Below, one piece after another: positions 1 through 64,000 of a stretch of DNA of 64,000 nt (position 1 is the stretch's first letter; the number at the start of each line of letters is the position of its first letter). A model generated the notes under the pieces. That model worked only from the letters and a program-made list of their open reading frames with translations. It was not told where the DNA came from and ran no database searches. The DNA is taken from NCBI GenBank assembly GCA_947497905.1, contig CANMIH010000008.1, positions 1 to 64,000 on the forward strand, in the 5' to 3' direction. The DNA comes from an uncultured Pelagimonas sp. Its GTDB lineage: Bacteria > Pseudomonadota > Alphaproteobacteria > Rhodobacterales > Rhodobacteraceae. Both the position numbers and the translations under genes were made by a program.

Positions 1-114
1 CTTCGGGAACAAATCCGAAATCGGCATCATCGCCGACCCAATAATCCCAAACGCATGCTGAATCCCGTGACGCTGCAGCACCTTCACAAAGGCTTCTTCG
101 GTGGTCATTTTCAT
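1..114 (-). CDS. xsc: Sulfoacetaldehyde acetyltransferase, N-terminal 38 residues (runs off the window)
   Basis: Only the first 38 codons are present; the rest lies to the left of the window. The translated N-terminus begins MKMTTEEAFVKVLQ and continues with HGIQHAFGIIGSAMMP, which I recognise as the start of the TPP-dependent Xsc family. Xsc converts sulfoacetaldehyde and phosphate to acetyl phosphate and sulfite in cytoplasmic taurine and C2-sulfonate degradation. The frame is open from the edge to the ATG. No clear Shine-Dalgarno precedes this ATG, so a second in-frame ATG two codons in is possible. Two dyad sequences lie upstream. The identification rests on a short but distinctive sequence. 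Confidence 0.85.
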   Translation of the reverse strand, partial: MKMTTEEAFVKVLQRHGIQHAFGIIGSAMMPISDLFPK

Positions 115-141
115 AGGAGCTATCCGTATTTGAGGAGAAGG

Positions 142-196
142 AAACCAATCGGTTTTTCAGCTGCTTATAGTCATTTTGGCATATGGGTATAGCCAA
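142..196. promoter_or_regulatory. Two dyad sequences in the xsc upstream region
   Basis: AAACCaatcGGTTT lies at 142-155 and TTGGC-N11-GCCAA at 176-196. Both are upstream of xsc and downstream of the crotonase gene, so they are placed to act on xsc. They are candidate operators or a regulator half-site pair. Neither matches the direct-repeat TauR sites I know of upstream of taurine genes, and no regulator gene for them is visible here. Confidence 0.35.
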
Positions 197-275
197 TATC
201 AAAGATCTGTCGTGCCACTTGCCAACATATTTTTCGCGACGCAGAGACACTTACTTTTCGCGTCCTCCAACACAA

Positions 276-309
276 AGGCTCTGGAGTACCAATTGATACC
301 CCAGAGCCT
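276..309 (-). terminator. Rho-independent-like terminator after the crotonase gene
   Basis: A perfect 9-bp stem, AGGCTCTGG with CCAGAGCCT, encloses a 16-base loop. On the minus strand it is followed by TTTGTG. It lies about 35 bases past the crotonase stop codon and separates that operon from xsc, which reads the same way. Confidence 0.6.
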
Positions 310-343
310 GAGACTTTTGTCATGCAGCGTGTCAGCGCGGCGG

Positions 344-1153
344 CTATTCGTTATTTGGACGAACGCGTGCGGCAGTTTTGTTGGCAAAGGCCTCGAGGCG
401 TTCGCGCGCTGCGGGTTGGGTGTTGACCAGACCGCCAACCACCGCTTCGGCATAGGCCGCATCCATGCCGGACATGTTGTTCATATGGCTGATCGCCGAA
501 CAGATCGCAAAGTTGGTAAGTGGCAGGTTTTGCGCCACTTTATCCGCCAGCTCCATCGCTTTTTCCATGCTGCTGCCTTCGGTGATGTATTGTGCCAAGC
601 CAAGATCAACCGCCTCTTGCCCCTGATACACGCGGCCGGTCAGGATCATGTCGATCATGCGGTATTTGCCAATCATGTCCGACACGCGGATCGTCGCGCC
701 CCCCCCGGTGAAGATACCCCGCTGGCCTTCGGGCAGAGCGAAATAGGTGGATTGATCCATCACCCGAATGTGGGCGCCACTGGCCAGCTCGAGACCACCA
801 CCGACAACCGCGCCCTGCAGTGCTGCGATGATCGGGACGCCGCCATATTCCATTTTGTTAAAGGCTTCGTGCCAGCGCAGGCAGACGTGCATAAAGTCCG
901 CCGGGCTCCGGTCCGCTTTCCAGTGCTCAACCAGATCGAGCCCGGCACAGAAGTGATCACCCGCACCGGCCAGAACTACGGCTTTGACACCCTCTTGCTG
1001 GGCATGGCTGAAGAAGCGCACCAGCTCTTCAATAGTTGCGACGTCCAAAGCATTTCGTTTGGTTGGACGGTTGAGGGTGACGACGTAAACGCCGTTGTCT
1101 TTCACCTCGATTGCAAGCGACTGATAGGTCGATGGGTCGGTTTGCTGTGTCAT
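344..1153 (-). CDS. Enoyl-CoA hydratase/crotonase family protein (DmdD-like candidate)
   Basis: This is a 269-residue crotonase-fold protein, a usual length for the family. The oxyanion-hole regions are visible as [10 protein letters not shown] near residue 66 and [11 protein letters not shown] near 114. Two acidic residues placed for water addition are present, Glu122 in GGGLELA and Glu142 in [10 protein letters not shown], so hydratase chemistry is likely. As I recall, methylthioacryloyl-CoA hydratase DmdD uses Glu121 and Glu141, nearly the same positions. The start chosen is the ATG preceded by GCAGAGG; a longer frame exists upstream without such support. It lies 57 bases after the acyl-CoA dehydrogenase on the same strand, and the pair would do two consecutive steps on one CoA ester. 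A generic beta-oxidation hydratase remains possible. Confidence 0.75.
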
Positions 1154-1210
1154 AAGAAGACCTCTGCAGGGGGGCGCCCAGATAGGGCACCACATTTGAG
1201 AATTGGACGA

Positions 1211-2983
1211 TCAGAGTTCGATCTGAGCGGGGAGCAGGCTGCTGCTTCCGGCGCAGATCCGGGCGCGCTCGGCGGCACAGTCCACAAGGATATGCTGGGC
1301 GTAGAACAGCGCCGTGTCGATTTTTTGCTCCATAAAGGGGGCATCTTCACCGGCGTTGCGTTTGGCATTGGCCGCGAGAGCCGCGCGCGCCATCTGCCAT
1401 CCGGCGGCGAGCGTCCCGGTCAGCATAAGGAAGGGAACGCTACCCGCGAAAACGGCGTTGATGTCTTTTGGTGCGGTTTCAAGAAGCCATGCGGCGGCGG
1501 CTTCAAACTCGGCACGGGCCTGCCCCAAACAAGATGCGATGGCCTGCGCCTTGGCATCACCTGCATTCAAGGCGGCCTCGGTTTCGGCTATCTTGGCCGC
1601 GAACACCCGCGCGCGTTCGCCACCATCCCGCAGCAGCTGGCGCCCAATCAGGTCATTTGACTGAATAGCGGTGGTGCCTTCGTAGATCGGCAAAATCCGC
1701 GCGTCGCGATAGAACTGCGCCACGCCGGTCTCTTCGATAAAGCCCATGCCGCCATGGATCTGAATCCCAAGCGATGCCACTTCAACGGCACGTTCGGTGC
1801 AGAACCCTTTGACCAGAGGCACAAGGAAGTCCGACATATCCGAAGCCTGGCGCGCGGCGTCGTCCGATCCGTGGTGGCTTACATCCAAATACCCAGCCGT
1901 GGCCATGGCCAGTGCGCGGCCCGCTTCGGTCAGGGACTTCATTCGCATCAGCATGCGTTTCACATCTGGGTGTTCGATGATCGGCGCGGCCTCACGGCGG
2001 CTGCCGTCAACGGGGCGGCTTTGAACACGTTCTTTCGCATAGGCCAGTGCGTGCTGATAGGCGCGTTCAGACAAGGCGATGCCCTGCATCCCCACGGCAA
2101 ACCGCGCCGCCCTCATCATCACAAACATATAGGACAGGCCGTTGTTTTCTTCGCCCACCAGAAACCCGGTGGCGCCGTCATATTCCAGAACAGCGGTCGG
2201 GCTCGCCCGTACACCAAGTTTATGTTCGACACTTACGCATTTGACGGCGTTACGCGCCCCAAGTGCGCCTTCGTTGTCGACCATAAACTTGGGTACGATG
2301 AACAGGCTTAGACCCTTTGGACCTGCTGGCGCGCCCGGTGTACGGGCCAGAACAAGATGGATGATGTTCTCGCTGAGATCATGTTCACCGTATGTGATAA
2401 AGATCTTGGTGCCTGAAACAGCGTAGGAACCATCCGCCTGCGGCTCGGCTTTGCTGGCCACACGTCCCAGATCGCTTCCAGCCTGCGGCTCGGTCAGGTT
2501 CATTGTGCCGGTCCAGCGCCCTGCGATCATCGGTTCCAGATAGCGCTGTTTCTGTTCGTCCGATCCGGTCAACAACAATGCTTCAATCGCGCCGTCGGTC
2601 AAAAGCGGGCAAAGTCCAAAGCTCATATCCGAGGAATTCAGGATTTCCGTAGCAGCTGCTCCAGCCGCGCGCGGCAGCCCCATACCACCAAACGCAGGGG
2701 AGTGTGCCAGGCTTTGCCACCCCATCTCAACAAATTGTGCGTAAGCAGGGCCATAAGACTCGGGCAGGGTGACTTTCGTTCCGTCAAAGTGAGACGCCGT
2801 TTCATCGGCCTGCGCAGCGTTCGGCGCAATCACGTCACCACAGAACCGTCCCAACCCTTCAAGCGCGGCGTCGACATCGGCTGTGTCAACATCGGTATAA
2901 GTGGCCAGCGACAGGACATCTGACCAAGAAGACAGGTTCTCAATGTTGAACATAATGTCGCGAACCGGGGCTTGGTAGGTCAT
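1211..2983 (-). CDS. Acyl-CoA dehydrogenase of the long DmdC/FadE-like type
   Basis: This 590-residue flavoprotein is longer than classic 380-residue acyl-CoA dehydrogenases. It has the N-terminal YxAPVRDxxF signature and the extra C-terminal domain of the DmdC-like family. FAD-binding motifs include MNLTEPQAGSDLG near residue 161, and the acyl-CoA pocket sequence IHGGMGFIEE lies near 409. The expected catalytic base is Glu435 in LPIYEGTTAIQ, which coincides with the residue number I recall for 3-methylmercaptopropionyl-CoA dehydrogenase DmdC. A TTG five codons upstream is open, but the ATG has GGAG at about ten bases and is preferred. It likely forms an operon with the crotonase. Roseobacters carry several paralogues, so the MMPA-CoA substrate is inferred. 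Confidence 0.75.
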   Translation of the reverse strand: MTYQAPVRDIMFNIENLSSWSDVLSLATYTDVDTADVDAALEGLGRFCGDVIAPNAAQADETASHFDGTKVTLPESYGPAYAQFVEMGWQSLAHSPAFGGMGLPRAAGAAATEILNSSDMSFGLCPLLTDGAIEALLLTGSDEQKQRYLEPMIAGRWTGTMNLTEPQAGSDLGRVASKAEPQADGSYAVSGTKIFITYGEHDLSENIIHLVLARTPGAPAGPKGLSLFIVPKFMVDNEGALGARNAVKCVSVEHKLGVRASPTAVLEYDGATGFLVGEENNGLSYMFVMMRAARFAVGMQGIALSERAYQHALAYAKERVQSRPVDGSRREAAPIIEHPDVKRMLMRMKSLTEAGRALAMATAGYLDVSHHGSDDAARQASDMSDFLVPLVKGFCTERAVEVASLGIQIHGGMGFIEETGVAQFYRDARILPIYEGTTAIQSNDLIGRQLLRDGGERARVFAAKIAETEAALNAGDAKAQAIASCLGQARAEFEAAAAWLLETAPKDINAVFAGSVPFLMLTGTLAAGWQMARAALAANAKRNAGEDAPFMEQKIDTALFYAQHILVDCAAERARICAGSSSLLPAQIEL

Positions 2984-3102
2984 GTCTCGCTGCTCCAAAT
3001 ACTGTTTCTTTACGCCAAATATAGATTGAACTTAGTGGCTTCGATCTTCATATCAGACAAATTCCTTTCCAAAAGTGACAATCCATTGCAGGCTGGCACA
3101 AC

Positions 3103-4122
3103 ATGACGTCAACCGATCCTTCCCGCCTGACCACTGTCTCCGCACTTTTTGCGGATGATTGGGTTGCCGCTCTGCGGCGCTGTTGCGATGAAGAACAGCT
3201 GGATTCATTTCTTCGGCGCGCGGGGCTAAACGCCAAAGACGGACAGCTTACCCATCGCGTAACCCTCGATCAGATTGTTCGCCTGTACCAGATCGCCGCC
3301 ATCGAAACCGGTGATGAGATGATGGGACTGTGGAGCCGTCCGATCCGCGCCCGGGCGCTTCAACATCTGCTGACAACAGTGCGCGAGGCTTCATCCCCTC
3401 CCTCGGCATTGCACCGGTTTTCGACATTTTGGAATTTGCTGCTTGATGATTTTCAATTCGAGTTGGCCCCAGCCGGGCAAGACCTGTCGCTTAGGTTGGT
3501 GCCACAAGGCGACCAAGAGGTACAGCGATTTGGTCACATGCTGATCCTCAAACTGGCGCATGGACTTTTGTCCTGGATTGCAGGCTATGAGATGCCGGTG
3601 CAATCGGTGGATTTTGCCTTTGAACGCCCTGAATTTAGCGAAGACTACGCCGCTATTTTTCCCGCACCGGTTCGGTTCGCGGCCCAGTTCTCTGGCATAG
3701 TGTTTTCACCCGAAGAATTTCGTACACCCGTTCCACGCAGCGATGCGGATCTGAAAGCCTTTTTAGATCGCGCACCGCGTGATTGGTTATTCACAGGATA
3801 TCACCAACACAGCCAATCTCGCCGGGTTCGGGACTTTCTGTTTCAAACGCAGTGGACCAAAAGCCACCTCACGGATGCGGCTTTGGCACTAAACGTTACG
3901 CCGCGCACCCTGATGCGCCGGTTGGACGCCGAAGACACCACGTTTCAGGCGATCAAAGATGGCCTCAGACGTGATCTGGCCATCAGCGCGCTGCAGTCGG
4001 GAACCAAAAGCATCGAAGAGATCTCTCAGGATGTTGGATTCTCCTCAGCCGCAAATTTTCATCGCGCGTTTCAGCGTTGGACCGGTGCGCCCCCCAGCGC
4101 CTACAGGATCTCTAAACTCTGA
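3103..4122 (+). CDS. AraC-family transcriptional regulator with arabinose-binding-like N-terminal domain
   Basis: This 339-residue regulator has the layout of the AraC subgroup with a large N-terminal ligand-sensing domain (about residues 15-205) and a C-terminal double helix-turn-helix (about 240-336). The DNA-binding part shows LNVTPRTLMRRLDAED and the closing IEEISQDVGFSSAANFHRAFQRWTG signature in pieces typical of the family. It is divergent from the acyl-CoA dehydrogenase across 119 bases and co-directional with the adenylation-acyltransferase fusion 106 bases downstream. It could therefore control either side. The ligand is unknown. Confidence 0.85.
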   Translation: MTSTDPSRLTTVSALFADDWVAALRRCCDEEQLDSFLRRAGLNAKDGQLTHRVTLDQIVRLYQIAAIETGDEMMGLWSRPIRARALQHLLTTVREASSPPSALHRFSTFWNLLLDDFQFELAPAGQDLSLRLVPQGDQEVQRFGHMLILKLAHGLLSWIAGYEMPVQSVDFAFERPEFSEDYAAIFPAPVRFAAQFSGIVFSPEEFRTPVPRSDADLKAFLDRAPRDWLFTGYHQHSQSRRVRDFLFQTQWTKSHLTDAALALNVTPRTLMRRLDAEDTTFQAIKDGLRRDLAISALQSGTKSIEEISQDVGFSSAANFHRAFQRWTGAPPSAYRISKL

Positions 4123-4228
4123 AGGCGTACATTTTACCAAGATAGACCGGCCTCTATTGTTGCGATACCATTGAGAAAAATCGCTCAGGGATAAGCTGGG
4201 TGGGGCGGACAGTAGAGGCAAGAGTACG

Positions 4229-6682
4229 ATGACAACGCGGTACGTCGGGATCAAAACGGTCAATTCACCAGCCTATGCCGAGGCGGTTTTTGAGGCCTAC
4301 CAATCGGGACGGATCGTTGTACCGGTCATGGGCGCACATGTGGCGCTTCCGGATCAGATCCTTCTAGAGGAGACGCTAGACCCTGATCCCAAAGGCGGAT
4401 GGTTTTCACCGATTTTGCCGGACAAGCGATCCGATGAGATTGCACAGATTTCCTTTTCGTCGGGCACCGAAGGTCCGCCTAAAGGAATTGCTCTGTCTCA
4501 CAACGCATTGCTGGATGTTGTCGAGAGGATTAATGCCGCGATGGGTGTCGATGATACCATCCGCGAGTACATTGGCATCCCGGTGTTCTATTCCTTTGGC
4601 TTGGGGCGCTGTCGCGCCGTGGCCCGTGCCAGAGGGCGGGCCTATGTGCCCGAGGCCGGTTTTAATCTGACTGAGTTTTTGACCATGTTGTCTGGCGGTG
4701 ACGTCAATGCTTTGTCGGCGGTGCCGACACTGCTTCGCTTGGTGATCAAACATCGTGACAAGTTTTCTGAGGCTGGGCAAAATCTCAAATGGCTTGAAAT
4801 TGGTAGTCAGTATATCAGCCGCGACGAGAAAGAGGCGATAAAAGAAATCTTTCCGAATGCGGCGATCTTGCTCAACTACGGCCTGACCGAAGCGTCGCGT
4901 TCGACGCTCCAGATCGTGTCAGAGGCACAGGGTGATGAGCTGGAGTCTGTTGGACGCGCTGAAGGCGCTGTCGAAATGAAACTCAACTCCGAGGGCCGGA
5001 TTTGTCTGCGGGGACCAAATCTTGCCACCTATTTGCTTGTCGAAGGTGAGCGCCGGTCGCTAGTTGACGACGATGGATGGTTTGTCACGGGCGATGTTGG
5101 CGAGATCAAGGACGGGCATCTGTATTTCAATGGGCGGGCTGATGATCTCATCAATTGTGCCGGGATCAAGGTGTCAGCGGAAGTTCTGGAGCAAGAGTTG
5201 CTCGCCGAATTGCCTGCGGGCATGCCCGTTGCAGTGACGGGGGTGCCTGACCTTCTGCGAGGCGAGCGCATCTTTGTTGCGGTGGAACCCGGCTCAGCGA
5301 TGTCGGTTGCCGAGGTGCAGGGCCGAGCCGAAATAGCCTTTGCCAACCGTGATGCCGCGCTGGCTGCTGCTGTTTCGAGCGGAACCGTCGACCATATCCC
5401 CCGAACACATACCAACAAGGTGCGACGGGCGGCGCTTCGAGACACCGTAATTGCCATGGGCCTCACTCAAAATGGGAAAGCGGAGGGCAGCGGCGCCGAC
5501 ACTCTTTTTGCGGCCTTCCAAAGGCAATTCCCAAGCGAGACTATTACCAAAGAGATCAGCCTGGACACCCTAGGGGGAACCTCGCTTGATTTTATCGAGC
5601 TTGAACTTGAGGTCGAGCGCATTCTTGGTGGCGCCCCAGCTGATTGGCATAAAATGCCGCTATCTGAACTATCGGGGTGGGTGGCCAGTTCTGGTTCCGC
5701 TTCAGCCCCTTTGGCCCAAATTGATCAGCTTTCGGCGCGGGCCTTGTGTTGTGTTCTGGTGGTTCTGGCCCATGTGGTCGGGGATAGTCCCGCGTATGGC
5801 TTGGGTCTGTCTTCGGATCATTGGCTGAGATATTTTAACGAGTTGGGTGGTTACTTCAAAATGCCGCTCTTTGCCTTTGTCTCTGGTTGGACATTCTCCT
5901 TGATGGGCAGTGCCGCTTTAGCACCGGGGCGCTATTTCTCCACGCTGGGCAAAACGGTTGTCTTACCCACCGTTGCGACGATCTTAGTATTCGCACTGCT
6001 CTCTGGAGAGTTCTCCGATGGGGGGGGCCTGAATTTCGCATCCTTCGGTGAGGTTCTCTTCCAGTCTTATGCGCATTTCTGGTTTATCCAAAGTCTGATA
6101 GGTCTGTTGATTGTCACTTATCTTGTGATGCGATTTACGCGTCCATTGTTGCCCTATTTTCTGGGGGCCATGTTGGTTTTGCCAATGATTGCGCCGGGGA
6201 TCTGGGCCTCACCGGTGTTAGGGATCGACGGGATGGCAGTGCTTGGTCCGTTTTTTGCGCTTGGCCTGACTGTACCCCTGTCGGTTGGACCTGCACGCCG
6301 GATCTGGAGTTTTACAGAGCGCTTGATCACTCCGGCCGCCGCCTTTGCATTTGGTGTCGCACTCTGGTTCGCGGGGCAGGGGACAATTTACTATCTACCC
6401 GGCCTCATTGGGTTTGCGCTGGGATTGCCCATGATGTTGTTTGTGTTGCGGGCTGCGGGGCAGATTCCCGGCCTTAAGGCATTGGCACCCTATACGTTTT
6501 ACATCTTTCTCTGGCATGTGTTCTTCACAAGCGCGACACGACGGTTGCTTGATAAACTTGGTGTCGAAGCGCTCTCGCTGCATATTGCAGCAGGTTTGGT
6601 GCTGGGCGTGTTCGGACCACTGGCGCTGGGTTTCGGGTTGCGCAAACTGGGCCTGTTTCGATTTGTTGAGGGGCGCTGGTAA
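4229..6682 (+). CDS. Three-domain fusion: AMP-forming adenylation, carrier protein, membrane acyltransferase 3
   Basis: The 817-residue protein joins three modules. Residues 1-410 are an ANL adenylating domain with ISFSSGTEGPPKG (A3, 75-86), NYGLTEAS (216-223), WFVTGD (284-289), GRADDLI (302-308) and a terminal catalytic lysine Lys397 in THTNKVRR. Residues 422-490 are a carrier domain with LGGTSLDF, Ser452 being the phosphopantetheine site. Residues 498-817 form a polytopic acyltransferase-3 domain with R504-x10-His515 and FVSGW. The protein could activate an acyl or amino acid, hold it as a thioester and transfer it to an envelope acceptor. The N-terminal adenylation subdomain is unusually short, with A3 at residue 75 instead of about 160. 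Substrate and acceptor are not apparent. The start has AGAGG upstream. Confidence 0.8.
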   Translation: MTTRYVGIKTVNSPAYAEAVFEAYQSGRIVVPVMGAHVALPDQILLEETLDPDPKGGWFSPILPDKRSDEIAQISFSSGTEGPPKGIALSHNALLDVVERINAAMGVDDTIREYIGIPVFYSFGLGRCRAVARARGRAYVPEAGFNLTEFLTMLSGGDVNALSAVPTLLRLVIKHRDKFSEAGQNLKWLEIGSQYISRDEKEAIKEIFPNAAILLNYGLTEASRSTLQIVSEAQGDELESVGRAEGAVEMKLNSEGRICLRGPNLATYLLVEGERRSLVDDDGWFVTGDVGEIKDGHLYFNGRADDLINCAGIKVSAEVLEQELLAELPAGMPVAVTGVPDLLRGERIFVAVEPGSAMSVAEVQGRAEIAFANRDAALAAAVSSGTVDHIPRTHTNKVRRAALRDTVIAMGLTQNGKAEGSGADTLFAAFQRQFPSETITKEISLDTLGGTSLDFIELELEVERILGGAPADWHKMPLSELSGWVASSGSASAPLAQIDQLSARALCCVLVVLAHVVGDSPAYGLGLSSDHWLRYFNELGGYFKMPLFAFVSGWTFSLMGSAALAPGRYFSTLGKTVVLPTVATILVFALLSGEFSDGGGLNFASFGEVLFQSYAHFWFIQSLIGLLIVTYLVMRFTRPLLPYFLGAMLVLPMIAPGIWASPVLGIDGMAVLGPFFALGLTVPLSVGPARRIWSFTERLITPAAAFAFGVALWFAGQGTIYYLPGLIGFALGLPMMLFVLRAAGQIPGLKALAPYTFYIFLWHVFFTSATRRLLDKLGVEALSLHIAAGLVLGVFGPLALGFGLRKLGLFRFVEGRW

Positions 6683-6793
6683 CACAGGATCTTGTAAAGC
6701 AGAGATCTGCGAGCCCATCCGGATCGACCTATGTGTGGACCAGTGCCGTATATTAGAAGACCAAAACCTCAGAAAACCTTTCCTTCGTAACGC

Positions 6794-6832
6794 AATTGGC
6801 CGGCCAGTTGCGAAACAGCGACTGGCCAATTG
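6794..6832. repeat. Nested inverted repeat after the fusion gene
   Basis: The arms GGCCAGTTGC and GCGACTGGCC pair with one G-U and enclose a GAAACA loop. The left side also begins AATTGGCC and the right side ends GGCCAATT, so two alternative pairings exist. No T-run follows. It may end transcription of the fusion gene or be a protein-binding dyad. Confidence 0.45.
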
Positions 6833-6865
6833 TAATTTGGGCACCCCGTGAGATGCCCAAATAGA

Positions 6866-6901
6866 AAACGGCGGAGCCAAAGCCCCGCCGTTTGCATTTT
6901 T
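6866..6901. terminator. Bidirectional rho-independent terminator
   Basis: The perfect stem AAACGGCGG / CCGCCGTTT has an 11-base spacer. On the plus strand it is followed by GCATTTTTT and on the minus strand by TTCTATTTG. It sits between the convergent fusion gene and the Ig-repeat gene and can serve both. Confidence 0.8.
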
Positions 6902-6915
6902 TATAGATCTGAAGA

Positions 6916-9900
6916 TCAGACGATGTCGACAGAGATGACAACGTCCTGATAGTCGCGGTCGCCGCCACCAAACAGATCTTCGAAGCCGATATCGATGCCA
7001 TTGCCATCGGCCTGAACACCGGAGACTGCGTGCTGGACGCCGTCGCTGTTCAGGGTTGTATCGAAGCTGTGGAAGATGTTGTTGTTTACCACGGTGCCGT
7101 TGATTGTCAGATCCAGTGCTGTACCTGCGCTGATGTTAGCGTCGCCAGCAGCACCATTTGCAGGAACGAAGTCAAAGACATCGGTTGCAGCATTGGTGAC
7201 AAGATCCGCGCCGTCGAAGACCAGGAAGAAGCCAAGCTTGTTGCCTGCGTCTACACCGGTGATGGTGAAGCTTGGGTCTGTCGATACCGAAGTATCTGCA
7301 AAGACCAAGCGCACATCAACGATTTCACCGGTTGCGTCGACTTCATAGACACCCAACAGGTTCTTGGCGCTCGCACCCGAACGCGCGCTATCAAGCGAGA
7401 CGTTGTAGGTGTTGGTGCCGTCACCGGTCAGGAAGCTTTGGCTAACGATACCGTTTTCAGCATCGGCAGCAATCGACGTGCCTTCACCCAGAGCAATCAG
7501 GCTCTGCTCATACGAAACCTTGGTCTCGGATCCCTGTTGGAAGACAAGGAAGTTACCGCCAGTCAGAGCTTCGTTCAGAGTGATTGTGGTGTCGGCAGTA
7601 CCATCACCATCGGAGTCGATCGCCAGAGTGGAAGGTGCCCCACCAGCGCCGGCAGTGAAGGTCAGGTCATCGGCATCGAACTGAGCACCAGTGAACACAA
7701 TCTCATCTTCGTCGTCGAAGTCAGTGAAAGTGTCACCGTTCAGGTTGGTTGCGCTGTCGCGAATGACATCAGCGCCGTCGCCTGTTGTGACAGTGTCGTC
7801 ACCAAAGCCTGTCGAAACAGTGTCGTCACCTGCACCCGCATCGATATTGTCTGCGACGAAGGTACCGGTCACAGCTTCACCCGCAGCGTTGCCGCCGTTG
7901 TTGCCAACGGTTGGCTGAGCTTCGACCTCAACAGTCATGGTCTCGGTGTATACGTTTCCTGCACCGTCAGTAACCTGGATCTCAATTGTGCGATCCGCGC
8001 CTGCAGTAAAGGTAGGAGTACCATCAACTTCAAGCGTTGTACCGTTAAGTACAAAGTTTCCGCCGTCGTTGTTGGTCAGAACGTATGTGTGCGTGTCACC
8101 AGGTGTGCCGTCGGTGACCTCAACCGAACCAACAACAGTACCGTCAGTCGCGCTGTCGACAATGAGATTGTTGCTCAGTTCGAGGTCGGTCGCGACCAGG
8201 TTGACCGTGATGGCCAGAGCCGCAACGGTTGTGACGTTGCCTGCAAGGTCAGTGGCACGCAGCGTGACGGTTTTGCTACCTTCGGTGGCATATGCCGCTG
8301 GCTTGGTCACAGTTTGCAAGGCACCTGTGCCTGTACCTGCCGAAACGAAACCGTTCCCATCGCCATAGTCAATCTCGAGGATCGAGTTGCTTTCAGCGGT
8401 GAAGCTGAACGTTGGCGCAGCCTCATCGGTTACGGTGATAACACCACCCGGGCTTACCGAAGCGGCATCCAGAGCAATCGGCGAAGCCGAAGGCGCAGTT
8501 GTGTCAAGCACAAAGACGAAGGCCGAAGACGCTGCCGACGTGTTACCCGCTGTATCGGTTGCTGTAGCAGTGATGACATGAGTCGCACCGGTTGCAATCG
8601 AGTTGGACGGGAAGGTGTGATCGTAGGTCCAGTTGCCCATCGCATCAGCAACAACAGGAGCAGCAGCTGGTGTTCCGTCAATGGTAACAAGAACCGAGCT
8701 TCCCGCTTCGGCTGTACCCGAAATGGTCTGCATCGCTGTCATAGTGACGTTGTCGCTTGAAGACGAACCGGTGTCAGCGCTGATGCCTGAAACAACAGGA
8801 GCGTTTGGTCCGGAGCTGTCTACAACCAAGGTAAACGCCGAGGATGCAGCTGAAACGTTACCTGCAACATCGGTGGATGTCGCTGTTACAGCATAGGTAG
8901 CATCTGCCAGTGTTGTTGCGGTGTGGTCGTAAGTCCAGTTACCGCTACCGTCTGCAGTTGTTGTACCAATCGAGGCACCGTCGATAAAGACTTCGACAGA
9001 ACTGTTGGCAACCGCAGTACCTGTGATGTTCAGAGTGCCATCCGATGTGATGCCATCGGTTGCACCGGTGTCGTCACTGATACCAGTAACCGCAGGGGCC
9101 GCATTCGCAGTTGTGTCAACCTCAAGAGGCATAGCAGCTGATGCAGCGGAGGTGTTACCAGCCGTGTCACTCGCGGTTGCGGTCACCGAGTAGGTGCCTT
9201 CGGCCAGGGCGGTGCCAGTATGGTCGAACGTCCAGTCACCCAGACCATCTGCAGCTGTTGTACCAATCGAGACGCCGTCGATGAAGACTTCGACAGTGCT
9301 GTTTGCAACGGCTGTACCGGTGAACGTCAGCGAAGTGTCGGAAGTGATTTCATCGGTTGGCGACGCGCCGGTGTCATCGCTGATGCTGTCAACGGTAGGA
9401 GCAGCAGGAGCAACAGTATCCACTTCCAGAGTGAAAGCGGAAGACGCAGCAGACGTATTGCCTGCACCGTCAGTTGCAGTTGCCGTGATCGCATAGGTCG
9501 CATCTGCAAGAGTTGCGCCTGTGTGGTCAAACGACCAATCACCATTGGCATCCGCTGCCACGGTACCGATCGACACGCCATCAAGAAGAACTGCTACGGT
9601 GCTATTAGCTTCAGCAGTGCCGGTAATGGTCAGCGTGTTGTCTGAAGTAACACCATCGGTGGTCGACGAACCCGTGTCATCGCTTACTGCAGTAACTACT
9701 GGTGCTGCTGGTGCTGTGCTGTCCACAACTACAGTGAAGTCAGCCGAAGGTGCCGAGACATTACCTGCAACATCTGTCGAAGTCGCTGTGACAACATAAG
9801 TGCCTTCAGCCAAGGTTGTGCCGGTGTGGTCCAATGTCCACGCGCCAGCGCCGTTCGCTGTAGCGTTACCAATCGATACGCCGTCAATGAAGACTTCAAC

Positions 9901-11229
9901 TTCGCTGTTGGCAACCGCCGTACCAGAGAAGATCTGCTGGCCATTTGCGGTGCTGTTGTCAGCTGCGCCGGTGTCTGCGCTGATGCCAGTAACCACAGGA
10001 GCCGCATTCGCGGTTGTGTCAACTTCAAGAGGCATGGAAGCCGAAGCAGCGGAGGTGTTACCAGCCGCGTCGGTCGCTGTCGCGGTCACCGAGTAGACGC
10101 CATCAGCCAACGCGGTACCGGTGTGATCGAAGGTCCAGTTGCCGCCACCATCTGCAGCTACAGTACCAATCGATGCGCCGTCGATGAAGACTTCAACAGT
10201 GCTGTTAGCAGCGGCTGTACCGGTGAACGTCAGCGAAGTGTCGGAAGTGATTTCATCGGTTGGCGAAGTGCCGGTGTCATCGCTGATGCTAACAACCGCC
10301 GGAGCCGCCGGAGCAGCAGTATCAACTACAAGAGCGAAGCCAGTGGAGGCCGGGGATGTATTGCCGGCTGCGTCTGTGGCAGTTGCAGTGATCGCGTAGG
10401 TCGCATCTGCAAGAGTGGTACCGGTGTGGTCAAACGACCAGTCACCATTGGCATCTGCTGCCACGGTACCGATCGACACGCCATCAATGAGAACGTCTAC
10501 GGTGCTGTTGGCTTCCGCAGTACCCGTAATGGTCAGAGTAGCGTCAGAGGTAATACCATCAGTGGTCGACGAACCCGTATCATCGCTTACCGCGGTAACT
10601 GCTGGTGCAGCGGGGGCCGAAGTGTCCACTACAACAGTGTAGTCAGCCGAGGGTGCCGAGACGTTGCCCGCATCATCGGTCGAAGTTGCTGTGACAACAT
10701 ATGTGCCTTCAGCCAAGGTTGTGCCGGTGTGGTCAAATGTCCACGCGCCAGCGCCGTTCGCTGTAGCGTTACCAATCGATACGCCGTCAATGAAGACTTC
10801 AACTTCGCTGTTGGCAACCGCCGTACCCGAGATGCTCAGGGTGTCGTCGTTGGTGACGCCGTCCGAGCTCGAGCTACCGTTGTCGTCGCTGACGCTGGTG
10901 ACTGCAGGAGCTGCATTTGCCGTTGTGTCGATTTCGAAGGTCAAAGGCGCTGCAGAGTCTGCAGTTCCATTGCTACCGTCGGTCGCGGTGGCAGTGATCG
11001 CGTGGGTGTTCTCCGACAGAGGCGTAGTCACGTAGAAAGTCCAGACGCCACCACTTACAGTAGCCGAACCTTGGAGCAGACCGTCTTGATCAGAGGTAAG
11101 TGTGATCACCTCACCATCAACGCCAGTACCAGTAATGACTGGCATTGTGTTGTTTGTGAGATCATCGCTGTTCGATGCTCCGCTATCGGAAGCCGTCGAT
11201 AAATCAAGTGATGCAGGGGCTGTAGCCAT
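6916..11229 (-). CDS. Large secreted Ig-like repeat protein with RTX motif and DUF4114-like C-terminus (probable type I secreted adhesin)
   Basis: This is a 1437-residue acidic protein without lysine-rich or cysteine-rich parts and without an N-terminal signal peptide. About nine bacterial Ig-like domains of roughly 100 residues follow one another, each with a core like ITGTAEANSTVDVLIDG and FDHTGTTLA and ending in a TDxAGNxS motif. A cadherin-like domain follows near residue 1030. A short RTX segment with GAGDDTVSTGFGDDTVTTG lies near 1133-1150, and the C-terminal 80 residues end FGGGDRDYQDVVISVD, typical of DUF4114. This layout predicts calcium-dependent folding after type I export through a C-terminal signal. 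No secretion genes are in the window. Domains 1-3 and 4-6 are a recent block duplication. A CtrA-type box and a palindrome lie upstream. No good Shine-Dalgarno precedes the ATG. Confidence 0.85.
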   Translation of the reverse strand: MATAPASLDLSTASDSGASNSDDLTNNTMPVITGTGVDGEVITLTSDQDGLLQGSATVSGGVWTFYVTTPLSENTHAITATATDGSNGTADSAAPLTFEIDTTANAAPAVTSVSDDNGSSSSDGVTNDDTLSISGTAVANSEVEVFIDGVSIGNATANGAGAWTFDHTGTTLAEGTYVVTATSTDDAGNVSAPSADYTVVVDTSAPAAPAVTAVSDDTGSSTTDGITSDATLTITGTAEANSTVDVLIDGVSIGTVAADANGDWSFDHTGTTLADATYAITATATDAAGNTSPASTGFALVVDTAAPAAPAVVSISDDTGTSPTDEITSDTSLTFTGTAAANSTVEVFIDGASIGTVAADGGGNWTFDHTGTALADGVYSVTATATDAAGNTSAASASMPLEVDTTANAAPVVTGISADTGAADNSTANGQQIFSGTAVANSEVEVFIDGVSIGNATANGAGAWTLDHTGTTLAEGTYVVTATSTDVAGNVSAPSADFTVVVDSTAPAAPVVTAVSDDTGSSTTDGVTSDNTLTITGTAEANSTVAVLLDGVSIGTVAADANGDWSFDHTGATLADATYAITATATDGAGNTSAASSAFTLEVDTVAPAAPTVDSISDDTGASPTDEITSDTSLTFTGTAVANSTVEVFIDGVSIGTTAADGLGDWTFDHTGTALAEGTYSVTATASDTAGNTSAASAAMPLEVDTTANAAPAVTGISDDTGATDGITSDGTLNITGTAVANSSVEVFIDGASIGTTTADGSGNWTYDHTATTLADATYAVTATSTDVAGNVSAASSAFTLVVDSSGPNAPVVSGISADTGSSSSDNVTMTAMQTISGTAEAGSSVLVTIDGTPAAAPVVADAMGNWTYDHTFPSNSIATGATHVITATATDTAGNTSAASSAFVFVLDTTAPSASPIALDAASVSPGGVITVTDEAAPTFSFTAESNSILEIDYGDGNGFVSAGTGTGALQTVTKPAAYATEGSKTVTLRATDLAGNVTTVAALAITVNLVATDLELSNNLIVDSATDGTVVGSVEVTDGTPGDTHTYVLTNNDGGNFVLNGTTLEVDGTPTFTAGADRTIEIQVTDGAGNVYTETMTVEVEAQPTVGNNGGNAAGEAVTGTFVADNIDAGAGDDTVSTGFGDDTVTTGDGADVIRDSATNLNGDTFTDFDDEDEIVFTGAQFDADDLTFTAGAGGAPSTLAIDSDGDGTADTTITLNEALTGGNFLVFQQGSETKVSYEQSLIALGEGTSIAADAENGIVSQSFLTGDGTNTYNVSLDSARSGASAKNLLGVYEVDATGEIVDVRLVFADTSVSTDPSFTITGVDAGNKLGFFLVFDGADLVTNAATDVFDFVPANGAAGDANISAGTALDLTINGTVVNNNIFHSFDTTLNSDGVQHAVSGVQADGNGIDIGFEDLFGGGDRDYQDVVISVDIV
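9102..10004 (-). repeat. Three-domain supra-repeat, copy 2 (Ig domains 4-6)
   Basis: This 903-bp block aligns with the next block at a constant offset of 903 bases. About 130 bases at 9801-9930 match 10704-10833 with a single mismatch seen by eye. The encoded domain types run A-B-C as in copy 1, with a two-residue deletion in the first domain. Confidence 0.8.
10005..10913 (-). repeat. Three-domain supra-repeat, copy 1 (Ig domains 1-3)
   Basis: This 909-bp block encodes three distinct Ig-like domains and is repeated as copy 2. Corresponding domains in the two copies are more alike than neighbouring domains within a copy, which shows that the unit duplicated was three domains long. Confidence 0.8.
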
Positions 11230-11326
11230 TTAAAAATCCAGTCTTCACATTGTCCAGTTGCCGGGCCCGAGGCACAAGACGTTCCCCCTTTACGGGTACG
11301 TATTCTGTTCAAACACACATTGCCGT

Positions 11327-11342
11327 TCTAGACTAGTCTAGA
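11327..11342. promoter_or_regulatory. Perfect 16-bp palindrome TCTAGACTAGTCTAGA
   Basis: The sequence equals its own reverse complement and contains the tetramer CTAG three times. It lies 98 bases upstream of the Ig-repeat gene start, where a dimeric regulator could act. The regulator is not identified. Part of it resembles the AGTCTAGACT dyad upstream of the gene at 17006. Confidence 0.55.
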
Positions 11343-11400
11343 GTGGCCAAACAAAAAACGCCGGAACGGCCCGACTTGGGCGCAGCAAATACCCGGGAGG

Positions 11401-11415
11401 TTAACAAAGGGTTAA
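11401..11415. promoter_or_regulatory. CtrA-type binding box TTAA-N7-TTAA
   Basis: TTAACAAAGGGTTAA matches the full alphaproteobacterial CtrA consensus spacing of seven. It lies 172 bases upstream of the Ig-repeat gene. CtrA controls motility, attachment and gene transfer functions in Rhodobacterales, so control of a surface adhesin is plausible. Confidence 0.5.
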
Positions 11416-11902
11416 TTTTTCCGCAAGCCGTTTATAATCTGTGTTTTTTATATCGTTTAGTGTGTTGAAAATTCGTATTTTTCACCCTTGACTTACGGTA
11501 GAGAGGCTAATCAGCACGCGCACCCGAGAGTGTACCAATCGGCACACTTTGCCAGATTTCGTGAATTACAACTGGTTTTCGTAAGATCCGGTGGAACGGG
11601 TGGCAGCTCAAACGGGCAAATCACCCGGAATTGGGTTCGGAAATCACGCAGCAGGTAATTCCCAGCTCGAGGAGTGCCGCTGCAAAAAAGACTTCAATCT
11701 AGAGGCGAATATTGTAACCATTTAATAACGATTGCTGCCATTATTGCCAGTTGTGGCCGACGGCATAGGAGTGAGTGGTTAAAATCGGTGTTTGCCAGCG
11801 GTCTGGTTCGCGATTTTGATTCGCCTAAAAGTTGATCCTCGCATTGAGTTTTGGGCATCTTTGTCTGATTACTTCGGAAAGTTCGATGTGATGGAGCGGT
11901 AG

Positions 11903-12862
11903 ATGAACCGATTGCAGGACGTAGATCTAAAGCTGCTGCGCAGCTTTCAAGCCATAGTTGATGCGGGTGGGTTGGCGGGAGCGCAAGCCACGTTGAACTG
12001 TTCTCAATCAACCCTGTCGACGCAGCTTGCTGATCTGGAAAAACGGCTTGGGTTTCGGCTGTGCCAGCGGGGACGTGGTGGCTTTGCTCTCACATCAGAA
12101 GGGCAAAAGCTCGTCGAGGCTATGGAGGATTTGTTTGCCTCTGCGGACCGGTTTCAGAATGCCACAGCGACGATTTCCGGCGAGATGCGTGGCGTTTTGA
12201 GGATTGGTATCATGGACGCGATGTTGGCGAACGAGGCCTGGCCTTTGCCTGATGTGCTTGGACGGTTTTCGGAGCGCGCGAACGAGACCTATGTTGATCT
12301 GTCCCTGGTGTCCCCGGCAGCGATGGAAGGTCTTCTTTTAGAGGGAAAGCGAGATGCAGTGATCGGCCCCTTTCCCGAGAAACGCGCGGGCCTAGAGTAT
12401 CTGCCCCTGTTTCAGGAGCGTCACACGCTCTTTGCGGTTTCGCGGCATCCGCTAACAAAGCAGGCCAACATTGGGTTCGAAGAACTCAGCCAGCATTCTC
12501 TTATTGTGACCCCCGGAGAGCTGCGCCGGTTTCCTTTTATCCGTCGACCAAAAGGTGGACATGGGACGGGAGAAAGCGCAGATATCACGCCCTCTGCGAC
12601 CGTGGACCAGATGGAAACACATGCCATTTTGATCCGCAGCGGGCGGTTTGTTGGGTTTCTACCGGACTACTACGGGCAATCGCTCGCGGAACTAACGCCG
12701 TTGAAAACCCAGCCAGAGCTGCGCTACCAGTCACCCATCTATCTCGCCTATCGCAAAGACAACGTGCGAAACATCATTCTGCGCGCATTCATCAAATGTG
12801 TTGGCGCTCAGAAGCTGATTGATGGTGATTTGCTTCGGTCTGGGGCGGTGTCATCACTTTAG
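11903..12862 (+). CDS. LysR-family transcriptional regulator
   Basis: The 319-residue protein has an N-terminal winged HTH with LKLLRSFQAIVDAGGLAGAQ and QSTLSTQLADLEKRLGFRL between residues 9 and 53, followed by a periplasmic-binding-like co-inducer domain. The ATG follows GGAGCGGTAG. It is co-directional with the ornithine cyclodeaminase-family gene 142 bases downstream and probably controls that gene and the aminotransferase after it. The effector is unknown. Confidence 0.85.
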   Translation: MNRLQDVDLKLLRSFQAIVDAGGLAGAQATLNCSQSTLSTQLADLEKRLGFRLCQRGRGGFALTSEGQKLVEAMEDLFASADRFQNATATISGEMRGVLRIGIMDAMLANEAWPLPDVLGRFSERANETYVDLSLVSPAAMEGLLLEGKRDAVIGPFPEKRAGLEYLPLFQERHTLFAVSRHPLTKQANIGFEELSQHSLIVTPGELRRFPFIRRPKGGHGTGESADITPSATVDQMETHAILIRSGRFVGFLPDYYGQSLAELTPLKTQPELRYQSPIYLAYRKDNVRNIILRAFIKCVGAQKLIDGDLLRSGAVSSL

Positions 12863-13004
12863 TCCATCACATTCTCATTTTCGATGTGAAGTAAGGTAAT
12901 TTCGGATGTTTCGGTGGAACTCAGCCGTCTATGGTGACTGAAAACTGCCGCGATTGACTGTCTCTGGGGATGCGTCGCGTGGCGGCAGACGAACGGAGAT
13001 CAAG

Positions 13005-13958
13005 ATGACACAAACACCTAAATCAGCTTTGGTGCTGGACGCCGGGGCCGTCAAAGACCTTTTGCCCAAAGTGGATGCGCTCGGTGCGATGCGTGCTCTG
13101 TTTAAGGAACTGGGGCAGGGGCAGGCGGTCCAGCCACCCCAAACATTGACGTTGTTTCCTGAGGACCGTGGGGATTTCATCACGTATATGGGGGCGAGCA
13201 CAGGGGCGGAACTTTTTGGAGCCAAAGTATCCCCCTATCTGCCCCATCCAGACGGTGCGGTGATCACGGCTTGGACAGTGCTTATGTCGATGCAAACCGG
13301 CCAGCCGTTGATGTTGTGTGACTCTGGAGAGCTGACGACCGAGCGGACTGCGGCCACCACAGCACTGGCTGTGGATCATCTGGCAAAGCCAGATGCCACC
13401 ACCCTCACGATCATTGGTTCTGGCAAAGTGGCACAGGCGCATCTGCGCCATGTTGCGGCATTAAGGGACTGGGCCAAAATCCGGGTTTATTCTCCCAACC
13501 TGCAGGGCAACGAGGCTTTGTGCCAGATCTGGAAGGATCTTGATCCGCGTGTTGAGATTTCGATCGATGCTGACGCCGCAGGGCAGGGGGCGGATGTGGT
13601 CATGTTATGCACTTCTTCCGGCACACCTGTGATCAATGCGGAAACCCTTCCCTCTGGCACGCTGGTCACGTCCATCAGTACCAACGTTGCAAATGCGCAT
13701 GAGGTTGCTCCCGCGTTCCTGAAGTTGGCCGAAGTATATTGCGATTATCGCGCAACGACGCCGGGAGCCGCAGGTGAGATGAAACTGGCCGCAGAGCTTG
13801 GTTGGTCTGAGGATGACATTTGCGGCGATCTGGCCGAACTTCAGACGGAAACCTGTGCCCGACCTTCAGGCGAAAAGCCCGTGTTTTTCCGGTCGATTGG
13901 ATTGGGGTTGGAAGACATTTTCATGGCACGCGCAGTTTATGACGCGGCCACATCGTAA
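13005..13958 (+). CDS. Ornithine cyclodeaminase/mu-crystallin family protein (first copy)
   Basis: This 317-residue protein has the Rossmann dinucleotide motif TIIGSGKVAQAHLRHV near residue 125 and the family pattern GAKVSPYLP near 72. The family includes ornithine cyclodeaminase, alanine dehydrogenase and imine or ketimine reductases, so NAD(P)-dependent chemistry on an amino or imino acid is expected. The ATG chosen has ACGGAGATCAAG in front; a longer frame upstream has no such site. It lies 14 bases before a PLP aminotransferase and probably acts in the same pathway. It differs clearly from the second family member at 17006. The substrate is not inferable. Confidence 0.75.
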   Translation: MTQTPKSALVLDAGAVKDLLPKVDALGAMRALFKELGQGQAVQPPQTLTLFPEDRGDFITYMGASTGAELFGAKVSPYLPHPDGAVITAWTVLMSMQTGQPLMLCDSGELTTERTAATTALAVDHLAKPDATTLTIIGSGKVAQAHLRHVAALRDWAKIRVYSPNLQGNEALCQIWKDLDPRVEISIDADAAGQGADVVMLCTSSGTPVINAETLPSGTLVTSISTNVANAHEVAPAFLKLAEVYCDYRATTPGAAGEMKLAAELGWSEDDICGDLAELQTETCARPSGEKPVFFRSIGLGLEDIFMARAVYDAATS

Positions 13959-13972
13959 GGCGGGGAAAATCA

Positions 13973-15097
13973 ATGGATATCAAACCTTTCGGCGTTGAAA
14001 TGTGGATGAACGAGTTCGAAAACAACTGTGAACTCAATCTGGCGGAGACCTGCGTAGAATCCCTGACCCTTGGAGAACTGTTTGAGATCGCGGAGGTGCA
14101 AGACAGCATCCTGTCCGATCTGTCGGCGATGAAGATGACCTATGGTGCGATTGAGGGATCTGACCGTTTACGCAGTGCAATTTCCTCCCTCTATTCGTCA
14201 CAAACACCCGCCAATGTGCTGACCACACACGGCACCATTGGGGCGAATTCTCTGGTGCACCAGACCCTAGTGGGGCGTGGCGATCACGTGATTTCGGTCA
14301 TTCCAACGTACCAACAGCATTACTCGATCCCGGAAAGTCTCGGGGCGGATGTCGAGCTTTTGCATCTCAAAGCCGAAAACGCGTTCCTACCTGACCTCGA
14401 CGCCCTGCGCGCTATGGTTCGTCCGGACACTCGGTTGATTGCGATCAACAACCCCAACAACCCGACCGGTGCGTTGATGGATCGGGATTTTCTGGAGCAG
14501 ATTGTTGACATCGCGCGGTCGGTGGGCGCGTGGCTTTTGTGTGATGAGGTCTATCGCGGAACAGATCAACACGGCGATGGCGTCACAGCGGCAGTGGCAG
14601 ACCTCTATGAAAAGGGGATCAGCACCGCAGGTATGTCCAAGGCCTTTTCACTCGCCGGTTTGCGGCTGGGATGGATCGTGGGGCCAGTAGAGCTGTTGCA
14701 TCAGGTGATGATCCACCGGGATTACAACACGATTTCCGTGGGGCAGGTGGATGAGCTGTTTGCGGCAATGGCCCTGGAAAACAGCGACAAGATCCTTGCA
14801 CGGGCGCATCGGATCACAAGGCAAAACCTACAAATCGTTAGCGACTGGGTCGAGGGGGAACCATTGATCAGCTGGGTCAAACCCAAATCTGGTACAACGG
14901 CGTTGCTGAAATACGATTTGCCGATCAGCTCGCGTGAGTTTTGTGTCGCTCTTTTGGAGGAAGAGGGCGTCATGCTGACCCCTGGCAGTGCCATGGACAT
15001 GGAGGGCTGGTTGCGGCTTGGCTATACCAACCCAACTGATGACCTGCGGGCCGGTTTGATCAAGCTGTCGGCTTTTTTGAAACGGCGGGCGAGCTAA
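13973..15097 (+). CDS. Class I/II PLP aminotransferase, capreomycidine-synthase-like
   Basis: The 374-residue fold-type I PLP enzyme shows AINNPNNPTGALMD near residue 154, LLCDEVYRG near 185 and the Schiff-base lysine in GMSKAFSLAGLRLGW near 217-231. The N-terminal part, with ETCVESLTLGEL and MTYGAIEGSDRLR, resembles the subgroup annotated as capreomycidine synthase or related aminotransferases rather than AspC. It directly follows the ornithine cyclodeaminase-family gene and may share its substrate, an arginine- or ornithine-like amino acid. No other capreomycidine biosynthesis gene is here, so an antibiotic role is not implied. Confidence 0.75.
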   Translation: MDIKPFGVEMWMNEFENNCELNLAETCVESLTLGELFEIAEVQDSILSDLSAMKMTYGAIEGSDRLRSAISSLYSSQTPANVLTTHGTIGANSLVHQTLVGRGDHVISVIPTYQQHYSIPESLGADVELLHLKAENAFLPDLDALRAMVRPDTRLIAINNPNNPTGALMDRDFLEQIVDIARSVGAWLLCDEVYRGTDQHGDGVTAAVADLYEKGISTAGMSKAFSLAGLRLGWIVGPVELLHQVMIHRDYNTISVGQVDELFAAMALENSDKILARAHRITRQNLQIVSDWVEGEPLISWVKPKSGTTALLKYDLPISSREFCVALLEEEGVMLTPGSAMDMEGWLRLGYTNPTDDLRAGLIKLSAFLKRRAS

Positions 15098-15124
15098 AGC
15101 TTGCGGTCGGTCACGCACGTTCTT

Positions 15125-16300
15125 CTAACTCGGCTGATCCGGCGCGCTTAGGCGTTGGATCAGCCGCTTGATAAACAGTTGGCCCTGTTCTAGCTGATCT
15201 TTTGAAATGAACTCATCTGTTTGATGGGCCTGGGCGATGCTCCCCGGGCCGCAAATGACAGTAGAATACCCGGCGAGCTGAAAGTGACCCGCTTCGGTTT
15301 GATAGGACACCACATTGTCCGAATTATCGCCGGTCAATTGTCGTGCCAAAGCCTCTGCGGAGCCATTGGTTTCTGGTGCGACCGGCGGGATCAGATCGAT
15401 GTCGGTGAGGTGAATCTTGGCCTCGGGATGATGCGCCTGCATCTGCTTCTCAACCCGCGAAACTTCGGCCTGATAGGCAGCAATCCAATCCTCTCCCCGT
15501 TCACCTGGCATATATCGAATATCACTTTCAAGCGTGCAGCGTTCTGGCACGATATTGACAGCTGAACCACCGGAGATTGTGCCGACTTGAAGTGTCGCAT
15601 GCGGCGGTGAGAAAGGTGATGTGCTATCGGCATTTGCCCGAACGGATTGCATCCGTGCATCATGCCACTGGATCAGCTGCGCCGCATAAGAAATCGCGGA
15701 AACACCCAGGTCTGGCAATGAGGAATGGGCCGCCTTGCCGTGGATCTGAGTGGTGATCCCGATCCCTCCTTTATGGCCTGTGACGACGCGCATTTCTGTC
15801 GGTTCACCTACAACGACAGTGGCTGCTCTCGGAAATCTGCGCTCCAGCTCCCGCAGCAATGGTGTTGTACCGGTACACCCAGTTTCTTCGTCGAATGAGA
15901 AGGCGAGTTGAATAGGGCGTGTTAACGTCGCTCGGGTCATGTCGGGGACGGCTGCCAGAGCGAGCGCCAGAAACCCCTTCATGTCACAGCTGCCACGCCC
16001 AAAATACTTCCTGTCACGCTGGGTCAACACCCATGGGTCACTGGTCCAAACCTGCCCCTCGACGGGTACGACGTCGGTATGGCCCGACAGAACAACACCG
16101 CCTGCCACATCCGGGCCAATCTGGGCAATCAATCCGTCTTTTTCACCTGTTTCGTCAGGAAAAATGTGGTGAGGGACATCAAAGGCGCTCAGATACTCGG
16201 AGACATATGCGATCAGCGCGCGGTTGGATTGATCTGAAACCGTGGGGAAGGCGATCAGACGCGCAAGAATGTCGAGAACGGGTTGTATATCGGTCGTCAT
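15125..16300 (-). CDS. M20 family deacylase, acetylornithine deacetylase-like (ArgE type)
   Basis: The 391-residue metallopeptidase-family enzyme has the metal-binding motifs GHTDVVPVEG, YFGRGSCDMKGF and FDEETGCTG, plus VVGEPTEM. It would hydrolyse an N-acyl group from an amino acid in the cytoplasm. Its start codon overlaps the stop of the YheO-like regulator gene by ATGA, so the two are translationally coupled. It is convergent with the aminotransferase. Classical arginine synthesis is possible, but the catabolic context and a second ArgE-like gene at 40943 argue for a specialised N-acyl amino acid substrate. Confidence 0.8.
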   Translation of the reverse strand: MTTDIQPVLDILARLIAFPTVSDQSNRALIAYVSEYLSAFDVPHHIFPDETGEKDGLIAQIGPDVAGGVVLSGHTDVVPVEGQVWTSDPWVLTQRDRKYFGRGSCDMKGFLALALAAVPDMTRATLTRPIQLAFSFDEETGCTGTTPLLRELERRFPRAATVVVGEPTEMRVVTGHKGGIGITTQIHGKAAHSSLPDLGVSAISYAAQLIQWHDARMQSVRANADSTSPFSPPHATLQVGTISGGSAVNIVPERCTLESDIRYMPGERGEDWIAAYQAEVSRVEKQMQAHHPEAKIHLTDIDLIPPVAPETNGSAEALARQLTGDNSDNVVSYQTEAGHFQLAGYSTVICGPGSIAQAHQTDEFISKDQLEQGQLFIKRLIQRLSAPDQPS

Positions 16301-16920
16301 GAGCGGCCAGCTCCGGCATTGAGATCATTATAAATAGTGGCCCGACTGACCCCAAGAAGGCGCGCTACATAGGAGGCCGCATTGCGTTCGGCCAAAGCAC
16401 CCGAGGCATCAAGCTCTGCCAAGAGCGCGCGTCGAAGATCACGGGGAAGTTCATCTGATCGGGTGTGACGGGCACGACACCAGTCACTGACAAAGACGTT
16501 CATCCGTTCATGCCAGTCATTGCGAAACAAAGCCTCGGGTTGATGACCTGCGGGCTTGGCGGGCGCCAATGCCTCGGCCACGCGCTGCAATGCCTGCACA
16601 TCCGCCTGATCGAAGTTGACGCAAATCACATAGCGCGCGGTTCCATCGTCAGAGCGTTGTACGATGCTGATTGATCGCAGGATGCTGCCATCCCAGTTCA
16701 CCTTTTCATAGGGGCCGATCACCGTGTCCTCCTCACGGAAATCAATCTCATGCATGTTTGAGGGATCACCGGGATCGCGCTGCGAATAGGGGTTGGCAAT
16801 ATGGGCAATCGTCGAGCTTGCCAAATCATGCACCACCACTTCGACACGCGCACCGAACAACGCAACAATTGCATCAGCTGTGGCACAGGCGTTGGTGAGC
16901 AGGGTGGTGAGACCAGTCAT
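16297..16920 (-). CDS. YheO/DauR-like transcriptional regulator (PAS plus HTH)
   Basis: The 207-residue protein has a YheO-like PAS domain (about 10-125, with VVVHDLASSTIAHIANP and GPYEKVNWDGS) and a C-terminal HTH near 165-203 ending AARLLGVSRATIYNDL-like sequence (YVARLLGVSRATIYND). Members such as DauR repress amino-acid catabolic operons; in Pseudomonas dauBAR the target dauB is an ornithine-cyclodeaminase-family gene. Here the gene is divergent from just such a gene across 85 bases carrying dyads over a promoter, so autoregulation and control of that gene are likely. The deacylase follows in the same transcript. Confidence 0.8.
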   Translation of the reverse strand: MTGLTTLLTNACATADAIVALFGARVEVVVHDLASSTIAHIANPYSQRDPGDPSNMHEIDFREEDTVIGPYEKVNWDGSILRSISIVQRSDDGTARYVICVNFDQADVQALQRVAEALAPAKPAGHQPEALFRNDWHERMNVFVSDWCRARHTRSDELPRDLRRALLAELDASGALAERNAASYVARLLGVSRATIYNDLNAGAGRS

Positions 16921-16942
16921 TTAATCTCCTGATGACCCAAAG

Positions 16943-16981
16943 TTGACGATTTTGTCTAAACTGGATAATGAAGTCTAGACT
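16943..16981 (+). promoter_or_regulatory. Promoter with two dyad operators for the 17006 gene
   Basis: A TTGACG -35 and a GATAAT -10 are separated by 15 bases. GTCTAAAC lies between them and the perfect palindrome AGTCTAGACT lies just after the -10, with dyad centres 19 bases apart. The positions suit repression by the divergently encoded YheO-like regulator. Confidence 0.55.
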
Positions 16982-17005
16982 CACGGTCAACTGTGGAAAG
17001 GCGGG

Positions 17006-17962
17006 ATGATGATCGATCTGAACAAAGCGCAAATCCAAAGCCGTCTTGATCTGACCACTGCGGCAAAGGCTGTGAGATCCGCCTATATCGCCTCTGCGCA
17101 AGGTCAGGTTCAGGCGCCCCCTGTCACCTATTTGGGATTCGACGCGGCTCAGGGGGATTGCCATGTGAAATCCGGATATATTGCCGGTAGCCCAAGTTTC
17201 GTCATCAAGATCGCAACCGGATTTTATCGCAACCCGGACAAGGGGTTGCCAAGTTCCAATGGCATGAACCTCGTTTTTTCTGCCGAGACCGGTGAAACAC
17301 TGGCTGTTCTGCGGGACGAAGGCTGGCTCACCGACATACGCACTGGGATCGGGGGCGCTTTGGCGACCATTGCCTTAGCACAATCGGGGTTTAGTCAGGT
17401 TCTTTTGGTCGGTGCAGGCCTTCAATCCAGTTATCAGGCTCGGTGCCTGCAACATTTGACCCCTGACCGGGAACTGTCCTTTGTGATCTGGGCAAGAGAT
17501 CCGAACAAAGCGCAGCAGGCCGCCAAAGAGCTGCGCGACGAAGGCCTAAGTGTGACCGTGGCAGAGGATCTTGAAGGTGCCTGCCGAAGAGCAGGGGTTA
17601 TTGTCACCACAACGCCGTCCCAATCCGCGTTGATTTTAAATGATTGGATCGCGCCGGGCACACATATCACGGCTGTTGGTGCGGATTGTCCGGGCAAACA
17701 AGAGCTTGATCCGAAGCTTGTCGCGCGCGCCGAAGTCAAGGTCTGCGATCTGGCCTCTCAATCGCTTGATCACGGGGAATTTCAATCGCTTCATTCGACA
17801 AACGCGCTTAATTTTGACGAAGTGGTTCCGCTTGGCGATATTCTTGCCGGAACACAGAGCGGGCGCACCCGTGAAACAGATATCACCATCGTAGATCTGA
17901 CCGGGTTGGCCGCACAGGATGCTGCCATCTCAATGGCAGTTCTTGGTCAGACCTCCCTCTAA
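17006..17962 (+). CDS. Ornithine cyclodeaminase/mu-crystallin family protein (second copy, EutC/DauB/BhcD-like)
   Basis: The 318-residue protein shows SNGMNLVFSAETGETLAVL, RTGIGGALAT and the nucleotide-binding VLLVGAGLQSSYQARCL near residues 132-149. Family members with this pattern are NAD(P)H-dependent imine reductases or lyases of amino-acid pathways. It stands 16 bases before a threonine-dehydratase-like gene. The same pairing occurs in ectoine degradation (EutB/EutC) and in the beta-hydroxyaspartate cycle (BhcB/BhcD), but the other genes of those pathways are absent here. Regulation by the divergent YheO-like protein is likely. Confidence 0.75.
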   Translation: MMIDLNKAQIQSRLDLTTAAKAVRSAYIASAQGQVQAPPVTYLGFDAAQGDCHVKSGYIAGSPSFVIKIATGFYRNPDKGLPSSNGMNLVFSAETGETLAVLRDEGWLTDIRTGIGGALATIALAQSGFSQVLLVGAGLQSSYQARCLQHLTPDRELSFVIWARDPNKAQQAAKELRDEGLSVTVAEDLEGACRRAGVIVTTTPSQSALILNDWIAPGTHITAVGADCPGKQELDPKLVARAEVKVCDLASQSLDHGEFQSLHSTNALNFDEVVPLGDILAGTQSGRTRETDITIVDLTGLAAQDAAISMAVLGQTSL

Positions 17963-17978
17963 CGTGAAAGAAACCGAC

Positions 17979-18947
17979 ATGACCGCGCCTTCTGATCTCA
18001 TCCTACGGTCCGCCGCAGCTTCTGTGGCGACCCACCGTCGTATCGCCCCGCTTGTTTCCAAAACGCCAATCGTGTCCTCGCGGATGTCACTGCCCAAAGA
18101 CACGGGTTTGGTTTACAAATGCGAGAATTTTCAGTTCACCGGGTCGTTCAAACTGCGCGGGGCCTCTGCCAAGCTTGCTGGCGTTCCGTTGGATCGTCCG
18201 GTGATCACGGCCTCGTCAGGCAACCATGGGATCGCCTGTTCACTCGCTGCGCAAAAGACCGGGCACAAGCTGACGGTGGTGTTGCCGGAAACCGTGATTG
18301 CATCGAAACGCGAAAAGATCGAAAGTTTTGGCACCCGAGTGATCATTGCTGGGGCGGATTCCTCCTTGGCCGAAGTGCATGCCCAGCAGTTGGCGCAATC
18401 GGACGGATACACCTATATTTCCCCCTATAACGATGCAGAGGTGATCGCGGGGCAGGGTACAATCGGGCTCGAGCTGATTGAGCAGATGCCAAAGCTCGAC
18501 ACCGTGTTCATTGCTATGGGGGGTGGTGGCCTGATCTCGGGGATCGGTGCTGTGATCAAAGCGTTTTCACCCAGCACGCTTATTGTTGGGGTCAGCGCAA
18601 CAAGCACAGCCGCGCTGGCCGCTTCGATTGAAGCCGGGGAAATTGTCGAAACGGATCATCTCGACACCTTGGCCGATGGTGTTGCCGGTGGCGTTGATGC
18701 GGGCTCTCTGACGCTGCCGATGGCAACCGAGGTCATTGATGACGTTGTGTATTGCGATGAGGCCCAGATCGCGGATGCGCTCAAAATTCTGGCCTGGACC
18801 GAGAATATGATCGTTGAAGGCGCAGCCGCACTGGCGTTGGCCGGCTATCTGGCCAATCCGTCTCGCTATGCCGGGTTGACCAATGCCGTTTTGCTCTGTG
18901 GGGCGAACTACGATCAGACCCGCGTGCACAACGCCATTTCTGGGTAA
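17979..18947 (+). CDS. Threonine/serine dehydratase-like PLP enzyme (EutB/BhcB-like)
   Basis: The 322-residue fold-type II PLP enzyme has the lysine motif FTGSFKLRGA near residue 52, the phosphate-binding SSGNHGIACS near 79 and the glycine loop MGGGGLISG near 185. It lacks the C-terminal ACT regulatory domain of biosynthetic IlvA, so a catabolic dehydratase for serine, threonine, hydroxyaspartate or a related beta-hydroxy amino acid is likely. The ATG with GAAAG upstream is chosen over an earlier start inside the preceding gene. It forms an operon with the reductase-like gene before it. Confidence 0.8.
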   Translation: MTAPSDLILRSAAASVATHRRIAPLVSKTPIVSSRMSLPKDTGLVYKCENFQFTGSFKLRGASAKLAGVPLDRPVITASSGNHGIACSLAAQKTGHKLTVVLPETVIASKREKIESFGTRVIIAGADSSLAEVHAQQLAQSDGYTYISPYNDAEVIAGQGTIGLELIEQMPKLDTVFIAMGGGGLISGIGAVIKAFSPSTLIVGVSATSTAALAASIEAGEIVETDHLDTLADGVAGGVDAGSLTLPMATEVIDDVVYCDEAQIADALKILAWTENMIVEGAAALALAGYLANPSRYAGLTNAVLLCGANYDQTRVHNAISG

Positions 18948-19109
18948 CGTCGTGCCTATGGACAAGACGTAGAAAACACGGCGCGCGGGGCTGTTTTTGG
19001 CGCTGTGTCAGAGTGATATCACCTGTTTGCTTGCAGATGCGGCATCCGCACCGCTTGACCCTCGCGGCCAGACAGGCAAAACCGGGCGTGTAGAATATCA
19101 GGAGAGCCC

Positions 19110-20903
19110 ATGGCCCGCGCCCCGCATACGACACCGCAGGAAGCCGAACGAGAAAAATCCCGACGTTTGGGATCTCTTGGTGCGCTCTGGCCCTTTATGC
19201 GCCCCTACAAGGGAATGATGGCCGCCGCACTTGTGGCGCTCTCTCTGACAGCAACGTTGTCTTTGATTCTGCCTTTGGCCGTGCGCCGCGTTGTCGATAA
19301 CTTTGGCGGAGCCGATGGCGCGCTTTTGGATCGCTACTTTGGTGCCGCCCTCGCTATTGCCGCGCTTCTGGCTTTGGGCACGGCGGCCCGGTATGCGCTG
19401 GTCACGCGGTTTGGCGAACGAGTTGTTGCCGATATTCGCAAAGCCGTGTTTGATCGCGTGATTTCCCTGTCGCCGGCCTTTTTTGAGAAGACGATGACCG
19501 GTGAAGTCCTAAGCCGGATCACCACCGATACGACCCTTATTTTGTCGGTGATTGGGTCTTCCGTGTCTGTGGCCTTGCGAAATGTTCTGCTGTTCTTGGG
19601 TGGCATGACCATGATGCTTTTCACCTCGGCCAAACTGACAGGATTGGTTCTGTTGATTGTACCGGTTGTGATCGTTCCCATTATGGTGCTTGGTCGCCGT
19701 CTGCGGAAGCTGAGCCGCGAAAACCAAGACTGGATTGCTGAAAGTTCGGGCAATGCATCCGAGGCGCTATTAGCCGTTCAAACTGTGCAGGCTTACACCC
19801 ATGAAGATCGCTCCCGGGCGGCCTTTGGTGAGGTAACCGAGAAAAGTTTTGCCTCCGCCCGTGATCGGATCACAACACGCGCAGCCCTTACCGCCATTGT
19901 TATTTTCCTCGTCTTCACCGGTGTGGTTGGCGTGCTCTGGATCGGGGCATGGGATGTCCGGGCAGGGGGCATGAGCGTGGGCACCTTGGTGCAATTTGTC
20001 ATTCTTGCGGTTATGGTTGCTGGCGCAGTTGGGTCTCTCTCCGAAGTGATTGGAGAGCTGCAACGCGCCGCGGGTGCCACAGAGCGTCTGGTTGAACTGC
20101 TTCATGCTGAAGATGCGGTGCAGGAACCTGCCTCTCCGGCGAAACTGGCGCAACCGGTCAAAGGTGAAATCACATTTGACGCCGTCTCGTTCACCTATCC
20201 AACGCGCCCCGACATGTCGGCCTTGGATGAGGTCAATCTAACCATAACACCCGGTGAAACAGTGGCCTTGGTCGGACCATCAGGCGCGGGGAAAACCACA
20301 ATCATTCAGATGCTTCAGCGGTTCTACGATCCAGTCAAAGGGCGAGTGTTGTTGGACGGCGTAGCCCTGAATGACCTGTCGCGCAGCGCGTTTCGTCAGC
20401 ATCTGGCGCTTGTCCCACAGGAGCCTGTCATTTTTGCAGCTTCTGCCGCAGATAACATTCGGTTTGGTCGGCCTGATGCCACGGATGCCGAAGTCGAAGC
20501 CGCAGCACAGGCAGCAGCGGCGCACGAATTCATCACGAAGCTCCCGGATGGCTACGACAGCTGGCTGGGTGAACGGGGTGTGATGCTGTCAGGGGGCCAG
20601 AAACAGCGCATTGCCATTGCGCGGGCGATTTTGCGCAATGCGCCAGTTCTTTTGCTCGACGAAGCGACAAGCGCTCTGGATGCGGAAAGTGAACGCCTCG
20701 TACAAGGTGCCGTGGACCGGCTTGCGGAAGATCGCACCACCATTATTGTTGCCCATCGTCTTGCCACCGTGAAGAAAGCGGATCGGATCGTTGTGATGGA
20801 TCAGGGCCGCATCGTGGCAACGGGTACGCATGACGCGCTTGTTGCCGAAGGGGGGCTCTATGCCCGCCTGGCCCGCCTGCAGTTCACTGAAGGCACGGTC
20901 TGA
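19110..20903 (+). CDS. ABC exporter half-transporter (MsbA/LipA-like, fused permease and ATPase)
   Basis: The 597-residue protein has six predicted membrane helices in residues 35-315, then an ATPase domain with Walker A GPSGAGKTT near 388, the signature LSGGQKQR near 490 and Walker [13 protein letters not shown] near 513. It should act as a homodimer exporting a lipid, peptide or drug across the inner membrane. The ATG follows a GGAG. The adjacent genes give no clue to the substrate. A strong terminator follows. Confidence 0.85.
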   Translation: MARAPHTTPQEAEREKSRRLGSLGALWPFMRPYKGMMAAALVALSLTATLSLILPLAVRRVVDNFGGADGALLDRYFGAALAIAALLALGTAARYALVTRFGERVVADIRKAVFDRVISLSPAFFEKTMTGEVLSRITTDTTLILSVIGSSVSVALRNVLLFLGGMTMMLFTSAKLTGLVLLIVPVVIVPIMVLGRRLRKLSRENQDWIAESSGNASEALLAVQTVQAYTHEDRSRAAFGEVTEKSFASARDRITTRAALTAIVIFLVFTGVVGVLWIGAWDVRAGGMSVGTLVQFVILAVMVAGAVGSLSEVIGELQRAAGATERLVELLHAEDAVQEPASPAKLAQPVKGEITFDAVSFTYPTRPDMSALDEVNLTITPGETVALVGPSGAGKTTIIQMLQRFYDPVKGRVLLDGVALNDLSRSAFRQHLALVPQEPVIFAASAADNIRFGRPDATDAEVEAAAQAAAAHEFITKLPDGYDSWLGERGVMLSGGQKQRIAIARAILRNAPVLLLDEATSALDAESERLVQGAVDRLAEDRTTIIVAHRLATVKKADRIVVMDQGRIVATGTHDALVAEGGLYARLARLQFTEGTV

Positions 20904-20914
20904 TCAGAAAGGCG

Positions 20915-20941
20915 AAGCCCCGGTTTCTACCGGGGCTTTAT
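20915..20941. terminator. Bidirectional terminator
   Basis: The perfect stem AAGCCCCGG / CCGGGGCTT has a 6-base loop and is followed by TTATT on the plus strand. It lies between the convergent ABC exporter and methyltransferase genes. Confidence 0.85.
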
Positions 20942-20948
20942 TCTCGCC

Positions 20949-22175
20949 TCACTTGGGTTGCAGGCCAGAGTACCGCATCAAACCGTGGCCACAAAGCGCA
21001 CGTTCCACAGCGGACCAAACCATTCCAAATTTCAACGCATCCATAACAGCTGCATTGGCGATGACCTGCAAAGATCGCTTGCCATTAACTCCTGCGATCA
21101 GGGACGCGGCCTCTTTCGGGAGTGTTAGTGAGGTCTTCACACCGTCAAGCTCAGCGGGAATAGGCTTACCCTGTGACACAACACGGGCCAACGCGCTGGG
21201 TTGGACACCCAGCAGATGTGGGACCAGCTGACGGTTGGCGCAGCTCGCAATTTTGCGGGTATCCCCTTTGGCGACCGCATAGCCCTTGTGCAGACGTATG
21301 GTGCCCGTCAGCTTTTCGGCCAGCGCCATGGACTGGGCCTCGGTCAGGTCAGAAGATGGTTTAGTGATCCGGGCGAGATCGTAGAGCGCCGGTGTGCAGA
21401 ATCCTTGCAAACGCCAATCCGCAGCATCCAGTTCTTCGAGCAACTCTGAGACGCTATAGGACCGGTCCTGACCGTGCAAAAGCAGATCATAAAACCCAGC
21501 GTCGCTTACATTGTGATCGTTGAGATTGGGATTGGAGGCAAAAGGGTGCCCCGCAGGCAGATTGGCGACAATGCGTTTTGCTTCTGCCAGGCGTTGTTCA
21601 GGTGTCAGGCCCTCAAAAAGCGCGCCAAAAGCCTCTTGCAACGGATAAACCCCGGAACGGCCATAGGGAGCATATACCATAAAGCCAAATCCGCCACCTG
21701 GCGCGAGGGCTGCCCGCAAAGCCCGAAATCCCGCACTTGGATCAGGCAGGTGATGCAAAACACCACAGCTGTCGATGTAGTCGAACTCGCCATAATCCGG
21801 GGCGTCGAGAAGGGATCCCGTAATGAACGTGATGTTGCCCAACCCTCGGATCTTGGCACGTTCTTCTGCAATGGCGCGGGACGCGGTGGACAGATCAATG
21901 TATGTGATCTCGTAAGGGGTGCCAGCGGTGCTGAGGATCTGGGCCATCTGGATTAGCCCATCACCAGTGCCACCTCCTGCAACGAGAATACGGATCGGTT
22001 TGCTCCAATCCCGTGCGCCGCCAAACAGGAAGTGATCTACTTCCATGGGGTTCGATGGCGACCCTGTGATTAGGCGCTTGCGCTCATCTTTTGGGTCCCG
22101 TTCGGGGTAGGGGTAGGCTTCGTAATGTTCTTGAACGGTAACCATGGCCTGTGCCTTCAACTGTTTGCGCGACAT
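20949..22175 (-). CDS. Class I SAM-dependent methyltransferase with C-terminal extension
   Basis: The 408-residue protein has SAM motif I ILVAGGGTGDGL near residue 63, the acidic strand ITYIDLS near 89 and a post-motif CGVLHHLPDP near 136-145. About 200 residues follow the methyltransferase domain and include a part that may bind the substrate. The opening HYEAYPYPERDP recalls a family of uncharacterised alphaproteobacterial methyltransferases. A second in-frame ATG ten codons in has GAAGG upstream and could be the true start. The substrate is unknown. Confidence 0.75.
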   Translation of the reverse strand: MSRKQLKAQAMVTVQEHYEAYPYPERDPKDERKRLITGSPSNPMEVDHFLFGGARDWSKPIRILVAGGGTGDGLIQMAQILSTAGTPYEITYIDLSTASRAIAEERAKIRGLGNITFITGSLLDAPDYGEFDYIDSCGVLHHLPDPSAGFRALRAALAPGGGFGFMVYAPYGRSGVYPLQEAFGALFEGLTPEQRLAEAKRIVANLPAGHPFASNPNLNDHNVSDAGFYDLLLHGQDRSYSVSELLEELDAADWRLQGFCTPALYDLARITKPSSDLTEAQSMALAEKLTGTIRLHKGYAVAKGDTRKIASCANRQLVPHLLGVQPSALARVVSQGKPIPAELDGVKTSLTLPKEAASLIAGVNGKRSLQVIANAAVMDALKFGMVWSAVERALCGHGLMRYSGLQPK

Positions 22176-22282
22176 TCACCAAAGCAACACCAAGGTGCAA
22201 GGGGGGCGGCGCGGAGAATTCCTAAGAAAATCCCTTGGCTGCAGTGTTCGAAATTTTGGGCGTCCCATGAAGGCGCGCTGGA

Positions 22283-22585
22283 TCAGGGGCGTTTGCGCGC
22301 CAATTCTAGTTTCGCTTCCAGCATCGACATATGCTTGATCATCTCACTGCGCTTGGTGCGGTCGGCCGTTTCGATGAGCTCTTCTCGGAGATCTGCCAAC
22401 TCGCGAGACAGCGCGACAACCTCGGGAACGGCACCATTGTCTTTCAGAATGCGATTGAATACCGCGTTCTCCGGGTCATCGCAGGGCGGCAGCGGCTTTC
22501 CAGCGCCCGGAAGATTGTCAAAGGCGCCCTCGTCTTCGGCGTGTTTGATCCGGGCGTTGATGAGATCGATCAGGGGATGGTCCAT
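22283..22585 (-). CDS. DUF1992 (DnaJ-homologue subfamily C28-like) protein
   Basis: This 100-residue protein has the DUF1992 pattern LINARIKHAEDEGAFDNLPG followed by GKPLPP, which is conserved from bacteria to the human DNAJC28 protein. It has no J domain. The C-terminal half, with VVALSRELADLREEL and MLEAKLELA, is predicted helical. The function of the family is not established. It reads the same way as the methyltransferase but is 107 bases upstream of it. Confidence 0.85.
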   Translation of the reverse strand: MDHPLIDLINARIKHAEDEGAFDNLPGAGKPLPPCDDPENAVFNRILKDNGAVPEVVALSRELADLREELIETADRTKRSEMIKHMSMLEAKLELARKRP

Positions 22586-22722
22586 AGGTCACTCATGCCA
22601 CAACGCGGATGACGTGCCAATACGCTACGTCAAACCGAAGTTGCCGCCGCGTTCAATCTACTTGCGCCCTTGCGCAAACCTTTCTTTAATCAGGTCAACA
22701 ACAAGCGGGAGGAGAGGCGCCC

Positions 22723-24600
22723 ATGGCCTATGCAGGTGTGGACGATCGTAACGCATTGGAAAACGAAATGCCCTGGGAGGCGCGGGATATTCCGCCCACC
22801 CTCTATGGAGTGTTGTCCAAAACAGCAGCAGCATTTCCAGATCGCCCGGCGGTCAGTTATCAGCTTTTGTCCGGTCCGACGGATAAGGCAGAAACGGTCA
22901 GCTGGTCAGAGCTACGTCAACGCACGGCGCAGGCGGCGAACATGTTCCGCAAGCTGGGTGTTGGTGAAAACGACGTCATCGCCTATGTGCTGCCCAACTG
23001 TAATGAAACGCTTTACACAATGCTGGGTGGTGCGGTTGCAGGTATTGTGAATCCAATCAATCCCCTGCTTGAGCCAGAACAGATTGGTGCGATTCTGCGT
23101 GAGACCAATGCCAAGGTGGTGGTGACGCTCAAATCGTTCCCCAAAACCGATGTCGCGCAGAAAGTGGCCGAGGCGGTTCGGCACGCACCACATGTGCACA
23201 CCGTGCTTGAGATTGACCTCAACCGTTATCTCACTCCGCCCAAAAGCTGGATTGTGCCGCTGGTGCGCCCCAATAATGACGGCAACACCCATGTGGATGT
23301 GCTGAACTTCAACAAAGAACTGGCAAAGCACAACACTGAGCTGGATTTCGAAGACAGCGCAGACGACCGTGTGGCGGCCTATTTCCACACCGGTGGCACC
23401 ACGGGCATGCCCAAGGTCGCGCAACACAAATACTCCGGCATGGCCTATAACGGCTGGCTTGGCAGCACACTTCTCTTCACCGAAGAAGACAACATCATGT
23501 GCCCGCTGCCGATGTTCCACGTTTTTGCTGTGCACGTGATCATGATGTCTGCCCTGCATTCTGGCGCGCATGTCGTGTTTCCAACTCCCGCGGGGTATCG
23601 CGGCGATGGGGTTTTCGACAATTTCTGGAAGCTCTGCGAGCGCTGGAAGATCAGTTTTATCATCACAGTGCCCACGGCCGTTTCTGCTTTGATGCAACGC
23701 CCTGTTGATGCCGATATCTCGTCGGTACAAACTGCATTCTCGGGCTCCGCACCGATGCCGATGGAACTGTTCAAACGGTTTGAAAGCTCTTGTGGGGTCA
23801 CAATCTGTGAAGGATATGGCCTGACCGAAGCGACTTGCCTTGTATCGTGTAATCCACCTGATGGGGAAAAACGCGTTGGGTCAACCGGTGTGCCGTTCCC
23901 CTATACAGACATCCGCATCATCAAATCTGTCGATGGTGAAATGGTTGAATGTGCGACTGACGAAGTGGGAGAGATCTGCATCTCGAACCCGGGTGTATTT
24001 GCGGGCCACACCTACACCGAAGAAGACAAGAACATTGATCTGTTCTATCAGGGCACGCACCTGCGCACCGGTGATTTGGGCCGACTGGATGAGGCAGGAT
24101 ATCTCTGGATCACCGGCCGGGCCAAAGATCTGATTATTCGCGGCGGTCATAACATCGACCCCGCTGAAATCGAAGAAGCGCTTTTGGCGCATCCCGCAGT
24201 GGCGTTTGCAGGAGCAATCGGCCAGCCAGATGCCCATTCCGGAGAACTGCCCTGCGCCTATGTTGAGCTGGTTGCAGATGCCGAGGTCAGCGAAGCGGAA
24301 TTGCTCGAACATGCCCGCAAACATGTGCATGAACGGGCAGCTCACCCCAAGCACATGACCATTCTAGATGAATTGCCGAAAACAGCCGTTGGAAAGGTTT
24401 TCAAACCTGACCTGCGAAAAGCGGCGATCACCCGAGTGTACAATGCTTCCTTGGAAAAAGCAGGGTGTTCGGCGCGGGTTGACTCGGTTCTGGACGATAA
24501 AAAACGTGGGCTGGTCGCGCAGATTGACGCCAACGGGGCTGACGACGCGGTGATTGGTGAAGTCCTCGGTGCCTTTACGCGGCCTTGGGAAAAAGTCTGA
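22723..24600 (+). CDS. AMP-forming acyl-CoA synthetase
   Basis: The 625-residue ANL enzyme has AYFHTGGTTGMPKVA near residue 223, CEGYGLTEAT near 364, LRTGDLGRLD near 447, GRAKDLIIRGG near 464 and the catalytic lysine in LPKTAVGKVFK near 559. It is complete and about 80 residues longer than typical medium-chain ligases. The ATG follows a strong GGGAGGAGAGG site. It stands alone, with a terminator after it. A carboxylic acid substrate is expected, but its chain type is not evident. It does not look like DmdB by length. Confidence 0.8.
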   Translation: MAYAGVDDRNALENEMPWEARDIPPTLYGVLSKTAAAFPDRPAVSYQLLSGPTDKAETVSWSELRQRTAQAANMFRKLGVGENDVIAYVLPNCNETLYTMLGGAVAGIVNPINPLLEPEQIGAILRETNAKVVVTLKSFPKTDVAQKVAEAVRHAPHVHTVLEIDLNRYLTPPKSWIVPLVRPNNDGNTHVDVLNFNKELAKHNTELDFEDSADDRVAAYFHTGGTTGMPKVAQHKYSGMAYNGWLGSTLLFTEEDNIMCPLPMFHVFAVHVIMMSALHSGAHVVFPTPAGYRGDGVFDNFWKLCERWKISFIITVPTAVSALMQRPVDADISSVQTAFSGSAPMPMELFKRFESSCGVTICEGYGLTEATCLVSCNPPDGEKRVGSTGVPFPYTDIRIIKSVDGEMVECATDEVGEICISNPGVFAGHTYTEEDKNIDLFYQGTHLRTGDLGRLDEAGYLWITGRAKDLIIRGGHNIDPAEIEEALLAHPAVAFAGAIGQPDAHSGELPCAYVELVADAEVSEAELLEHARKHVHERAAHPKHMTILDELPKTAVGKVFKPDLRKAAITRVYNASLEKAGCSARVDSVLDDKKRGLVAQIDANGADDAVIGEVLGAFTRPWEKV

Positions 24601-24617
24601 CGTTCAAAACTGAAAGG

Positions 24618-24638
24618 GGCGCCGAAGGTTTCGGCGCC
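24618..24638. terminator. Hairpin terminator between convergent genes
   Basis: The stem GGCGCCGAA / TTCGGCGCC has a 3-base loop and is followed by GCCTTTGTC. It separates the acyl-CoA synthetase from the convergent LysR gene. Confidence 0.65.
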
Positions 24639-24651
24639 GCCTTTGTCGAAT

Positions 24652-25620
24652 TCATACGCTGCGTTGTCCATAGGTGCGCTCGGCAATGGGAATAGCAGCC
24701 ATTTCTGCCTGACAGGCCTGCAGAAACACCGCCTCCGCATCGGATTGACGACGGGCGGGATTGTTTAAAAGGTGCAGATCCACAATTGGAAGATTGTCGT
24801 ACGGAGGCAGCTGACGTAGGTGGCCCGCTGCGACATCAGGGGCGGCGACGTGAACCGGCAACGCGCCGATCCCAATGTTCGCTTTGATCATTCGACGAAT
24901 TTCATTGAGGCTTGAGGACACCCCGCGCCAACTGCTGGCCAGTCCAAGTTGCGCCCGCAGCTGGCCGATCACTTCCAGCGGACCCCCTTCAGCTTCGGTC
25001 TGAAACGCCACAAAAGGTTCGCCCTGAAGCTGCTTTGCCTCGATCTCTTCCGCATCAAACAAGGGATGCCGCGCGCCACAATAGAACCCGAAATACTCGC
25101 GATAGAGCACAAGAGTGTCGAGATTCTTCGGCATCTTTGACAGCAAGCAGATGCCAAAACTGGCTCGGTTCTGGTTGATGATTGTTTCAACCTCATCGCT
25201 TTCATGAACCGTGAAGGAGTAGGTGACGTTTGGGTGGTCCTGTGAAAACCGGTTCAGGAAGTCGTCCAGGTGTTCGGAAATCACGTAACTGGTGATCGCG
25301 ATCGACAGGTGTCCCTGCAACTCTGCGTTGTCTGCGTCCAGCAGTGCGGGTAGCTGCGAGATTGTGCCAAAAATCGTTGCGCATTCCGTATAGAGAACCT
25401 GACCTGACCGTGTTATCGAAAACTCGTTTGGTTTCCGTATGATAAGACGTTGCCCTGTGGTCTCCTCAAGTCGCTTTAGCGCGGCGGATATGGTGGGTTG
25501 TTTCAACCCAAGGAAATCTGCTGCTTTCGATATGCCGCGTTGTTCGACAACAACCATAAAGGTGCGTAGGAGGTTCCAGTCGAGGTTCCAGGAAAAGCGT
25601 TGTTGATGTGGAGGCTTCAT
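24652..25620 (-). CDS. LysR-family regulator of the amino-acid catabolic operon
   Basis: The 322-residue protein has an HTH at about residues 14-70 with LLRTFMVVVEQRGISKAADF and LKQPTISAALKRLEETTG, and a substrate-sensing domain after it. It is divergent from the long transport and catabolic operon across 140 bases. That gap contains a T-N11-A dyad close to this gene's start, a typical LysR arrangement of autoregulation plus activation of the neighbour. Confidence 0.85.
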   Translation of the reverse strand: MKPPHQQRFSWNLDWNLLRTFMVVVEQRGISKAADFLGLKQPTISAALKRLEETTGQRLIIRKPNEFSITRSGQVLYTECATIFGTISQLPALLDADNAELQGHLSIAITSYVISEHLDDFLNRFSQDHPNVTYSFTVHESDEVETIINQNRASFGICLLSKMPKNLDTLVLYREYFGFYCGARHPLFDAEEIEAKQLQGEPFVAFQTEAEGGPLEVIGQLRAQLGLASSWRGVSSSLNEIRRMIKANIGIGALPVHVAAPDVAAGHLRQLPPYDNLPIVDLHLLNNPARRQSDAEAVFLQACQAEMAAIPIAERTYGQRSV

Positions 25621-25635
25621 AGATTCTGTCTATAT

Positions 25636-25648
25636 TGAAGATGCTTCA
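25636..25648. promoter_or_regulatory. LysR-type T-N11-A dyad TGAAGatgCTTCA
   Basis: The 13-bp dyad has perfect 5-bp arms and fits the T-N11-A rule. It lies 16 bases upstream of the LysR start and 113 bases upstream of the solute-binding protein gene. It is a candidate recognition site for the divergent LysR protein. Confidence 0.5.
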
Positions 25649-25760
25649 TATTTATTTGCGCGATAATCGATGGTTGTGCAAGTGTCCCGCCGAGCGGGAC
25701 ATTCCGCCAACGTCGTGCGGGCCATCGTGTCTTGACGTGAGAATAAACAGGGAGAATGAA

Positions 25761-26537
25761 ATGACTGTTCGCCGCACCATCCTGAAATCGGCCATTGCTG
25801 CCGCTGGTTTCGCTGTTCTGGGCCTGAACGCTGCTGTTGCAGAAGAGCTCAACACCTTAAAAGAAAAAGGCGTTATCCGCATTGCGATGTCGGGTGCCTA
25901 CCCTCCGTTCAACTTCGTAAATGATGAAAACCAGGTTGTTGGCTTTGATCCAGCAGTGGGCGCGGAAATCGCCAAACGCATGGGGCTGGAAGTTGAGATC
26001 GTGACCACCGCATGGGACGGGATCATTGGCGGCCTCTTGGCCAACAAATACGACGCCATTGTAGGGTCGATGACCATCACCGCCGAGCGTGATGAAGTTG
26101 TAGACTTTGTTGGTCCCTACTATTCGGACAAACGCGCGATCTTCACCAAAGCAGGATCCGACATCACCAGCGTTGAAGATCTGGACGGCAAAAAAGTAGG
26201 TCTGACCCTAGGCGAGACCCACGAAGACTGGGCCCGTGAAAAAGGCTATAACATCAACACCTACAAAGGCTTGCCGGAGCTTCTGCTCGAGCTGGAAAAC
26301 GGCCGTGTTGACGCGATTGTAAATGACTCGATCGCCGCCATCCTTGCCATGACCGCAAAAGAGCAAGAGTTTGCAATGTTCGGCGATCCGGGCAGCGAAC
26401 CCTTTGGTGCAGGCATTGCCATTCGTCAGGGCAACCCCGAACTGGCGGCAGAAATGCAGAAAGCTCTGGACGCGATGATGGAAGACGGCACCTATCTGGA
26501 GCTGGCCGAAAAATGGATTGGTGCGGACATCCGCTAA
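25761..26537 (+). CDS. Periplasmic polar amino-acid binding protein of an ABC importer
   Basis: The 258-residue protein starts with a signal peptide (MTVRRTILKSAIAAAGFAVL, cleavage after AVAEE-like AVA near residue 26) and continues with the SBP family-3 pattern KGVIRIAMSGAYPPFNFV, GFDPAVGAEIAKRMG and DGIIGGLLANKYDAI. It captures an amino acid in the periplasm. The ATG is preceded by GGGAG; earlier in-frame codons lack support. It is the first gene of the operon and is followed by a hairpin, so it may be made in excess of the permeases. Confidence 0.85.
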   Translation: MTVRRTILKSAIAAAGFAVLGLNAAVAEELNTLKEKGVIRIAMSGAYPPFNFVNDENQVVGFDPAVGAEIAKRMGLEVEIVTTAWDGIIGGLLANKYDAIVGSMTITAERDEVVDFVGPYYSDKRAIFTKAGSDITSVEDLDGKKVGLTLGETHEDWAREKGYNINTYKGLPELLLELENGRVDAIVNDSIAAILAMTAKEQEFAMFGDPGSEPFGAGIAIRQGNPELAAEMQKALDAMMEDGTYLELAEKWIGADIR

Positions 26538-26545
26538 ATCCAAAA

Positions 26546-26569
26546 CCCCGCCGCCTTTTGGGGGCGGGG
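26546..26569 (+). terminator. Intraoperon attenuating hairpin
   Basis: CCCCGCC at 26546-26552 pairs with GGCGGGG at 26563-26569. No T-run follows. Placed just after the solute-binding protein gene, it may protect that message or lower read-through into the permeases. Confidence 0.5.
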
Positions 26570-26750
26570 ATATCAATGCAAGGCAGCGAAACCTCAAATG
26601 GCCCCTCGCTCACGGCCCGGTTTCGTTGCACTGTGCGCATTTCGACCGAAATACAGGTGTTGACCAACATGTTCTGCAACATGGAACTTTCTTTGTTGTC
26701 GAAAGGGGCCAATGTGCCCGCTTTGACGCGCGCAGCCAACGGGGTGCGAT

Positions 26751-27398
26751 ATGGACTTTGAACTGATGCAAAAGGTCTATCCGTTCTTTCTCGAGGCGGC
26801 GTGGGTGACCATTCTTTTGTCCGTTCTGACAGCCATTCTTGGCCTGACGTGTGGAGCATTGGGGGCGGCGGCGCGCCTGTCGCGCTTTTGGGTGCTGCGC
26901 TTTATCGGTGCCGCCTATGTCAGCCTGTTTCGCGGCACGCCTGCGCTGATCCAGCTGTTCATCCTCTATTTTGGCGGTCCTCAGATCGGCATCCAGCTGG
27001 ACGCCTTTGAGGCCGGGGTGATCGGGCTTGGTGTCAATGCAGGGGCCTATATGACCGAAACCATTCGGGGTGCGATCATCTCGATCGACAAAGGCCAGCG
27101 TGAAGCCGCCCGGACTTTGGGTCTGAGCCAATGGCAGGCCATGTACAAAGTGATCCTGCCGCAATCCATGCGCCTGATGATCCGCCCGCTTGGCGTGAAT
27201 ATTAACGCCCTGATCAAGGCAACGGCTCTGGTGGCGGCGATTTCCGTGGTGGAACTGACATACACTGCACAGCGCTATATCGGCTCGACCTACAAACCGT
27301 TCGAAATGTTCCTGCTCGCAGGGGTGCTCTACATGGTCATCATCTATGTGGTTGGCAAAGGCATTGCCTGGCTCGACCGCAAAGTCCAGATCACGTAA
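26751..27398 (+). CDS. Amino-acid ABC transporter permease (HisM/GlnP type), first subunit
   Basis: The 215-residue membrane protein has about five helices, the family phrase FRGTPALIQLFILYFGGP near residue 63 and the ATPase-contacting EAA loop REAARTLGLSQWQAMYKVILPQ in pieces near 118-138. It pairs with the next gene to form the inner-membrane channel. A gap of 213 bases with a hairpin separates it from the binding protein gene. Confidence 0.85.
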   Translation: MDFELMQKVYPFFLEAAWVTILLSVLTAILGLTCGALGAAARLSRFWVLRFIGAAYVSLFRGTPALIQLFILYFGGPQIGIQLDAFEAGVIGLGVNAGAYMTETIRGAIISIDKGQREAARTLGLSQWQAMYKVILPQSMRLMIRPLGVNINALIKATALVAAISVVELTYTAQRYIGSTYKPFEMFLLAGVLYMVIIYVVGKGIAWLDRKVQIT

Positions 27399-27416
27399 TC
27401 GAGAAAGGAAAGACTC

Positions 27417-28073
27417 ATGGGCCTCGATTTTTCGATTATTCCCAAATACATGGATGTGATCCTTCTCGGTTGCGCCTGGACCATCGGGATCACGGTTGCC
27501 GCAGCTTTGCTAAGCTTTGTGGGCGGTATTATATTCGCTGTCATTGCGCTCTACGCCCCTTGGATTGTGCGCCAGCCGTTTCGTCTCATTGAGTGGCTGT
27601 TCATGGGCACACCGCTGCTGTTGCAGCTGTTCCTGATCTACTTTGGCCTCGTTCAGATCGGAATTGATCTGCCTGCCTTTGTCGCCGGGATTATCGGGCT
27701 GGGGCTGCACTTTGCGGTCTACAACTCCGAACTGATCCAGACTGCAATTCTGGCGGTGGACAAAGGTCAGATGGAGGCCGCGCGGACGCTGGGACTGAGC
27801 CGTGCTCAGGCGCTGCGCAAGGTGGTTATCCCTCAGGCAGTGCGCGCCGTGATCCCACCGATCGGCAACAATATGATCGCCCTGTTGAAAGACAGCGCCT
27901 TGGTGTCGGTGATTGGCGTGAGCGAGCTGACGCTTTCGGCGCAGCGTGTGATCGGCAAGACCTACCGTCCCTTCGAATTCTACATGCTGGCGGCTGCCTG
28001 CTACTACGTCATCAATCTTTGCATGGAATGGGTGCAGCGCAAAATCGAGCGCCGCATTTCCATCTCCCGCTGA
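27417..28073 (+). CDS. Amino-acid ABC transporter permease, second subunit
   Basis: The 218-residue membrane protein has the same architecture as the preceding subunit, with LFMGTPLLLQLFLIYFG near residue 60 and the EAA loop EAARTLGLSRAQALRKVVIPQ in part near 121-141. The ATG follows GAAAGGAAAGACTC. It probably forms a heterodimer with the first permease. Confidence 0.85.
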   Translation: MGLDFSIIPKYMDVILLGCAWTIGITVAAALLSFVGGIIFAVIALYAPWIVRQPFRLIEWLFMGTPLLLQLFLIYFGLVQIGIDLPAFVAGIIGLGLHFAVYNSELIQTAILAVDKGQMEAARTLGLSRAQALRKVVIPQAVRAVIPPIGNNMIALLKDSALVSVIGVSELTLSAQRVIGKTYRPFEFYMLAAACYYVINLCMEWVQRKIERRISISR

Positions 28074-28088
28074 TCTACGAGGCCCCCC

Positions 28089-28859
28089 ATGACCGAACAG
28101 ACAGACTTTGTCCAAATTCGTCACGCCCAGAAATCCTTTGGCGAGCTTGAGGTTCTCAAAGACATCAGCCTGAGCGTTGATCGCGGCCAGATTGTGGCCA
28201 TCATTGGCCCATCTGGGTCAGGTAAATCTACGTTGCTGCGTGCTATTAATGACCTTGATGCGCTCACCGGAGGTGAGATCTGGCTGGATGGAACCCGGGT
28301 CAACAAAGATCTGCCGCATCGCCAGTATGAAAAGCACATCAACGAGATGCGCCAGCAGATTGGTATGGTGTTCCAGCACTTCAATCTCTTCCCGCATCTG
28401 ACTGTCCGCGAGAACGTCACCATGGCGCCCATGCTGTTGAAAGGGCTGTCAAAAGACGAAGCCAACGCACTGGCCGAAGAGCAGTTGGATCACGTCGGCA
28501 TGTTGGAGCGGATCGACTATTATCCCTCGCAACTGTCAGGCGGTCAGAAACAGCGCGTGGCCATTGCCCGTGCTCTGGCGATGAAGCCCAAGCTGATGCT
28601 CTTTGATGAGGCAACCTCGGCGCTCGACCCTGAGCTGGTGGATGAAGTGAACCAGGTCATGAAGACGCTCGCGGAAGAACACATGACCATGATCATTGTG
28701 ACCCATGAAATGGATTTTGCGGCCGCCGTCTGTGACCGCGTGTTGTTTATGGACAAAGGGGTTGTGGTGGAAGAGGGCCCGCCTGAGGTGATCTTCAAAA
28801 AACCGACCCAAGAGCGAACCCGCGAATTTCTCCGCAAACACATCGAAGGTGCAAAGTGA
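28089..28859 (+). CDS. Amino-acid ABC transporter ATP-binding protein
   Basis: The 256-residue ATPase shows Walker [13 protein letters not shown] near residue 41, Q-loop [11 protein letters not shown] near 98, signature LSGGQKQR near 154, Walker [15 protein letters not shown] near 176 and the switch histidine in IIVTHEMDF. It is of the GlnQ/HisP class. Its stop overlaps the GTG start of the aminotransferase gene, so transport and catabolism are translationally coupled. Confidence 0.9.
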
Positions 28860-30205
28860 GCGATCAAGACTCATTCCTGTTTTATCAGACCCGGAACCCA
28901 CGCCCATTTCTCGATTATGGTGAGGGGATCTACCTGATCGACGAAAACGGCAAACGGTATATCGATGGCTCGTCGGGGGCCATGGTATCTAACATTGGCC
29001 ATTCTAACCCACGCGTTCTGGCCAAGATCAAAGCCCAGATGGACAAAGCCACCTTTGGCTACCGCTTGCATTTCCGCACGCATCCGTCAGAAGATCTGGC
29101 CGCTAAGACGGTGGCAATGACACCTGAGGGTCTGGACCGGGTATTTTTTGTCTCTGGTGGGTCTGAGGCCGTGGAAAGTGCGGTCAAACTGGCACGCCAA
29201 TATGCAATCACCCAAGGCCAAGAGAGCCGCCACAAGGTGATCTCACGCTTTCCGTCGTATCATGGCTGCACCTTTGGCGCGCTTGATCTGACGGGCTATG
29301 ACCCGCTGCGCGAACCGTTTTCGCCGATGATGGAGGGCATGCCCAAGGTCGATGCACCCGTGACCTATCTGGATCGCGATAACCTGACCGAGGACGAGCG
29401 TGGCATCAAATATGCCGAGCTTCTGCGCGACAAAATCCTTGAAGATGGTCCTGAAAATGTTCTGGCCTTCATCATGGAGCCTGTCGGGGGAGCTTCTACC
29501 GGAGCACTGGTTGCCCCGGACAGCTATTATGCCCGTGTGCGTGAGATTTGCGACGAGTATGGTGTTTTGCTCATCTACGATGAGGTCATGACCGGGGCAG
29601 GGCGCACAGGCAAATTCCTCGCAGCCGAACATTGGGGTATCACCCCGGATATCGTGGCCATGTCCAAAGGATTTGGCGCGGGCTATGCGCCCCTGGGGGC
29701 AATTGTTGCGGGTGAGCGTATCGTTGAATCCGTGCTGGATGCCGGTGGTTTCCTGCATGGGTTCACCTATGCGGGCAATCCTCTTGCCTGTTCTGCCGGT
29801 CTGGCCGTGCTGGAAGAAATGGAAGAGCAGGGCTTGATCGAGAACGCCGCCAAAATGGGTGAGGTTCTGATGACCGAGCTGCACGCCCTTAAAGACCGAT
29901 ATCCCTTTATCGGAGATGTGCGTGGCAAGGGACTGTTGACGGCCTTTGAGTTCTTCGACCGCGACACCGGTGAACCACTTGATCCCAAACTCAACGCCTA
30001 TGATCGTCTGGTTGAACTGGCCTATGCGCGTGGGCTGATCATCTATTCCCGTCGCACCCGCGGCGGCGCGTCTGGCGATCACTTCTTGCTGGCGCCACCG
30101 CTGATCATCACCAAAGACCAGATTGGCGAGATGATGGCGATCCTGCGCGATGCCTTGGATGCCTTTGCCGCCGAGGTTGGCCTGCCAGTGGAGGGGGGTG
30201 CATGA
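28856..30205 (+). CDS. Class III PLP aminotransferase
   Basis: The 449-residue enzyme has [19 protein letters not shown] near residue 98, [15 protein letters not shown] near 238 and the lysine motif [16 protein letters not shown] near 267. Class III members act on omega- or beta-amino groups. The start is GTG and overlaps the ATPase stop by GTGA. The next genes encode a 3-oxoacid CoA-transferase and a thiolase, so a beta-amino acid converted to a beta-keto acid would fit well. An alpha- or omega-amino substrate cannot be excluded. Confidence 0.8.
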
Positions 30206-30894
30206 AGCTCCCCAACAAAGAAACCACAATAGAGGCGGCGATTGCCCAGATCAAAGACGGGGATACCGTGATGATCGGTGGCTTTGGGGTGCCCGGCACG
30301 CCGATGACACTGATCCATGCACTGTTGGCCCATGGCGCGCGGGATCTGACTGTCGTTAAGAACGACGCCAATGAACCGGGTATGGGCATCGACCATCTGC
30401 TGCAAAGTGGTCAGGTGGCCCGATTGATCACCACCCATCTGGGACTGAACACCCATGCGATTGAGTTGATGAACAGCGGCAAAATTGCGGTTGAGTTCAA
30501 TGCCCAGGGTATTCTGGCAGAACGCATTCGCGCCGGAGGCTCGGGGCTGGGCGGTGTTCTGAGCGACATCGGCATTGGAACAGAGCTGGCTGAAGGCAAG
30601 CAGATTGTTGAGGTCGCGGGAAAACCGCATTTGGTCGAACCCGCCCTGCGCGCCAACGTGGCGCTAATTCATGCGGACCGCGCCGATGGGTTTGGCAATC
30701 TGGCCTATCGGGCCACGGCGCAGAACTTCAACCCGCTGATGGCCATGGCCGCAGATTGTGTGATTGCCGAGGCCGAACAGATTGTTCCGCTGGGCGATCT
30801 GTCTGCCAATGATGTGCACACCACTGGGGTGTTTGTCGATCACGTCGCAGCACTGGGTACTTTGTCCAAGGAATATGCCGTTGTCCAACGCTAG
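30202..30894 (+). CDS. 3-oxoacid CoA-transferase subunit A (AtoD/ScoA type)
   Basis: The 230-residue protein has the subunit A glycine loop MIGGFGVPGTPMTLI near residue 24 and the ENAG-like region ERIRAGGSGLGGVLS near 106. It works with subunit B to move CoA from a donor such as succinyl-CoA or acetyl-CoA to a keto acid. Its ATG overlaps the aminotransferase stop by ATGA and is preceded by GGAGGGGGG. Confidence 0.85.
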   Translation: MKLPNKETTIEAAIAQIKDGDTVMIGGFGVPGTPMTLIHALLAHGARDLTVVKNDANEPGMGIDHLLQSGQVARLITTHLGLNTHAIELMNSGKIAVEFNAQGILAERIRAGGSGLGGVLSDIGIGTELAEGKQIVEVAGKPHLVEPALRANVALIHADRADGFGNLAYRATAQNFNPLMAMAADCVIAEAEQIVPLGDLSANDVHTTGVFVDHVAALGTLSKEYAVVQR

Positions 30895-31534
30895 AGACCG
30901 CATGGTTGCCCGCGCGGCGCGCGAAATTGCCCCCGGCATGGTGGTGAATCTGGGAATTGGCCTGCCCACCAAGGTGGTCAATTATCTGCCTGCCGATTTT
31001 CCCGTCTGTCTGCATACGGAAAACGGGTTGAGCGGCATTGGCCCGACGCTGTCCGCAGAAGAGGCAGACCGAAATTTGATTGATGCCGGTGGAGCCTATG
31101 TCTCGACCGTGCCCGGGTCTGCCTTTTTCGACAGCGCCACAAGCTTTGCCATGGTGCGCTCAGGCCGGTTGGATTTGACCATGCTGGGTGCCTTTGAGGT
31201 GAGTGCCACCGGGGATCTGGCCAATTGGAAGATCCCCGGCAAATTCAGCCCCGGCGTTGGCGGTGGCATTGAGTTGGCGCAGAAAGCCCGTCGGGTGGTT
31301 GTGCTGACCACGCACACGGACCGTGCGGGCAACCCGAAACTGAAAGAGACCTGCGCACTGCCTCTGACCGCACGGGCCTGTGTGTCGCGGATCTTCACCG
31401 ATATGGCGGTGATAGATGTGACACCTCAGGGGTTTGCTCTTGTTGAAACCTTGGAAGGTGTGAGTGTCGCAGAGGTGGTTGAGGCCACGGGCGCCCCGCT
31501 GATCCTGCCTGAAACTCCGCCTGCTCAGTTCTAA
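30875..31534 (+). CDS. 3-oxoacid CoA-transferase subunit B (AtoA/ScoB type)
   Basis: The roughly 219-residue protein has VVNLGIGLPTKVVNYLP near residue 23 and the catalytic glutamate motif LHTENGLSGIGP near 47. The frame starts inside the end of subunit A. The ATG given has AAGGA only two bases away; a TTG two codons later has better spacing and would give MSNARDRM, so the true start may be there. It completes the A2B2 enzyme. Confidence 0.85.
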   Translation: MPLSNARDRMVARAAREIAPGMVVNLGIGLPTKVVNYLPADFPVCLHTENGLSGIGPTLSAEEADRNLIDAGGAYVSTVPGSAFFDSATSFAMVRSGRLDLTMLGAFEVSATGDLANWKIPGKFSPGVGGGIELAQKARRVVVLTTHTDRAGNPKLKETCALPLTARACVSRIFTDMAVIDVTPQGFALVETLEGVSVAEVVEATGAPLILPETPPAQF

Positions 31535-31543
31535 GAGGTTATT

Positions 31544-32836
31544 ATGCAGGATACTGTAAAAACTCGCCTCTGTAACGCCGTTGATGCGGGTTTTGACGCT
31601 CAGGTTGCCTTTCTGTCTGAGCTGACCTCGCATCCGTCGACCCGTGGCAAAGAACAGTCGGCTCAGAAGTTTATGGCAGACGAGCTCGCCGCACGAGGCT
31701 ATGACATTGATCGCTGGCAGATCGACATTGAAGAGATCCAACACCTGCCTGGGTTTTCTCCGGTGCTTGGCCCTTATGACGATGCGGTCAATGTTGTCGG
31801 CATTCACCGGTCCAAGACCCAGTCAGGCCGGTCGCTGATTTTGAACGGTCATATTGACGTGGTGCCCGCTGGACCATTGGACATGTGGGACAGCCCACCG
31901 TTTGAACCGCGTGTGGAAGATGGCTGGCTCTATGGTCGGGGTGGTGGCGATATGAAGGCCGGGCTGGCCTCCAACCTCTTTGCGTTGGATGCGCTGCGCG
32001 CCTGTGGATTGGCTCCGGCGGGTGATGTCTTTTTCCAATCGGTGGTCGAAGAGGAATGCACCGGAAACGGCGCCCTTGCCTGTCTGGCACGGGGATACAA
32101 AGCCGATGCAGCGTTGATCCCCGAACCGTTCTCCGAACATCTCGTCACAGCGCAGTTGGGTGTGATCTGGTTTCAGGTACACCTGAAGGGCCTGCCCACC
32201 CATGTGGCTTATGCCGGGAGCGGAGCAAATGCGATCGAGGCGGCCTTTCCGTTGATCAAGGCCCTGCATGACATGGAGCACCGCTGGAACGCAGCAGAGA
32301 ACCGGCACGCGGATTATGCCCATATGCATCACTCGCTGAACCTCAACATCGGCAAAATCGAAGGTGGCGACTGGACCAGTTCTGTACCGGCCTGGAGCAC
32401 CTTTGACGTACGGATGGCGATCTTTCCGGGGCAGTCTATTGAGGCTGCGAAGAAAGAGATTGAAGAGGTCATTCTGGACGCTGCCCGACAGAATGATTTC
32501 CTGCGCAACTCGCTGCCCGAGATTGTCTATCACGGCTTCCATGCCGAAGGGTACGCGCTGTCAGAAGACAGTTCCCAAAACGCGGCGCAGGCCATTGAGG
32601 CGCTTGATCTGGCGCATAAATCCGCCACTGGCGAGGCATTGGTGCGCGAGGCGATCACCGCGACCACCGATGCGCGTTTCTTTGGGCTCTATGCCGACAC
32701 GCCCGCCTTGGTCTACGGCCCGCGCGCCGAGGCCATTCACGGGTTCAACGAACGCGTGGATCTTGAAAGCATGCGCCGCATCACCAAAGCCACTGCGATG
32801 TTCATCGCAGAGTGGTGTGGCGTTGAAGCGATTTGA
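31544..32836 (+). CDS. M20 family peptidase/deacylase (ArgE/DapE-like)
   Basis: The 430-residue enzyme shows the zinc-ligand motifs [12 protein letters not shown] near residue 104, [12 protein letters not shown] near 134 and [12 protein letters not shown] near 167. The dimerisation lid lies around 210-330. Cytoplasmic hydrolysis of an N-acyl or peptide bond is expected. It follows the CoA-transferase by 9 bases with AAGAGG upstream, and it stands between genes of keto acid degradation, so it may release the amino acid from an N-acylated form. Confidence 0.85.
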
Positions 32837-32847
32837 GGACAAAGCCC

Positions 32848-34023
32848 ATGCGTGATGCAGTTATCGTCTCCACCGCCCGCACCCCCATTGGCAAAGCCTA
32901 TCGCGGTGCCTTCAACAATCTCGAAGCCCCATCGCTGGCGGCCCCAGCGGTCAAAGCGGCTTTGGCCCGCGCGGGTCTGACCGGCGCCGAGGTCGAAGAG
33001 GTGGTCTTTGGTTCGGCCCTGACACAAGGCTCTGCCGGGGTGAATGTCGCCCGTCACATCGCGCAGGCGGCTGGACTGCCTGACAGCGTTGCCGGTGCCA
33101 CCATAGACCGGCAATGCGCCTCTGGTCTGAACGCGCTTTCCATTGCATCACATATGGTGGCCTGTGAAGGGGTGGATGTCGCCTTGGCTGGCGGGCTTGA
33201 GAGCATCTCTTTGGTTCAAAACACCACCTGGAACAGCCACCGCTATCGCGACCCAAGTGTGCCAGAGGCCTATTACATGCCCATGCTCGACACCGCTGAG
33301 GTGGTCGCCGAACGCTATGGGGTGAGCCGCGCCGCACAGGATGCCTATGCGCTGCAAAGCCAGGAACGCACGGCGCGCGCGCAGGCCGAGGGCCTGTTTG
33401 ACGCCGAGATTGTTCCGATCGATGCGGTCAAACTGGTCACCGACAAAGTGACGAAAGAAACCCATGAAGCGCCCGTCACCCTGACACAGGACGAATGCAA
33501 CCGTGCTGGCACGACGCTTGACGGATTAAGCGGTCTGGCCGCTGTGCGCGGAGAGGGGAAAACCGTCACCGCTGGAAACGCGAGCCAGCTGTCGGATGGG
33601 GCCGCTGCCTTGGTGGTGATGTCCGCCGACGAGGCCAAGCGCCGAAAGCTTGCCCCGCTTGGGGCGCTGCGTGGCTTTGCCGTGGCAGGGGTCGCACCGG
33701 ATGAAATGGGCATTGGACCGGTTGTTGCCATCCCGCGCCTGTTGAACCGCGCGGGGCTCAGCATAGCTGACATTGATCTGTGGGAAATCAACGAAGCTTT
33801 CGCGGCTCAGCTTTTGTATTGTCGCGATGCACTTGCGGTCCCCAATGACCGGCTTAACGTCAACGGTGGTGCCATTTCTATTGGTCACCCCTATGGCATG
33901 TCGGGGGCCCGTATGGCGGGACATATCCTGTTGGAAGGCCAGCGCCGTGGCGCCAAATGGGGTGTTGTGTCTATGTGCATTGGGGGCGGTCAGGGTGCCG
34001 CCGGTCTGTTCGAAATTTTCTGA
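32848..34023 (+). CDS. Thiolase (acetyl-CoA acyltransferase)
   Basis: The 391-residue thiolase has the nucleophilic cysteine in [10 protein letters not shown] near residue 90, the NEAFA motif near 316, the [17 protein letters not shown] motif near 345 and the second active cysteine in [10 protein letters not shown] near 377. It would cleave a 3-oxoacyl-CoA made by the CoA-transferase to acetyl-CoA and a shorter acyl-CoA. The ATG with GAGGAC upstream is chosen; a longer TTG-started frame overlaps the M20 gene. Confidence 0.9.
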
Positions 34024-34033
34024 GGAGAGAGCG

Positions 34034-35191
34034 ATGTCTATTCTGAGCGAGGAGCAAATTTCTGATCTGGTAAACCTTCGCCACGAGCTGCACCGGAAAC
34101 CGGAGATTTCGGGCGAAGAGGAGCAAACGGCGCAGCGCATCGCCAAAGAATTGACGGCTCTTGGGGCCGACCGGATCTGGACCAGTCTTGGTGGGCACGG
34201 GGTTGCTGCGGAGTTTTCGGGCAGCGAAGAGGGCCCAACGGTTCTTCTACGCTGCGAGTTGGATGGGCTGCCGATCCGCGAAATCTCGGATCTTGTCTAT
34301 AAATCCGAAGTTGAAGGCAAGGGGCATCTATGTGGCCACGACGGTCATATGGTGTCTTTGCTGGGGGTGGGGATGCGTCTCGCGACACGGCCGCGCAAAG
34401 GACGGGTTATTCTTTTGTTCCAACCGGCGGAAGAAACCGGGGCAGGGGCACCCGCAGTTATTGCCGATCCGCGGTGGCCTGAACTGCGCCCAGACTACGC
34501 CTTTGCCTATCACAATGTACCAGGTCGCCCATTGGGCGAAATCGGGTTGAAAACCGGATCTGGCAATTGCGCATCGCGTGGGATGCAAATTCTGTTGGAA
34601 GGCAAGAGTTCGCATGCGGCGGCGCCAGAAGATGGGCTCTCACCGGCGGCAGCGATGTCCCAACTGATGATCGCTTTGCCAGCTCTAAGCCACGGGACAA
34701 TTGGCGACAATGGCTTTGCCTTAAGCACTCTGACCCACGCCAATCTGGGGGAGCCCACCTTTGGCATCGCTCCCGCGGATGGTGAGCTGCGCGTGACCCT
34801 GCGCGCCACCACCAATGAGCGTATGGAACGGATGATCGAGGATGCGGAAGCACTTGTTGCGCAAACAGCTGGCGAGTTGAAAGTGCGCATCCATTGGCAT
34901 GATGTGTTCCGCGCGGTGCTCAATGACCCAGACGCAACAGAGATTGCGCGCGTCGTGGCAGACGGGCAGGGGCATGTGATCCATGAAATGGACATCCCCA
35001 TGCGCTGGTCTGAAGATTTTGGGCGTTTTGGTGATGATGGAGCCAAAGCCTGCTTGCTATATGTGGGTTCCGGGGAAACACATCCCCAGTTGCACAACCC
35101 GGATTATGATTTCCCGGATGCGCTGTTGCCGATTGTGATCAGCCAACTCTGTGGGATCGTTGATCGCGTGCTGGGATTGCCGAACCGATGA
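34034..35191 (+). CDS. M20D amidohydrolase (hippurate/IAA-amino-acid hydrolase-like)
   Basis: The 385-residue protein has LRHELHRKPEISGEE near residue 13, the metal motif HLCGHDGHM near 97, FQPAEETGAG near 131 and AYHNVPG near 160. This subfamily hydrolyses N-acyl or N-carbamoyl amino acids and amides. It follows the thiolase by 10 bases with TGAGGAGAG upstream and overlaps the racemase gene by ATGA. It is the second M20 enzyme of the operon. Confidence 0.85.
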   Translation: MSILSEEQISDLVNLRHELHRKPEISGEEEQTAQRIAKELTALGADRIWTSLGGHGVAAEFSGSEEGPTVLLRCELDGLPIREISDLVYKSEVEGKGHLCGHDGHMVSLLGVGMRLATRPRKGRVILLFQPAEETGAGAPAVIADPRWPELRPDYAFAYHNVPGRPLGEIGLKTGSGNCASRGMQILLEGKSSHAAAPEDGLSPAAAMSQLMIALPALSHGTIGDNGFALSTLTHANLGEPTFGIAPADGELRVTLRATTNERMERMIEDAEALVAQTAGELKVRIHWHDVFRAVLNDPDATEIARVVADGQGHVIHEMDIPMRWSEDFGRFGDDGAKACLLYVGSGETHPQLHNPDYDFPDALLPIVISQLCGIVDRVLGLPNR

Positions 35192-36303
35192 CCCAGACCC
35201 GCGCTCCAAGCTCCTGGTGTGAGATCCACCGTGATCGCATTTCGCGTAATCTCGATATTGCGCTGGATCTTGTGCCCGAGGGGCGTCAGTTTTGCGCTGT
35301 GCTCAAGGCGGATGCCTATGGGCATGGGATTCAGCATGTGACGCCTTTGGTCATGGCAAAGGGCATCACAGTGATAGGCATCACTTCGAACGCAGAGGCG
35401 CGCGCGGTTCGAGAGGCGGGGTTCAAAGGCACGGTAATCCGGGTGCGGGCGGCCAGCTTTGAGGAACTTGAGAGCGCGGTCATCTATAAGGTTGAAGAAC
35501 AGGTCGGTTCACTTGAGGCCGCGCGGGCTTTGCTGGCGTTAAAGGACACGGGGCATGGGGTGCGCTGCCATCTAGCCTTGAACGCGGAAGGCATGTCGCG
35601 TGATGGTCTTGAAATCGCGACAGAAGGCGGGCAAGGAAAATGCCGGAAAATTCTAGAGCTTCTGAGCGAGGACATTGTCGGGATCTGCACCCATTATCCC
35701 AGCAATAAACCGGACCATCTTCGCGAGAGCGCGGATCTGTTTCAACGACAGGTGGCCTGGGTGTTTGAAAACAGCGCTCTGAAAAGAGATCGCGTTACAG
35801 TGCACGCTGGAAGCTCGCTGACCTTGGTTTCATCGGTGCCCACCCAAACCGATATGTATCGCTGTGGCGCGTTGATGTATGGGGTTCTGAACCCAGATCT
35901 TGGCTTTGTCACAACCATGGATCTAAAAGCGCACGTGGTCAGCCTAGGGGATTATCCCAAAGGGATAACCGTCGGGTATGACAAAGCCAGAACTCTGGAG
36001 GCCGATCGGCGCTTGGCGTGTATCTCAATCGGCTACGCCAATGGGATCAGCCGCATGTCGCAAGATCGCGGCGTTGTGTCGATTGGGTCAGGCTTGGCAC
36101 CGATCATGGGCAAAATTTCGATGAACACACTGGTGGCGGATGTAACTGCCTTACCCGAGGTATCGGTTGGCGACGTTGTTACGATCTTTGGGGGACATCC
36201 ACCAACAGTCATTGATCCCGATATGGCTGTCGAACAGTTTGGAACTATTCTGGCCGATCTATATAGCGATTGGGGTATGCGAAATGATCGCCGTTATTTT
36301 TAG
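35188..36303 (+). CDS. Alanine-racemase-family PLP enzyme
   Basis: The 371-residue fold-type III PLP enzyme has the Schiff-base lysine Lys40 in VLKADAYGHG, the MYRCGALMYG region near 226 and the catalytic tyrosine region ISIGYANGISRM near 274, where GYADG is more usual. As the last gene of a catabolic operon it likely interconverts D- and L-forms of the imported amino acid rather than serving cell-wall synthesis. It could also be a broad-specificity racemase. It is translationally coupled to the amidohydrolase. Confidence 0.8.
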   Translation: MTQTRAPSSWCEIHRDRISRNLDIALDLVPEGRQFCAVLKADAYGHGIQHVTPLVMAKGITVIGITSNAEARAVREAGFKGTVIRVRAASFEELESAVIYKVEEQVGSLEAARALLALKDTGHGVRCHLALNAEGMSRDGLEIATEGGQGKCRKILELLSEDIVGICTHYPSNKPDHLRESADLFQRQVAWVFENSALKRDRVTVHAGSSLTLVSSVPTQTDMYRCGALMYGVLNPDLGFVTTMDLKAHVVSLGDYPKGITVGYDKARTLEADRRLACISIGYANGISRMSQDRGVVSIGSGLAPIMGKISMNTLVADVTALPEVSVGDVVTIFGGHPPTVIDPDMAVEQFGTILADLYSDWGMRNDRRYF

Positions 36304-36478
36304 CATGAAGGCAAGACGCTGATGTATCCTCCGGCGTTCTGAAAACAGTTTGGGATGGCGTGGCGAGAGGTGCATGTTGCCGATAATGTGGATTATGTTG
36401 AAAGTAAATTGCGGCCAGTAGCATAGAGCTCTGTATCTAAACGATTAATGCAACTCGTAAAACAACCCACTGGTTCGA

Positions 36479-36495
36479 ATTAGGCACATCCTAAT
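36479..36495. promoter_or_regulatory. Inverted repeat ATTAGG-cacat-CCTAAT upstream of the PotA-like gene
   Basis: The arms of 6 bp are perfect with a 5-base spacer, 81 bases before the TTG start. The 273-base interval from 36304 has no other gene. This is a candidate operator for the polyamine-type transport operon; the regulator is not known. Confidence 0.45.
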
Positions 36496-36576
36496 CAGCG
36501 CTGAGGTATTTGATACTTATTGCAAGCACCTTCTAAGACCTATCGTGGACCAAACCGCGACGAATGGGAGGCCCGC

Positions 36577-37668
36577 TTGTCTGACACCAGCCAGATAGCC
36601 ATCGATGTGCGAGACGCCGTTAAACGCTATGGTGATTTCACCGCGTTGAAGCGGATCTCGCTTTCCATCATGGACAACGAATTCTTCACACTGCTTGGCC
36701 CATCCGGCTGTGGCAAGACCACATTGCTGCGCATGATCGCAGGTTTTGAGGACGTCACCGAAGGCGCAATTTTCCTCTACGGAGACGAGATCGAAAATCT
36801 GCCGCCGAACAAGCGCCCCGTCAACACAGTGTTCCAGAACTATGCGCTGTTTCCGCATATGACCATTCTCGACAACGTCGGCTTTGGTCTTGAAATGCGT
36901 GGCGCTTCAAAATCAGAGGCGCGCCGTAAAGCCGGTGAAATGCTCGAACTTGTGCAGCTCTCACAGTTCAGCGCCCGTAAACCCAGCCAGCTCTCTGGTG
37001 GCCAGCAACAACGGGTGGCCCTTGCGCGCGCGTTGGCGCCAAAGCCAAAGGTGCTTTTGCTCGATGAGCCGCTGTCGGCTCTGGATCTCAAGCTGCGCAA
37101 AGCGATGCAGCTTGAGTTGAAGCACCTGCAGCGCGAGACCGGGATCACCTTTATTTTCGTGACCCATGATCAGGAGGAAGCCCTGACCATGTCAGACCGG
37201 ATTGCGGTGATGTCTGCGGGCGAAATGCAGCAACTTGGAACCCCCAATGACATCTACGAGCGCCCGCACAACAAGTTTGTTGCTGATTTCATTGGAGAAA
37301 CCAACCTCTTAGAGGTTTCAGTTGATGCAGTGCATGAAGGAAGGGCCACCTGCCATCTAGGCGGTGGTCACGAACTTACCTGTAATGCCGTCACCGGAAT
37401 CGGTGTGGGCTCAAAGGTTCATATGTCGGTGCGCCCAGAGCGCCTGTTCACATCGGATGCACCAGTCGAGGCCGAAAGTCTAAAAGGTAAAGTGGTGGAA
37501 AATGTCTTTATTGGCACGGACATATCCACCATTGTTAATCTAGATGACGGCCCGCAGTTCACTATTCGCACGTCAAATTCAGACCGAGGCAACAAACGCA
37601 TCTTCGACCAAGGTGCTGAAGTTTTTGTTAACATGGAGCTGGGGGCCGCACGCCTCCTGGTGGATTGA
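36577..37668 (+). CDS. Polyamine-type ABC transporter ATP-binding protein (PotA-like)
   Basis: The roughly 363-residue ATPase has Walker [13 protein letters not shown] near residue 41, Q-loop [11 protein letters not shown] near 85, LSGGQQQR near 137, [11 protein letters not shown] near 160 and a C-terminal TOBE domain from about 240. No ATG is near the start. TTG at the position given is preceded by GGGAGG with 5-base spacing and yields [10 protein letters not shown], which fits the family; another TTG 19 codons upstream lacks a site. It begins a four-gene importer operon. Confidence 0.85.
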
Positions 37669-38594
37669 TGGCAGCCGGTGCAGCAAGCGGCGGCAGCGCA
37701 ACCACAGATACTTACAAAGAGGCCCGGACCTGGCTGCTGATGCCCGCCTGGGTCACTCTGAGCTTTCTCATTCTGGCGCCGGTTCTTTTGATGCTGGTCT
37801 ACTCTTTTCTGACGAAAGAGTTCCGCGGTGGCGTGGTTTGGGAGTTCAGCCTCTCAGCCTATGATCAGTTTTTCTTTGATCGCGGCCTGTTTGGGGATGA
37901 GCCCGCCAAAATTGAGTGGACCTATATCACCATTTTCTGGCGCTCGATCTGGCAGGCGGGTGCGGCCACTTTGCTCAGCTTTTTGATCGGCTTCCCGACC
38001 GCCTACTTTATCGCTACCCAGCCCGAGCGGGTGCGGCCTATGTGGGTGTTTCTGATCACGATCCCCTATTGGGTCAACTTGCTGATCCGCACGGTATCGA
38101 TGAAGTTTCTGCTGCGCGATCAGGGCCCTCTGAATGACTTCCTGATTTCCACTGGTCTAATCGACAGCCCGCTTCATATCGTGAACACCAATTTCGCGGT
38201 GCAGCTTGGACTGTTCTATTCCTACCTGCCCTTCATGGTTCTACCGATTTACGCGGCTGTGGAAAGGTACAACTTTACCCTCTCTGAGGCGGCAGCAGAT
38301 CTCTATGCCACGAAAATGACCATCCTGCGTCGGGTGCTCCTGCCTGCGGTGAAACCTGGGGTGATTGCCGGTTGTATTCTGGTGTTTGTGCCCTCGATGG
38401 GATCCTTCCTTGCCCCTGATCTTTTGGGAGGCGCGAAGAATTTCATGATTGGCTCGCTGATTGAGGAACAGTTCAAAGGCAATGCTGGCAATTGGCCATT
38501 CGGCGCCGCCGCCTCAATGATCCTGCTAACCATGGTGTTGATCATTCTACTGATTTTCGCCCGGCAACAGGCCAAAGCGGAAAAGGAGACCTGA
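37668..38594 (+). CDS. Polyamine-type ABC transporter permease (PotB-like)
   Basis: The 308-residue membrane protein has about six helices, TIPYWVNLLIRT near residue 143 and the EAA loop EAAADLYATKMTILRRVLLP in part near 206-225. Its ATG overlaps the stop of the PotA-like gene as TGATG. A charged loop after the first helix, including GLFGDEPAKIEW, is periplasmic and typical of PotB proteins. Confidence 0.85.
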   Translation: MAAGAASGGSATTDTYKEARTWLLMPAWVTLSFLILAPVLLMLVYSFLTKEFRGGVVWEFSLSAYDQFFFDRGLFGDEPAKIEWTYITIFWRSIWQAGAATLLSFLIGFPTAYFIATQPERVRPMWVFLITIPYWVNLLIRTVSMKFLLRDQGPLNDFLISTGLIDSPLHIVNTNFAVQLGLFYSYLPFMVLPIYAAVERYNFTLSEAAADLYATKMTILRRVLLPAVKPGVIAGCILVFVPSMGSFLAPDLLGGAKNFMIGSLIEEQFKGNAGNWPFGAAASMILLTMVLIILLIFARQQAKAEKET

Positions 38595-38597
38595 GCC

Positions 38598-39407
38598 ATG
38601 GCGTCAAAAAAATTCGACATTCAGGCCTTTCCTGGGTTCAAACCTATAACTCTGCTCTGCCTGATCGTGCTCTACGCTCCGCTGGTCATTGTGACGGTCT
38701 ATAGCTTTAATGCGTCGGCGTCGTTGACCAACTGGGAAGGCATTTCTCTGCGCTGGTACGCAGACGTCTTCTCCGGCCCTGAGAGCGAAAAGTTCAAAAT
38801 TGCCGCGCGCAACAGCTTTATCATCGCAATCATTGCGGCCACCACATCAACGGCGATTGCCACACTTGCGGCGACGGCGATGGTCCGTGGGGGCGCGTTT
38901 AAGCTGCGCACGGTGTCCTTTGGCCTAATCAGCATGCCTTTGATGGTCCCCGAAATTGTCACAGCGGTTGCCACTTTGATTTTCTTCAACGCCATCGGCT
39001 TTGACCGTGGTTTGCTGACCATCTTGCTGGCCCATATCGCATTCTGCATCCCCTTTGCCTATCTGCCCATTCAGGCACGGATGCAGGGCATCGAAGACAC
39101 GTATGAACAGGCGGCGCTCGACCTTTACGCCACCAAACGGCAGGCCTTTACCAAGATCCTCATGCCTCTGATGATGCCGGGGATCATCTCAGGGTTTCTG
39201 CTCGCGTTCATCGTCAGCCTGGATGATTTCATCATCACCAACTTTGTCAAAGGTGCGGGTGTCGAAACGCTGCCCACGGCCATCTTTGGCTCGGTCAAGC
39301 AGGGCATCAAACCCAACATCATGGCCATTTCGACCATGCTTTTGGGGGTCTCGGTGGTGATGGTGACCCTTAGCTATCTGGTCTCGAAATCCGACAAAAC
39401 CAAATAA
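38598..39407 (+). CDS. Polyamine-type ABC transporter permease (PotC-like)
   Basis: The 269-residue membrane protein has the PotC opening [22 protein letters not shown] near residues 14-36 and the EAA loop [19 protein letters not shown] in part near 164-182. The sequence [11 protein letters not shown] near 210 is a strong family mark. It lies 3 bases after the PotB-like gene. Confidence 0.85.
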
Positions 39408-39427
39408 CCGAACAGGGAGATAACACA

Positions 39428-40465
39428 ATGAAACATCTGATGAAAACAACGGTGGCTGCGCTTGCGCTGACCCTTGGCGCACAGGCCGCACAGGCCGAAG
39501 GTGAACTGGTGCTGTACCATTGGTTTGAGTATATGCCCCAGGAACTGCTAGACAAGTTTACAGCTGAGACCGGCATCAAGGTGACCATGGACACCTTTGA
39601 CAGCAACGAAGCGATGCTGGCCTCGCTCAAAGCTGGCGCCCTTGGAACCTATGATCTGGCCGTGCCCGGCGACTATATGGTCAAAATCATGGCCGGCGAA
39701 GGCATGTTGGATGAAATCAAAGACGGCGAGCTGGCAAACAAAGGCAATATCCAACCTCAGTGGTTGGACGTGGCCTTTGACCCGGGGCGCATGCATTCGA
39801 TCCCCTACCAGTGGGGCTCGACATCCTTTTCGGTCAATCGCGACGTTTTCGCCGGCGAAATCAATTCTACCGACATTCTGTTTAACCCGCCTGCAGAGCT
39901 ACAGGGCCGGATCAATGTTCTCGACAGTCAGGGCGAAATGATGGCCATGGCGTCGTTGCACATGGGGATCCCCCAGTGTTCGACCGATCGCGACCAGTTG
40001 AAGGCGCTGAATGCGATGCTGCAAAACGCCAAATCGCACTGGGCCTCGTTCAATTCTGACACCGCAAAAGAGGTTCTGGTGTCCGGCGATGCCGCTGCGG
40101 GTATGATTTACAACGGCTTTTCCGCCAAAGCGCGTGATGAAGGCGCTAACGTCGAATACGCCTACCCCACCCAAGGTTACATCGCCTGGATGGACAACGT
40201 GGTTCTTCTGAAAGACGCACCGAACCGCGACAGCGCGCTGGCATTTATGGATTTCCTGCTTGAACCAGAAAACGCCGCGATCCTGACCAACTGGACCCAG
40301 TATTCAGCCGGTATCGACGGGGTTGCTCCGCTTCTCGATGAGGCTCTGCGCACCCTGCCCGAAGCCAACCCACCTGCTTCAGCGGGACCGGCGGCCTTTA
40401 TCGAGGTCTGTGATGAAGCCACTCAGGCCGTTTACGACAAGATCTGGACCGGCCTGAAAAAGTAA
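39428..40465 (+). CDS. Polyamine-type periplasmic binding protein (PotD-like)
   Basis: The 345-residue protein has a signal peptide, MKHLMKTTVAALALTLGAQA, with cleavage likely after AQA near residue 22, then ELVLYHWFEYMPQELLDKF, the usual PotD/PotF start. GDYMVKIMAGEGMLDEI and VNRDVFAGE follow. PotD-like proteins bind spermidine, putrescine or other cationic and zwitterionic compounds. The ATG follows AGGGAGATAACACA. A strong terminator ends the operon. Confidence 0.85.
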   Translation: MKHLMKTTVAALALTLGAQAAQAEGELVLYHWFEYMPQELLDKFTAETGIKVTMDTFDSNEAMLASLKAGALGTYDLAVPGDYMVKIMAGEGMLDEIKDGELANKGNIQPQWLDVAFDPGRMHSIPYQWGSTSFSVNRDVFAGEINSTDILFNPPAELQGRINVLDSQGEMMAMASLHMGIPQCSTDRDQLKALNAMLQNAKSHWASFNSDTAKEVLVSGDAAAGMIYNGFSAKARDEGANVEYAYPTQGYIAWMDNVVLLKDAPNRDSALAFMDFLLEPENAAILTNWTQYSAGIDGVAPLLDEALRTLPEANPPASAGPAAFIEVCDEATQAVYDKIWTGLKK

Positions 40466-40487
40466 CCACACCTCACTGTGGAACTGC

Positions 40488-40515
40488 ACGGGCTGCTTCG
40501 GTGGCCCGTTTTTTT
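40488..40515 (+). terminator. Rho-independent terminator after the PotD-like gene
   Basis: ACGGGC pairs with GCCCGT around a 10-base loop, followed by seven T residues. It ends the importer operon 23 bases after the last stop codon. Confidence 0.9.
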
Positions 40516-40542
40516 GAATCCCTACCAACCTGGAACTTTCTC

Positions 40543-40905
40543 ATGTCCAAACCAATTCGCATGCTGCCTGACGGCCATCCTGAAACTGGATTTGTGCCCT
40601 CTTCCCTTGTGGCAAAAGAAGACTTCACGGGCGCTGACACATCTGAACGGATCAGCAGTTTCTTCGCCAATGAGGACGAAAGCACCGTTGCAGGGGTATG
40701 GGAATGCGCGCCTTGCCGAGAAGTATTTGACGCTTATCCGGTAAACGAAATGATGACCGTCATCTCAGGTTCTGTCACCTTGACTAGCCCTGACAACTCC
40801 GCCCAGACATTTGTCGCAGGAGATACGTTTTTCATGAGCAAAGGGACACCCTGCACATGGGAAATTACTGAGACGCTGCGCAAATTCTATATGATCGCGA
40901 GCTGA
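40543..40905 (+). CDS. Small cupin-domain protein
   Basis: The 120-residue protein has a single cupin fold with DAYPVNEMMTVISGSVTLT near residues 61-79 and FVAGDTFFMSKGTPCTWE near 88-105. The first motif keeps a glutamate but lacks the paired HxH of metal-binding cupins, similar to the DUF861/ethanolamine-type group. The ATG follows GGAACTTTCTC; an earlier GTG falls inside the terminator stem and is rejected. Transcription probably depends on read-through or a promoter in the short gap. The role is unknown. Confidence 0.75.
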   Translation: MSKPIRMLPDGHPETGFVPSSLVAKEDFTGADTSERISSFFANEDESTVAGVWECAPCREVFDAYPVNEMMTVISGSVTLTSPDNSAQTFVAGDTFFMSKGTPCTWEITETLRKFYMIAS

Positions 40906-40942
40906 GGCCCTGGGGGCACCACACCGAGAGGTGCCCTACCCT

Positions 40943-42091
40943 TTACGACGAGATATCATCCAAAATCCGGTCCATCATCGCATCGCAGGCCGCAAGTTGA
41001 GACAGGCTCAGATACTCATCAGGTTTGTGCCCCTGCCCTTCCATGCTGCCCGGCCCGCAGACCACCGTCGGAATCCCCAGCTCGCTAAAGAACCCGGCCT
41101 CGGTGCCAAAGGCGACTTTGGTCGTTTCGTTGGTCTGAGCAAGCTTTTGTGCCAGAGCTGTCACGCCTTCGTTGGGCGAGACATCAAGGCCTGGATAAGC
41201 ATTGTATTGTTCGATCTCAATCCGGGCCTCGGGATAGCGCGCGCGAAATGGTGCGGCCACAGACCGAGCCATTTGTTCGATTTCCGTCAGTATTTTCTTA
41301 CCACTGTCCGCCGCCAGATGTCGGTATTCAAAAGCAAGTTCGGCGTGATCGGGCACAATATTCAACGCAGTTCCGCCATTTAGCGTTCCAACGTGGAAAG
41401 TCGTAAATGGTACGGAATATGCCAAATCCCTAGCACCATTTTGCTCATAAGTGGTCTGAATTGTACGCAATTCTGCAACCATATCTGTGGCCAAATGCAG
41501 GGCGCTCACGAATTTAGGGGCCAATGCAGAATGCCCGCTTTGCCCAAAGCACCGGGCGCGCAGGGCGGCTTTGCCTTTGTGCCCCACTGCCACCTGCATC
41601 TCAGTGGGTTCCCCCACGAAACAAGCGCGCGGTTGCCCGATCAGTGGCGCAAGCCGCTCCAGCATTTCCTGCATACCGACACAGCCGATCTCTTCATCGT
41701 AAGACAAAACCATCTTGAGAGGTTCACGCAGATCCTTTGCCGCAACCCTATCTGCAAGCGACAGCATCGACGCGACATAGCCCTTCATGTCCGTTGTGCC
41801 CCTCCCATACAGACGGTCCATGTCCTGCGTCAGCCGGAATGGAGGTTTGCTCCAGTTCTGCCCTTCAACCGGGACAACATCTGTATGCGCGGACAACATC
41901 ACGCCATCCCCGGCCGGCCCTATCTCGGCGTAGAGGCCTAGCTTTTCACCGCAATGGCTCGGCAGGCGTGTCACTCGAAATCCGCGAGCTTTCAGATGAT
42001 TTTCCGCATACCCGGCAAGTTCTAGGTTCGAGGTATTGGTGACGGTTTCAAAACCGATCAATCGGTCCAGTATGGTCAAAGTTTCGGACAT
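40943..42091 (-). CDS. Acetylornithine deacetylase-like M20 enzyme (ArgE type)
   Basis: The 382-residue enzyme has MLSAHTDVVPVEGQNW near residue 65, LYGRGTTDMKGYVAS near 92, SYDEEIGCVGM near 129 and FVGEPTEM near 157. It resembles the ArgE-like protein at 15125 but is clearly not a duplicate. As the last gene of the leftward run from the monooxygenase it may remove an N-acyl or N-formyl group late in that pathway. Confidence 0.8.
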   Translation of the reverse strand: MSETLTILDRLIGFETVTNTSNLELAGYAENHLKARGFRVTRLPSHCGEKLGLYAEIGPAGDGVMLSAHTDVVPVEGQNWSKPPFRLTQDMDRLYGRGTTDMKGYVASMLSLADRVAAKDLREPLKMVLSYDEEIGCVGMQEMLERLAPLIGQPRACFVGEPTEMQVAVGHKGKAALRARCFGQSGHSALAPKFVSALHLATDMVAELRTIQTTYEQNGARDLAYSVPFTTFHVGTLNGGTALNIVPDHAELAFEYRHLAADSGKKILTEIEQMARSVAAPFRARYPEARIEIEQYNAYPGLDVSPNEGVTALAQKLAQTNETTKVAFGTEAGFFSELGIPTVVCGPGSMEGQGHKPDEYLSLSQLAACDAMMDRILDDISS

Positions 42092-42189
42092 GTCCGCCTA
42101 CACTTTCAATGTTTGGTGTCAGTGTACCTGATGACCACAGAGGCAAAACGTGGAAGTTTAGAAGCTTATCTTCGGGATTTCCAAAGCCG

Positions 42190-43122
42190 TCAGCGAATGC
42201 CTTGCAACCCAGGGAGCGCATCGGATTCCACCATCTTACGGCAGAGGACCGAGAACGCTTTGACCGTCGCGGTTTTGTTCTTGGCTTGCAGATGCAACAG
42301 CCCCAATCGCATCGGTTTCAGATTGCCCTTCAAGGGAATGAACCGAAGTGCCTTTCCGTCGGGAGAGACACTGTTCAAAGGCAAAATATTGGCAATTGAG
42401 AACCCAAACCCATTGGCCACCATCGCGCGCATCACCGACATATCACCGGTGCGTTCCCGAACCCGCGGACGGATATTGGCACGACTGAAGAAGGAAAGAA
42501 AATAGTCAGAGCTATAGGGCAAATCCAAAAGAACCATGGGGTGGTCCCGAAGGTCTTTGACCGTCAGCTCGTCACGTTCCGCAAGCGCATGCCCGTCGTC
42601 CAACAGGACATAAGGGGGCAGATCCATCAATGGTTCAAACGAAAGATCGGACGGGATATCGAGATCGTAGGTGAGGGCGACGTCTATTTCTTCGCGACGG
42701 ATCTGACTAAAGATCTCGGCCTGGTTCAACACCCGTTGTGAAATCTGAACATTGGGATGCTCGGTTTCAAAGGCGCGCCGCACCCCCGGCAAGGCCATCT
42801 GCGCAAAAGTAAGAAGACAGCCCACATTCAGGCGACCCAATGCAGTATCGGTGATCTCACCCGCCAAGGTACTGAGATATTCCGCTTCGTCCAGCACCCT
42901 CAGGGTCTGGTCCATGAAACGATGACCCGCTTCAGTGAGTGTCAAACCCTTGGCGTGCTCGCGCACAAAAAGCGTCAGGCCAAATTCGCTTTCGAGCTGG
43001 GCAATCGCCGCCGAAATTGATGGCGATGAGATATTGAGAACTTCACTTGCTGAGGCGATGCTCCCCGCCTTTCCAACCGCCACAAAGTACTCCAACTGTC
43101 GCAGCGTATAGCGAAAAGGCAA
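42190..43122 (-). CDS. LysR-family regulator within the amine catabolism run
   Basis: The 310-residue protein begins with the HTH sequence RYTLRQLEYFVAVGKAGSIASA and SSPSISAAIAQLESEFGLTL and has a standard effector domain. It is 24 bases downstream of the aldehyde dehydrogenase on the same strand and is therefore probably co-transcribed with it. The target promoter is not evident; the monooxygenase or ArgE-like gene promoters are candidates. Confidence 0.85.
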   Translation of the reverse strand: MPFRYTLRQLEYFVAVGKAGSIASASEVLNISSPSISAAIAQLESEFGLTLFVREHAKGLTLTEAGHRFMDQTLRVLDEAEYLSTLAGEITDTALGRLNVGCLLTFAQMALPGVRRAFETEHPNVQISQRVLNQAEIFSQIRREEIDVALTYDLDIPSDLSFEPLMDLPPYVLLDDGHALAERDELTVKDLRDHPMVLLDLPYSSDYFLSFFSRANIRPRVRERTGDMSVMRAMVANGFGFSIANILPLNSVSPDGKALRFIPLKGNLKPMRLGLLHLQAKNKTATVKAFSVLCRKMVESDALPGLQGIR

Positions 43123-43146
43123 GGTGCATCTCCTGTGTGACGTAGA

Positions 43147-44643
43147 TCAGGTTTTGTACTTGATCCAGGTGGTCTTGAGCCCAGTATATTTCTCAAGCGA
43201 ATGCAACGACAAGTCCCGCCCGAACCCCGATTGCTTCATGCCGCCAAACGGTGTTTGCGCCGAAAGTGCATCCACGGTGTTGACCGATACGGTGCCGACA
43301 TGCAGCCGGTCTGCAACACGGCAGGCGCGGGAAAGATTGTCGGTCCATACAGAGGCCGCCAATCCATAGATGCTGTCATTGGCCATGTGGACGGCTTCAT
43401 CTTCGCTATCGAAGGCGATCACAGACAAGACCGGGCCAAAGATTTCGTCGCGCGCCAACGGATTGTCATGGCTGACATCGTCAAAGATCGTCGGTTGGAC
43501 AAAACAACCTTTGCCATCAACATAGTGCCTTGCACCCCCTGTCACCAAATTCGCAGAGGCATTGCCGGCTTCGACAAACTTCATGATGCCTTGGGTCTGC
43601 TTCTCGTCGACAATCGCACCCATTTTTGAAGAGGGATCCAAGGGGTCACCGGGCTGCATACCCTCGGCACGGGCAATGAGCTTTTCGACAAAGGCGTCTT
43701 TGATCGAACGTTCGACGTAGAGGCGCGAATTGGCGGAACAGACCTCACCTTGATTGAAGAAAATGCCAAAGGCCGCCATGTCCGCTGCGGTGTCCAGATC
43801 TTCACAATCGGCAAACACTAGGTTGGGGCTTTTGCCACCGGTTTCTGGCCAAACCTGTTTCAGGTTTGATTGACCTGAATACTCCATGAACTTTTTGCCG
43901 ATGCCTGTTGAACCGGTGAAGGCCAAACAATCGACATCCATATGCAACCCAAGAGCCTGTCCAGCCGTGTGACCAAAGCCCGGCACCACATTAAACACCC
44001 CATCTGGTACACCGGCTTCGGCGGCAAGCTCGGCCAGACGCAGGGCAGAAAGCGGAGATTGTTCGGCAGGTTTCAGGACGACCGAGTTTCCTGCGGCCAG
44101 CGCCGCTGCGGCTTTCCAAGTGGCCATATCTAGGGGGAAGTTCCATGGTGTCACCGCACCCACCACCCCAAGGGGCACCCGGCTGACCAACGCCAGATCA
44201 CCAGGGCCGGTCGGCGCTACTTCGTCATACACCTTGTCGGTTGCTTCGGCATACCACTGGAAGAAATGCGCGGATCCCGGCGCATCTACCGTGACGGCAT
44301 CAGTGACAAGCTTGCCCATATCAAGGCTATCCAACAGCGCCATTTCGGTGAGATTGGCGCGGATCAGATCAGCCAGTTTTAGCAAAACCGCTTTGCGATC
44401 CCCCGGGGCCATACGTGACCAGCGCCCATCTTCAAACGCGCGCCGCCCGGCAGCCACCGCAAGATTGACATCTTCGGCGTCACATTCCGCAACAGCCGTC
44501 AGCACCGAACCATTTGCAGGGTTGATACTGTCAAAGGTACGCCCTGACACCGCATCCACGAACTTGCCATCGATAAAAGCCTGCCCGCGAAACGACAGGC
44601 CCGCCGCACGGCTCTTCCAATCAGAAAAACTCAAATCCACCAT
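43147..44643 (-). CDS. NAD(P)-dependent aldehyde dehydrogenase (PuuC-like)
   Basis: The 498-residue enzyme has all family residues: Asn168 in TPWNFP, the nucleotide loop GSTGIGKKF near 244, Glu267 in WPETGGKSP and the nucleophile Cys302 in NQGEVCSANS. It is closest in pattern to gamma-glutamyl-gamma-aminobutyraldehyde and betaine aldehyde type enzymes. It would oxidise an amino or carboxy aldehyde made by the monooxygenase or the flavin dehydrogenase of this island. It lies in a leftward operon, 18 bases after the DUF1028 gene. Confidence 0.85.
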   Translation of the reverse strand: MVDLSFSDWKSRAAGLSFRGQAFIDGKFVDAVSGRTFDSINPANGSVLTAVAECDAEDVNLAVAAGRRAFEDGRWSRMAPGDRKAVLLKLADLIRANLTEMALLDSLDMGKLVTDAVTVDAPGSAHFFQWYAEATDKVYDEVAPTGPGDLALVSRVPLGVVGAVTPWNFPLDMATWKAAAALAAGNSVVLKPAEQSPLSALRLAELAAEAGVPDGVFNVVPGFGHTAGQALGLHMDVDCLAFTGSTGIGKKFMEYSGQSNLKQVWPETGGKSPNLVFADCEDLDTAADMAAFGIFFNQGEVCSANSRLYVERSIKDAFVEKLIARAEGMQPGDPLDPSSKMGAIVDEKQTQGIMKFVEAGNASANLVTGGARHYVDGKGCFVQPTIFDDVSHDNPLARDEIFGPVLSVIAFDSEDEAVHMANDSIYGLAASVWTDNLSRACRVADRLHVGTVSVNTVDALSAQTPFGGMKQSGFGRDLSLHSLEKYTGLKTTWIKYKT

Positions 44644-44661
44644 GTCTTCTCTCTCCCTGTG

Positions 44662-45336
44662 TTACTCGTCGCCCGGCACGCCATAAGACGGCGCTTCACG
44701 CGGATCGAGCGCGCGCTGGATGTAGGCTTCGAGCTGTGGTTTGTAGACATCCCAAGCGGTTGCGATGTTTTCGATGGGGCAATCTTCGGTCCAATCACAC
44801 CGCAGATCCGCCACGGGCCAACTGACACCGTCAACGATCTTCAGACCTGCCGAATGGATGGGTCCCGCTTCGCCACCTGCTGCCAAACCGGCCCGCATGG
44901 CGGCAATCAAACGATCTCCAATATGGCCGGATGCGGCGCGAAATCCGTCAACGATTGCCTGAGGCACTGTATCATTGGCCAGAAGGTTACCGCCCGACGC
45001 GACATCTTGGGCTTGGGCCTGCGTCCAGATCCCAAGAGAATTCGGCCCGGAATGGATGGCCGTTTGTCCAGATTTATCAACCGCCAGCACCTGACGGTAT
45101 TCAATAAAGCGGCCCTGTGCTTGCACCTCGGCAATGGCTTCTGGCGCAGACTTGCCCTGTTCCAGCAGATCTAGCGTGAGCGGCCCAAGACTTGGGTCGG
45201 TGACGTTCTGTGACGCCACGGCTCCAACTTTGGCCCGCGCAAACGAACACCGCGCCGCAACCGCGGGCGACGACGAAGCAATCGCCAGACCAAACATGCC
45301 CGTTTCAGCGCATCGCGCGACAAGGGAAAATGTCAT
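44662..45336 (-). CDS. DUF1028 family protein (Ntn-hydrolase-like)
   Basis: The 224-residue protein matches DUF1028 with MTFSLVARCAETGMFGLAIA at the start, SSPAVAARCSFA, and the IHSGPNSLGIW and GGNLLAND regions in the middle. The family is predicted to have an Ntn-hydrolase fold and often appears with RidA and amidohydrolases. Amide or imine hydrolysis in this pathway is an inference. A strong hairpin stands between it and the RidA gene. Confidence 0.85.
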   Translation of the reverse strand: MTFSLVARCAETGMFGLAIASSSPAVAARCSFARAKVGAVASQNVTDPSLGPLTLDLLEQGKSAPEAIAEVQAQGRFIEYRQVLAVDKSGQTAIHSGPNSLGIWTQAQAQDVASGGNLLANDTVPQAIVDGFRAASGHIGDRLIAAMRAGLAAGGEAGPIHSAGLKIVDGVSWPVADLRCDWTEDCPIENIATAWDVYKPQLEAYIQRALDPREAPSYGVPGDE

Positions 45337-45361
45337 AAAGGCATCCTTTCAAATGAGAAAG

Positions 45362-45398
45362 GGCCGGATCTTGTGAGGAGCAAAAGCAAGATCCGGCC
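45362..45398 (-). terminator. Intercistronic hairpin between RidA and DUF1028 genes
   Basis: A perfect 12-bp stem GGCCGGATCTTG / CAAGATCCGGCC encloses 13 bases. On the minus strand CTTTCTCATTT follows. It could be a partial terminator or an mRNA stability element inside the run. Confidence 0.65.
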
Positions 45399-45420
45399 AG
45401 ATTTGATCAGCAGGGGCCAA

Positions 45421-45837
45421 TCAATCAGGAATGACAGCGGTGCCGTCGATCTCGACAAGCCAATCGGGGCGGGCCAGAGCCTGCACCACAAGTCCGGTTG
45501 ATACGGGATGCACCCCTTTGATGTATTCGCCCATGGTGCGATACACGGCCTCGCGGTGGCGCACATCGGTGATATAGACCACCACTTTCACCAGATGTTC
45601 CATTGAACCACCGGCTTCTTCGATCAGCTGTTTGATGTTCTGCATCACCTTGTGGGTCTGTTCGACCGGATCGTGGCTTTCGATGTTTTTGGCATCATCA
45701 AGGTTCTGCGGGCATTGACCACGCAGATACACGGTTTTGCCCCCCTGGGTGACAACAGCCTGACACAGGTCATTGTCCAGGTTCTGTTCGGGATAGGTGT
45801 CTTTGGTATTGAATTTGCGAATGCGCGTATGGGCCAT
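45421..45837 (-). CDS. RidA family enamine/imine deaminase
   Basis: The 138-residue protein has the YjgF/RidA pattern VYLRGQCPQNLD near residue 37, MQNIKQLIEEAGGSMEHLVK in part near 65-84 and the C-terminal RPDWLVEIDGTAVIP, where the glutamate of the EIxG motif is kept. RidA proteins hydrolyse reactive enamines and imines to keto compounds. It lies 21 bases after the monooxygenase gene. The ATG five codons into the open frame, with AGGTG upstream, is chosen. Confidence 0.85.
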   Translation of the reverse strand: MAHTRIRKFNTKDTYPEQNLDNDLCQAVVTQGGKTVYLRGQCPQNLDDAKNIESHDPVEQTHKVMQNIKQLIEEAGGSMEHLVKVVVYITDVRHREAVYRTMGEYIKGVHPVSTGLVVQALARPDWLVEIDGTAVIPD

Positions 45838-45858
45838 GTCTGGTCTCACCTGTTCGTG

Positions 45859-47136
45859 TTATTCTGCTGCGGAGGGTACAATGGCCGCCTCGCCATCATA
45901 GTCTTGATACATCCGCTGGATCGCGATCTGGTCGGCGACATGTTTGGCGTCATGCCAGACCCCCCAGAGAAAGGTTGACCCACGACGCGATTGCCAGGGC
46001 AACCCGAGGAAATAGACATCTGGCGCAGAGGAAACGCCCCGTTGATGGATCGGTTTACCCTTCTCATCGAAGGCATCAACTTTGAGCCAGTCAAAATCCT
46101 GACGAAATCCTGTGGCCCAGATGATGGTGGTGATCCCTTCCGCGGCCAGATCAATTTCGCGGATGGGCTGGGTCAGACAATCGGGGTCGGCAAACGCTTC
46201 GCGTGCCTCTGGTTCTTCGGGCAGGTCAAGTCCCATGCGCTCAACATAGGCATCTGCGGCGTCGAGCATTTCAATGTAATTTGCATCCCCGCCTGCAACG
46301 TTCTTTTGCAGGTCATCGGCGAAGGTCAACCGCCCATCTTGGAATGTGTGTGTCAGGCCGGTGAGGGTCACACCTTCCCCTGCCAGACGGCGGAAATCCA
46401 TGGTTTGCCCGCCATAGGCGCCACTGACGGAAATGGTGACATGCTCTGTGCCGGGTTTCTGCGCCGCCACATCCCAAAGGCCAAGCACGCCAAGCCACCA
46501 CACAAAATCTCGACCGCGGTAGCGACGTGGAGGGCGGTCGTGCGGGCCGACGGACAGGAACACCTTGCGCCCTGCCCTGTTCAGCTCGTCGGCAATCTGC
46601 GCACCAGATGAGCCTGCTCCGACCACCATGACTGCGCCATCGGCAAGCTGGTCCGGGTTTTTGTAGTAGAATGAATGCAGCTGATCTACGGAGGCGGTCT
46701 CGGGCACAATCGGCGGAATGACAGGATGTTGGAAGGCGCCTGTCGCGGTCACAATCCGCTTAGCCTCAATCACCCCTTCGGTAGTTTCAACTCGGAAGCC
46801 ACCTTCGTTTGGGATCCGCTCGGCCTTAAGAACTTCGACTCCGGTGCGCACGGGCGCTTCGATCATTTTGGCGTAGTCTTCTAGATAATCTGCCACGCGG
46901 TCTTTGGGGACAAACTCATCCGGATGATTGCCTTCAAATAGCATATTGGGAAAGCGGTCATGCCAAACCGGACCGTTTGTCACCAGGGCATCCCAACGCC
47001 CACTGCGCCAGGCTTCGGCAATGCGGTTCTTCTCCAAGACCAGATGAGGCACGCCATTTCTGCCCAGATGCTCGCTCATCGCGATGCCTGCCTGACCGCC
47101 GCCCACAACAAGTGTGTCTGTTTTTTCGATCGCCAT
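45859..47136 (-). CDS. FAD/NAD(P)-dependent monooxygenase (flavin-containing monooxygenase-like)
   Basis: The 425-residue protein has two dinucleotide motifs, TLVVGGGQAGIAMSEHL near residue 8 and VMVVGAGSSGAQIADEL near 168, and an ATG-type motif IWATGFRQDFDW near 341. This is the layout of flavin-containing monooxygenases and related N-oxygenases. It opens the leftward run and would introduce oxygen at nitrogen or carbon of the substrate. The gap to the divergently controlled region upstream is 185 bases. Confidence 0.8.
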   Translation of the reverse strand: MAIEKTDTLVVGGGQAGIAMSEHLGRNGVPHLVLEKNRIAEAWRSGRWDALVTNGPVWHDRFPNMLFEGNHPDEFVPKDRVADYLEDYAKMIEAPVRTGVEVLKAERIPNEGGFRVETTEGVIEAKRIVTATGAFQHPVIPPIVPETASVDQLHSFYYKNPDQLADGAVMVVGAGSSGAQIADELNRAGRKVFLSVGPHDRPPRRYRGRDFVWWLGVLGLWDVAAQKPGTEHVTISVSGAYGGQTMDFRRLAGEGVTLTGLTHTFQDGRLTFADDLQKNVAGGDANYIEMLDAADAYVERMGLDLPEEPEAREAFADPDCLTQPIREIDLAAEGITTIIWATGFRQDFDWLKVDAFDEKGKPIHQRGVSSAPDVYFLGLPWQSRRGSTFLWGVWHDAKHVADQIAIQRMYQDYDGEAAIVPSAAE

Positions 47137-47321
47137 CCTCTGCGCCCTTTCTGGTAAGTCACTTCAGGCTTAAACTGTTGATCCGCAGGGGTGAAATACT
47201 CTGCTCAAATCCGCAGGACGCGAATAAAGTGCAGACCGACTTCCCCCAGGAATGCGTTTCTCAAAGGGTTTCACATCTGGGATGGCTAAAAAATTACTGT
47301 CTCCCTTATCTTTGCTTCGGC

Positions 47322-48122
47322 TTAGGCTAATCCGTAGTCTTTCGACCCAGAAAGGTAAGGCACCAACAGTGCAAACAGCTCCGCCTGAGAGGAGATATTG
47401 CATTTTCGATACAGCTGTTTGCGCAATACTTTGACCGTTTGTGGGCTGATCCCAAGACTTAGCCCAATAGAAATCGAAGAATGGCCCTGAAGGATGTACA
47501 GCGCGACTTCGCTTTGTCGTGGGCTTAGAGAAATCGTTCTCTCTGCAAGCAAACGCGCCCGCAATTGATCTGAAACGGCTATTTCTGGCCCCTGTTTCGC
47601 GGTCAATCCGCGCCAGTTGTGACGCACAAGAGCGTTTGTCACAGAAGCGATTTTTTCGAGACGACTGCGGTCACGGGTGCTGAACTTACGTCCTGAACTG
47701 ATGTCGCGCCCGAGACAAACCGTGATCGATACTCCCTCTACCGGGCGTGAGAAGAATACAATCTCATCAATCAGGGTTGTTCGCTCATAGTAGGTGGCGT
47801 GGAACTCATTGCGCTGAAATTGATCCGGCGCAATCTCTGCCAACCGATACAGGCCATCTTGAGCCCTGTTCCGGTGCAGTCCGAAGAAGGGATCAAGGAC
47901 ATAGGCGCCGGCAACATAATGCGTTTCGAGTTTCTCAAAAACACGGGCTTCATTGGCTTCCGCCAACATAACCTCGGGTCCGCGATCATCAAAGAACGCA
48001 AGAATAACAATGTTGTCGTAGGTACATTGTGTGCTCAGCCAGCGATGTAACGCCCCGGCAAAACCTGCGCGTTCCAAATTTATTACCACATCTGCCAGAG
48101 CGTCTTCAACTGTTCGGGTCAT
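47322..48122 (-). CDS. LuxR-type HTH regulator (solo, with N-terminal sensing domain)
   Basis: The roughly 266-residue protein has an N-terminal domain resembling autoinducer- or GAF-like sensing modules, with no recognised ligand motif, and a C-terminal LuxR HTH with LSPRQSEVALYILQGHSSIS and ISPQTVKVLRKQLYRKC. No luxI is present. The ATG chosen follows GAGGGCCAA; another in-frame ATG six codons upstream is only nine bases from a perfect palindrome and is less likely. It is divergent from the flavoprotein at 48270 and probably controls it. Confidence 0.75.
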   Translation of the reverse strand: MTRTVEDALADVVINLERAGFAGALHRWLSTQCTYDNIVILAFFDDRGPEVMLAEANEARVFEKLETHYVAGAYVLDPFFGLHRNRAQDGLYRLAEIAPDQFQRNEFHATYYERTTLIDEIVFFSRPVEGVSITVCLGRDISSGRKFSTRDRSRLEKIASVTNALVRHNWRGLTAKQGPEIAVSDQLRARLLAERTISLSPRQSEVALYILQGHSSISIGLSLGISPQTVKVLRKQLYRKCNISSQAELFALLVPYLSGSKDYGLA

Positions 48123-48148
48123 TTGGCCCTCATCGGTCATACCACCCT

Positions 48149-48164
48149 GGGGGTATATACCCCC
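48149..48164. promoter_or_regulatory. Perfect 16-bp palindrome GGGGGTATATACCCCC
   Basis: It lies between the LuxR-type regulator and the divergent flavoprotein gene, 26 bases before the regulator start and 106 before the flavoprotein. Both arms are complete. It is the best operator candidate for the LuxR-type protein. Confidence 0.6.
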
Positions 48165-48269
48165 TGATTTGGAGATAATAGCATTCTTCTCGCAATTAAA
48201 GGGGTACAGGCCCCACCCAGCCACCGAGATGGCCCCGAAAGGCCATCCAAGCCAGAGAGAGGACAGATC

Positions 48270-50339
48270 ATGCGCGATCCTCGTTATGATATTCTATTTG
48301 AACCAATGAAAATCGGCCCTCACACCGCCAAGAACCGTTTTTATCAGGTGCCGCATTGCAATGGTGGTGGATATCGCGACCCTTCCGCGGCTGCGGAAAT
48401 GCGTGGTATCAAAGCCGAAGGCGGCTGGGGCGTGATTTTCACCGAACAGTGTGAGATGCATCACACTTCGGAGATCACACCCTTCATCGAGCTACGCCTT
48501 TGGGAAGACAAAGATATCCCTCAGCTTCGCAAGATGTCGGAGAAGATGAAAACCCATGGTGCTTTGGCAGGCATTCAGCTGGCCTATTCCGGCATCAACG
48601 GTCCTAACCTCTACACCAAAGAGGTGCCTTTGGCGCCGTCGGCCCTGCCCATTCGCACCTTCACCAATGACCCTATTCAAGCGCGCGCTCTGTCGAAAAC
48701 GGACATCAAAGATCTGCGCCGTTGGTTTGTGAATGCGGCCAAACGCTCAAAAGATGCAGGCTTTGACCTGATCTGCCTCTACGGCGCGCATGGCTTTGGC
48801 ATTTTCCAGCACTTCCTGTCCCGCGCCACCAACCAGCGCGGCGATGAATATGGCGGTAGCCTTGAAAACCGGGCGCGTTTTGTGAACGAAGTGATTTCGG
48901 ACATGCGCGACGCGGTTGGCGACCAGATCGCCATCACCTTGCGGGTCTCTCTGGATGAAACCATTGGCGATCTTGGGTTTTCCAATGCCGAAGTGCGTGA
49001 TTTCATTGATATGAACAAAGATCTGCCGGATCTTTGGGATCTGGCCCAAGGGACTTGGGAAGATTGCTCGGGACCGTCGAGGTTCAAGGAAGAGGCCGCG
49101 CAGGAACAGTTGGTGAAGGGCATTCACGAACTGACCGAGAAACCCATCGTCGGGGTTGGCCGGTTCACCTCACCTGATGTGATGGCCAAGATGATCAAGC
49201 AGGGCACGTTGGATTTCATTGGCTGTGCCCGCCCTTCAATTGCCGATCCTTTCCTGCCGAAAAAGGTGGAAGAGGGCCGGATCGAAGACATTCGCGAATG
49301 CATTGGGTGCAACATCTGCATCACTGGTGACATGACCATGTCAATCAGCCGCTGCACCCAGAACCCCACCTTTATGGAGGAATGGCGCAAAGGCTGGCAC
49401 CCGGAAAAGATGAACACCAAAGGTGACAGCAGCAATGTTCTCGTTGTGGGATCCGGCCCCGCAGGTCTTGAGGCCGCCTGGGCTCTGTGCCGTCGTGGGT
49501 ATGATGTGGCGGTGGCCGAAGCCGGAAGCGAGATTGGCGGGCGTGTCACCCGTGAACGCAAATTGCCTGGGCTGTCGGCCTGGGGCCGGGTTGTGGATTA
49601 CCGCGATTATCAACTGGGACAGCGGCCCAATGTTGAGATCTATCGTGAAAGCGAACTGGATGCGGAAAACATTCTTGAGTTCGGTTTTGAAAACATCTGT
49701 ATCGCAACCGGATCAAGCTGGCGGCGCGATGGGGTGTCGCGTCAACACGTGGTGCCGATGCCGATCGCTGAGGGTGCAAAAATCTACACCCCGGATGATC
49801 TGATGGATGGCACAGTGCCCTCCGGCAAAGTCGTGGTTTATGACGATGATCATTACTACATGGGCGGCGTGCTTGCCGAGATGCTGGCGAAACAGGGTGC
49901 AGATGTCACTCTTGTCACACCGTCAGCCTATGTCAGCGACTGGACCAACAACACGCTGGAACAGATCGCCATTCATCCGCGTCTGGTTGACGCTGGTGTT
50001 GAAATTGTTCTGAACCAGGGTGTCACTGAAATTCATGCCGATCATGTGGTCTCGAACTGCACCTACACCGATCGCACGTGGAAAATTGAAGCGGATGCGG
50101 TTGTGATGGTGGCGTCTCGTGTCGGGAAGGATGCTGTATTCAACGACCTGATGGCACGTGAAAATGAGTGGGCCGACGCTGGGATCAAATCCGTCAAACT
50201 GATCGGGGATGCCAGCGCGCCCGGCCCCATTGCCTGGGCCACCTATGCGGGACATCGCTATGCCCGCGAACTCGACACGCCAGATATCGGCGATGCGCTG
50301 CCCTTCCGCCGTGAAATCACGGAACTGGCCATCGACTAA
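48270..50339 (+). CDS. Trimethylamine/dimethylamine dehydrogenase-like iron-sulfur flavoprotein
   Basis: The 689-residue protein aligns along its length with trimethylamine dehydrogenase: an OYE-like FMN barrel (1-370), a 4Fe-4S cluster with Cys344, Cys347, Cys350 and Cys362, and an ADP-binding domain from VLVVGSGPAGLEAAW near 390. Cys30 in YQVPHC is the site of covalent 6-S-cysteinyl FMN. YGAH at 171-174 keeps the active-site histidine. The aromatic cage differs: position 60 is Gln as in dimethylamine dehydrogenase, position 105 is Ala and the tryptophan near 355 is missing, while Trp256 is kept. Trimethylamine is therefore unlikely as substrate. The nearby monooxygenase, RidA and aldehyde dehydrogenase point to oxidation of another amine or N-methyl compound. 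Confidence 0.8.
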   Translation: MRDPRYDILFEPMKIGPHTAKNRFYQVPHCNGGGYRDPSAAAEMRGIKAEGGWGVIFTEQCEMHHTSEITPFIELRLWEDKDIPQLRKMSEKMKTHGALAGIQLAYSGINGPNLYTKEVPLAPSALPIRTFTNDPIQARALSKTDIKDLRRWFVNAAKRSKDAGFDLICLYGAHGFGIFQHFLSRATNQRGDEYGGSLENRARFVNEVISDMRDAVGDQIAITLRVSLDETIGDLGFSNAEVRDFIDMNKDLPDLWDLAQGTWEDCSGPSRFKEEAAQEQLVKGIHELTEKPIVGVGRFTSPDVMAKMIKQGTLDFIGCARPSIADPFLPKKVEEGRIEDIRECIGCNICITGDMTMSISRCTQNPTFMEEWRKGWHPEKMNTKGDSSNVLVVGSGPAGLEAAWALCRRGYDVAVAEAGSEIGGRVTRERKLPGLSAWGRVVDYRDYQLGQRPNVEIYRESELDAENILEFGFENICIATGSSWRRDGVSRQHVVPMPIAEGAKIYTPDDLMDGTVPSGKVVVYDDDHYYMGGVLAEMLAKQGADVTLVTPSAYVSDWTNNTLEQIAIHPRLVDAGVEIVLNQGVTEIHADHVVSNCTYTDRTWKIEADAVVMVASRVGKDAVFNDLMARENEWADAGIKSVKLIGDASAPGPIAWATYAGHRYARELDTPDIGDALPFRREITELAID

Positions 50340-50361
50340 ATCCACCGGGCTGCGCGATGCA

Positions 50362-51396
50362 TTATTGTGCAGCCCCTTTGATCCATCGCGCGGCGAGAGG
50401 TGCGCAGGTGATCACCAAGACGATCCGCACCAAGTGATGTGCGATCACAACCCCAAGATCTGCGCCCGCGACAATGGCCAAGACCGTCATTTCCGCCTGA
50501 CCTCCGGGGGCGAAGGCCAAAAAGGCCTCCATCTGTCCCATAGGTACAACATGCGGGATCGCCAAGGCGAGGCACGCGGCCAAAACCGCCACCAGAACAA
50601 CAAAGACAACAGCGGCGGCAATGATCTGGCGGAATTCTCGCCATGTTATGCCCATGTATTGCACCCCAAGCGCCGTTCCCAAAAAGAACTGAGCGGCGAG
50701 GATGGCTTCTTTTGGGGGGCGGTGTTCGATTAGCCCAAGTATTGCAAAGCAGGCCGCGACGAGCATAGGCCCCAAGATCGATGCCCCAAACAGGCCCAGA
50801 CGTTCGCCGCCTTTCCATCCGGCAATGGCCGCAAACCCCATTAACGCCAGCTCATACCACGGAAGCGAAGATACCGGGGCGCCGATTGGATTGCTCAGAG
50901 AGACACCGAAAAGCGACACGAGAAGAACCGGCGCGAGCGTGACAATCAATAAAACCCGGGTCGCATGAACAAGCGATAAAATGCGCGGATTGGCTCCGGC
51001 TTCCTGGCCGAAGATCACCATATCCTGCAATCCTCCCGGCATTGCCGCGTAATAAGCTGTGGGGGTGTCATAGCCGCAGACCCGTTTGAAAAATGGCACC
51101 CCGATCAGTCCAATCAACGCGATGTAAAGCGGCACAATCGCCAACGACGGCGCGACCTGTGGCAACTGTACCAGGAGTGTCGGCGTCAAAGTTGCACCAA
51201 CCGCAACCCCGAGAATGGTCCGCGCGCCCGTTGAGACCTGGCCAAATCCCTTCAGTGAAACCCCTGAAAAGGCGGCAACCAAACAGGCCCCCATCGGGCC
51301 AAACAGGAATGGTAGGGGGAAATCGAACCACCAGAAAAAGGCAGTTCCTGCCGCTGCTATGACAAACGTTTGGGTGCGCAGTTGAAGCGTGGACAA
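50362..51396 (-). CDS. AbrB family membrane protein (PF05145, AmoA-like transporter)
   Basis: The 344-residue protein has about ten membrane helices and the internal duplication of the AbrB family, with each half showing a GPM or APGG motif: FGPMGACL near residue 32 and YYAAMPGGLQDM near 115 in the first, ILGPMLVA near 207 and FAPGGQAEM near 292 in the second. The family is often named ammonia monooxygenase by mistake; a transport role is more likely. It is convergent with the flavoprotein gene. Confidence 0.8.
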   Translation of the reverse strand: MSTLQLRTQTFVIAAAGTAFFWWFDFPLPFLFGPMGACLVAAFSGVSLKGFGQVSTGARTILGVAVGATLTPTLLVQLPQVAPSLAIVPLYIALIGLIGVPFFKRVCGYDTPTAYYAAMPGGLQDMVIFGQEAGANPRILSLVHATRVLLIVTLAPVLLVSLFGVSLSNPIGAPVSSLPWYELALMGFAAIAGWKGGERLGLFGASILGPMLVAACFAILGLIEHRPPKEAILAAQFFLGTALGVQYMGITWREFRQIIAAAVVFVVLVAVLAACLALAIPHVVPMGQMEAFLAFAPGGQAEMTVLAIVAGADLGVVIAHHLVRIVLVITCAPLAARWIKGAAQ

Positions 51397-51429
51397 AAGA
51401 ACCTCATTGGTGGCCAGAAGATGTCTGAC

Positions 51430-51449
51430 TTGTATCCAAATGGATGCAA
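51430..51449. promoter_or_regulatory. Interrupted palindrome TTGTATCC-aaat-GGATGCAA
   Basis: The 8-bp arms match at 7 positions around 4 bases. It lies 34 bases upstream of the AbrB-type gene, in the gap to the GntR gene. It may be an operator, but it does not share the motif found in front of gntR. Confidence 0.4.
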
Positions 51450-51520
51450 TTTAACAAGATACAAAAATCTACCCCAAAATCCCTCTTGGTTTTCTGGGTT
51501 CGTTAGAAGTTGGAAACGCT

Positions 51521-52273
51521 CTATTTTGAGCCCTTTGTGTCGGGTTTACGAGCCGCCCGCGCGGCCATGACCCCCTGCCCCAACGACAAGGTATAGTCTT
51601 CGAGCTCAGACAAAACCGCGTCTGCCCTCACGGCCTCTCGTGCCTCAAGCGCGTCTGCCAAACGTGTATGCAATTCAACGATATGCGCACGCGACCGGGC
51701 GGTGAAGGTGATCATGTTCATCAGAGGCTGCATCGCCTCGACGGACCCCGCCAATTGATACGACAAAATCGGGTTGCCTGTGCTGTCCACCAGCGCACGG
51801 TGCAATGTGACATCCGAAGCGCAAAAGGATTCATCACTTAGCCCTGGCTGCCCCTGCCTGTGAATCTCGGCCCGCATGGTCGCAAGATGGTCTGCTGTTC
51901 TGCGCTCAGCCGCCAGGCGGGTACAGGACCTTTCAAGCGCATAACGCGCTTCACAGGCCACATCAAAGCCGACGTCGTTGATCGACAGAAGCAAAGTCGA
52001 TGTGGTGACATGTTGATCTTGGGCTTCTGCATAAGACAGGCGGTGAATAAAGGCCCCACCAAAGGCACCTCGTTGGGTGCGGATAAGTGATTGCGCCGCC
52101 AATCTTTTCAGCGCTTCGCGCACCGTCGGGCGAGACACCTGAAATTGCTCTGCAAGCTCGGCCTCAGAGGGCAGCCGATCATCTGCCATCAAGGCGCCGT
52201 TTAGAATGGCGTCTCGTATTGATTTGGCAATCTGGGCGGGACGATCAGAGGGTTGGGGCTTGTTTTGTGTCAT
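51521..52273 (-). CDS. GntR-family regulator, FadR/FCD subfamily
   Basis: The 250-residue protein has a winged HTH (about residues 10-75, with DRLPSEAELAEQFQVSRPTV and REALKRLAAQSLI) and an all-helical FCD effector domain (about 95-225). It is divergent from dmdA. The start codon is preceded by two abutting 15-bp motifs and by a promoter, TTGCCT-N16-TAAAAT, with the motifs just after the -10, which suggests autorepression. There is no Shine-Dalgarno sequence because the operators occupy that place. A DMSP, acrylate or 3-carbon acid effector is inferred. Confidence 0.85.
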   Translation of the reverse strand: MTQNKPQPSDRPAQIAKSIRDAILNGALMADDRLPSEAELAEQFQVSRPTVREALKRLAAQSLIRTQRGAFGGAFIHRLSYAEAQDQHVTTSTLLLSINDVGFDVACEARYALERSCTRLAAERRTADHLATMRAEIHRQGQPGLSDESFCASDVTLHRALVDSTGNPILSYQLAGSVEAMQPLMNMITFTARSRAHIVELHTRLADALEAREAVRADAVLSELEDYTLSLGQGVMAARAARKPDTKGSK

Positions 52274-52277
52274 TTTT

Positions 52278-52313
52278 AATTGTCAGGCATTTAATTGTCT
52301 GGCATTTATTTTA
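52278..52313 (-). promoter_or_regulatory. Tandem operators and -10 element upstream of the GntR gene
   Basis: AATTGTCAGGCATTT and AATTGTCTGGCATTT abut at 52278-52307. A TAAAAT -10 on the minus strand lies at 52308-52313, with TTGCCT as -35 at 52330-52335. The core TGTCWGGCA is a dyad of the FadR-family kind. Closely related sites occur at 58404-58443. Confidence 0.65.
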
Positions 52314-52458
52314 GCAGGAAAGGCGACTCAGGCAAGGGGGGGGTGAGCATGCTGAAACTTGGCACTTCGTACGAACCACCGGCTTGTGCGCTTTTCTGCA
52401 ACCAATCTGATTTGGCACGTCAATCATCCATCTAACCCCTTCAGAAGGTCACTATGCC

Positions 52459-53562
52459 ATGTACCTGATGTCCCCCAGTCACCGTCTGCGGCGCACGCCG
52501 TTTTCCGATGGTGTCGAAGCCGAAGGCGTCAAAGCCTATTCCGTTTACAATCATATGTTGCTGCCTACGTTCTTCCACTCAGTCGAAGAAGATAGCCGAC
52601 ATTTGCGTGAGGCTGTTCAGGTTTGGGATGTGGCCTGTGAACGCCAGATCGAGCTGCGCGGCCCTGATGCGGGAAAACTCGCGCAACTTCTGACCCCGCG
52701 TGATCTTAGCCGGATGCAGGAGGATCAGTGCTACTATATCCCTGTGGTCGATCAATCCGGGGGCATGCTCAACGACCCAGTTGCCGTGAAACTCGAAGAA
52801 GACCGTTGGTGGATTTCGATTGCTGACAGCGATCTCATTATGTGGGTCAAAGGTTTGGCCGTCGGTCGAAATCTCGATGTTCAGATTTTTGAGCCTGATG
52901 TGTCTCCCTTGGCCATTCAAGGTCCAAAGTCTGATGACTTGATGGCGCGTGTTTTTGGTGACGCGGTTCGGGATGTGAAGTTTTTCCGCTACAAACTTTT
53001 TGAATTTGGCGGAAAAGAGCATGTGATCGCGCGCTCAGGATACTCCAAGCAGGGTGGTTTTGAGATCTACGTCGACGGTTGGGAGCACGGGATGCCCCTT
53101 TGGAACGCACTTTTCGAAGCCGGTCAAAGTCTCGATGTGCGCGCCGGATGCCCCAATATGATTGAACGCGTCGAGGGCGGATTGCTCTCGTACGGGAGCG
53201 ACATGACCGCCGAAAACAACCCGTTCGAAGCGGGTCTTGGCAAATTCTGCACCACCGATCGGATCACCGATTGCATCGGGCATGCTGCTCTGGCTGAGGT
53301 GGCCCAGAGCGGACCGACACAACAGATCCGCTCGATTTCAATCGAAGGTGATGCGGTCCCTCTGTGCGATCGCCGTTGGCCGTTGCGAGCCGGAGACCAA
53401 CGTGTTGGGCGGGTGTCTTCTGCCGTTTGGTCCCCCTTTCAGAACACCAACGTCGCCATCGGCATGGTGGCCGCGTCTCATTGGGACGCCGGGACCGAGC
53501 TTGTGGTGGAAACGCAAACTGGACCGCGCACTGCAATTGTTCGCGAAACGTCTTGGAAATAA
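52459..53562 (+). CDS. dmdA: DMSP demethylase (GcvT-fold, tetrahydrofolate-dependent)
   Basis: The 367-residue protein matches DmdA: SPSHRLRRTPF at the N-terminus, VYNHMLLPTFFHSVEED near residue 29, VWDVACERQIEL near 54, NDPVAVKLEED near 102, VSPLAIQGPKS near 147 and SYGSDMTAENNPFE near 246. DmdA moves one S-methyl group of dimethylsulfoniopropionate to tetrahydrofolate and forms methylmercaptopropionate. General GcvT proteins lack the NHMLLPTFF stretch. AcuI follows after 9 bases, as in other roseobacters. AGAAGG lies ten bases before the ATG. The divergent GntR protein is the likely regulator. Confidence 0.9.
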   Translation: MYLMSPSHRLRRTPFSDGVEAEGVKAYSVYNHMLLPTFFHSVEEDSRHLREAVQVWDVACERQIELRGPDAGKLAQLLTPRDLSRMQEDQCYYIPVVDQSGGMLNDPVAVKLEEDRWWISIADSDLIMWVKGLAVGRNLDVQIFEPDVSPLAIQGPKSDDLMARVFGDAVRDVKFFRYKLFEFGGKEHVIARSGYSKQGGFEIYVDGWEHGMPLWNALFEAGQSLDVRAGCPNMIERVEGGLLSYGSDMTAENNPFEAGLGKFCTTDRITDCIGHAALAEVAQSGPTQQIRSISIEGDAVPLCDRRWPLRAGDQRVGRVSSAVWSPFQNTNVAIGMVAASHWDAGTELVVETQTGPRTAIVRETSWK

Positions 53563-53571
53563 GGGAAACCC

Positions 53572-54555
53572 ATGTTCAACGCTCTGATTGTAAACAAAGA
53601 CGACGACGGCAAAACAAACGCTTCTGTGAGCCAGATTGGTGAAGATCAGCTGCCCGAAGGTGATGTTCTCGTGGCAGTCGACTATTCCACGGTGAACTAC
53701 AAAGATGGGCTATGCATTGGTCCCGGTGGTGGTTTGGTGCGCAACTACCCGCACGTGCCCGGGATCGATTTTGCGGGCACCGTCGAAGCGTCAGAAGACG
53801 ACCGATACAAGCCAGGTGACAAGGTTGTGCTAACCGGTTGGCGTGTAGGTGAAAACCGCTGGGGCGGCTATGCGCAAAAGGCGCGGGTGAAGGCAGATAT
53901 GCTGGTGCCCCTGCCAGAGGGTATCACCACACGGCAGGCAATGGCAGTGGGCACCGCGGGCTTCACTGCGATGTTGGCGGTCATGGCACTTGAAGATCAC
54001 GGTATCAAAGATGGCCCCGTTTTGGTAACCGGTGCGGCAGGCGGCGTCGGCTCGGTTGCAACCGCCATTCTGGCCAAGCTGGGTCATGAGGTTGCGGCTG
54101 TGACAGGACGCCCAGAGACCACCGAATACCTGAAAGATCTGGGGGCCACACAGATCGTAGCGCGTGACGAGATCAATGAAACCACCAAGCGCCCGTTGGA
54201 AGCCGAAGCCTGGGGGGGCTGCGTGGATGCTGTTGGCGGTGCGATGCTGGCACGGGTGCTGGGCCAGATGAAATACGGTGCGTCGGTGTCCGCAGTCGGA
54301 CTGGCGGGCGGCGCAGCTTTACCCGCGACCGTTGTGCCGTTTCTGCTGCGTGGTGTGAACCTCTTGGGCATCGACAGCGTGATGCAACCCTATGACAATC
54401 GCCTGCGTGCCTGGCAGCGCATCGCACAAGATCTGCCAATGGACAAACTCGAGGCCATGATCCGTCCGGCCGCGTTGGGTGACCTCCCGCAACTCGGCGC
54501 AGATATTCTGAAAGGTCAGGTTCAGGGCCGCGTGGTGGTTGACGTCAACGCCTGA
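53572..54555 (+). CDS. acuI: Acrylyl-CoA reductase (NADPH), MDR family
   Basis: The 327-residue medium-chain reductase has no zinc motifs. It shows VDYSTVNYKDGLCIG near residue 37, VPGIDFAGTVEAS near 62 and the NADPH-binding VTGAAGGVGSVATAIL near 148. The pattern is that of AcuI/YhdH, which reduces acrylyl-CoA to propionyl-CoA and detoxifies acrylate from DMSP lyase or 3-hydroxypropionate. It is co-transcribed with dmdA with a gap of 9 bases, and a strong terminator follows. Confidence 0.9.
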   Translation: MFNALIVNKDDDGKTNASVSQIGEDQLPEGDVLVAVDYSTVNYKDGLCIGPGGGLVRNYPHVPGIDFAGTVEASEDDRYKPGDKVVLTGWRVGENRWGGYAQKARVKADMLVPLPEGITTRQAMAVGTAGFTAMLAVMALEDHGIKDGPVLVTGAAGGVGSVATAILAKLGHEVAAVTGRPETTEYLKDLGATQIVARDEINETTKRPLEAEAWGGCVDAVGGAMLARVLGQMKYGASVSAVGLAGGAALPATVVPFLLRGVNLLGIDSVMQPYDNRLRAWQRIAQDLPMDKLEAMIRPAALGDLPQLGADILKGQVQGRVVVDVNA

Positions 54556-54574
54556 TCAATGCCATGACATCTCT

Positions 54575-54607
54575 AACGGGCAGTCCAGATGAATTGGACT
54601 GCCCGTT
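54575..54607 (+). terminator. Rho-independent terminator after acuI
   Basis: A perfect 13-bp stem AACGGGCAGTCCA / TGGACTGCCCGTT with a 7-base loop is followed by TTATTTGG. It ends the dmdA-acuI operon before the molybdopterin oxidoreductase gene. Confidence 0.9.
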
Positions 54608-54682
54608 TTATTTGGTTTTGGCTCTTCGCGAAATTCCATTTTCCAGACACAGTGCAATCAACGACTATTTTCGGAGATTGCC

Positions 54683-56731
54683 ATGTCCCTTGACACAGCC
54701 CCCGTCACCCGCCCCAGCGTATGCCCACTGGATTGCCCGGACACCTGTAGCCTGTCCGTGACAGTCGACGGCGATCAGATTACCGAGGTGCGTGGCTCAA
54801 CAGCCAACCCGTTTACAGATGGTGTTATCTGCAACAAAGTAACCCGCTTTTATCCCGACTTCGTTCATGGAGAGAAGCGGCTACACCATCCACTGCGCCG
54901 CGTGGGCCCACGTGGTTCGGGGCAGTTTGAACGCATTTCGTGGGATGAGGCGCTTGATCTGGTGCATGACGGGTTTTCGCAGGCCATCGACACCCATGGC
55001 CCGGAAAGCGTGATGCCCTTCAACTATTCCGGACCACATGGAGAACTTGCCGGCGGGTCCATGGACCGTCGCTTTTTCTATCATATGGGGGCGACCCTGC
55101 TCAATCGAGGCCCGCTTTGCGGTGGTGTTGCCGGTGGAGCCTACAACAGTCTCTTTGGCGCTGCCCCTGGTATGCCCCCGATGCAGGTTTTACACTCTGA
55201 CCTTGTTCTGGTCTGGGGCAACAATATGACGGTGTCGAACCTACACCTGTTGCGCTTGGCGAAGAAGATCCGTGCCAAGGGTGCCAAAGTTGTGGTCATT
55301 GACCCCAAGCGCATCAAGGTGGCTCAGCAAAGCGACATGCATGTCATGCTGCACCCCGGCACGGATGTCGTGTTGGCTATGGGCCTCGCCGCCGAGTTGG
55401 AAAGCCGCAAGGCTCTTGATCTCGCGTTCATTGCGCAATGGGTTGATGGCTTTGATGTCTATATGGAGCAGGCGCGCCAATACTCCGTAGAGGACGTTGT
55501 CGAAGCCTGTGGGATTTCGCCGGAGCAATTCCACCAGCTGGCGGATTGGATCGTCGCCGCCGAGAACATGGCCTTTTCGTTTGGGAACGGCATGGAACGT
55601 GGTCGTTCGGGCGGTTCGGGGATGCGTGCCGCCATGGCGCTGCCCGCCCTGACGGGCCACCATGGGCGCTTGGGGGCTGGCATTGTCTCCAAATCCGGTA
55701 TGGCCACTCCAAAAACCCGCGCGCGCCTGCAAGGTGAACATCTCATCAGACCGGGTACACGTGTCTTCAACATCGTGGATGTGGCCCAGAAACTGCTGGA
55801 TGAGACGCTAGATGTGCCGGTTAAGGCAGCCATGATCTACAACCACAATCCCGTGGCGACCCACCCCGATCAGACAACCTTGATCAAAGCGTTGATGCGC
55901 GAGGATTTGTTTCTCGTTGGATGTGAGGTTGCCATGACCGACAGCATGCAGTTCTGCGATGTGATCCTCCCGGCGGCCACCCATTTCGAGCACAATGACA
56001 TCTTCGGCGCCTACGGGCAAAACTATCTGCAACGGGCCGAGCCTGTGATTGATCCAGTCGGTGAAGCGCTGCCCAACACCGAAATCTTCCGCCGTCTCGC
56101 CGCCCGCTTTGGGTACGATGGCCCCGATTTTCAGTCCAGCGATGCCGAGTTGATGGATGAGGCTGTGGACGAGACACATCCAAAACTTGCTGGTCGTCGC
56201 CCTAGTGAGATTTCTACAAACGAAGCGATCGAATTTCTGGCGGAAGATGATGCGGATCTGATCCTGTGCAAAACCGTCAAACCCGCCACGCCCTCGGGCA
56301 AGATTGAGCTGTTCTGCGAGGCCTATGAACAGGCCTATGGCTTTGGTGTGCCGCGCTATGACCCGATCACGCCCGATCTGCCCTTTACGTTGATGTCGCC
56401 GGGATCGATGAAGCGGACCAATGCCACCTTTGGCGGTCATCCCGACTGTCAGGGCGAAGAAGAGCTTGAGATGCATCCAAGCGATGCCGAGGCACGTGGT
56501 CTGAAAACGGGTGATGCCGTGATGATCTGGAACGCCCGAGGAGAGGTGGCACTGCGCCTCAAGGTGACCGACGCCACCCGCCCCGGTGTGTTGTACACGC
56601 CTAAAGGCACTTGGCGCGCCACATCGGAAACGGGCCTGACCGTCAATGCCCTGATCCCGGCAGAGACACGCACCGACATTGAAGACGGCGCGTGTTACAA
56701 CGAAACCTTTGTGGATGTGCGCCTGCGTTAA
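54683..56731 (+). CDS. Molybdopterin oxidoreductase with N-terminal 4Fe-4S cluster
   Basis: The 682-residue protein has the cluster motif C-x3-C-x3-C (CPLDCPDTC, residues 14-22) with a fourth cysteine in VICNKV near 50, the molybdopterin-binding regions VLVWGNNMTVSN near 172 and FSFGNGMERGRSG near 295, and a C-terminal dinucleotide-binding domain with KTGDAVMIWNARG near 608. There is no twin-arginine signal, so it is cytoplasmic. The substrate is not known. It lies directly after acuI and may be linked to DMSP or acrylate use, but no shared operator was seen before it. The ATG follows GGAGATTGCC. Confidence 0.8.
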   Translation: MSLDTAPVTRPSVCPLDCPDTCSLSVTVDGDQITEVRGSTANPFTDGVICNKVTRFYPDFVHGEKRLHHPLRRVGPRGSGQFERISWDEALDLVHDGFSQAIDTHGPESVMPFNYSGPHGELAGGSMDRRFFYHMGATLLNRGPLCGGVAGGAYNSLFGAAPGMPPMQVLHSDLVLVWGNNMTVSNLHLLRLAKKIRAKGAKVVVIDPKRIKVAQQSDMHVMLHPGTDVVLAMGLAAELESRKALDLAFIAQWVDGFDVYMEQARQYSVEDVVEACGISPEQFHQLADWIVAAENMAFSFGNGMERGRSGGSGMRAAMALPALTGHHGRLGAGIVSKSGMATPKTRARLQGEHLIRPGTRVFNIVDVAQKLLDETLDVPVKAAMIYNHNPVATHPDQTTLIKALMREDLFLVGCEVAMTDSMQFCDVILPAATHFEHNDIFGAYGQNYLQRAEPVIDPVGEALPNTEIFRRLAARFGYDGPDFQSSDAELMDEAVDETHPKLAGRRPSEISTNEAIEFLAEDDADLILCKTVKPATPSGKIELFCEAYEQAYGFGVPRYDPITPDLPFTLMSPGSMKRTNATFGGHPDCQGEEELEMHPSDAEARGLKTGDAVMIWNARGEVALRLKVTDATRPGVLYTPKGTWRATSETGLTVNALIPAETRTDIEDGACYNETFVDVRLR

Positions 56732-58332
56732 GCGCCGAGGATCATATCCGCCGCCTTTTCCGCGATCATGATCGTGGGAGAGGCGGTGTTGCCCGAGACA
56801 ATCTTGGGCATGATCGATGCATCGACCACCCGCAGACCTTTCAGCCCGTGCACCCGAAGCTGGCTGTCCACCACCGCCATCGGATCATCACCCATTTTGC
56901 AGGTGCCGACCGGGTGGAAGATTGTTGTTGCAATATCACCCACCCCTTTGAGTACATCCGCATCGCTTGCCATGCTAGGCCCCGGCAGGATTTCCTCAGG
57001 CTCATATTGAGCCAATGATCTGGCAGTCATGATCTGACGCGCCTGCTGAACCGATTTCACGGCAACCATCTTGTCCTTTTCAGACGACAGATAGTTCAGC
57101 TTGATATCCGGCTGTGGGTCGGCCGCGGTACCGGTGATATGGCTGCTGCCGATACTTTCGGGACGCAGGTTACAGACAGATACTGTGATCGCCGGGAACG
57201 GGTGCAGCGGATCGCCAAGCTTGTCCGTTGAAAGCGGCTGAATGTGATATTCGAGATCCGGGGTTTCCATCGCCGGATCTGATTTGGTGAACATGCCGAA
57301 CTGACTGGGGGCCATCGACATTGGGCCGCTCTGTGTCAGACCATATTGCAGCGCAATTTTGGCCTTGCCCACCAGACTATTGGCCATGGTGTTCAGGGTC
57401 TTGGCCCCTTTGATCTTGAACACGGTGCGGATCTGCAGATGGTCTTGCAGGTTCTCCCCAACCCCGGCCATCTCATGTTGCACCGCAATACCATGTTCTC
57501 CCAGAACATCGCTGCGACCAATACCCGACAGCTCCATGATCTTGGGCGAGTTGATCGCCCCGGCAGAAAGGATCACCTCGGCCCCCGCCCGCGCTTCAAG
57601 AGCTTTGCCTTTGTGACGGAAGCGAATGCCTTTGACCTCGCGACCCTCCAGAACAAGCGTGTCGATATGTGCTTCGGTCATCACCCGCAAATTGGGGCGT
57701 TTCATGGCCGGGCGCAGAAAGGCTTTTGAGGTATTCCACCGCACGCCTTTGTTCTGGTTGACCTCGAAAAAGCCCGACCCTTCGTTGTTGCCATCATTGA
57801 AATCGGCGCGGGGCATCACACCAAACTCTTTGGCGCCCTCCTGAACCGCACGCAGAATGTCCCATTCCAAACGCTGCTTGGAGACTTTCCACTCACCCCC
57901 TTCGCGGTGCATTTCGCTGTCGCCGCCGTGGTGATCCTCTGACTTTAGAAAATAGGGTAATACGTCGTCCCAGCCCCAGCCGGCATTGCCGAGCTGACGC
58001 CAACCATCATAATCGGCGGCCTGCCCGCGCATGTAGATCATGCCATTGACCGAGGTGCAGCCCCCCAGAACCTTGCCCCGCGGATAGACCAAGGAACGTC
58101 CGTTGAGCCCCGGCTCGTGGGCGGTTTTCATCATCCAATCGGTGCGCGGATTGCCGATGCAATAAAGATAACCCACGGGGATGTGCACCCAGTGGTAATT
58201 GTCGGATTTCCCCGCCTCTAGCAGAAGAACCTTGTTTTTGGGGTTCGCAGAGAGGCGATTGGCCAGCACACAGCCCGCCGTTCCTGCACCAACAATGATA
58301 TAGTCAAAATCCCCATCCAAACGCTGGTTCAC
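56728..58332 (-). CDS. GMC-family FAD oxidoreductase (choline dehydrogenase/DddA-like)
   Basis: The roughly 534-residue protein has the FAD motif [17 protein letters not shown] near residue 11, the GMC signature [19 protein letters not shown] in pieces near 85-102 and the C-terminal catalytic His-region [10 protein letters not shown] near 466 with [15 protein letters not shown] at the end. It oxidises an alcohol to an aldehyde. In DMSP-degrading Halomonas the GMC enzyme DddA oxidises 3-hydroxypropionate, and the same operator motif as before gntR is present upstream here. GTG after GGGAGAGCGGGAC is chosen over an upstream TTG. Its stop codon overlaps that of the molybdopterin gene. Choline dehydrogenase is an alternative. 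Confidence 0.75.
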
Positions 58333-58403
58333 GTCCCGCTCTCCCAAGTTTTGCGCCGTGCCGGCACATAAATTCAAATTTTGGCAGAGGTTACGTGATT
58401 TTC

Positions 58404-58443
58404 AAATGTCTGACAATTGGAAGAATGCAATTGCCTGACATTT
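58404..58443. promoter_or_regulatory. Paired inverted GntR-type operators upstream of the GMC gene
   Basis: AAATGTCTGACAATT at 58404-58418 and AATTGCCTGACATTT at 58429-58443 face each other across 10 bases. Both fit the core TGYCWGRCA seen twice before the GntR gene. The first overlaps a possible -35 (TTGTCA on the minus strand) of the GMC gene, 72 bases from its start. Confidence 0.65.
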
Positions 58444-58485
58444 GAAATTTCTTGCAGTGGTCGCGCGAAATTTCACACGCCCAGA

Positions 58486-59655
58486 TCAGCTCAGAAAGGG
58501 CGCCAGCCGTTCAAAGGCTCGCTCCAGCACTGTCTCGGGTTGGGCATAACAGAGGCGAAGATACCCCTCACCCGCCTCACCAAAGGCAACGCCGGGGGCA
58601 AGACCAACTTTGGTTTCCCGCAATATACGCTTGGCCGCGTCAAAGCTGTCCCCCAACCCGGCAACCCGGAAAAAGGCGTAGAATGCGCCGTCGGGTTCCA
58701 CGAAGGTTACTTTGTCAAAGCCTTTGAGGTTTTGGGCCGTGATGGCATAGCCTGTTGTGATCCGCTCATGCAGCAGATCGATTTCAGGTTCTCCCTCCCG
58801 CAGCGCCGCGACGCCTGCGGATTGGATGAACGGCGCGGTACAGGAGGTATTGAACTCGGTCAGTTGCCCCAACCGCGTTTCGATTTGAGGTGGGGCCACC
58901 AACCAGCCCAGACGCCAGCCGGTCATCGACCAGCATTTCGAGAAAGAATTCACCGAGATCACAAGGTCATCTGGCTCGGCCAATGAGACAAAAGACGGCG
59001 CGGCGCGACCGTGGCGGTAGAGACGTGTATAAACGTCATCGGCCACAATCCAGATCCCGTGGCGACGGCAATGGTCAAGCACAGCCTTTTGATCCTCGGC
59101 TGGCATTGTCCAGCCCGTCGGATTATGCGGCGAGTTGAGCACCACCGCCTTTGTTTCTGGCGTAAGCGTGCTCAGAAGCTTCTCAAGATCCAAGGCCCAG
59201 CGACCCTCGCGTTCTTCAAGTGCCACAGAGGCAATATCGCCCCCCTGCGCACGGAAGGCCCCGGTGATGTTGGGCCAGCATGGATCGACAACAACAACAC
59301 GATCCCCCGGAGTAACCAGCATTTCCGCAGCCAGCATCAGCCCCTGCATGCCCGATGGCGTAACCGTGATCCGATCCGGGGTAAGCCCCGTGCCGAAAAT
59401 GCCATTGCTGTAATCGCAGATCTGCTGGCGCAACGCAGGTGTCCCGTTGTTCGGGTTGTACATGTGCTCACCCGCGCGCAGCGCCTTCACCGCCGCTTCG
59501 ACAATAAAGTCACTGGTGGGCCAGGCCCCTTCGCCAAACCACAGCGGGATGACATCGCGTTCTGTCATGCCCAATTCGGCAACTTCGCGGATTTTTGAGG
59601 CTTCCAAAGAACGGGCGCGGGCCGAAAGAGCGGCAAGAGGAGAGATCTGAGTCAT
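58486..59655 (-). CDS. Class I aminotransferase (aspartate/aromatic aminotransferase type)
   Basis: The 389-residue enzyme has SPHNPTGWTMP near residue 173, VADDVYTRLY near 204 and the Schiff-base lysine in VNSFSKCWSMTGWRLGW near 235-251, with RLCYAQPE near the C-terminus holding the substrate-carboxylate arginine. It is divergent from an Lrp-type regulator gene across 99 bases with dyads, so amino-acid responsive control is likely. Its substrate is not evident. Confidence 0.85.
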   Translation of the reverse strand: MTQISPLAALSARARSLEASKIREVAELGMTERDVIPLWFGEGAWPTSDFIVEAAVKALRAGEHMYNPNNGTPALRQQICDYSNGIFGTGLTPDRITVTPSGMQGLMLAAEMLVTPGDRVVVVDPCWPNITGAFRAQGGDIASVALEEREGRWALDLEKLLSTLTPETKAVVLNSPHNPTGWTMPAEDQKAVLDHCRRHGIWIVADDVYTRLYRHGRAAPSFVSLAEPDDLVISVNSFSKCWSMTGWRLGWLVAPPQIETRLGQLTEFNTSCTAPFIQSAGVAALREGEPEIDLLHERITTGYAITAQNLKGFDKVTFVEPDGAFYAFFRVAGLGDSFDAAKRILRETKVGLAPGVAFGEAGEGYLRLCYAQPETVLERAFERLAPFLS

Positions 59656-59712
59656 GCGGGCCAGATTGAGGCTTTGCGTCGGATCTGTCTTGTGGCAATT
59701 CGCCTAAAGGGA

Positions 59713-59743
59713 TAGGTAATTTGCCTATATTTCTAGGAAATAT
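59713..59743. promoter_or_regulatory. Lrp-type dyads between the aminotransferase and Lrp genes
   Basis: ATATTTC-tag-GAAATAT (59727-59743) has perfect 7-bp arms. TAGG-taatttg-CCTA lies just before it. The two together look like a binding array for the adjacent Lrp/AsnC protein. Confidence 0.5.
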
Positions 59744-59754
59744 GCAGGCGCACA

Positions 59755-60180
59755 ATGCATGATGACGTAGACCACCAAATCCTAAGTATTCTGCGCCGGG
59801 ATGCGCGTGTGCCGATTACCACGCTTGCGGCTCAGGTTGGTCGGTCGCGAACTGCCGTGCAGGCCCGATTGGATCGCCTGCAGCGGGATGGACAGATCCT
59901 GCGCTACACCATCGAAGAGCCGGGGCGGCGCAATCCAGACGAGATTGGAGCTTTTGTCAAAGTAGCGCTTGTGGCCCAGCGTGAGGGGCCCGCCTTGGTC
60001 GAAATTTTGCGCGACATGCCACAGGTGCTGGCTTGCCGAGGCATTGCCGGTGAATTCGCCTTTATGGTGCTGCTGCGCCGTCTGGAACACGCTGAACTGC
60101 AATCCACACTGCAGCACATTTATACGTTGCCTGGCGTGTTGAAAACTGAAACGGTTCTGACGCTGACTTATGAATTCTGA
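59755..60180 (+). CDS. Lrp/AsnC-family transcriptional regulator
   Basis: The 141-residue protein has an HTH at residues 1-50, VDHQILSILRRDARVPITTL and VGRSRTAVQARLDRL, and a RAM ligand domain with FVKVALVAQREG near 64 and the C-terminal LPGVLKTETVLTL. It probably senses an amino acid and regulates the divergent aminotransferase. Its end overlaps the convergent LysR gene by 13 bases. Confidence 0.85.
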   Translation: MHDDVDHQILSILRRDARVPITTLAAQVGRSRTAVQARLDRLQRDGQILRYTIEEPGRRNPDEIGAFVKVALVAQREGPALVEILRDMPQVLACRGIAGEFAFMVLLRRLEHAELQSTLQHIYTLPGVLKTETVLTLTYEF

Positions 60181-61061
60181 TGCCCCAGTTTGCCGCGCAG
60201 GAAATCCAGAAACTGCGCGAAGGACGGGCTGATCGGGCCTTTGGGCCAGACCAGATAATAGGTGCCGTCCACAGCCATCTCATCGGTTGAGGCCTGCACC
60301 AGTCGGCCGCGCGCGATCTCGGAACGTGCTAGGAAATCGGGCAACAGCGCCACGCCCATACCCTGCGCCGCAGCCTCGGCCATATTGCTGAACTGATCGA
60401 ACAACATACCTTTTTGAGGCGTGGCCGTCAGCCCATGTTCGGTAAACCAGCGTTCCCAAAGGCCCGGACGAGTCTCGAGGTGCAGCAAGGGCATTTTCGC
60501 CAATTCTTGCGAGGCCAACGGCCCGGATCGGGCCAGATTAGGCGCACATACTGCCAGCATGCGTTCCGGTGCAAGCGGCAGATAGTTCACACCTGGCCAG
60601 TCGCGTTCGCCAAAATGAATGGCGGCGTCAAAGGGTTCATAGGTGAAATCAAAAGGCGCCACGCGGGTGGCCTGATTGATGACAACATCCGGATACACTT
60701 GCGCAAAATCGCGCAGGCGGGGGCTCAGCCAATACATACCAAAGGTGGGAAGGATCGCGAGGTTAAAGCTTGTCCCGCCACCATTGACTGTGATCCGGTG
60801 ACTAGCCCGCGCCAGATCCTGCAAAACGCTGCGCACCGATTGCGCATAGGCCGCTCCGGCATTGGTCAGGCTCAGCCCCTTGCCTTCGCGCACCAGCATC
60901 TGCACGCCGATTTGTTCTTCCAGAACCTTCAGCTGGCGACTGACCGCCGAATGGGTCAGCGATAGCTCTTCTGCCGCCGCAGTCGCCGAGCCAAGCCGTG
61001 CCACGGATTCAAGCGCCAAGAGCGAGGAAATCGAAGGCAGAAAGCGCCGCGATGCTATCAT
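60168..61061 (-). CDS. LysR-family regulator (GcvA-like)
   Basis: The 297-residue protein has an HTH with LLALESVARLGSATAAAEEL and LTHSAVSRQLKVLEEQIGVQ between residues 14 and 55, then RLLV-like wing sequence and an effector domain with DAAIHFGERDWPG typical of the GcvA/AmpR subgroup. The ATG with GGAGAAAAACTCAC is chosen; a longer frame reaches into the promoter of the E1 gene. It is divergent from the dehydrogenase E1 gene across 103 bases and is its likely regulator. Confidence 0.85.
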   Translation of the reverse strand: MIASRRFLPSISSLLALESVARLGSATAAAEELSLTHSAVSRQLKVLEEQIGVQMLVREGKGLSLTNAGAAYAQSVRSVLQDLARASHRITVNGGGTSFNLAILPTFGMYWLSPRLRDFAQVYPDVVINQATRVAPFDFTYEPFDAAIHFGERDWPGVNYLPLAPERMLAVCAPNLARSGPLASQELAKMPLLHLETRPGLWERWFTEHGLTATPQKGMLFDQFSNMAEAAAQGMGVALLPDFLARSEIARGRLVQASTDEMAVDGTYYLVWPKGPISPSFAQFLDFLRGKLGHQNS

Positions 61062-61164
61062 GTGAGTTTTTCTCCAACCATTGCGAGAAAATATCGCTGT
61101 TTTGGGAAATGAAAACCCCCTAGGTTTTCGCAACACGACAAAAGATACAAAGGCGCAGGGCACT

Positions 61165-63354
61165 ATGGATCGGGCCGCGATTGTTCACGACAATTTCCTT
61201 CGCAAAGTCAAAGACGGCACTTTACCGCCGGGTCATGCCCCTTTTGGTCCATTGGACAATCCGCAGGCCGTTCAAATCTTCCGGTCGGCGGTACTTTCCC
61301 GGGCATTGGATCGCAAAAGCCGCGCTATGCAGGCGAAACGCCAAGGGTTCTACACCATCGGTTCCTCGGGGCATGAAGGTCTTGGCGCCGTCGCCGCAGC
61401 TTTGCGCCCCACGGACATGGCCTTTCTGCACTACCGCGATGCCGCGTTTCAGATCCAGCGTGCGGAACAGGTTCCGGGACAAAACATGACCTGGGACATG
61501 TTGCTGTCCTTTGCCTGTTCGTCTGAAGACCCGACCTCGGGTGGACGGCACAAGGTTCTGGGCTCCAAAGCGCTGAACATCCCGCCACAGACTTCAACCA
61601 TCGCCAGCCACCTGCCCAAAGCGGTGGGCGCCGCCTATGGTATTGGCGCTGCCAAACGGCATGATCCTGAACACGCCTGCCTCCCTGATGACGCGATTGT
61701 CTACTGCAGCTTTGGAGATGCCTCGGCCAACCATTCCACGGCACAGGGCGCGTTTAACACGGCGCAGTGGACGTCCTACCAGAACGCCCCTCTGCCCTTG
61801 CTGTTTTGTTGCGAAGACAATGGCATTGGTATTTCAACTCGTACTCCAACGGGGTGGATTGCCGCGAACTTTCAGAACCGACCCGGTTTGAAATACTTCG
61901 CCTGTGACGGGCTGGATATCTTCGACACCTATGCCGTTGCACAAGAGGCTGCAGCCTATGTCCGGCAGCACAAGAAACCCGCCTTCCTGCACGTGCGCAC
62001 GGTGCGTCTGTATGGTCATGCCGGTGCAGATGTCGCGACGACCTATTTGACCAAAGCCGAGGTCGAAGCCGACGAAAGCAACGATCCTTTGCTGCACATG
62101 GTGCGACAGTTGGAACAGCTTGGGGCGCTGAGCCGCGAAGATGCTCTTAAGATCTATACCGACACAGAAGCTCGAGTGAACCGCGTTGCCGACGAGGTGG
62201 TGACCCGGCCCCATCTTGAGACAAATCAAGATGTTATGGCGAGCCTTATCCCGCCAAAGCGCACCTGCAAGCCGACCAACGGCCCAACCGCCGAAGCTCG
62301 CTCCAAGGCGTTTGGCGGTGATCTAAAGGCGATGAAAGATCCGCAAATCATGTCGCGCCTGATCAACTGGGCGCTGACCGACCTCATGTTGGACCATCCC
62401 GAAATTGTTATGATGGGCGAAGACGTCGGGCGCAAAGGCGGCGTCTATGGCGTTACCCAAAAACTGCACAGCCGTTTTGGCCGTGATCGCATGATCGATA
62501 CGCTTTTGGATGAACAGAGCATTCTGGGCCTTGCCATCGGCATGGCGCACAATGGGTTTATCCCGATGCCCGAGATCCAGTTTCTGGCCTATCTGCACAA
62601 TGCCGAAGACCAGATCCGGGGCGAGGCCGCAACCCTGTCGTTTTTCTCAAACGGCCAATACACCAACCCGATGGTGATGCGCATCGCCGGGCTTGGCTAT
62701 CAAAAGGGCTTTGGCGGGCATTTCCACAATGACAACTCGGTTGCCGTTCTGCGCGACATTCCCGGTGTCATTCTCGCCGTGCCCTCGAATGGGGCGGACG
62801 CAGTGAAAATGATACGGGAATCTGTGCGGCTTGCCCGTGAAGAACAACGCGTTGTTGCCTTCCTCGAACCCATAGCCCTGTACCCCATGCGCGACCTGCA
62901 TGAGGATGGTGACGGGGGGTGGATGCACACCTATCCTGAACCCTCCGAGACAATTGCCTTGGGAGACGTCGGAGTAGACGGAGATGGCTCGGATCTGGCG
63001 ATTGTGACTTTTGGCAATGGTGTCTATCTCTCCAATCAGGCGAAACCAGCGCTTTCGGCGGCGGGCGTGAACGCCAGAATTATTGACTTGCGCTGGCTGT
63101 CACCTTTGCCAAAAGAGGCGCTGTCTCGCGCTGTTCAGGGCTGCAAAAATATCCTTGTTGTGGATGAAACCCGTCACAGCGGCGGTGTCGCCGAGGCCCT
63201 TATGGCCCACTTCGCCGAAACCAGCGACGCCAACCTGGCCCGCCTGACTGCGGATGACAGCTTTATCCCTACTGGCCCAGCCTATGCCGCAACCATGCCC
63301 TCCAAGGACAGCATCACCCAAGCCGCGCTTGATCTGGTGGGAGCAAACACATGA
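61165..63354 (+). CDS. Fused alpha/beta 2-oxoacid dehydrogenase E1 component (TPP-dependent)
   Basis: The 729-residue protein carries the E1 alpha part (about 1-370) with SSGHEGLGAVAAAL, the TPP motif start CSFGDASANHSTAQGAFNTA and CCEDNGIGIST, and the E1 beta part (about 385-729) with MMGEDVGRKGGVYGVT, PEIQFLAYLHNAEDQI and VVDETRHSGGVAEAL. It decarboxylates a 2-oxoacid, most like branched-chain types. No E2 or E3 gene is next to it. Instead a transacylase-like gene overlaps its stop by ATGA, so the acyl group may pass to a carrier. ATG after GCAGGGCACT is chosen. Confidence 0.8.
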   Translation: MDRAAIVHDNFLRKVKDGTLPPGHAPFGPLDNPQAVQIFRSAVLSRALDRKSRAMQAKRQGFYTIGSSGHEGLGAVAAALRPTDMAFLHYRDAAFQIQRAEQVPGQNMTWDMLLSFACSSEDPTSGGRHKVLGSKALNIPPQTSTIASHLPKAVGAAYGIGAAKRHDPEHACLPDDAIVYCSFGDASANHSTAQGAFNTAQWTSYQNAPLPLLFCCEDNGIGISTRTPTGWIAANFQNRPGLKYFACDGLDIFDTYAVAQEAAAYVRQHKKPAFLHVRTVRLYGHAGADVATTYLTKAEVEADESNDPLLHMVRQLEQLGALSREDALKIYTDTEARVNRVADEVVTRPHLETNQDVMASLIPPKRTCKPTNGPTAEARSKAFGGDLKAMKDPQIMSRLINWALTDLMLDHPEIVMMGEDVGRKGGVYGVTQKLHSRFGRDRMIDTLLDEQSILGLAIGMAHNGFIPMPEIQFLAYLHNAEDQIRGEAATLSFFSNGQYTNPMVMRIAGLGYQKGFGGHFHNDNSVAVLRDIPGVILAVPSNGADAVKMIRESVRLAREEQRVVAFLEPIALYPMRDLHEDGDGGWMHTYPEPSETIALGDVGVDGDGSDLAIVTFGNGVYLSNQAKPALSAAGVNARIIDLRWLSPLPKEALSRAVQGCKNILVVDETRHSGGVAEALMAHFAETSDANLARLTADDSFIPTGPAYAATMPSKDSITQAALDLVGANT

Positions 63355-64000
63355 AAAAGACCGCTGTTGTGATCTGCCCCGGTCGGGGCACCTATAACGC
63401 GCCTGAATTGGGCTATCTGGGACGTCATTTTCCTGATGCTGCTTTGCTCGGACAGTTCGATGCTATGCGTCAGCACTTGAGGCAACCCACTCTGAGTGCG
63501 CTTGACGGTGCCGCGCGGTTCACCCTGTCAAAACACAGCCGAGGTGACAATGCGTCTGGGCTGATCTACGCCGCAACCTATGGGGACTTCCTGTCGATCA
63601 ATCGTGACAATGTCGAAATCGTTGCGGTGACAGGCAATTCCATGGGGTGGTATTCAGCGCTGGCCTGTGCTGGGGCGGTTTCGCCAATAGATGGGTTCCG
63701 GATTTCGAACACCATGGGTACCTTCATGCAAGAGGCGCTGATTGGGGGACAACTGGTCTATCCTTGGATGGATGAGGATTGGGTACCCCGGCCAGAACGT
63801 CGTGCGATCCTCATAGCATTGATCGCGGATATCAATGCGCGGACCGACCATGTTTTGAGCCTGTCTATCGATCTGGGTGGCATGCTGGTCCTTGCCGGCA
63901 ATGAGGCGGGGCTCAGCGCCTTTGAACAAAGCGCGGATCCCGTTCAAGATCGGTTTCCAATGCGTCTCGGCAACCATGCAGGCTTTCACAGTGCTCTCCA
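63351..64000 (+). CDS. Acyl-carrier-protein transacylase-like protein, N-terminal part (runs off the window)
   Basis: The open frame of 216 codons continues past the window end. It starts MKKTAVVICPGRGTYN, close to the VFPGQGSQ opening of FabD-type transacylases. TGNSMGWYSALACAG holds Ser97 in the nucleophile elbow, where GHSLG is usual, so a histidine is replaced by asparagine. NHAGFHSAL near 208-216 matches the second catalytic motif with His213. It is translationally coupled to the E1 gene. A malonyl or acyl transfer to a carrier is likely; the partner carrier should lie to the right. Confidence 0.7.
   Translation, partial: MKKTAVVICPGRGTYNAPELGYLGRHFPDAALLGQFDAMRQHLRQPTLSALDGAARFTLSKHSRGDNASGLIYAATYGDFLSINRDNVEIVAVTGNSMGWYSALACAGAVSPIDGFRISNTMGTFMQEALIGGQLVYPWMDEDWVPRPERRAILIALIADINARTDHVLSLSIDLGGMLVLAGNEAGLSAFEQSADPVQDRFPMRLGNHAGFHSAL

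Follow-up and report, generated by a model that had tools for sequence, protein, structure and literature searches.

Acyl transfer systems with comparable parts

The AT3/TmAT superfamily includes OafA, OafB, OatA, Oac and HGSNAT. AT3 proteins carry an R/K-x10-H motif, and their acyl donor was described as not identified (PMC7448272). A review weighs acyl-CoA against ACP and favours acyl-CoA for the known AT3s (PMC9558356, in excerpt). Donor and membrane crossing are discussed as unsettled (PMC7448272; PMC9558356, in excerpt). Named AT3 fusions involve SGNH, alanine racemase and NRF (PMC9558356, PMC12423673, both in excerpt).

In the window, the whole 64,000-nucleotide stretch of DNA analysed here, one gene joins an adenylation domain, a carrier domain and a TmAT domain. 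The protein shares with the superfamily a PF01757 match above the cut-off, the R-x10-H motif in TMH1, an FxxxxG motif (Phe548 to Gly553, placed by eye) and a conserved Gly679, taken for the TMH6 glycine. It differs by the additional N-terminal adenylation and carrier domains and by eroded DxxR and RxxR motifs.

The DltA-DltC-DltB(-DltD) system has a similar path: acid and ATP yield a carrier thioester, which a membrane acyltransferase uses for an extracytoplasmic acceptor. Dlt has an MBOAT-type DltB, DltD and a separate DltC, whereas the window protein is a single chain with PF01757, without an MBOAT match in Pfam and without DltD in the chain. The parallel is an analogy only, because DltB is an MBOAT and has a different fold from TmAT (PMC12423673, in excerpt). 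The initial annotation had proposed a Dlt-like route from free acid to thioester to envelope ester or amide; the domain logic of this route stands, and the envelope ester or amide we only infer. The Alm proteins of Vibrio cholerae (AlmE, AlmF, AlmG) compare in activator, carrier, acyltransferase and the presumed envelope modification; they differ as separate proteins that transfer glycine onto LPS, with an LPLAT domain in AlmG (PMC3783018, in excerpt). An LPLAT-type match was not found in the window protein with Pfam. The acyl-[ACP]--phospholipid O-acyltransferase models PRK08633 and PRK06814 also combine adenylation and acyltransferase in one chain. Their acyltransferase is of another type and they are not known to have a fused carrier; the window protein scored 82-85 bits against cut-offs of 1221-1349, with its adenylation part only. 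NRPS A-PCP modules share the A-carrier didomain, but the window protein has a membrane TmAT and neither a condensation domain (Pfam) nor a thioesterase domain.

A description of the architecture was not found in the literature searched; subscription papers and preprints were outside this search.

Architecture of the fused protein

The ORF encodes one protein of 817 amino acids, with an ATG start and without an internal stop, in an open frame of 835 codons. Its features are as follows.

4229..6682, plus strand: whole gene, adenylation, carrier and TmAT (AT3) in a single chain of 817 residues (ORF, Pfam, collinear orthologues)
4229..5458, plus strand: A-I adenylation (ANL) domain with shortened N-terminus, about residues 1-410 (Pfam, PDB matches, A-I clade 100/100)
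4451..4486, plus strand: A3 phosphate-binding motif SFSSGTEGPPKG, residues 75-86 (S78, G79, T80, G82 and K85 invariant in 11 aligned proteins)
4874..4891, plus strand: A5 motif NYGLTE, residues 216-221 (sequence)
5075..5095, plus strand: A7 motif GWFVTGD, residues 283-289, with Asp289 (sequence)
5132..5176, plus strand: A8 hinge region GRADDLINCAGIKVS, residues 302-316, including GRADD (sequence)
5417..5419, plus strand: A10 catalytic lysine, Lys397 (sequence)
5480..5683, plus strand: carrier (PP-binding) domain, about residues 418-485 (Pfam in relatives, A-PCP profile alignment, model and fold match)
5582..5584, plus strand: Ser452, predicted 4'-phosphopantetheine site in LGGTSLD (serine kept in 25/25 fused proteins)
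5714..6646, plus strand: TmAT/acyltransferase-3 membrane domain, about residues 496-806 (PF01757, 9.6e-21)
5738..5773, plus strand: TMH1 motif Arg504-x10-His515 (sequence; R/K-x10-H)

The single-chain arrangement suggested by the initial annotation is confirmed by the ORF, Pfam, motifs and orthologues. Proteins with the same domain order are encoded in two other genomes, with about 57-58% and 47-49% identity. An assembly join of separate genes is excluded because these orthologues are collinear. The key motifs were not lost in homologues: the carrier serine and R-x10-H are kept in all 25 fused proteins read. This set omits the broken copy L040; L101 (669 amino acids, TmAT part incomplete) was included in the motif counts and left out of the TmAT tree. 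A full-length structure model was poor (pLDDT 45, 6-row alignment) and was not used.

The AMP-binding match of Pfam (residues 60-266, 1.3e-21) spans only profile positions 152-380 of 384. The N-terminal part of the domain is really missing, because the match starts at position 152, and a complete ANL N-terminal subdomain is absent. The match starts at positions 153-160 in 9 of 10 relatives scanned and at 91 in L044. The two best matches to solved ANL enzymes in a sequence search of the PDB cover residues 69-402 and 66-406. As initially annotated, the short N-terminus with A3 at residue 75 is combined with retained A5, A7 and A8 motifs and the A10 lysine, and the key adenylation residues are invariant in the 11 aligned proteins. 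Arg224, directly after the A5 motif, is also invariant; by pocket numbering, we take it to be a substrate-pocket position. An Asp is absent at the position taken for A4, where amino-acid A domains bind the alpha-amino group; this is a further difference from Dlt. An acid without an alpha-amino group is a somewhat likelier substrate, since the A4 Asp is lacking and the invariant Arg224 seems to line the pocket. Conserved arginines had raised the idea of a malonyl-CoA-synthetase-like substrate; it was given up, since the arginine of MatB touches one of the phosphates of its bound CoA product (PMC6122825, in excerpt).

The window carrier alone gave no PF00550 match at E 0.1. All ten relatives scanned had this match at E <= 0.037, six of them above the cut-off. 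The A3 profile can be aligned across an A-PCP module from linear gramicidin synthase, with a domain i-Evalue of 2.2e-18. An AlphaFold model of residues 408-492 reached a pLDDT of 73, with about 80-87 in the core. Judged by their titles, the best 50 of 186 Foldseek rows for this model were either carrier proteins or longer proteins that include a carrier; the best E-value among these 50 was 0.054 and none reached 0.001. Ser452, the serine of GGTS, begins a helix in the model, in agreement with the GGxS serine of the carrier fold. Relatives, model, fold matches and conservation uphold the annotated carrier, with Ser452 as the predicted site. The genome has two matches to the PPTase family (PF01648).

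Proposed reaction and acceptor

Domains and motifs, the retained carrier serine and R-x10-H, the reassorted halves, the split forms L124 and L125, the motif erosion and the two PPTase-family matches tip the balance slightly towards a self-loading transmembrane acyltransferase with a tethered phosphopantetheine donor and an extracytoplasmic acceptor. We infer the activity, the order of steps, the tethered arm instead of CoA and the location of the acceptor. The cytosolic A-I domain would use ATP to activate a free carboxylic acid and bind it in thioester linkage to the phosphopantetheine arm of the protein's carrier, at Ser452 primed by one of the two PPTases of the cell. The carrier may then dock where the pore of the fused TmAT opens to the cytosol, and the arm, which is chemically the same as the distal part of CoA, could reach into the pore. 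At the Arg504/His515 site, the acyl group would pass to an acceptor hydroxyl or amine at the outer side of the inner membrane; the acceptor would most likely be a glycan or a lipid-linked sugar. With the activating enzyme and a tethered donor in one chain, the donor question would be testable with one purified protein and point variants.

An unlikely alternative to this envelope acceptor is a diffusible one: the protein would make and export a small acylated molecule for metal chelation or signalling. Of the 12 plasmid loci read for the A-II branch, five have an annotated iron ABC transporter operon next to the fusion: it overlaps by 4 nt in L096, is 7 nt away in L103, is also present in L102 and L107, and is divergent in L100. 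A TauD-type dioxygenase just upstream in L043 and L047 (79% identical), as in carrier-bound tailoring, also fits a small product. However, the other seven plasmid loci have no annotated iron transporter, and the scanned ORFs next to the window gene include none. Half of the ten A-I relatives are located near glycan genes, and the reviewed AT3 proteins modify mainly sugars (PMC9558356, in excerpt). Beside the window gene, glycan genes were not found among the ORFs scanned.

Two neighbours had been read as hints of an envelope modification, an AraC regulator and a surface protein gene. Neither hint was supported. In genomes G009 and G031, both without a detected fusion, the AraC relative and an acyl-CoA dehydrogenase gene lie head to head; in G035, only a distant (26%) dehydrogenase lies beside the AraC relative. 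In those loci of relatives that were read, no gene matched the Ig-like surface protein gene.

TmAT motifs and exchange of halves

The Acyl_transf_3 match (PF01757) covers residues 503-800 with 74.6 bits, against a cut-off of 31. The Arg and His of TMH1 are kept in 25/25 fusions, and Gly679 and Gly553 are invariant in the 11 aligned proteins. DxxR in TMH1 and RxxR in TMH3 are absent from the window protein. DxxR was in register in 29/30 control AT3s, in which canonical motifs are over-represented because they are the best PF01757 scorers, in 4/4 nearest stand-alone AT3s and in 0/13 and 0/12 fusions. The nearest stand-alone control numbers only four proteins, and the His is missing from L036 among them; the divergent fusion branches T2 and T3 are without a separate stand-alone control. 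Allowing a slip of 1-2 residues, an Asp or Glu is present at -4 in 5/12 and at -5 in 5/13 fusions; L096 has no Asp at -3 of the TMH1 arginine. The first TMH3 Arg/Lys was found in 28/28 controls (2/30 were too short at TMH3), in 4/4 nearest stand-alone proteins and in 0/13 and 0/12 fusions. The superfamily paper lists one family without DxxR, GWT1, and OacB works without the Asp (PMC12423673, in excerpt). The T3 TmATs of L043 and L047 gave no Acyl_transf_3 match at E 1; they were called TmAT from position, R-x10-H and their relative L048 (PF01757 2e-4, below the cut-off). A profile-profile comparison of three small TmAT groups (Neff about 2) yielded probabilities of 0.6-1.3%, with 0.1-0.2% for a Wzy control.

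It is quite improbable that the TmAT uses ordinary acyl-CoA, the A-carrier half only supplying the acid in another form and the fusion being a co-localisation. Several known AT3s do use acyl-CoA (PMC9558356, in excerpt), and an RxxR-type motif is still present in 6/25 fusions. L125 has a TmAT with both DxxR and RxxR, despite a carrier protein as partner; its A-carrier and TmAT parts lie in adjacent, different frames, which may be a frameshift in a once-fused gene. Yet most fusions have eroded both motifs, and the carrier is kept in 25/25, with 3-4 tandem copies in L047 and L043. There is very little chance that the TmAT half is degenerate and only a membrane anchor or channel, with the product leaving the carrier via another enzyme: DxxR and RxxR are lost and OafA requires its RxxR arginines (PMC7448272), but the R-x10-H residues persist across divergent branches and both glycines are invariant.

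The self-loading acyltransferase may represent a wider group. Tentatively, a tethered phosphopantetheine thioester would replace acyl-CoA in single-chain transmembrane acyltransferases, A-I and A-II front ends would be exchangeable on at least two TmAT branches, and the CoA-nucleotide end of the pore would have decayed in the fused forms. The exchangeability of the adenylation halves suggests a natural toolkit for placing unusual acids on cell-surface molecules.

Separate genes for the two halves also fit self-loading: in L124, an AT3 gene is located 79 nt upstream of an A-carrier gene. Against this, the AT3 of L124 had no match to the profile of the fused TmATs. Near the stand-alone AT3s L059 and L034-L036, A and carrier genes were not found with the profiles used, and no A, carrier or fused-type TmAT match came up in five regions that contain other AT3s, most of them in long frames.

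In the adenylation tree, A-I (11 rows) and A-II (14 rows) each form one clade with 100/100 support. Judged from the trees, the adenylation and TmAT halves have been reassorted between proteins, because the A-I and A-II clades are each paired with more than one TmAT branch. Trees that kept all A-I TmATs in one group were rejected (p-AU 4e-5, and 7e-71 in a second analysis), as were trees with all A-II TmATs in one group (p-AU 6e-34). The window TmAT groups with the A-II proteins L049 and L050 (96/93). The carrier tends to follow the TmAT in its grouping (81/79), although this is not significant.

Domains of the fusion protein

The gene 4229-6682 (+) is one stop-free frame with an ATG start, encoding 817 amino acids. 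Reading the translation confirmed the coordinates and motif positions of the initial annotation: A3 from residue 75, A5, A7 and A8 (motif names that we assume), Lys397 and Ser452. Pfam matches were AMP-binding at residues 60-266 (1.3e-21; profile positions 152-380 of 384) and Acyl_transf_3 at residues 503-800 (9.6e-21). Solved structures matched by phmmer were ANL enzymes, with oxalate-CoA ligase on top (1.2e-22, residues 69-402). None of the best 25 NCBIfam models listed reached its cut-off.

Amino-acid A domains bind the alpha-amino group with an Asp at the A4 position. The pocket of A-I, the adenylation clade of the fusion, has no Asp there; a second alignment, shifted by one residue at A4, also had none. 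Arg224 is invariant in 11 aligned A-I proteins and presumably occupies a specificity-code position, in the pocket numbering that we assume. The missing Asp and the invariant arginine weakly disfavour an alpha-amino acid as substrate, as judged from the sequence.

The carrier domain had no PF00550 match in the window copy at E 0.1. The ten relatives scanned all matched at E <= 0.037, six of them over the cut-off. Linear gramicidin synthase, an NRPS, aligned with a profile of the adenylation-carrier part of 11 proteins across an A-PCP module (whole-sequence 1.6e-34, domain i-Evalue 2.2e-18), and the carrier serines coincide. An AlphaFold model of residues 408-492 from a two-sequence input had a pLDDT of 73 (core about 80-87) and placed Ser452 at a predicted helix start. 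Judged by their titles, the best 50 of 186 Foldseek rows were carrier proteins or else bigger proteins or complexes that include one. The best E-value was 0.054 and none was below 0.001 among the matches listed, so the fold assignment rests on probability and TM-score. The genome has two matches to the phosphopantetheinyl transferase family PF01648, in frames of 146 and 250 amino acids. The longer frame lies near an NRPS-like gene (L060 3-3716, contig G000:C4), whose protein has a luciferase-like monooxygenase domain inside the adenylation region.

The initial annotation had likened the protein to the Dlt system. In the relevant passages, DltA puts D-Ala on DltC and DltB is classed with MBOAT proteins; the Alm system is also described (PMC3783018). 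Passages of an acyltransferase-3 (AT3) review name SGNH and alanine-racemase fusions and favour acyl-CoA rather than ACP as donor for AT3s (PMC9558356). Adenylation-carrier fusions are unmentioned in the passages of both and of PMC7448272.

Family members and domain relationships

Fused relatives were read in at least 10 of 295 genomes of the same taxonomic family, window's genome counted, with three candidates scored per genome. This is a lower bound, because a profile of the second adenylation clade, A-II, added six further genomes with full-length rows among 290 family genomes. At E 1e-70, the A-I profile found 1 of 385 class-sample and 2 of 398 phylum-sample genomes (window's genome counted), and the A-II profile 14 of 290 family-sample and 20 of 349 phylum-sample genomes. 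The 21 phylum rows of A-II comprised five whole chains, one adenylation-carrier part and 15 adenylation parts alone. Neither carrier nor membrane acyltransferase (TmAT) was matched by its own profile at 13 adenylation-only loci from 12 genomes, one belonging to the same class and 11 to different classes within the phylum.

Orthologues of the same architecture are L041/L033 of Shimia biformata (57-58% identical) and L042 (47-49%). In other relatives an A-I/carrier part (37-45%) is joined to TmAT domains that have diverged further (21-28%); L043 has four tandem carriers and L047 three. L049 and L050 have a window-type carrier and TmAT (TmAT 33-35%) behind an A-II domain (23-26%). A plasmid copy of Neorhizobium galegae (L040 8956-11175) is split into several reading frames.

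A tblastn search of plasmids with L049 and part of L044 gave 12 more fused proteins (L096-L107), from 12 records read out of 88 matching in one search and 1741 in the other. Hosts were Rhodococcus, Mycolicibacterium, Arthrobacter, Leisingera, Paracoccus, Rhodobacter, Rhizobium, Sinorhizobium, Pararhizobium and Phyllobacterium. 'AMP-binding protein' is the sole annotation of each of the 12. AMP-binding and PP-binding were matched at E < 0.1 in the six scanned with Pfam, PP-binding over the cut-off in three. Acyl_transf_3 matched in five of the six, over the cut-off only in L097 and L099; the Rhodococcus fascians protein L096 had no such Pfam match.

Reassortment of the adenylation and TmAT halves was examined in trees with LG+G4 and no mixture model, long branches being flagged. 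The adenylation tree separated A-I (11 rows) and A-II (14 rows), each at 100/100; with L049/L050 as sole A-II rows, the test did not reject placing them in a single clade with A-I (p-AU 0.27). In the TmAT tree, the window protein, L041 and L042 join L049/L050, both A-II proteins, at 96/93; this five-protein group clusters at 100/99 with the stand-alone AT3s L022 and L034-L036. Monophyly was rejected both for the A-I TmATs as a whole (p-AU 7e-71; 4e-5 in a smaller set) and for the A-II TmATs as a whole (6e-34). Joining the divergent A-I branch T2 to 11 new A-II TmATs was not rejected (0.18). In the carrier tree, the window type grouped with L049/L050 without significant support (81/79).

Motifs of the membrane domain

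Passages of PMC12423673 define DxxR, FxxxxG, RxxR and a TMH6 Gly; R317 would correspond to its Arg345 via a 28-residue isoform shift. Passages of PMC7448272 describe the R/K-x10-H motif and loss of function in OafA R69A and R72A. TMH1 Arg and His are kept in 25 of 25 fusions; the stand-alone L036 has Arg in place of the His. DxxR and RxxR are eroded in most fusions.

TmAT motifs in the 30 best-scoring AT3 loci (controls; 28 long enough at TMH3), the four nearest stand-alone AT3s, 13 fusions and 12 new fusions
Motif; controls; stand-alone; fusions; new fusions
DxxR Asp in register; 29/30; 4/4; 0/13; 0/12
First TMH3 Arg/Lys; 28/28; 4/4; 0/13; 0/12
Second TMH3 Arg/Lys; 27/28; 4/4; 2/13; 5/12
RxxR-type motif in 12 residues before TMH3 Pro; 27/28; 4/4; 3/13; 3/12
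Mean basic residues in the same 12; 4.3; 3.5; 1.8; 1.9

The basic-residue comparison gave a Mann-Whitney p of 9e-9, with relatedness ignored. All of these comparisons share two limits: controls selected on Pfam score tend to have canonical motifs, and the stand-alone AT3s do not represent branch T2 or T3. Asp/Glu stands one or two residues off the DxxR register in 10 of 25 fusions; free alignment scored five of these as aligned.

Separate genes and genomic neighbourhoods

At L124, an AT3 gene (369-1421; PF01757 3.3e-26) is followed after 79 nt by an adenylation-carrier gene (1501-3162) on the same strand. This gene order rules out a simple frameshift as its origin. The AT3 was unmatched by the fused-TmAT profile. 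At L125, an adenylation-carrier frame stops at 7262. The TmAT (PF01757 1.2e-10; fused-TmAT profile 9.5e-32) comes next in a different frame and may start from a TTG at 7255; the split may be a frameshift within a fused gene. By eye, the L125 TmAT retains DxxR and RxxR, and the L124 AT3 has neither.

Free-standing A-II-like ligases occur at two other loci, both in genomes of the same phylum:
L131 3902-12078: next to a small gene called ACP-like from its motif and length, without a Pfam or NCBIfam match, and to LuxE, LuxC and genes for pseudaminic acid (PseG and PseI, which pass the NCBIfam cut-off, a PseH-like gene, which does not, and a cytidylyltransferase)
L126 2673-8546: a similar set, with genes for an ACP and for an aminotransferase resembling PseC, each scoring under its cut-off

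The initial annotation had taken the neighbours of the fusion as a possible hint of envelope modification:
1211-4122: genes for an AraC-type regulator and an acyl-CoA dehydrogenase, arranged head to head; same pairing in G009 and G031
6916-11229 (-): 1437-aa protein with repeated bacterial Ig-like domains and DUF4114 at its end, probably surface or secreted

Relatives of the AraC gene (3103-4122) were found in 3 of 60 other genomes at E 1e-60. In G009 and G031 (57-58%), the head-to-head partner shares 69-71% identity with the window acyl-CoA dehydrogenase; the family relative search found no fusion in either genome. The G035 relative (62%) has nearby only a 26% relative of the dehydrogenase. 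The 1437-aa protein had no match in the relatives' loci read, and no link to the fusion was found.

Among the ten A-I relatives whose copy is intact (L038, L039, L041-L048), five have glycan genes nearby, the neighbours of the other five being scanned in part:
L042: Wzy_C only
L043: glycosyltransferases, AT3-SGNH
L046: Wzy_C and proteins resembling an L043 glycosyltransferase
L047: glycosyltransferase, DegT, sulfotransferase, AT3
L048: ManC-type, MBOAT, glycosyltransferase

Five of the 12 plasmid loci have an annotated iron ABC transporter operon next to the A-II fusion, one overlapping it by 4 nt, which is a functional lead for this branch:
L096 10517-14174
L100 2491-6435
L102 9690-13410
L103 3229-6930
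L107 9993-13656

TauD-type dioxygenases, mutually 79% identical, are directly upstream of the fusions at L043 (6162-7130) and L047 (6414-7349). In Shimia biformata (L041 2044-7052), genes for a Ser/Thr kinase, an FHA protein, a PP2C phosphatase and a GTPase-like protein come after the fusion.
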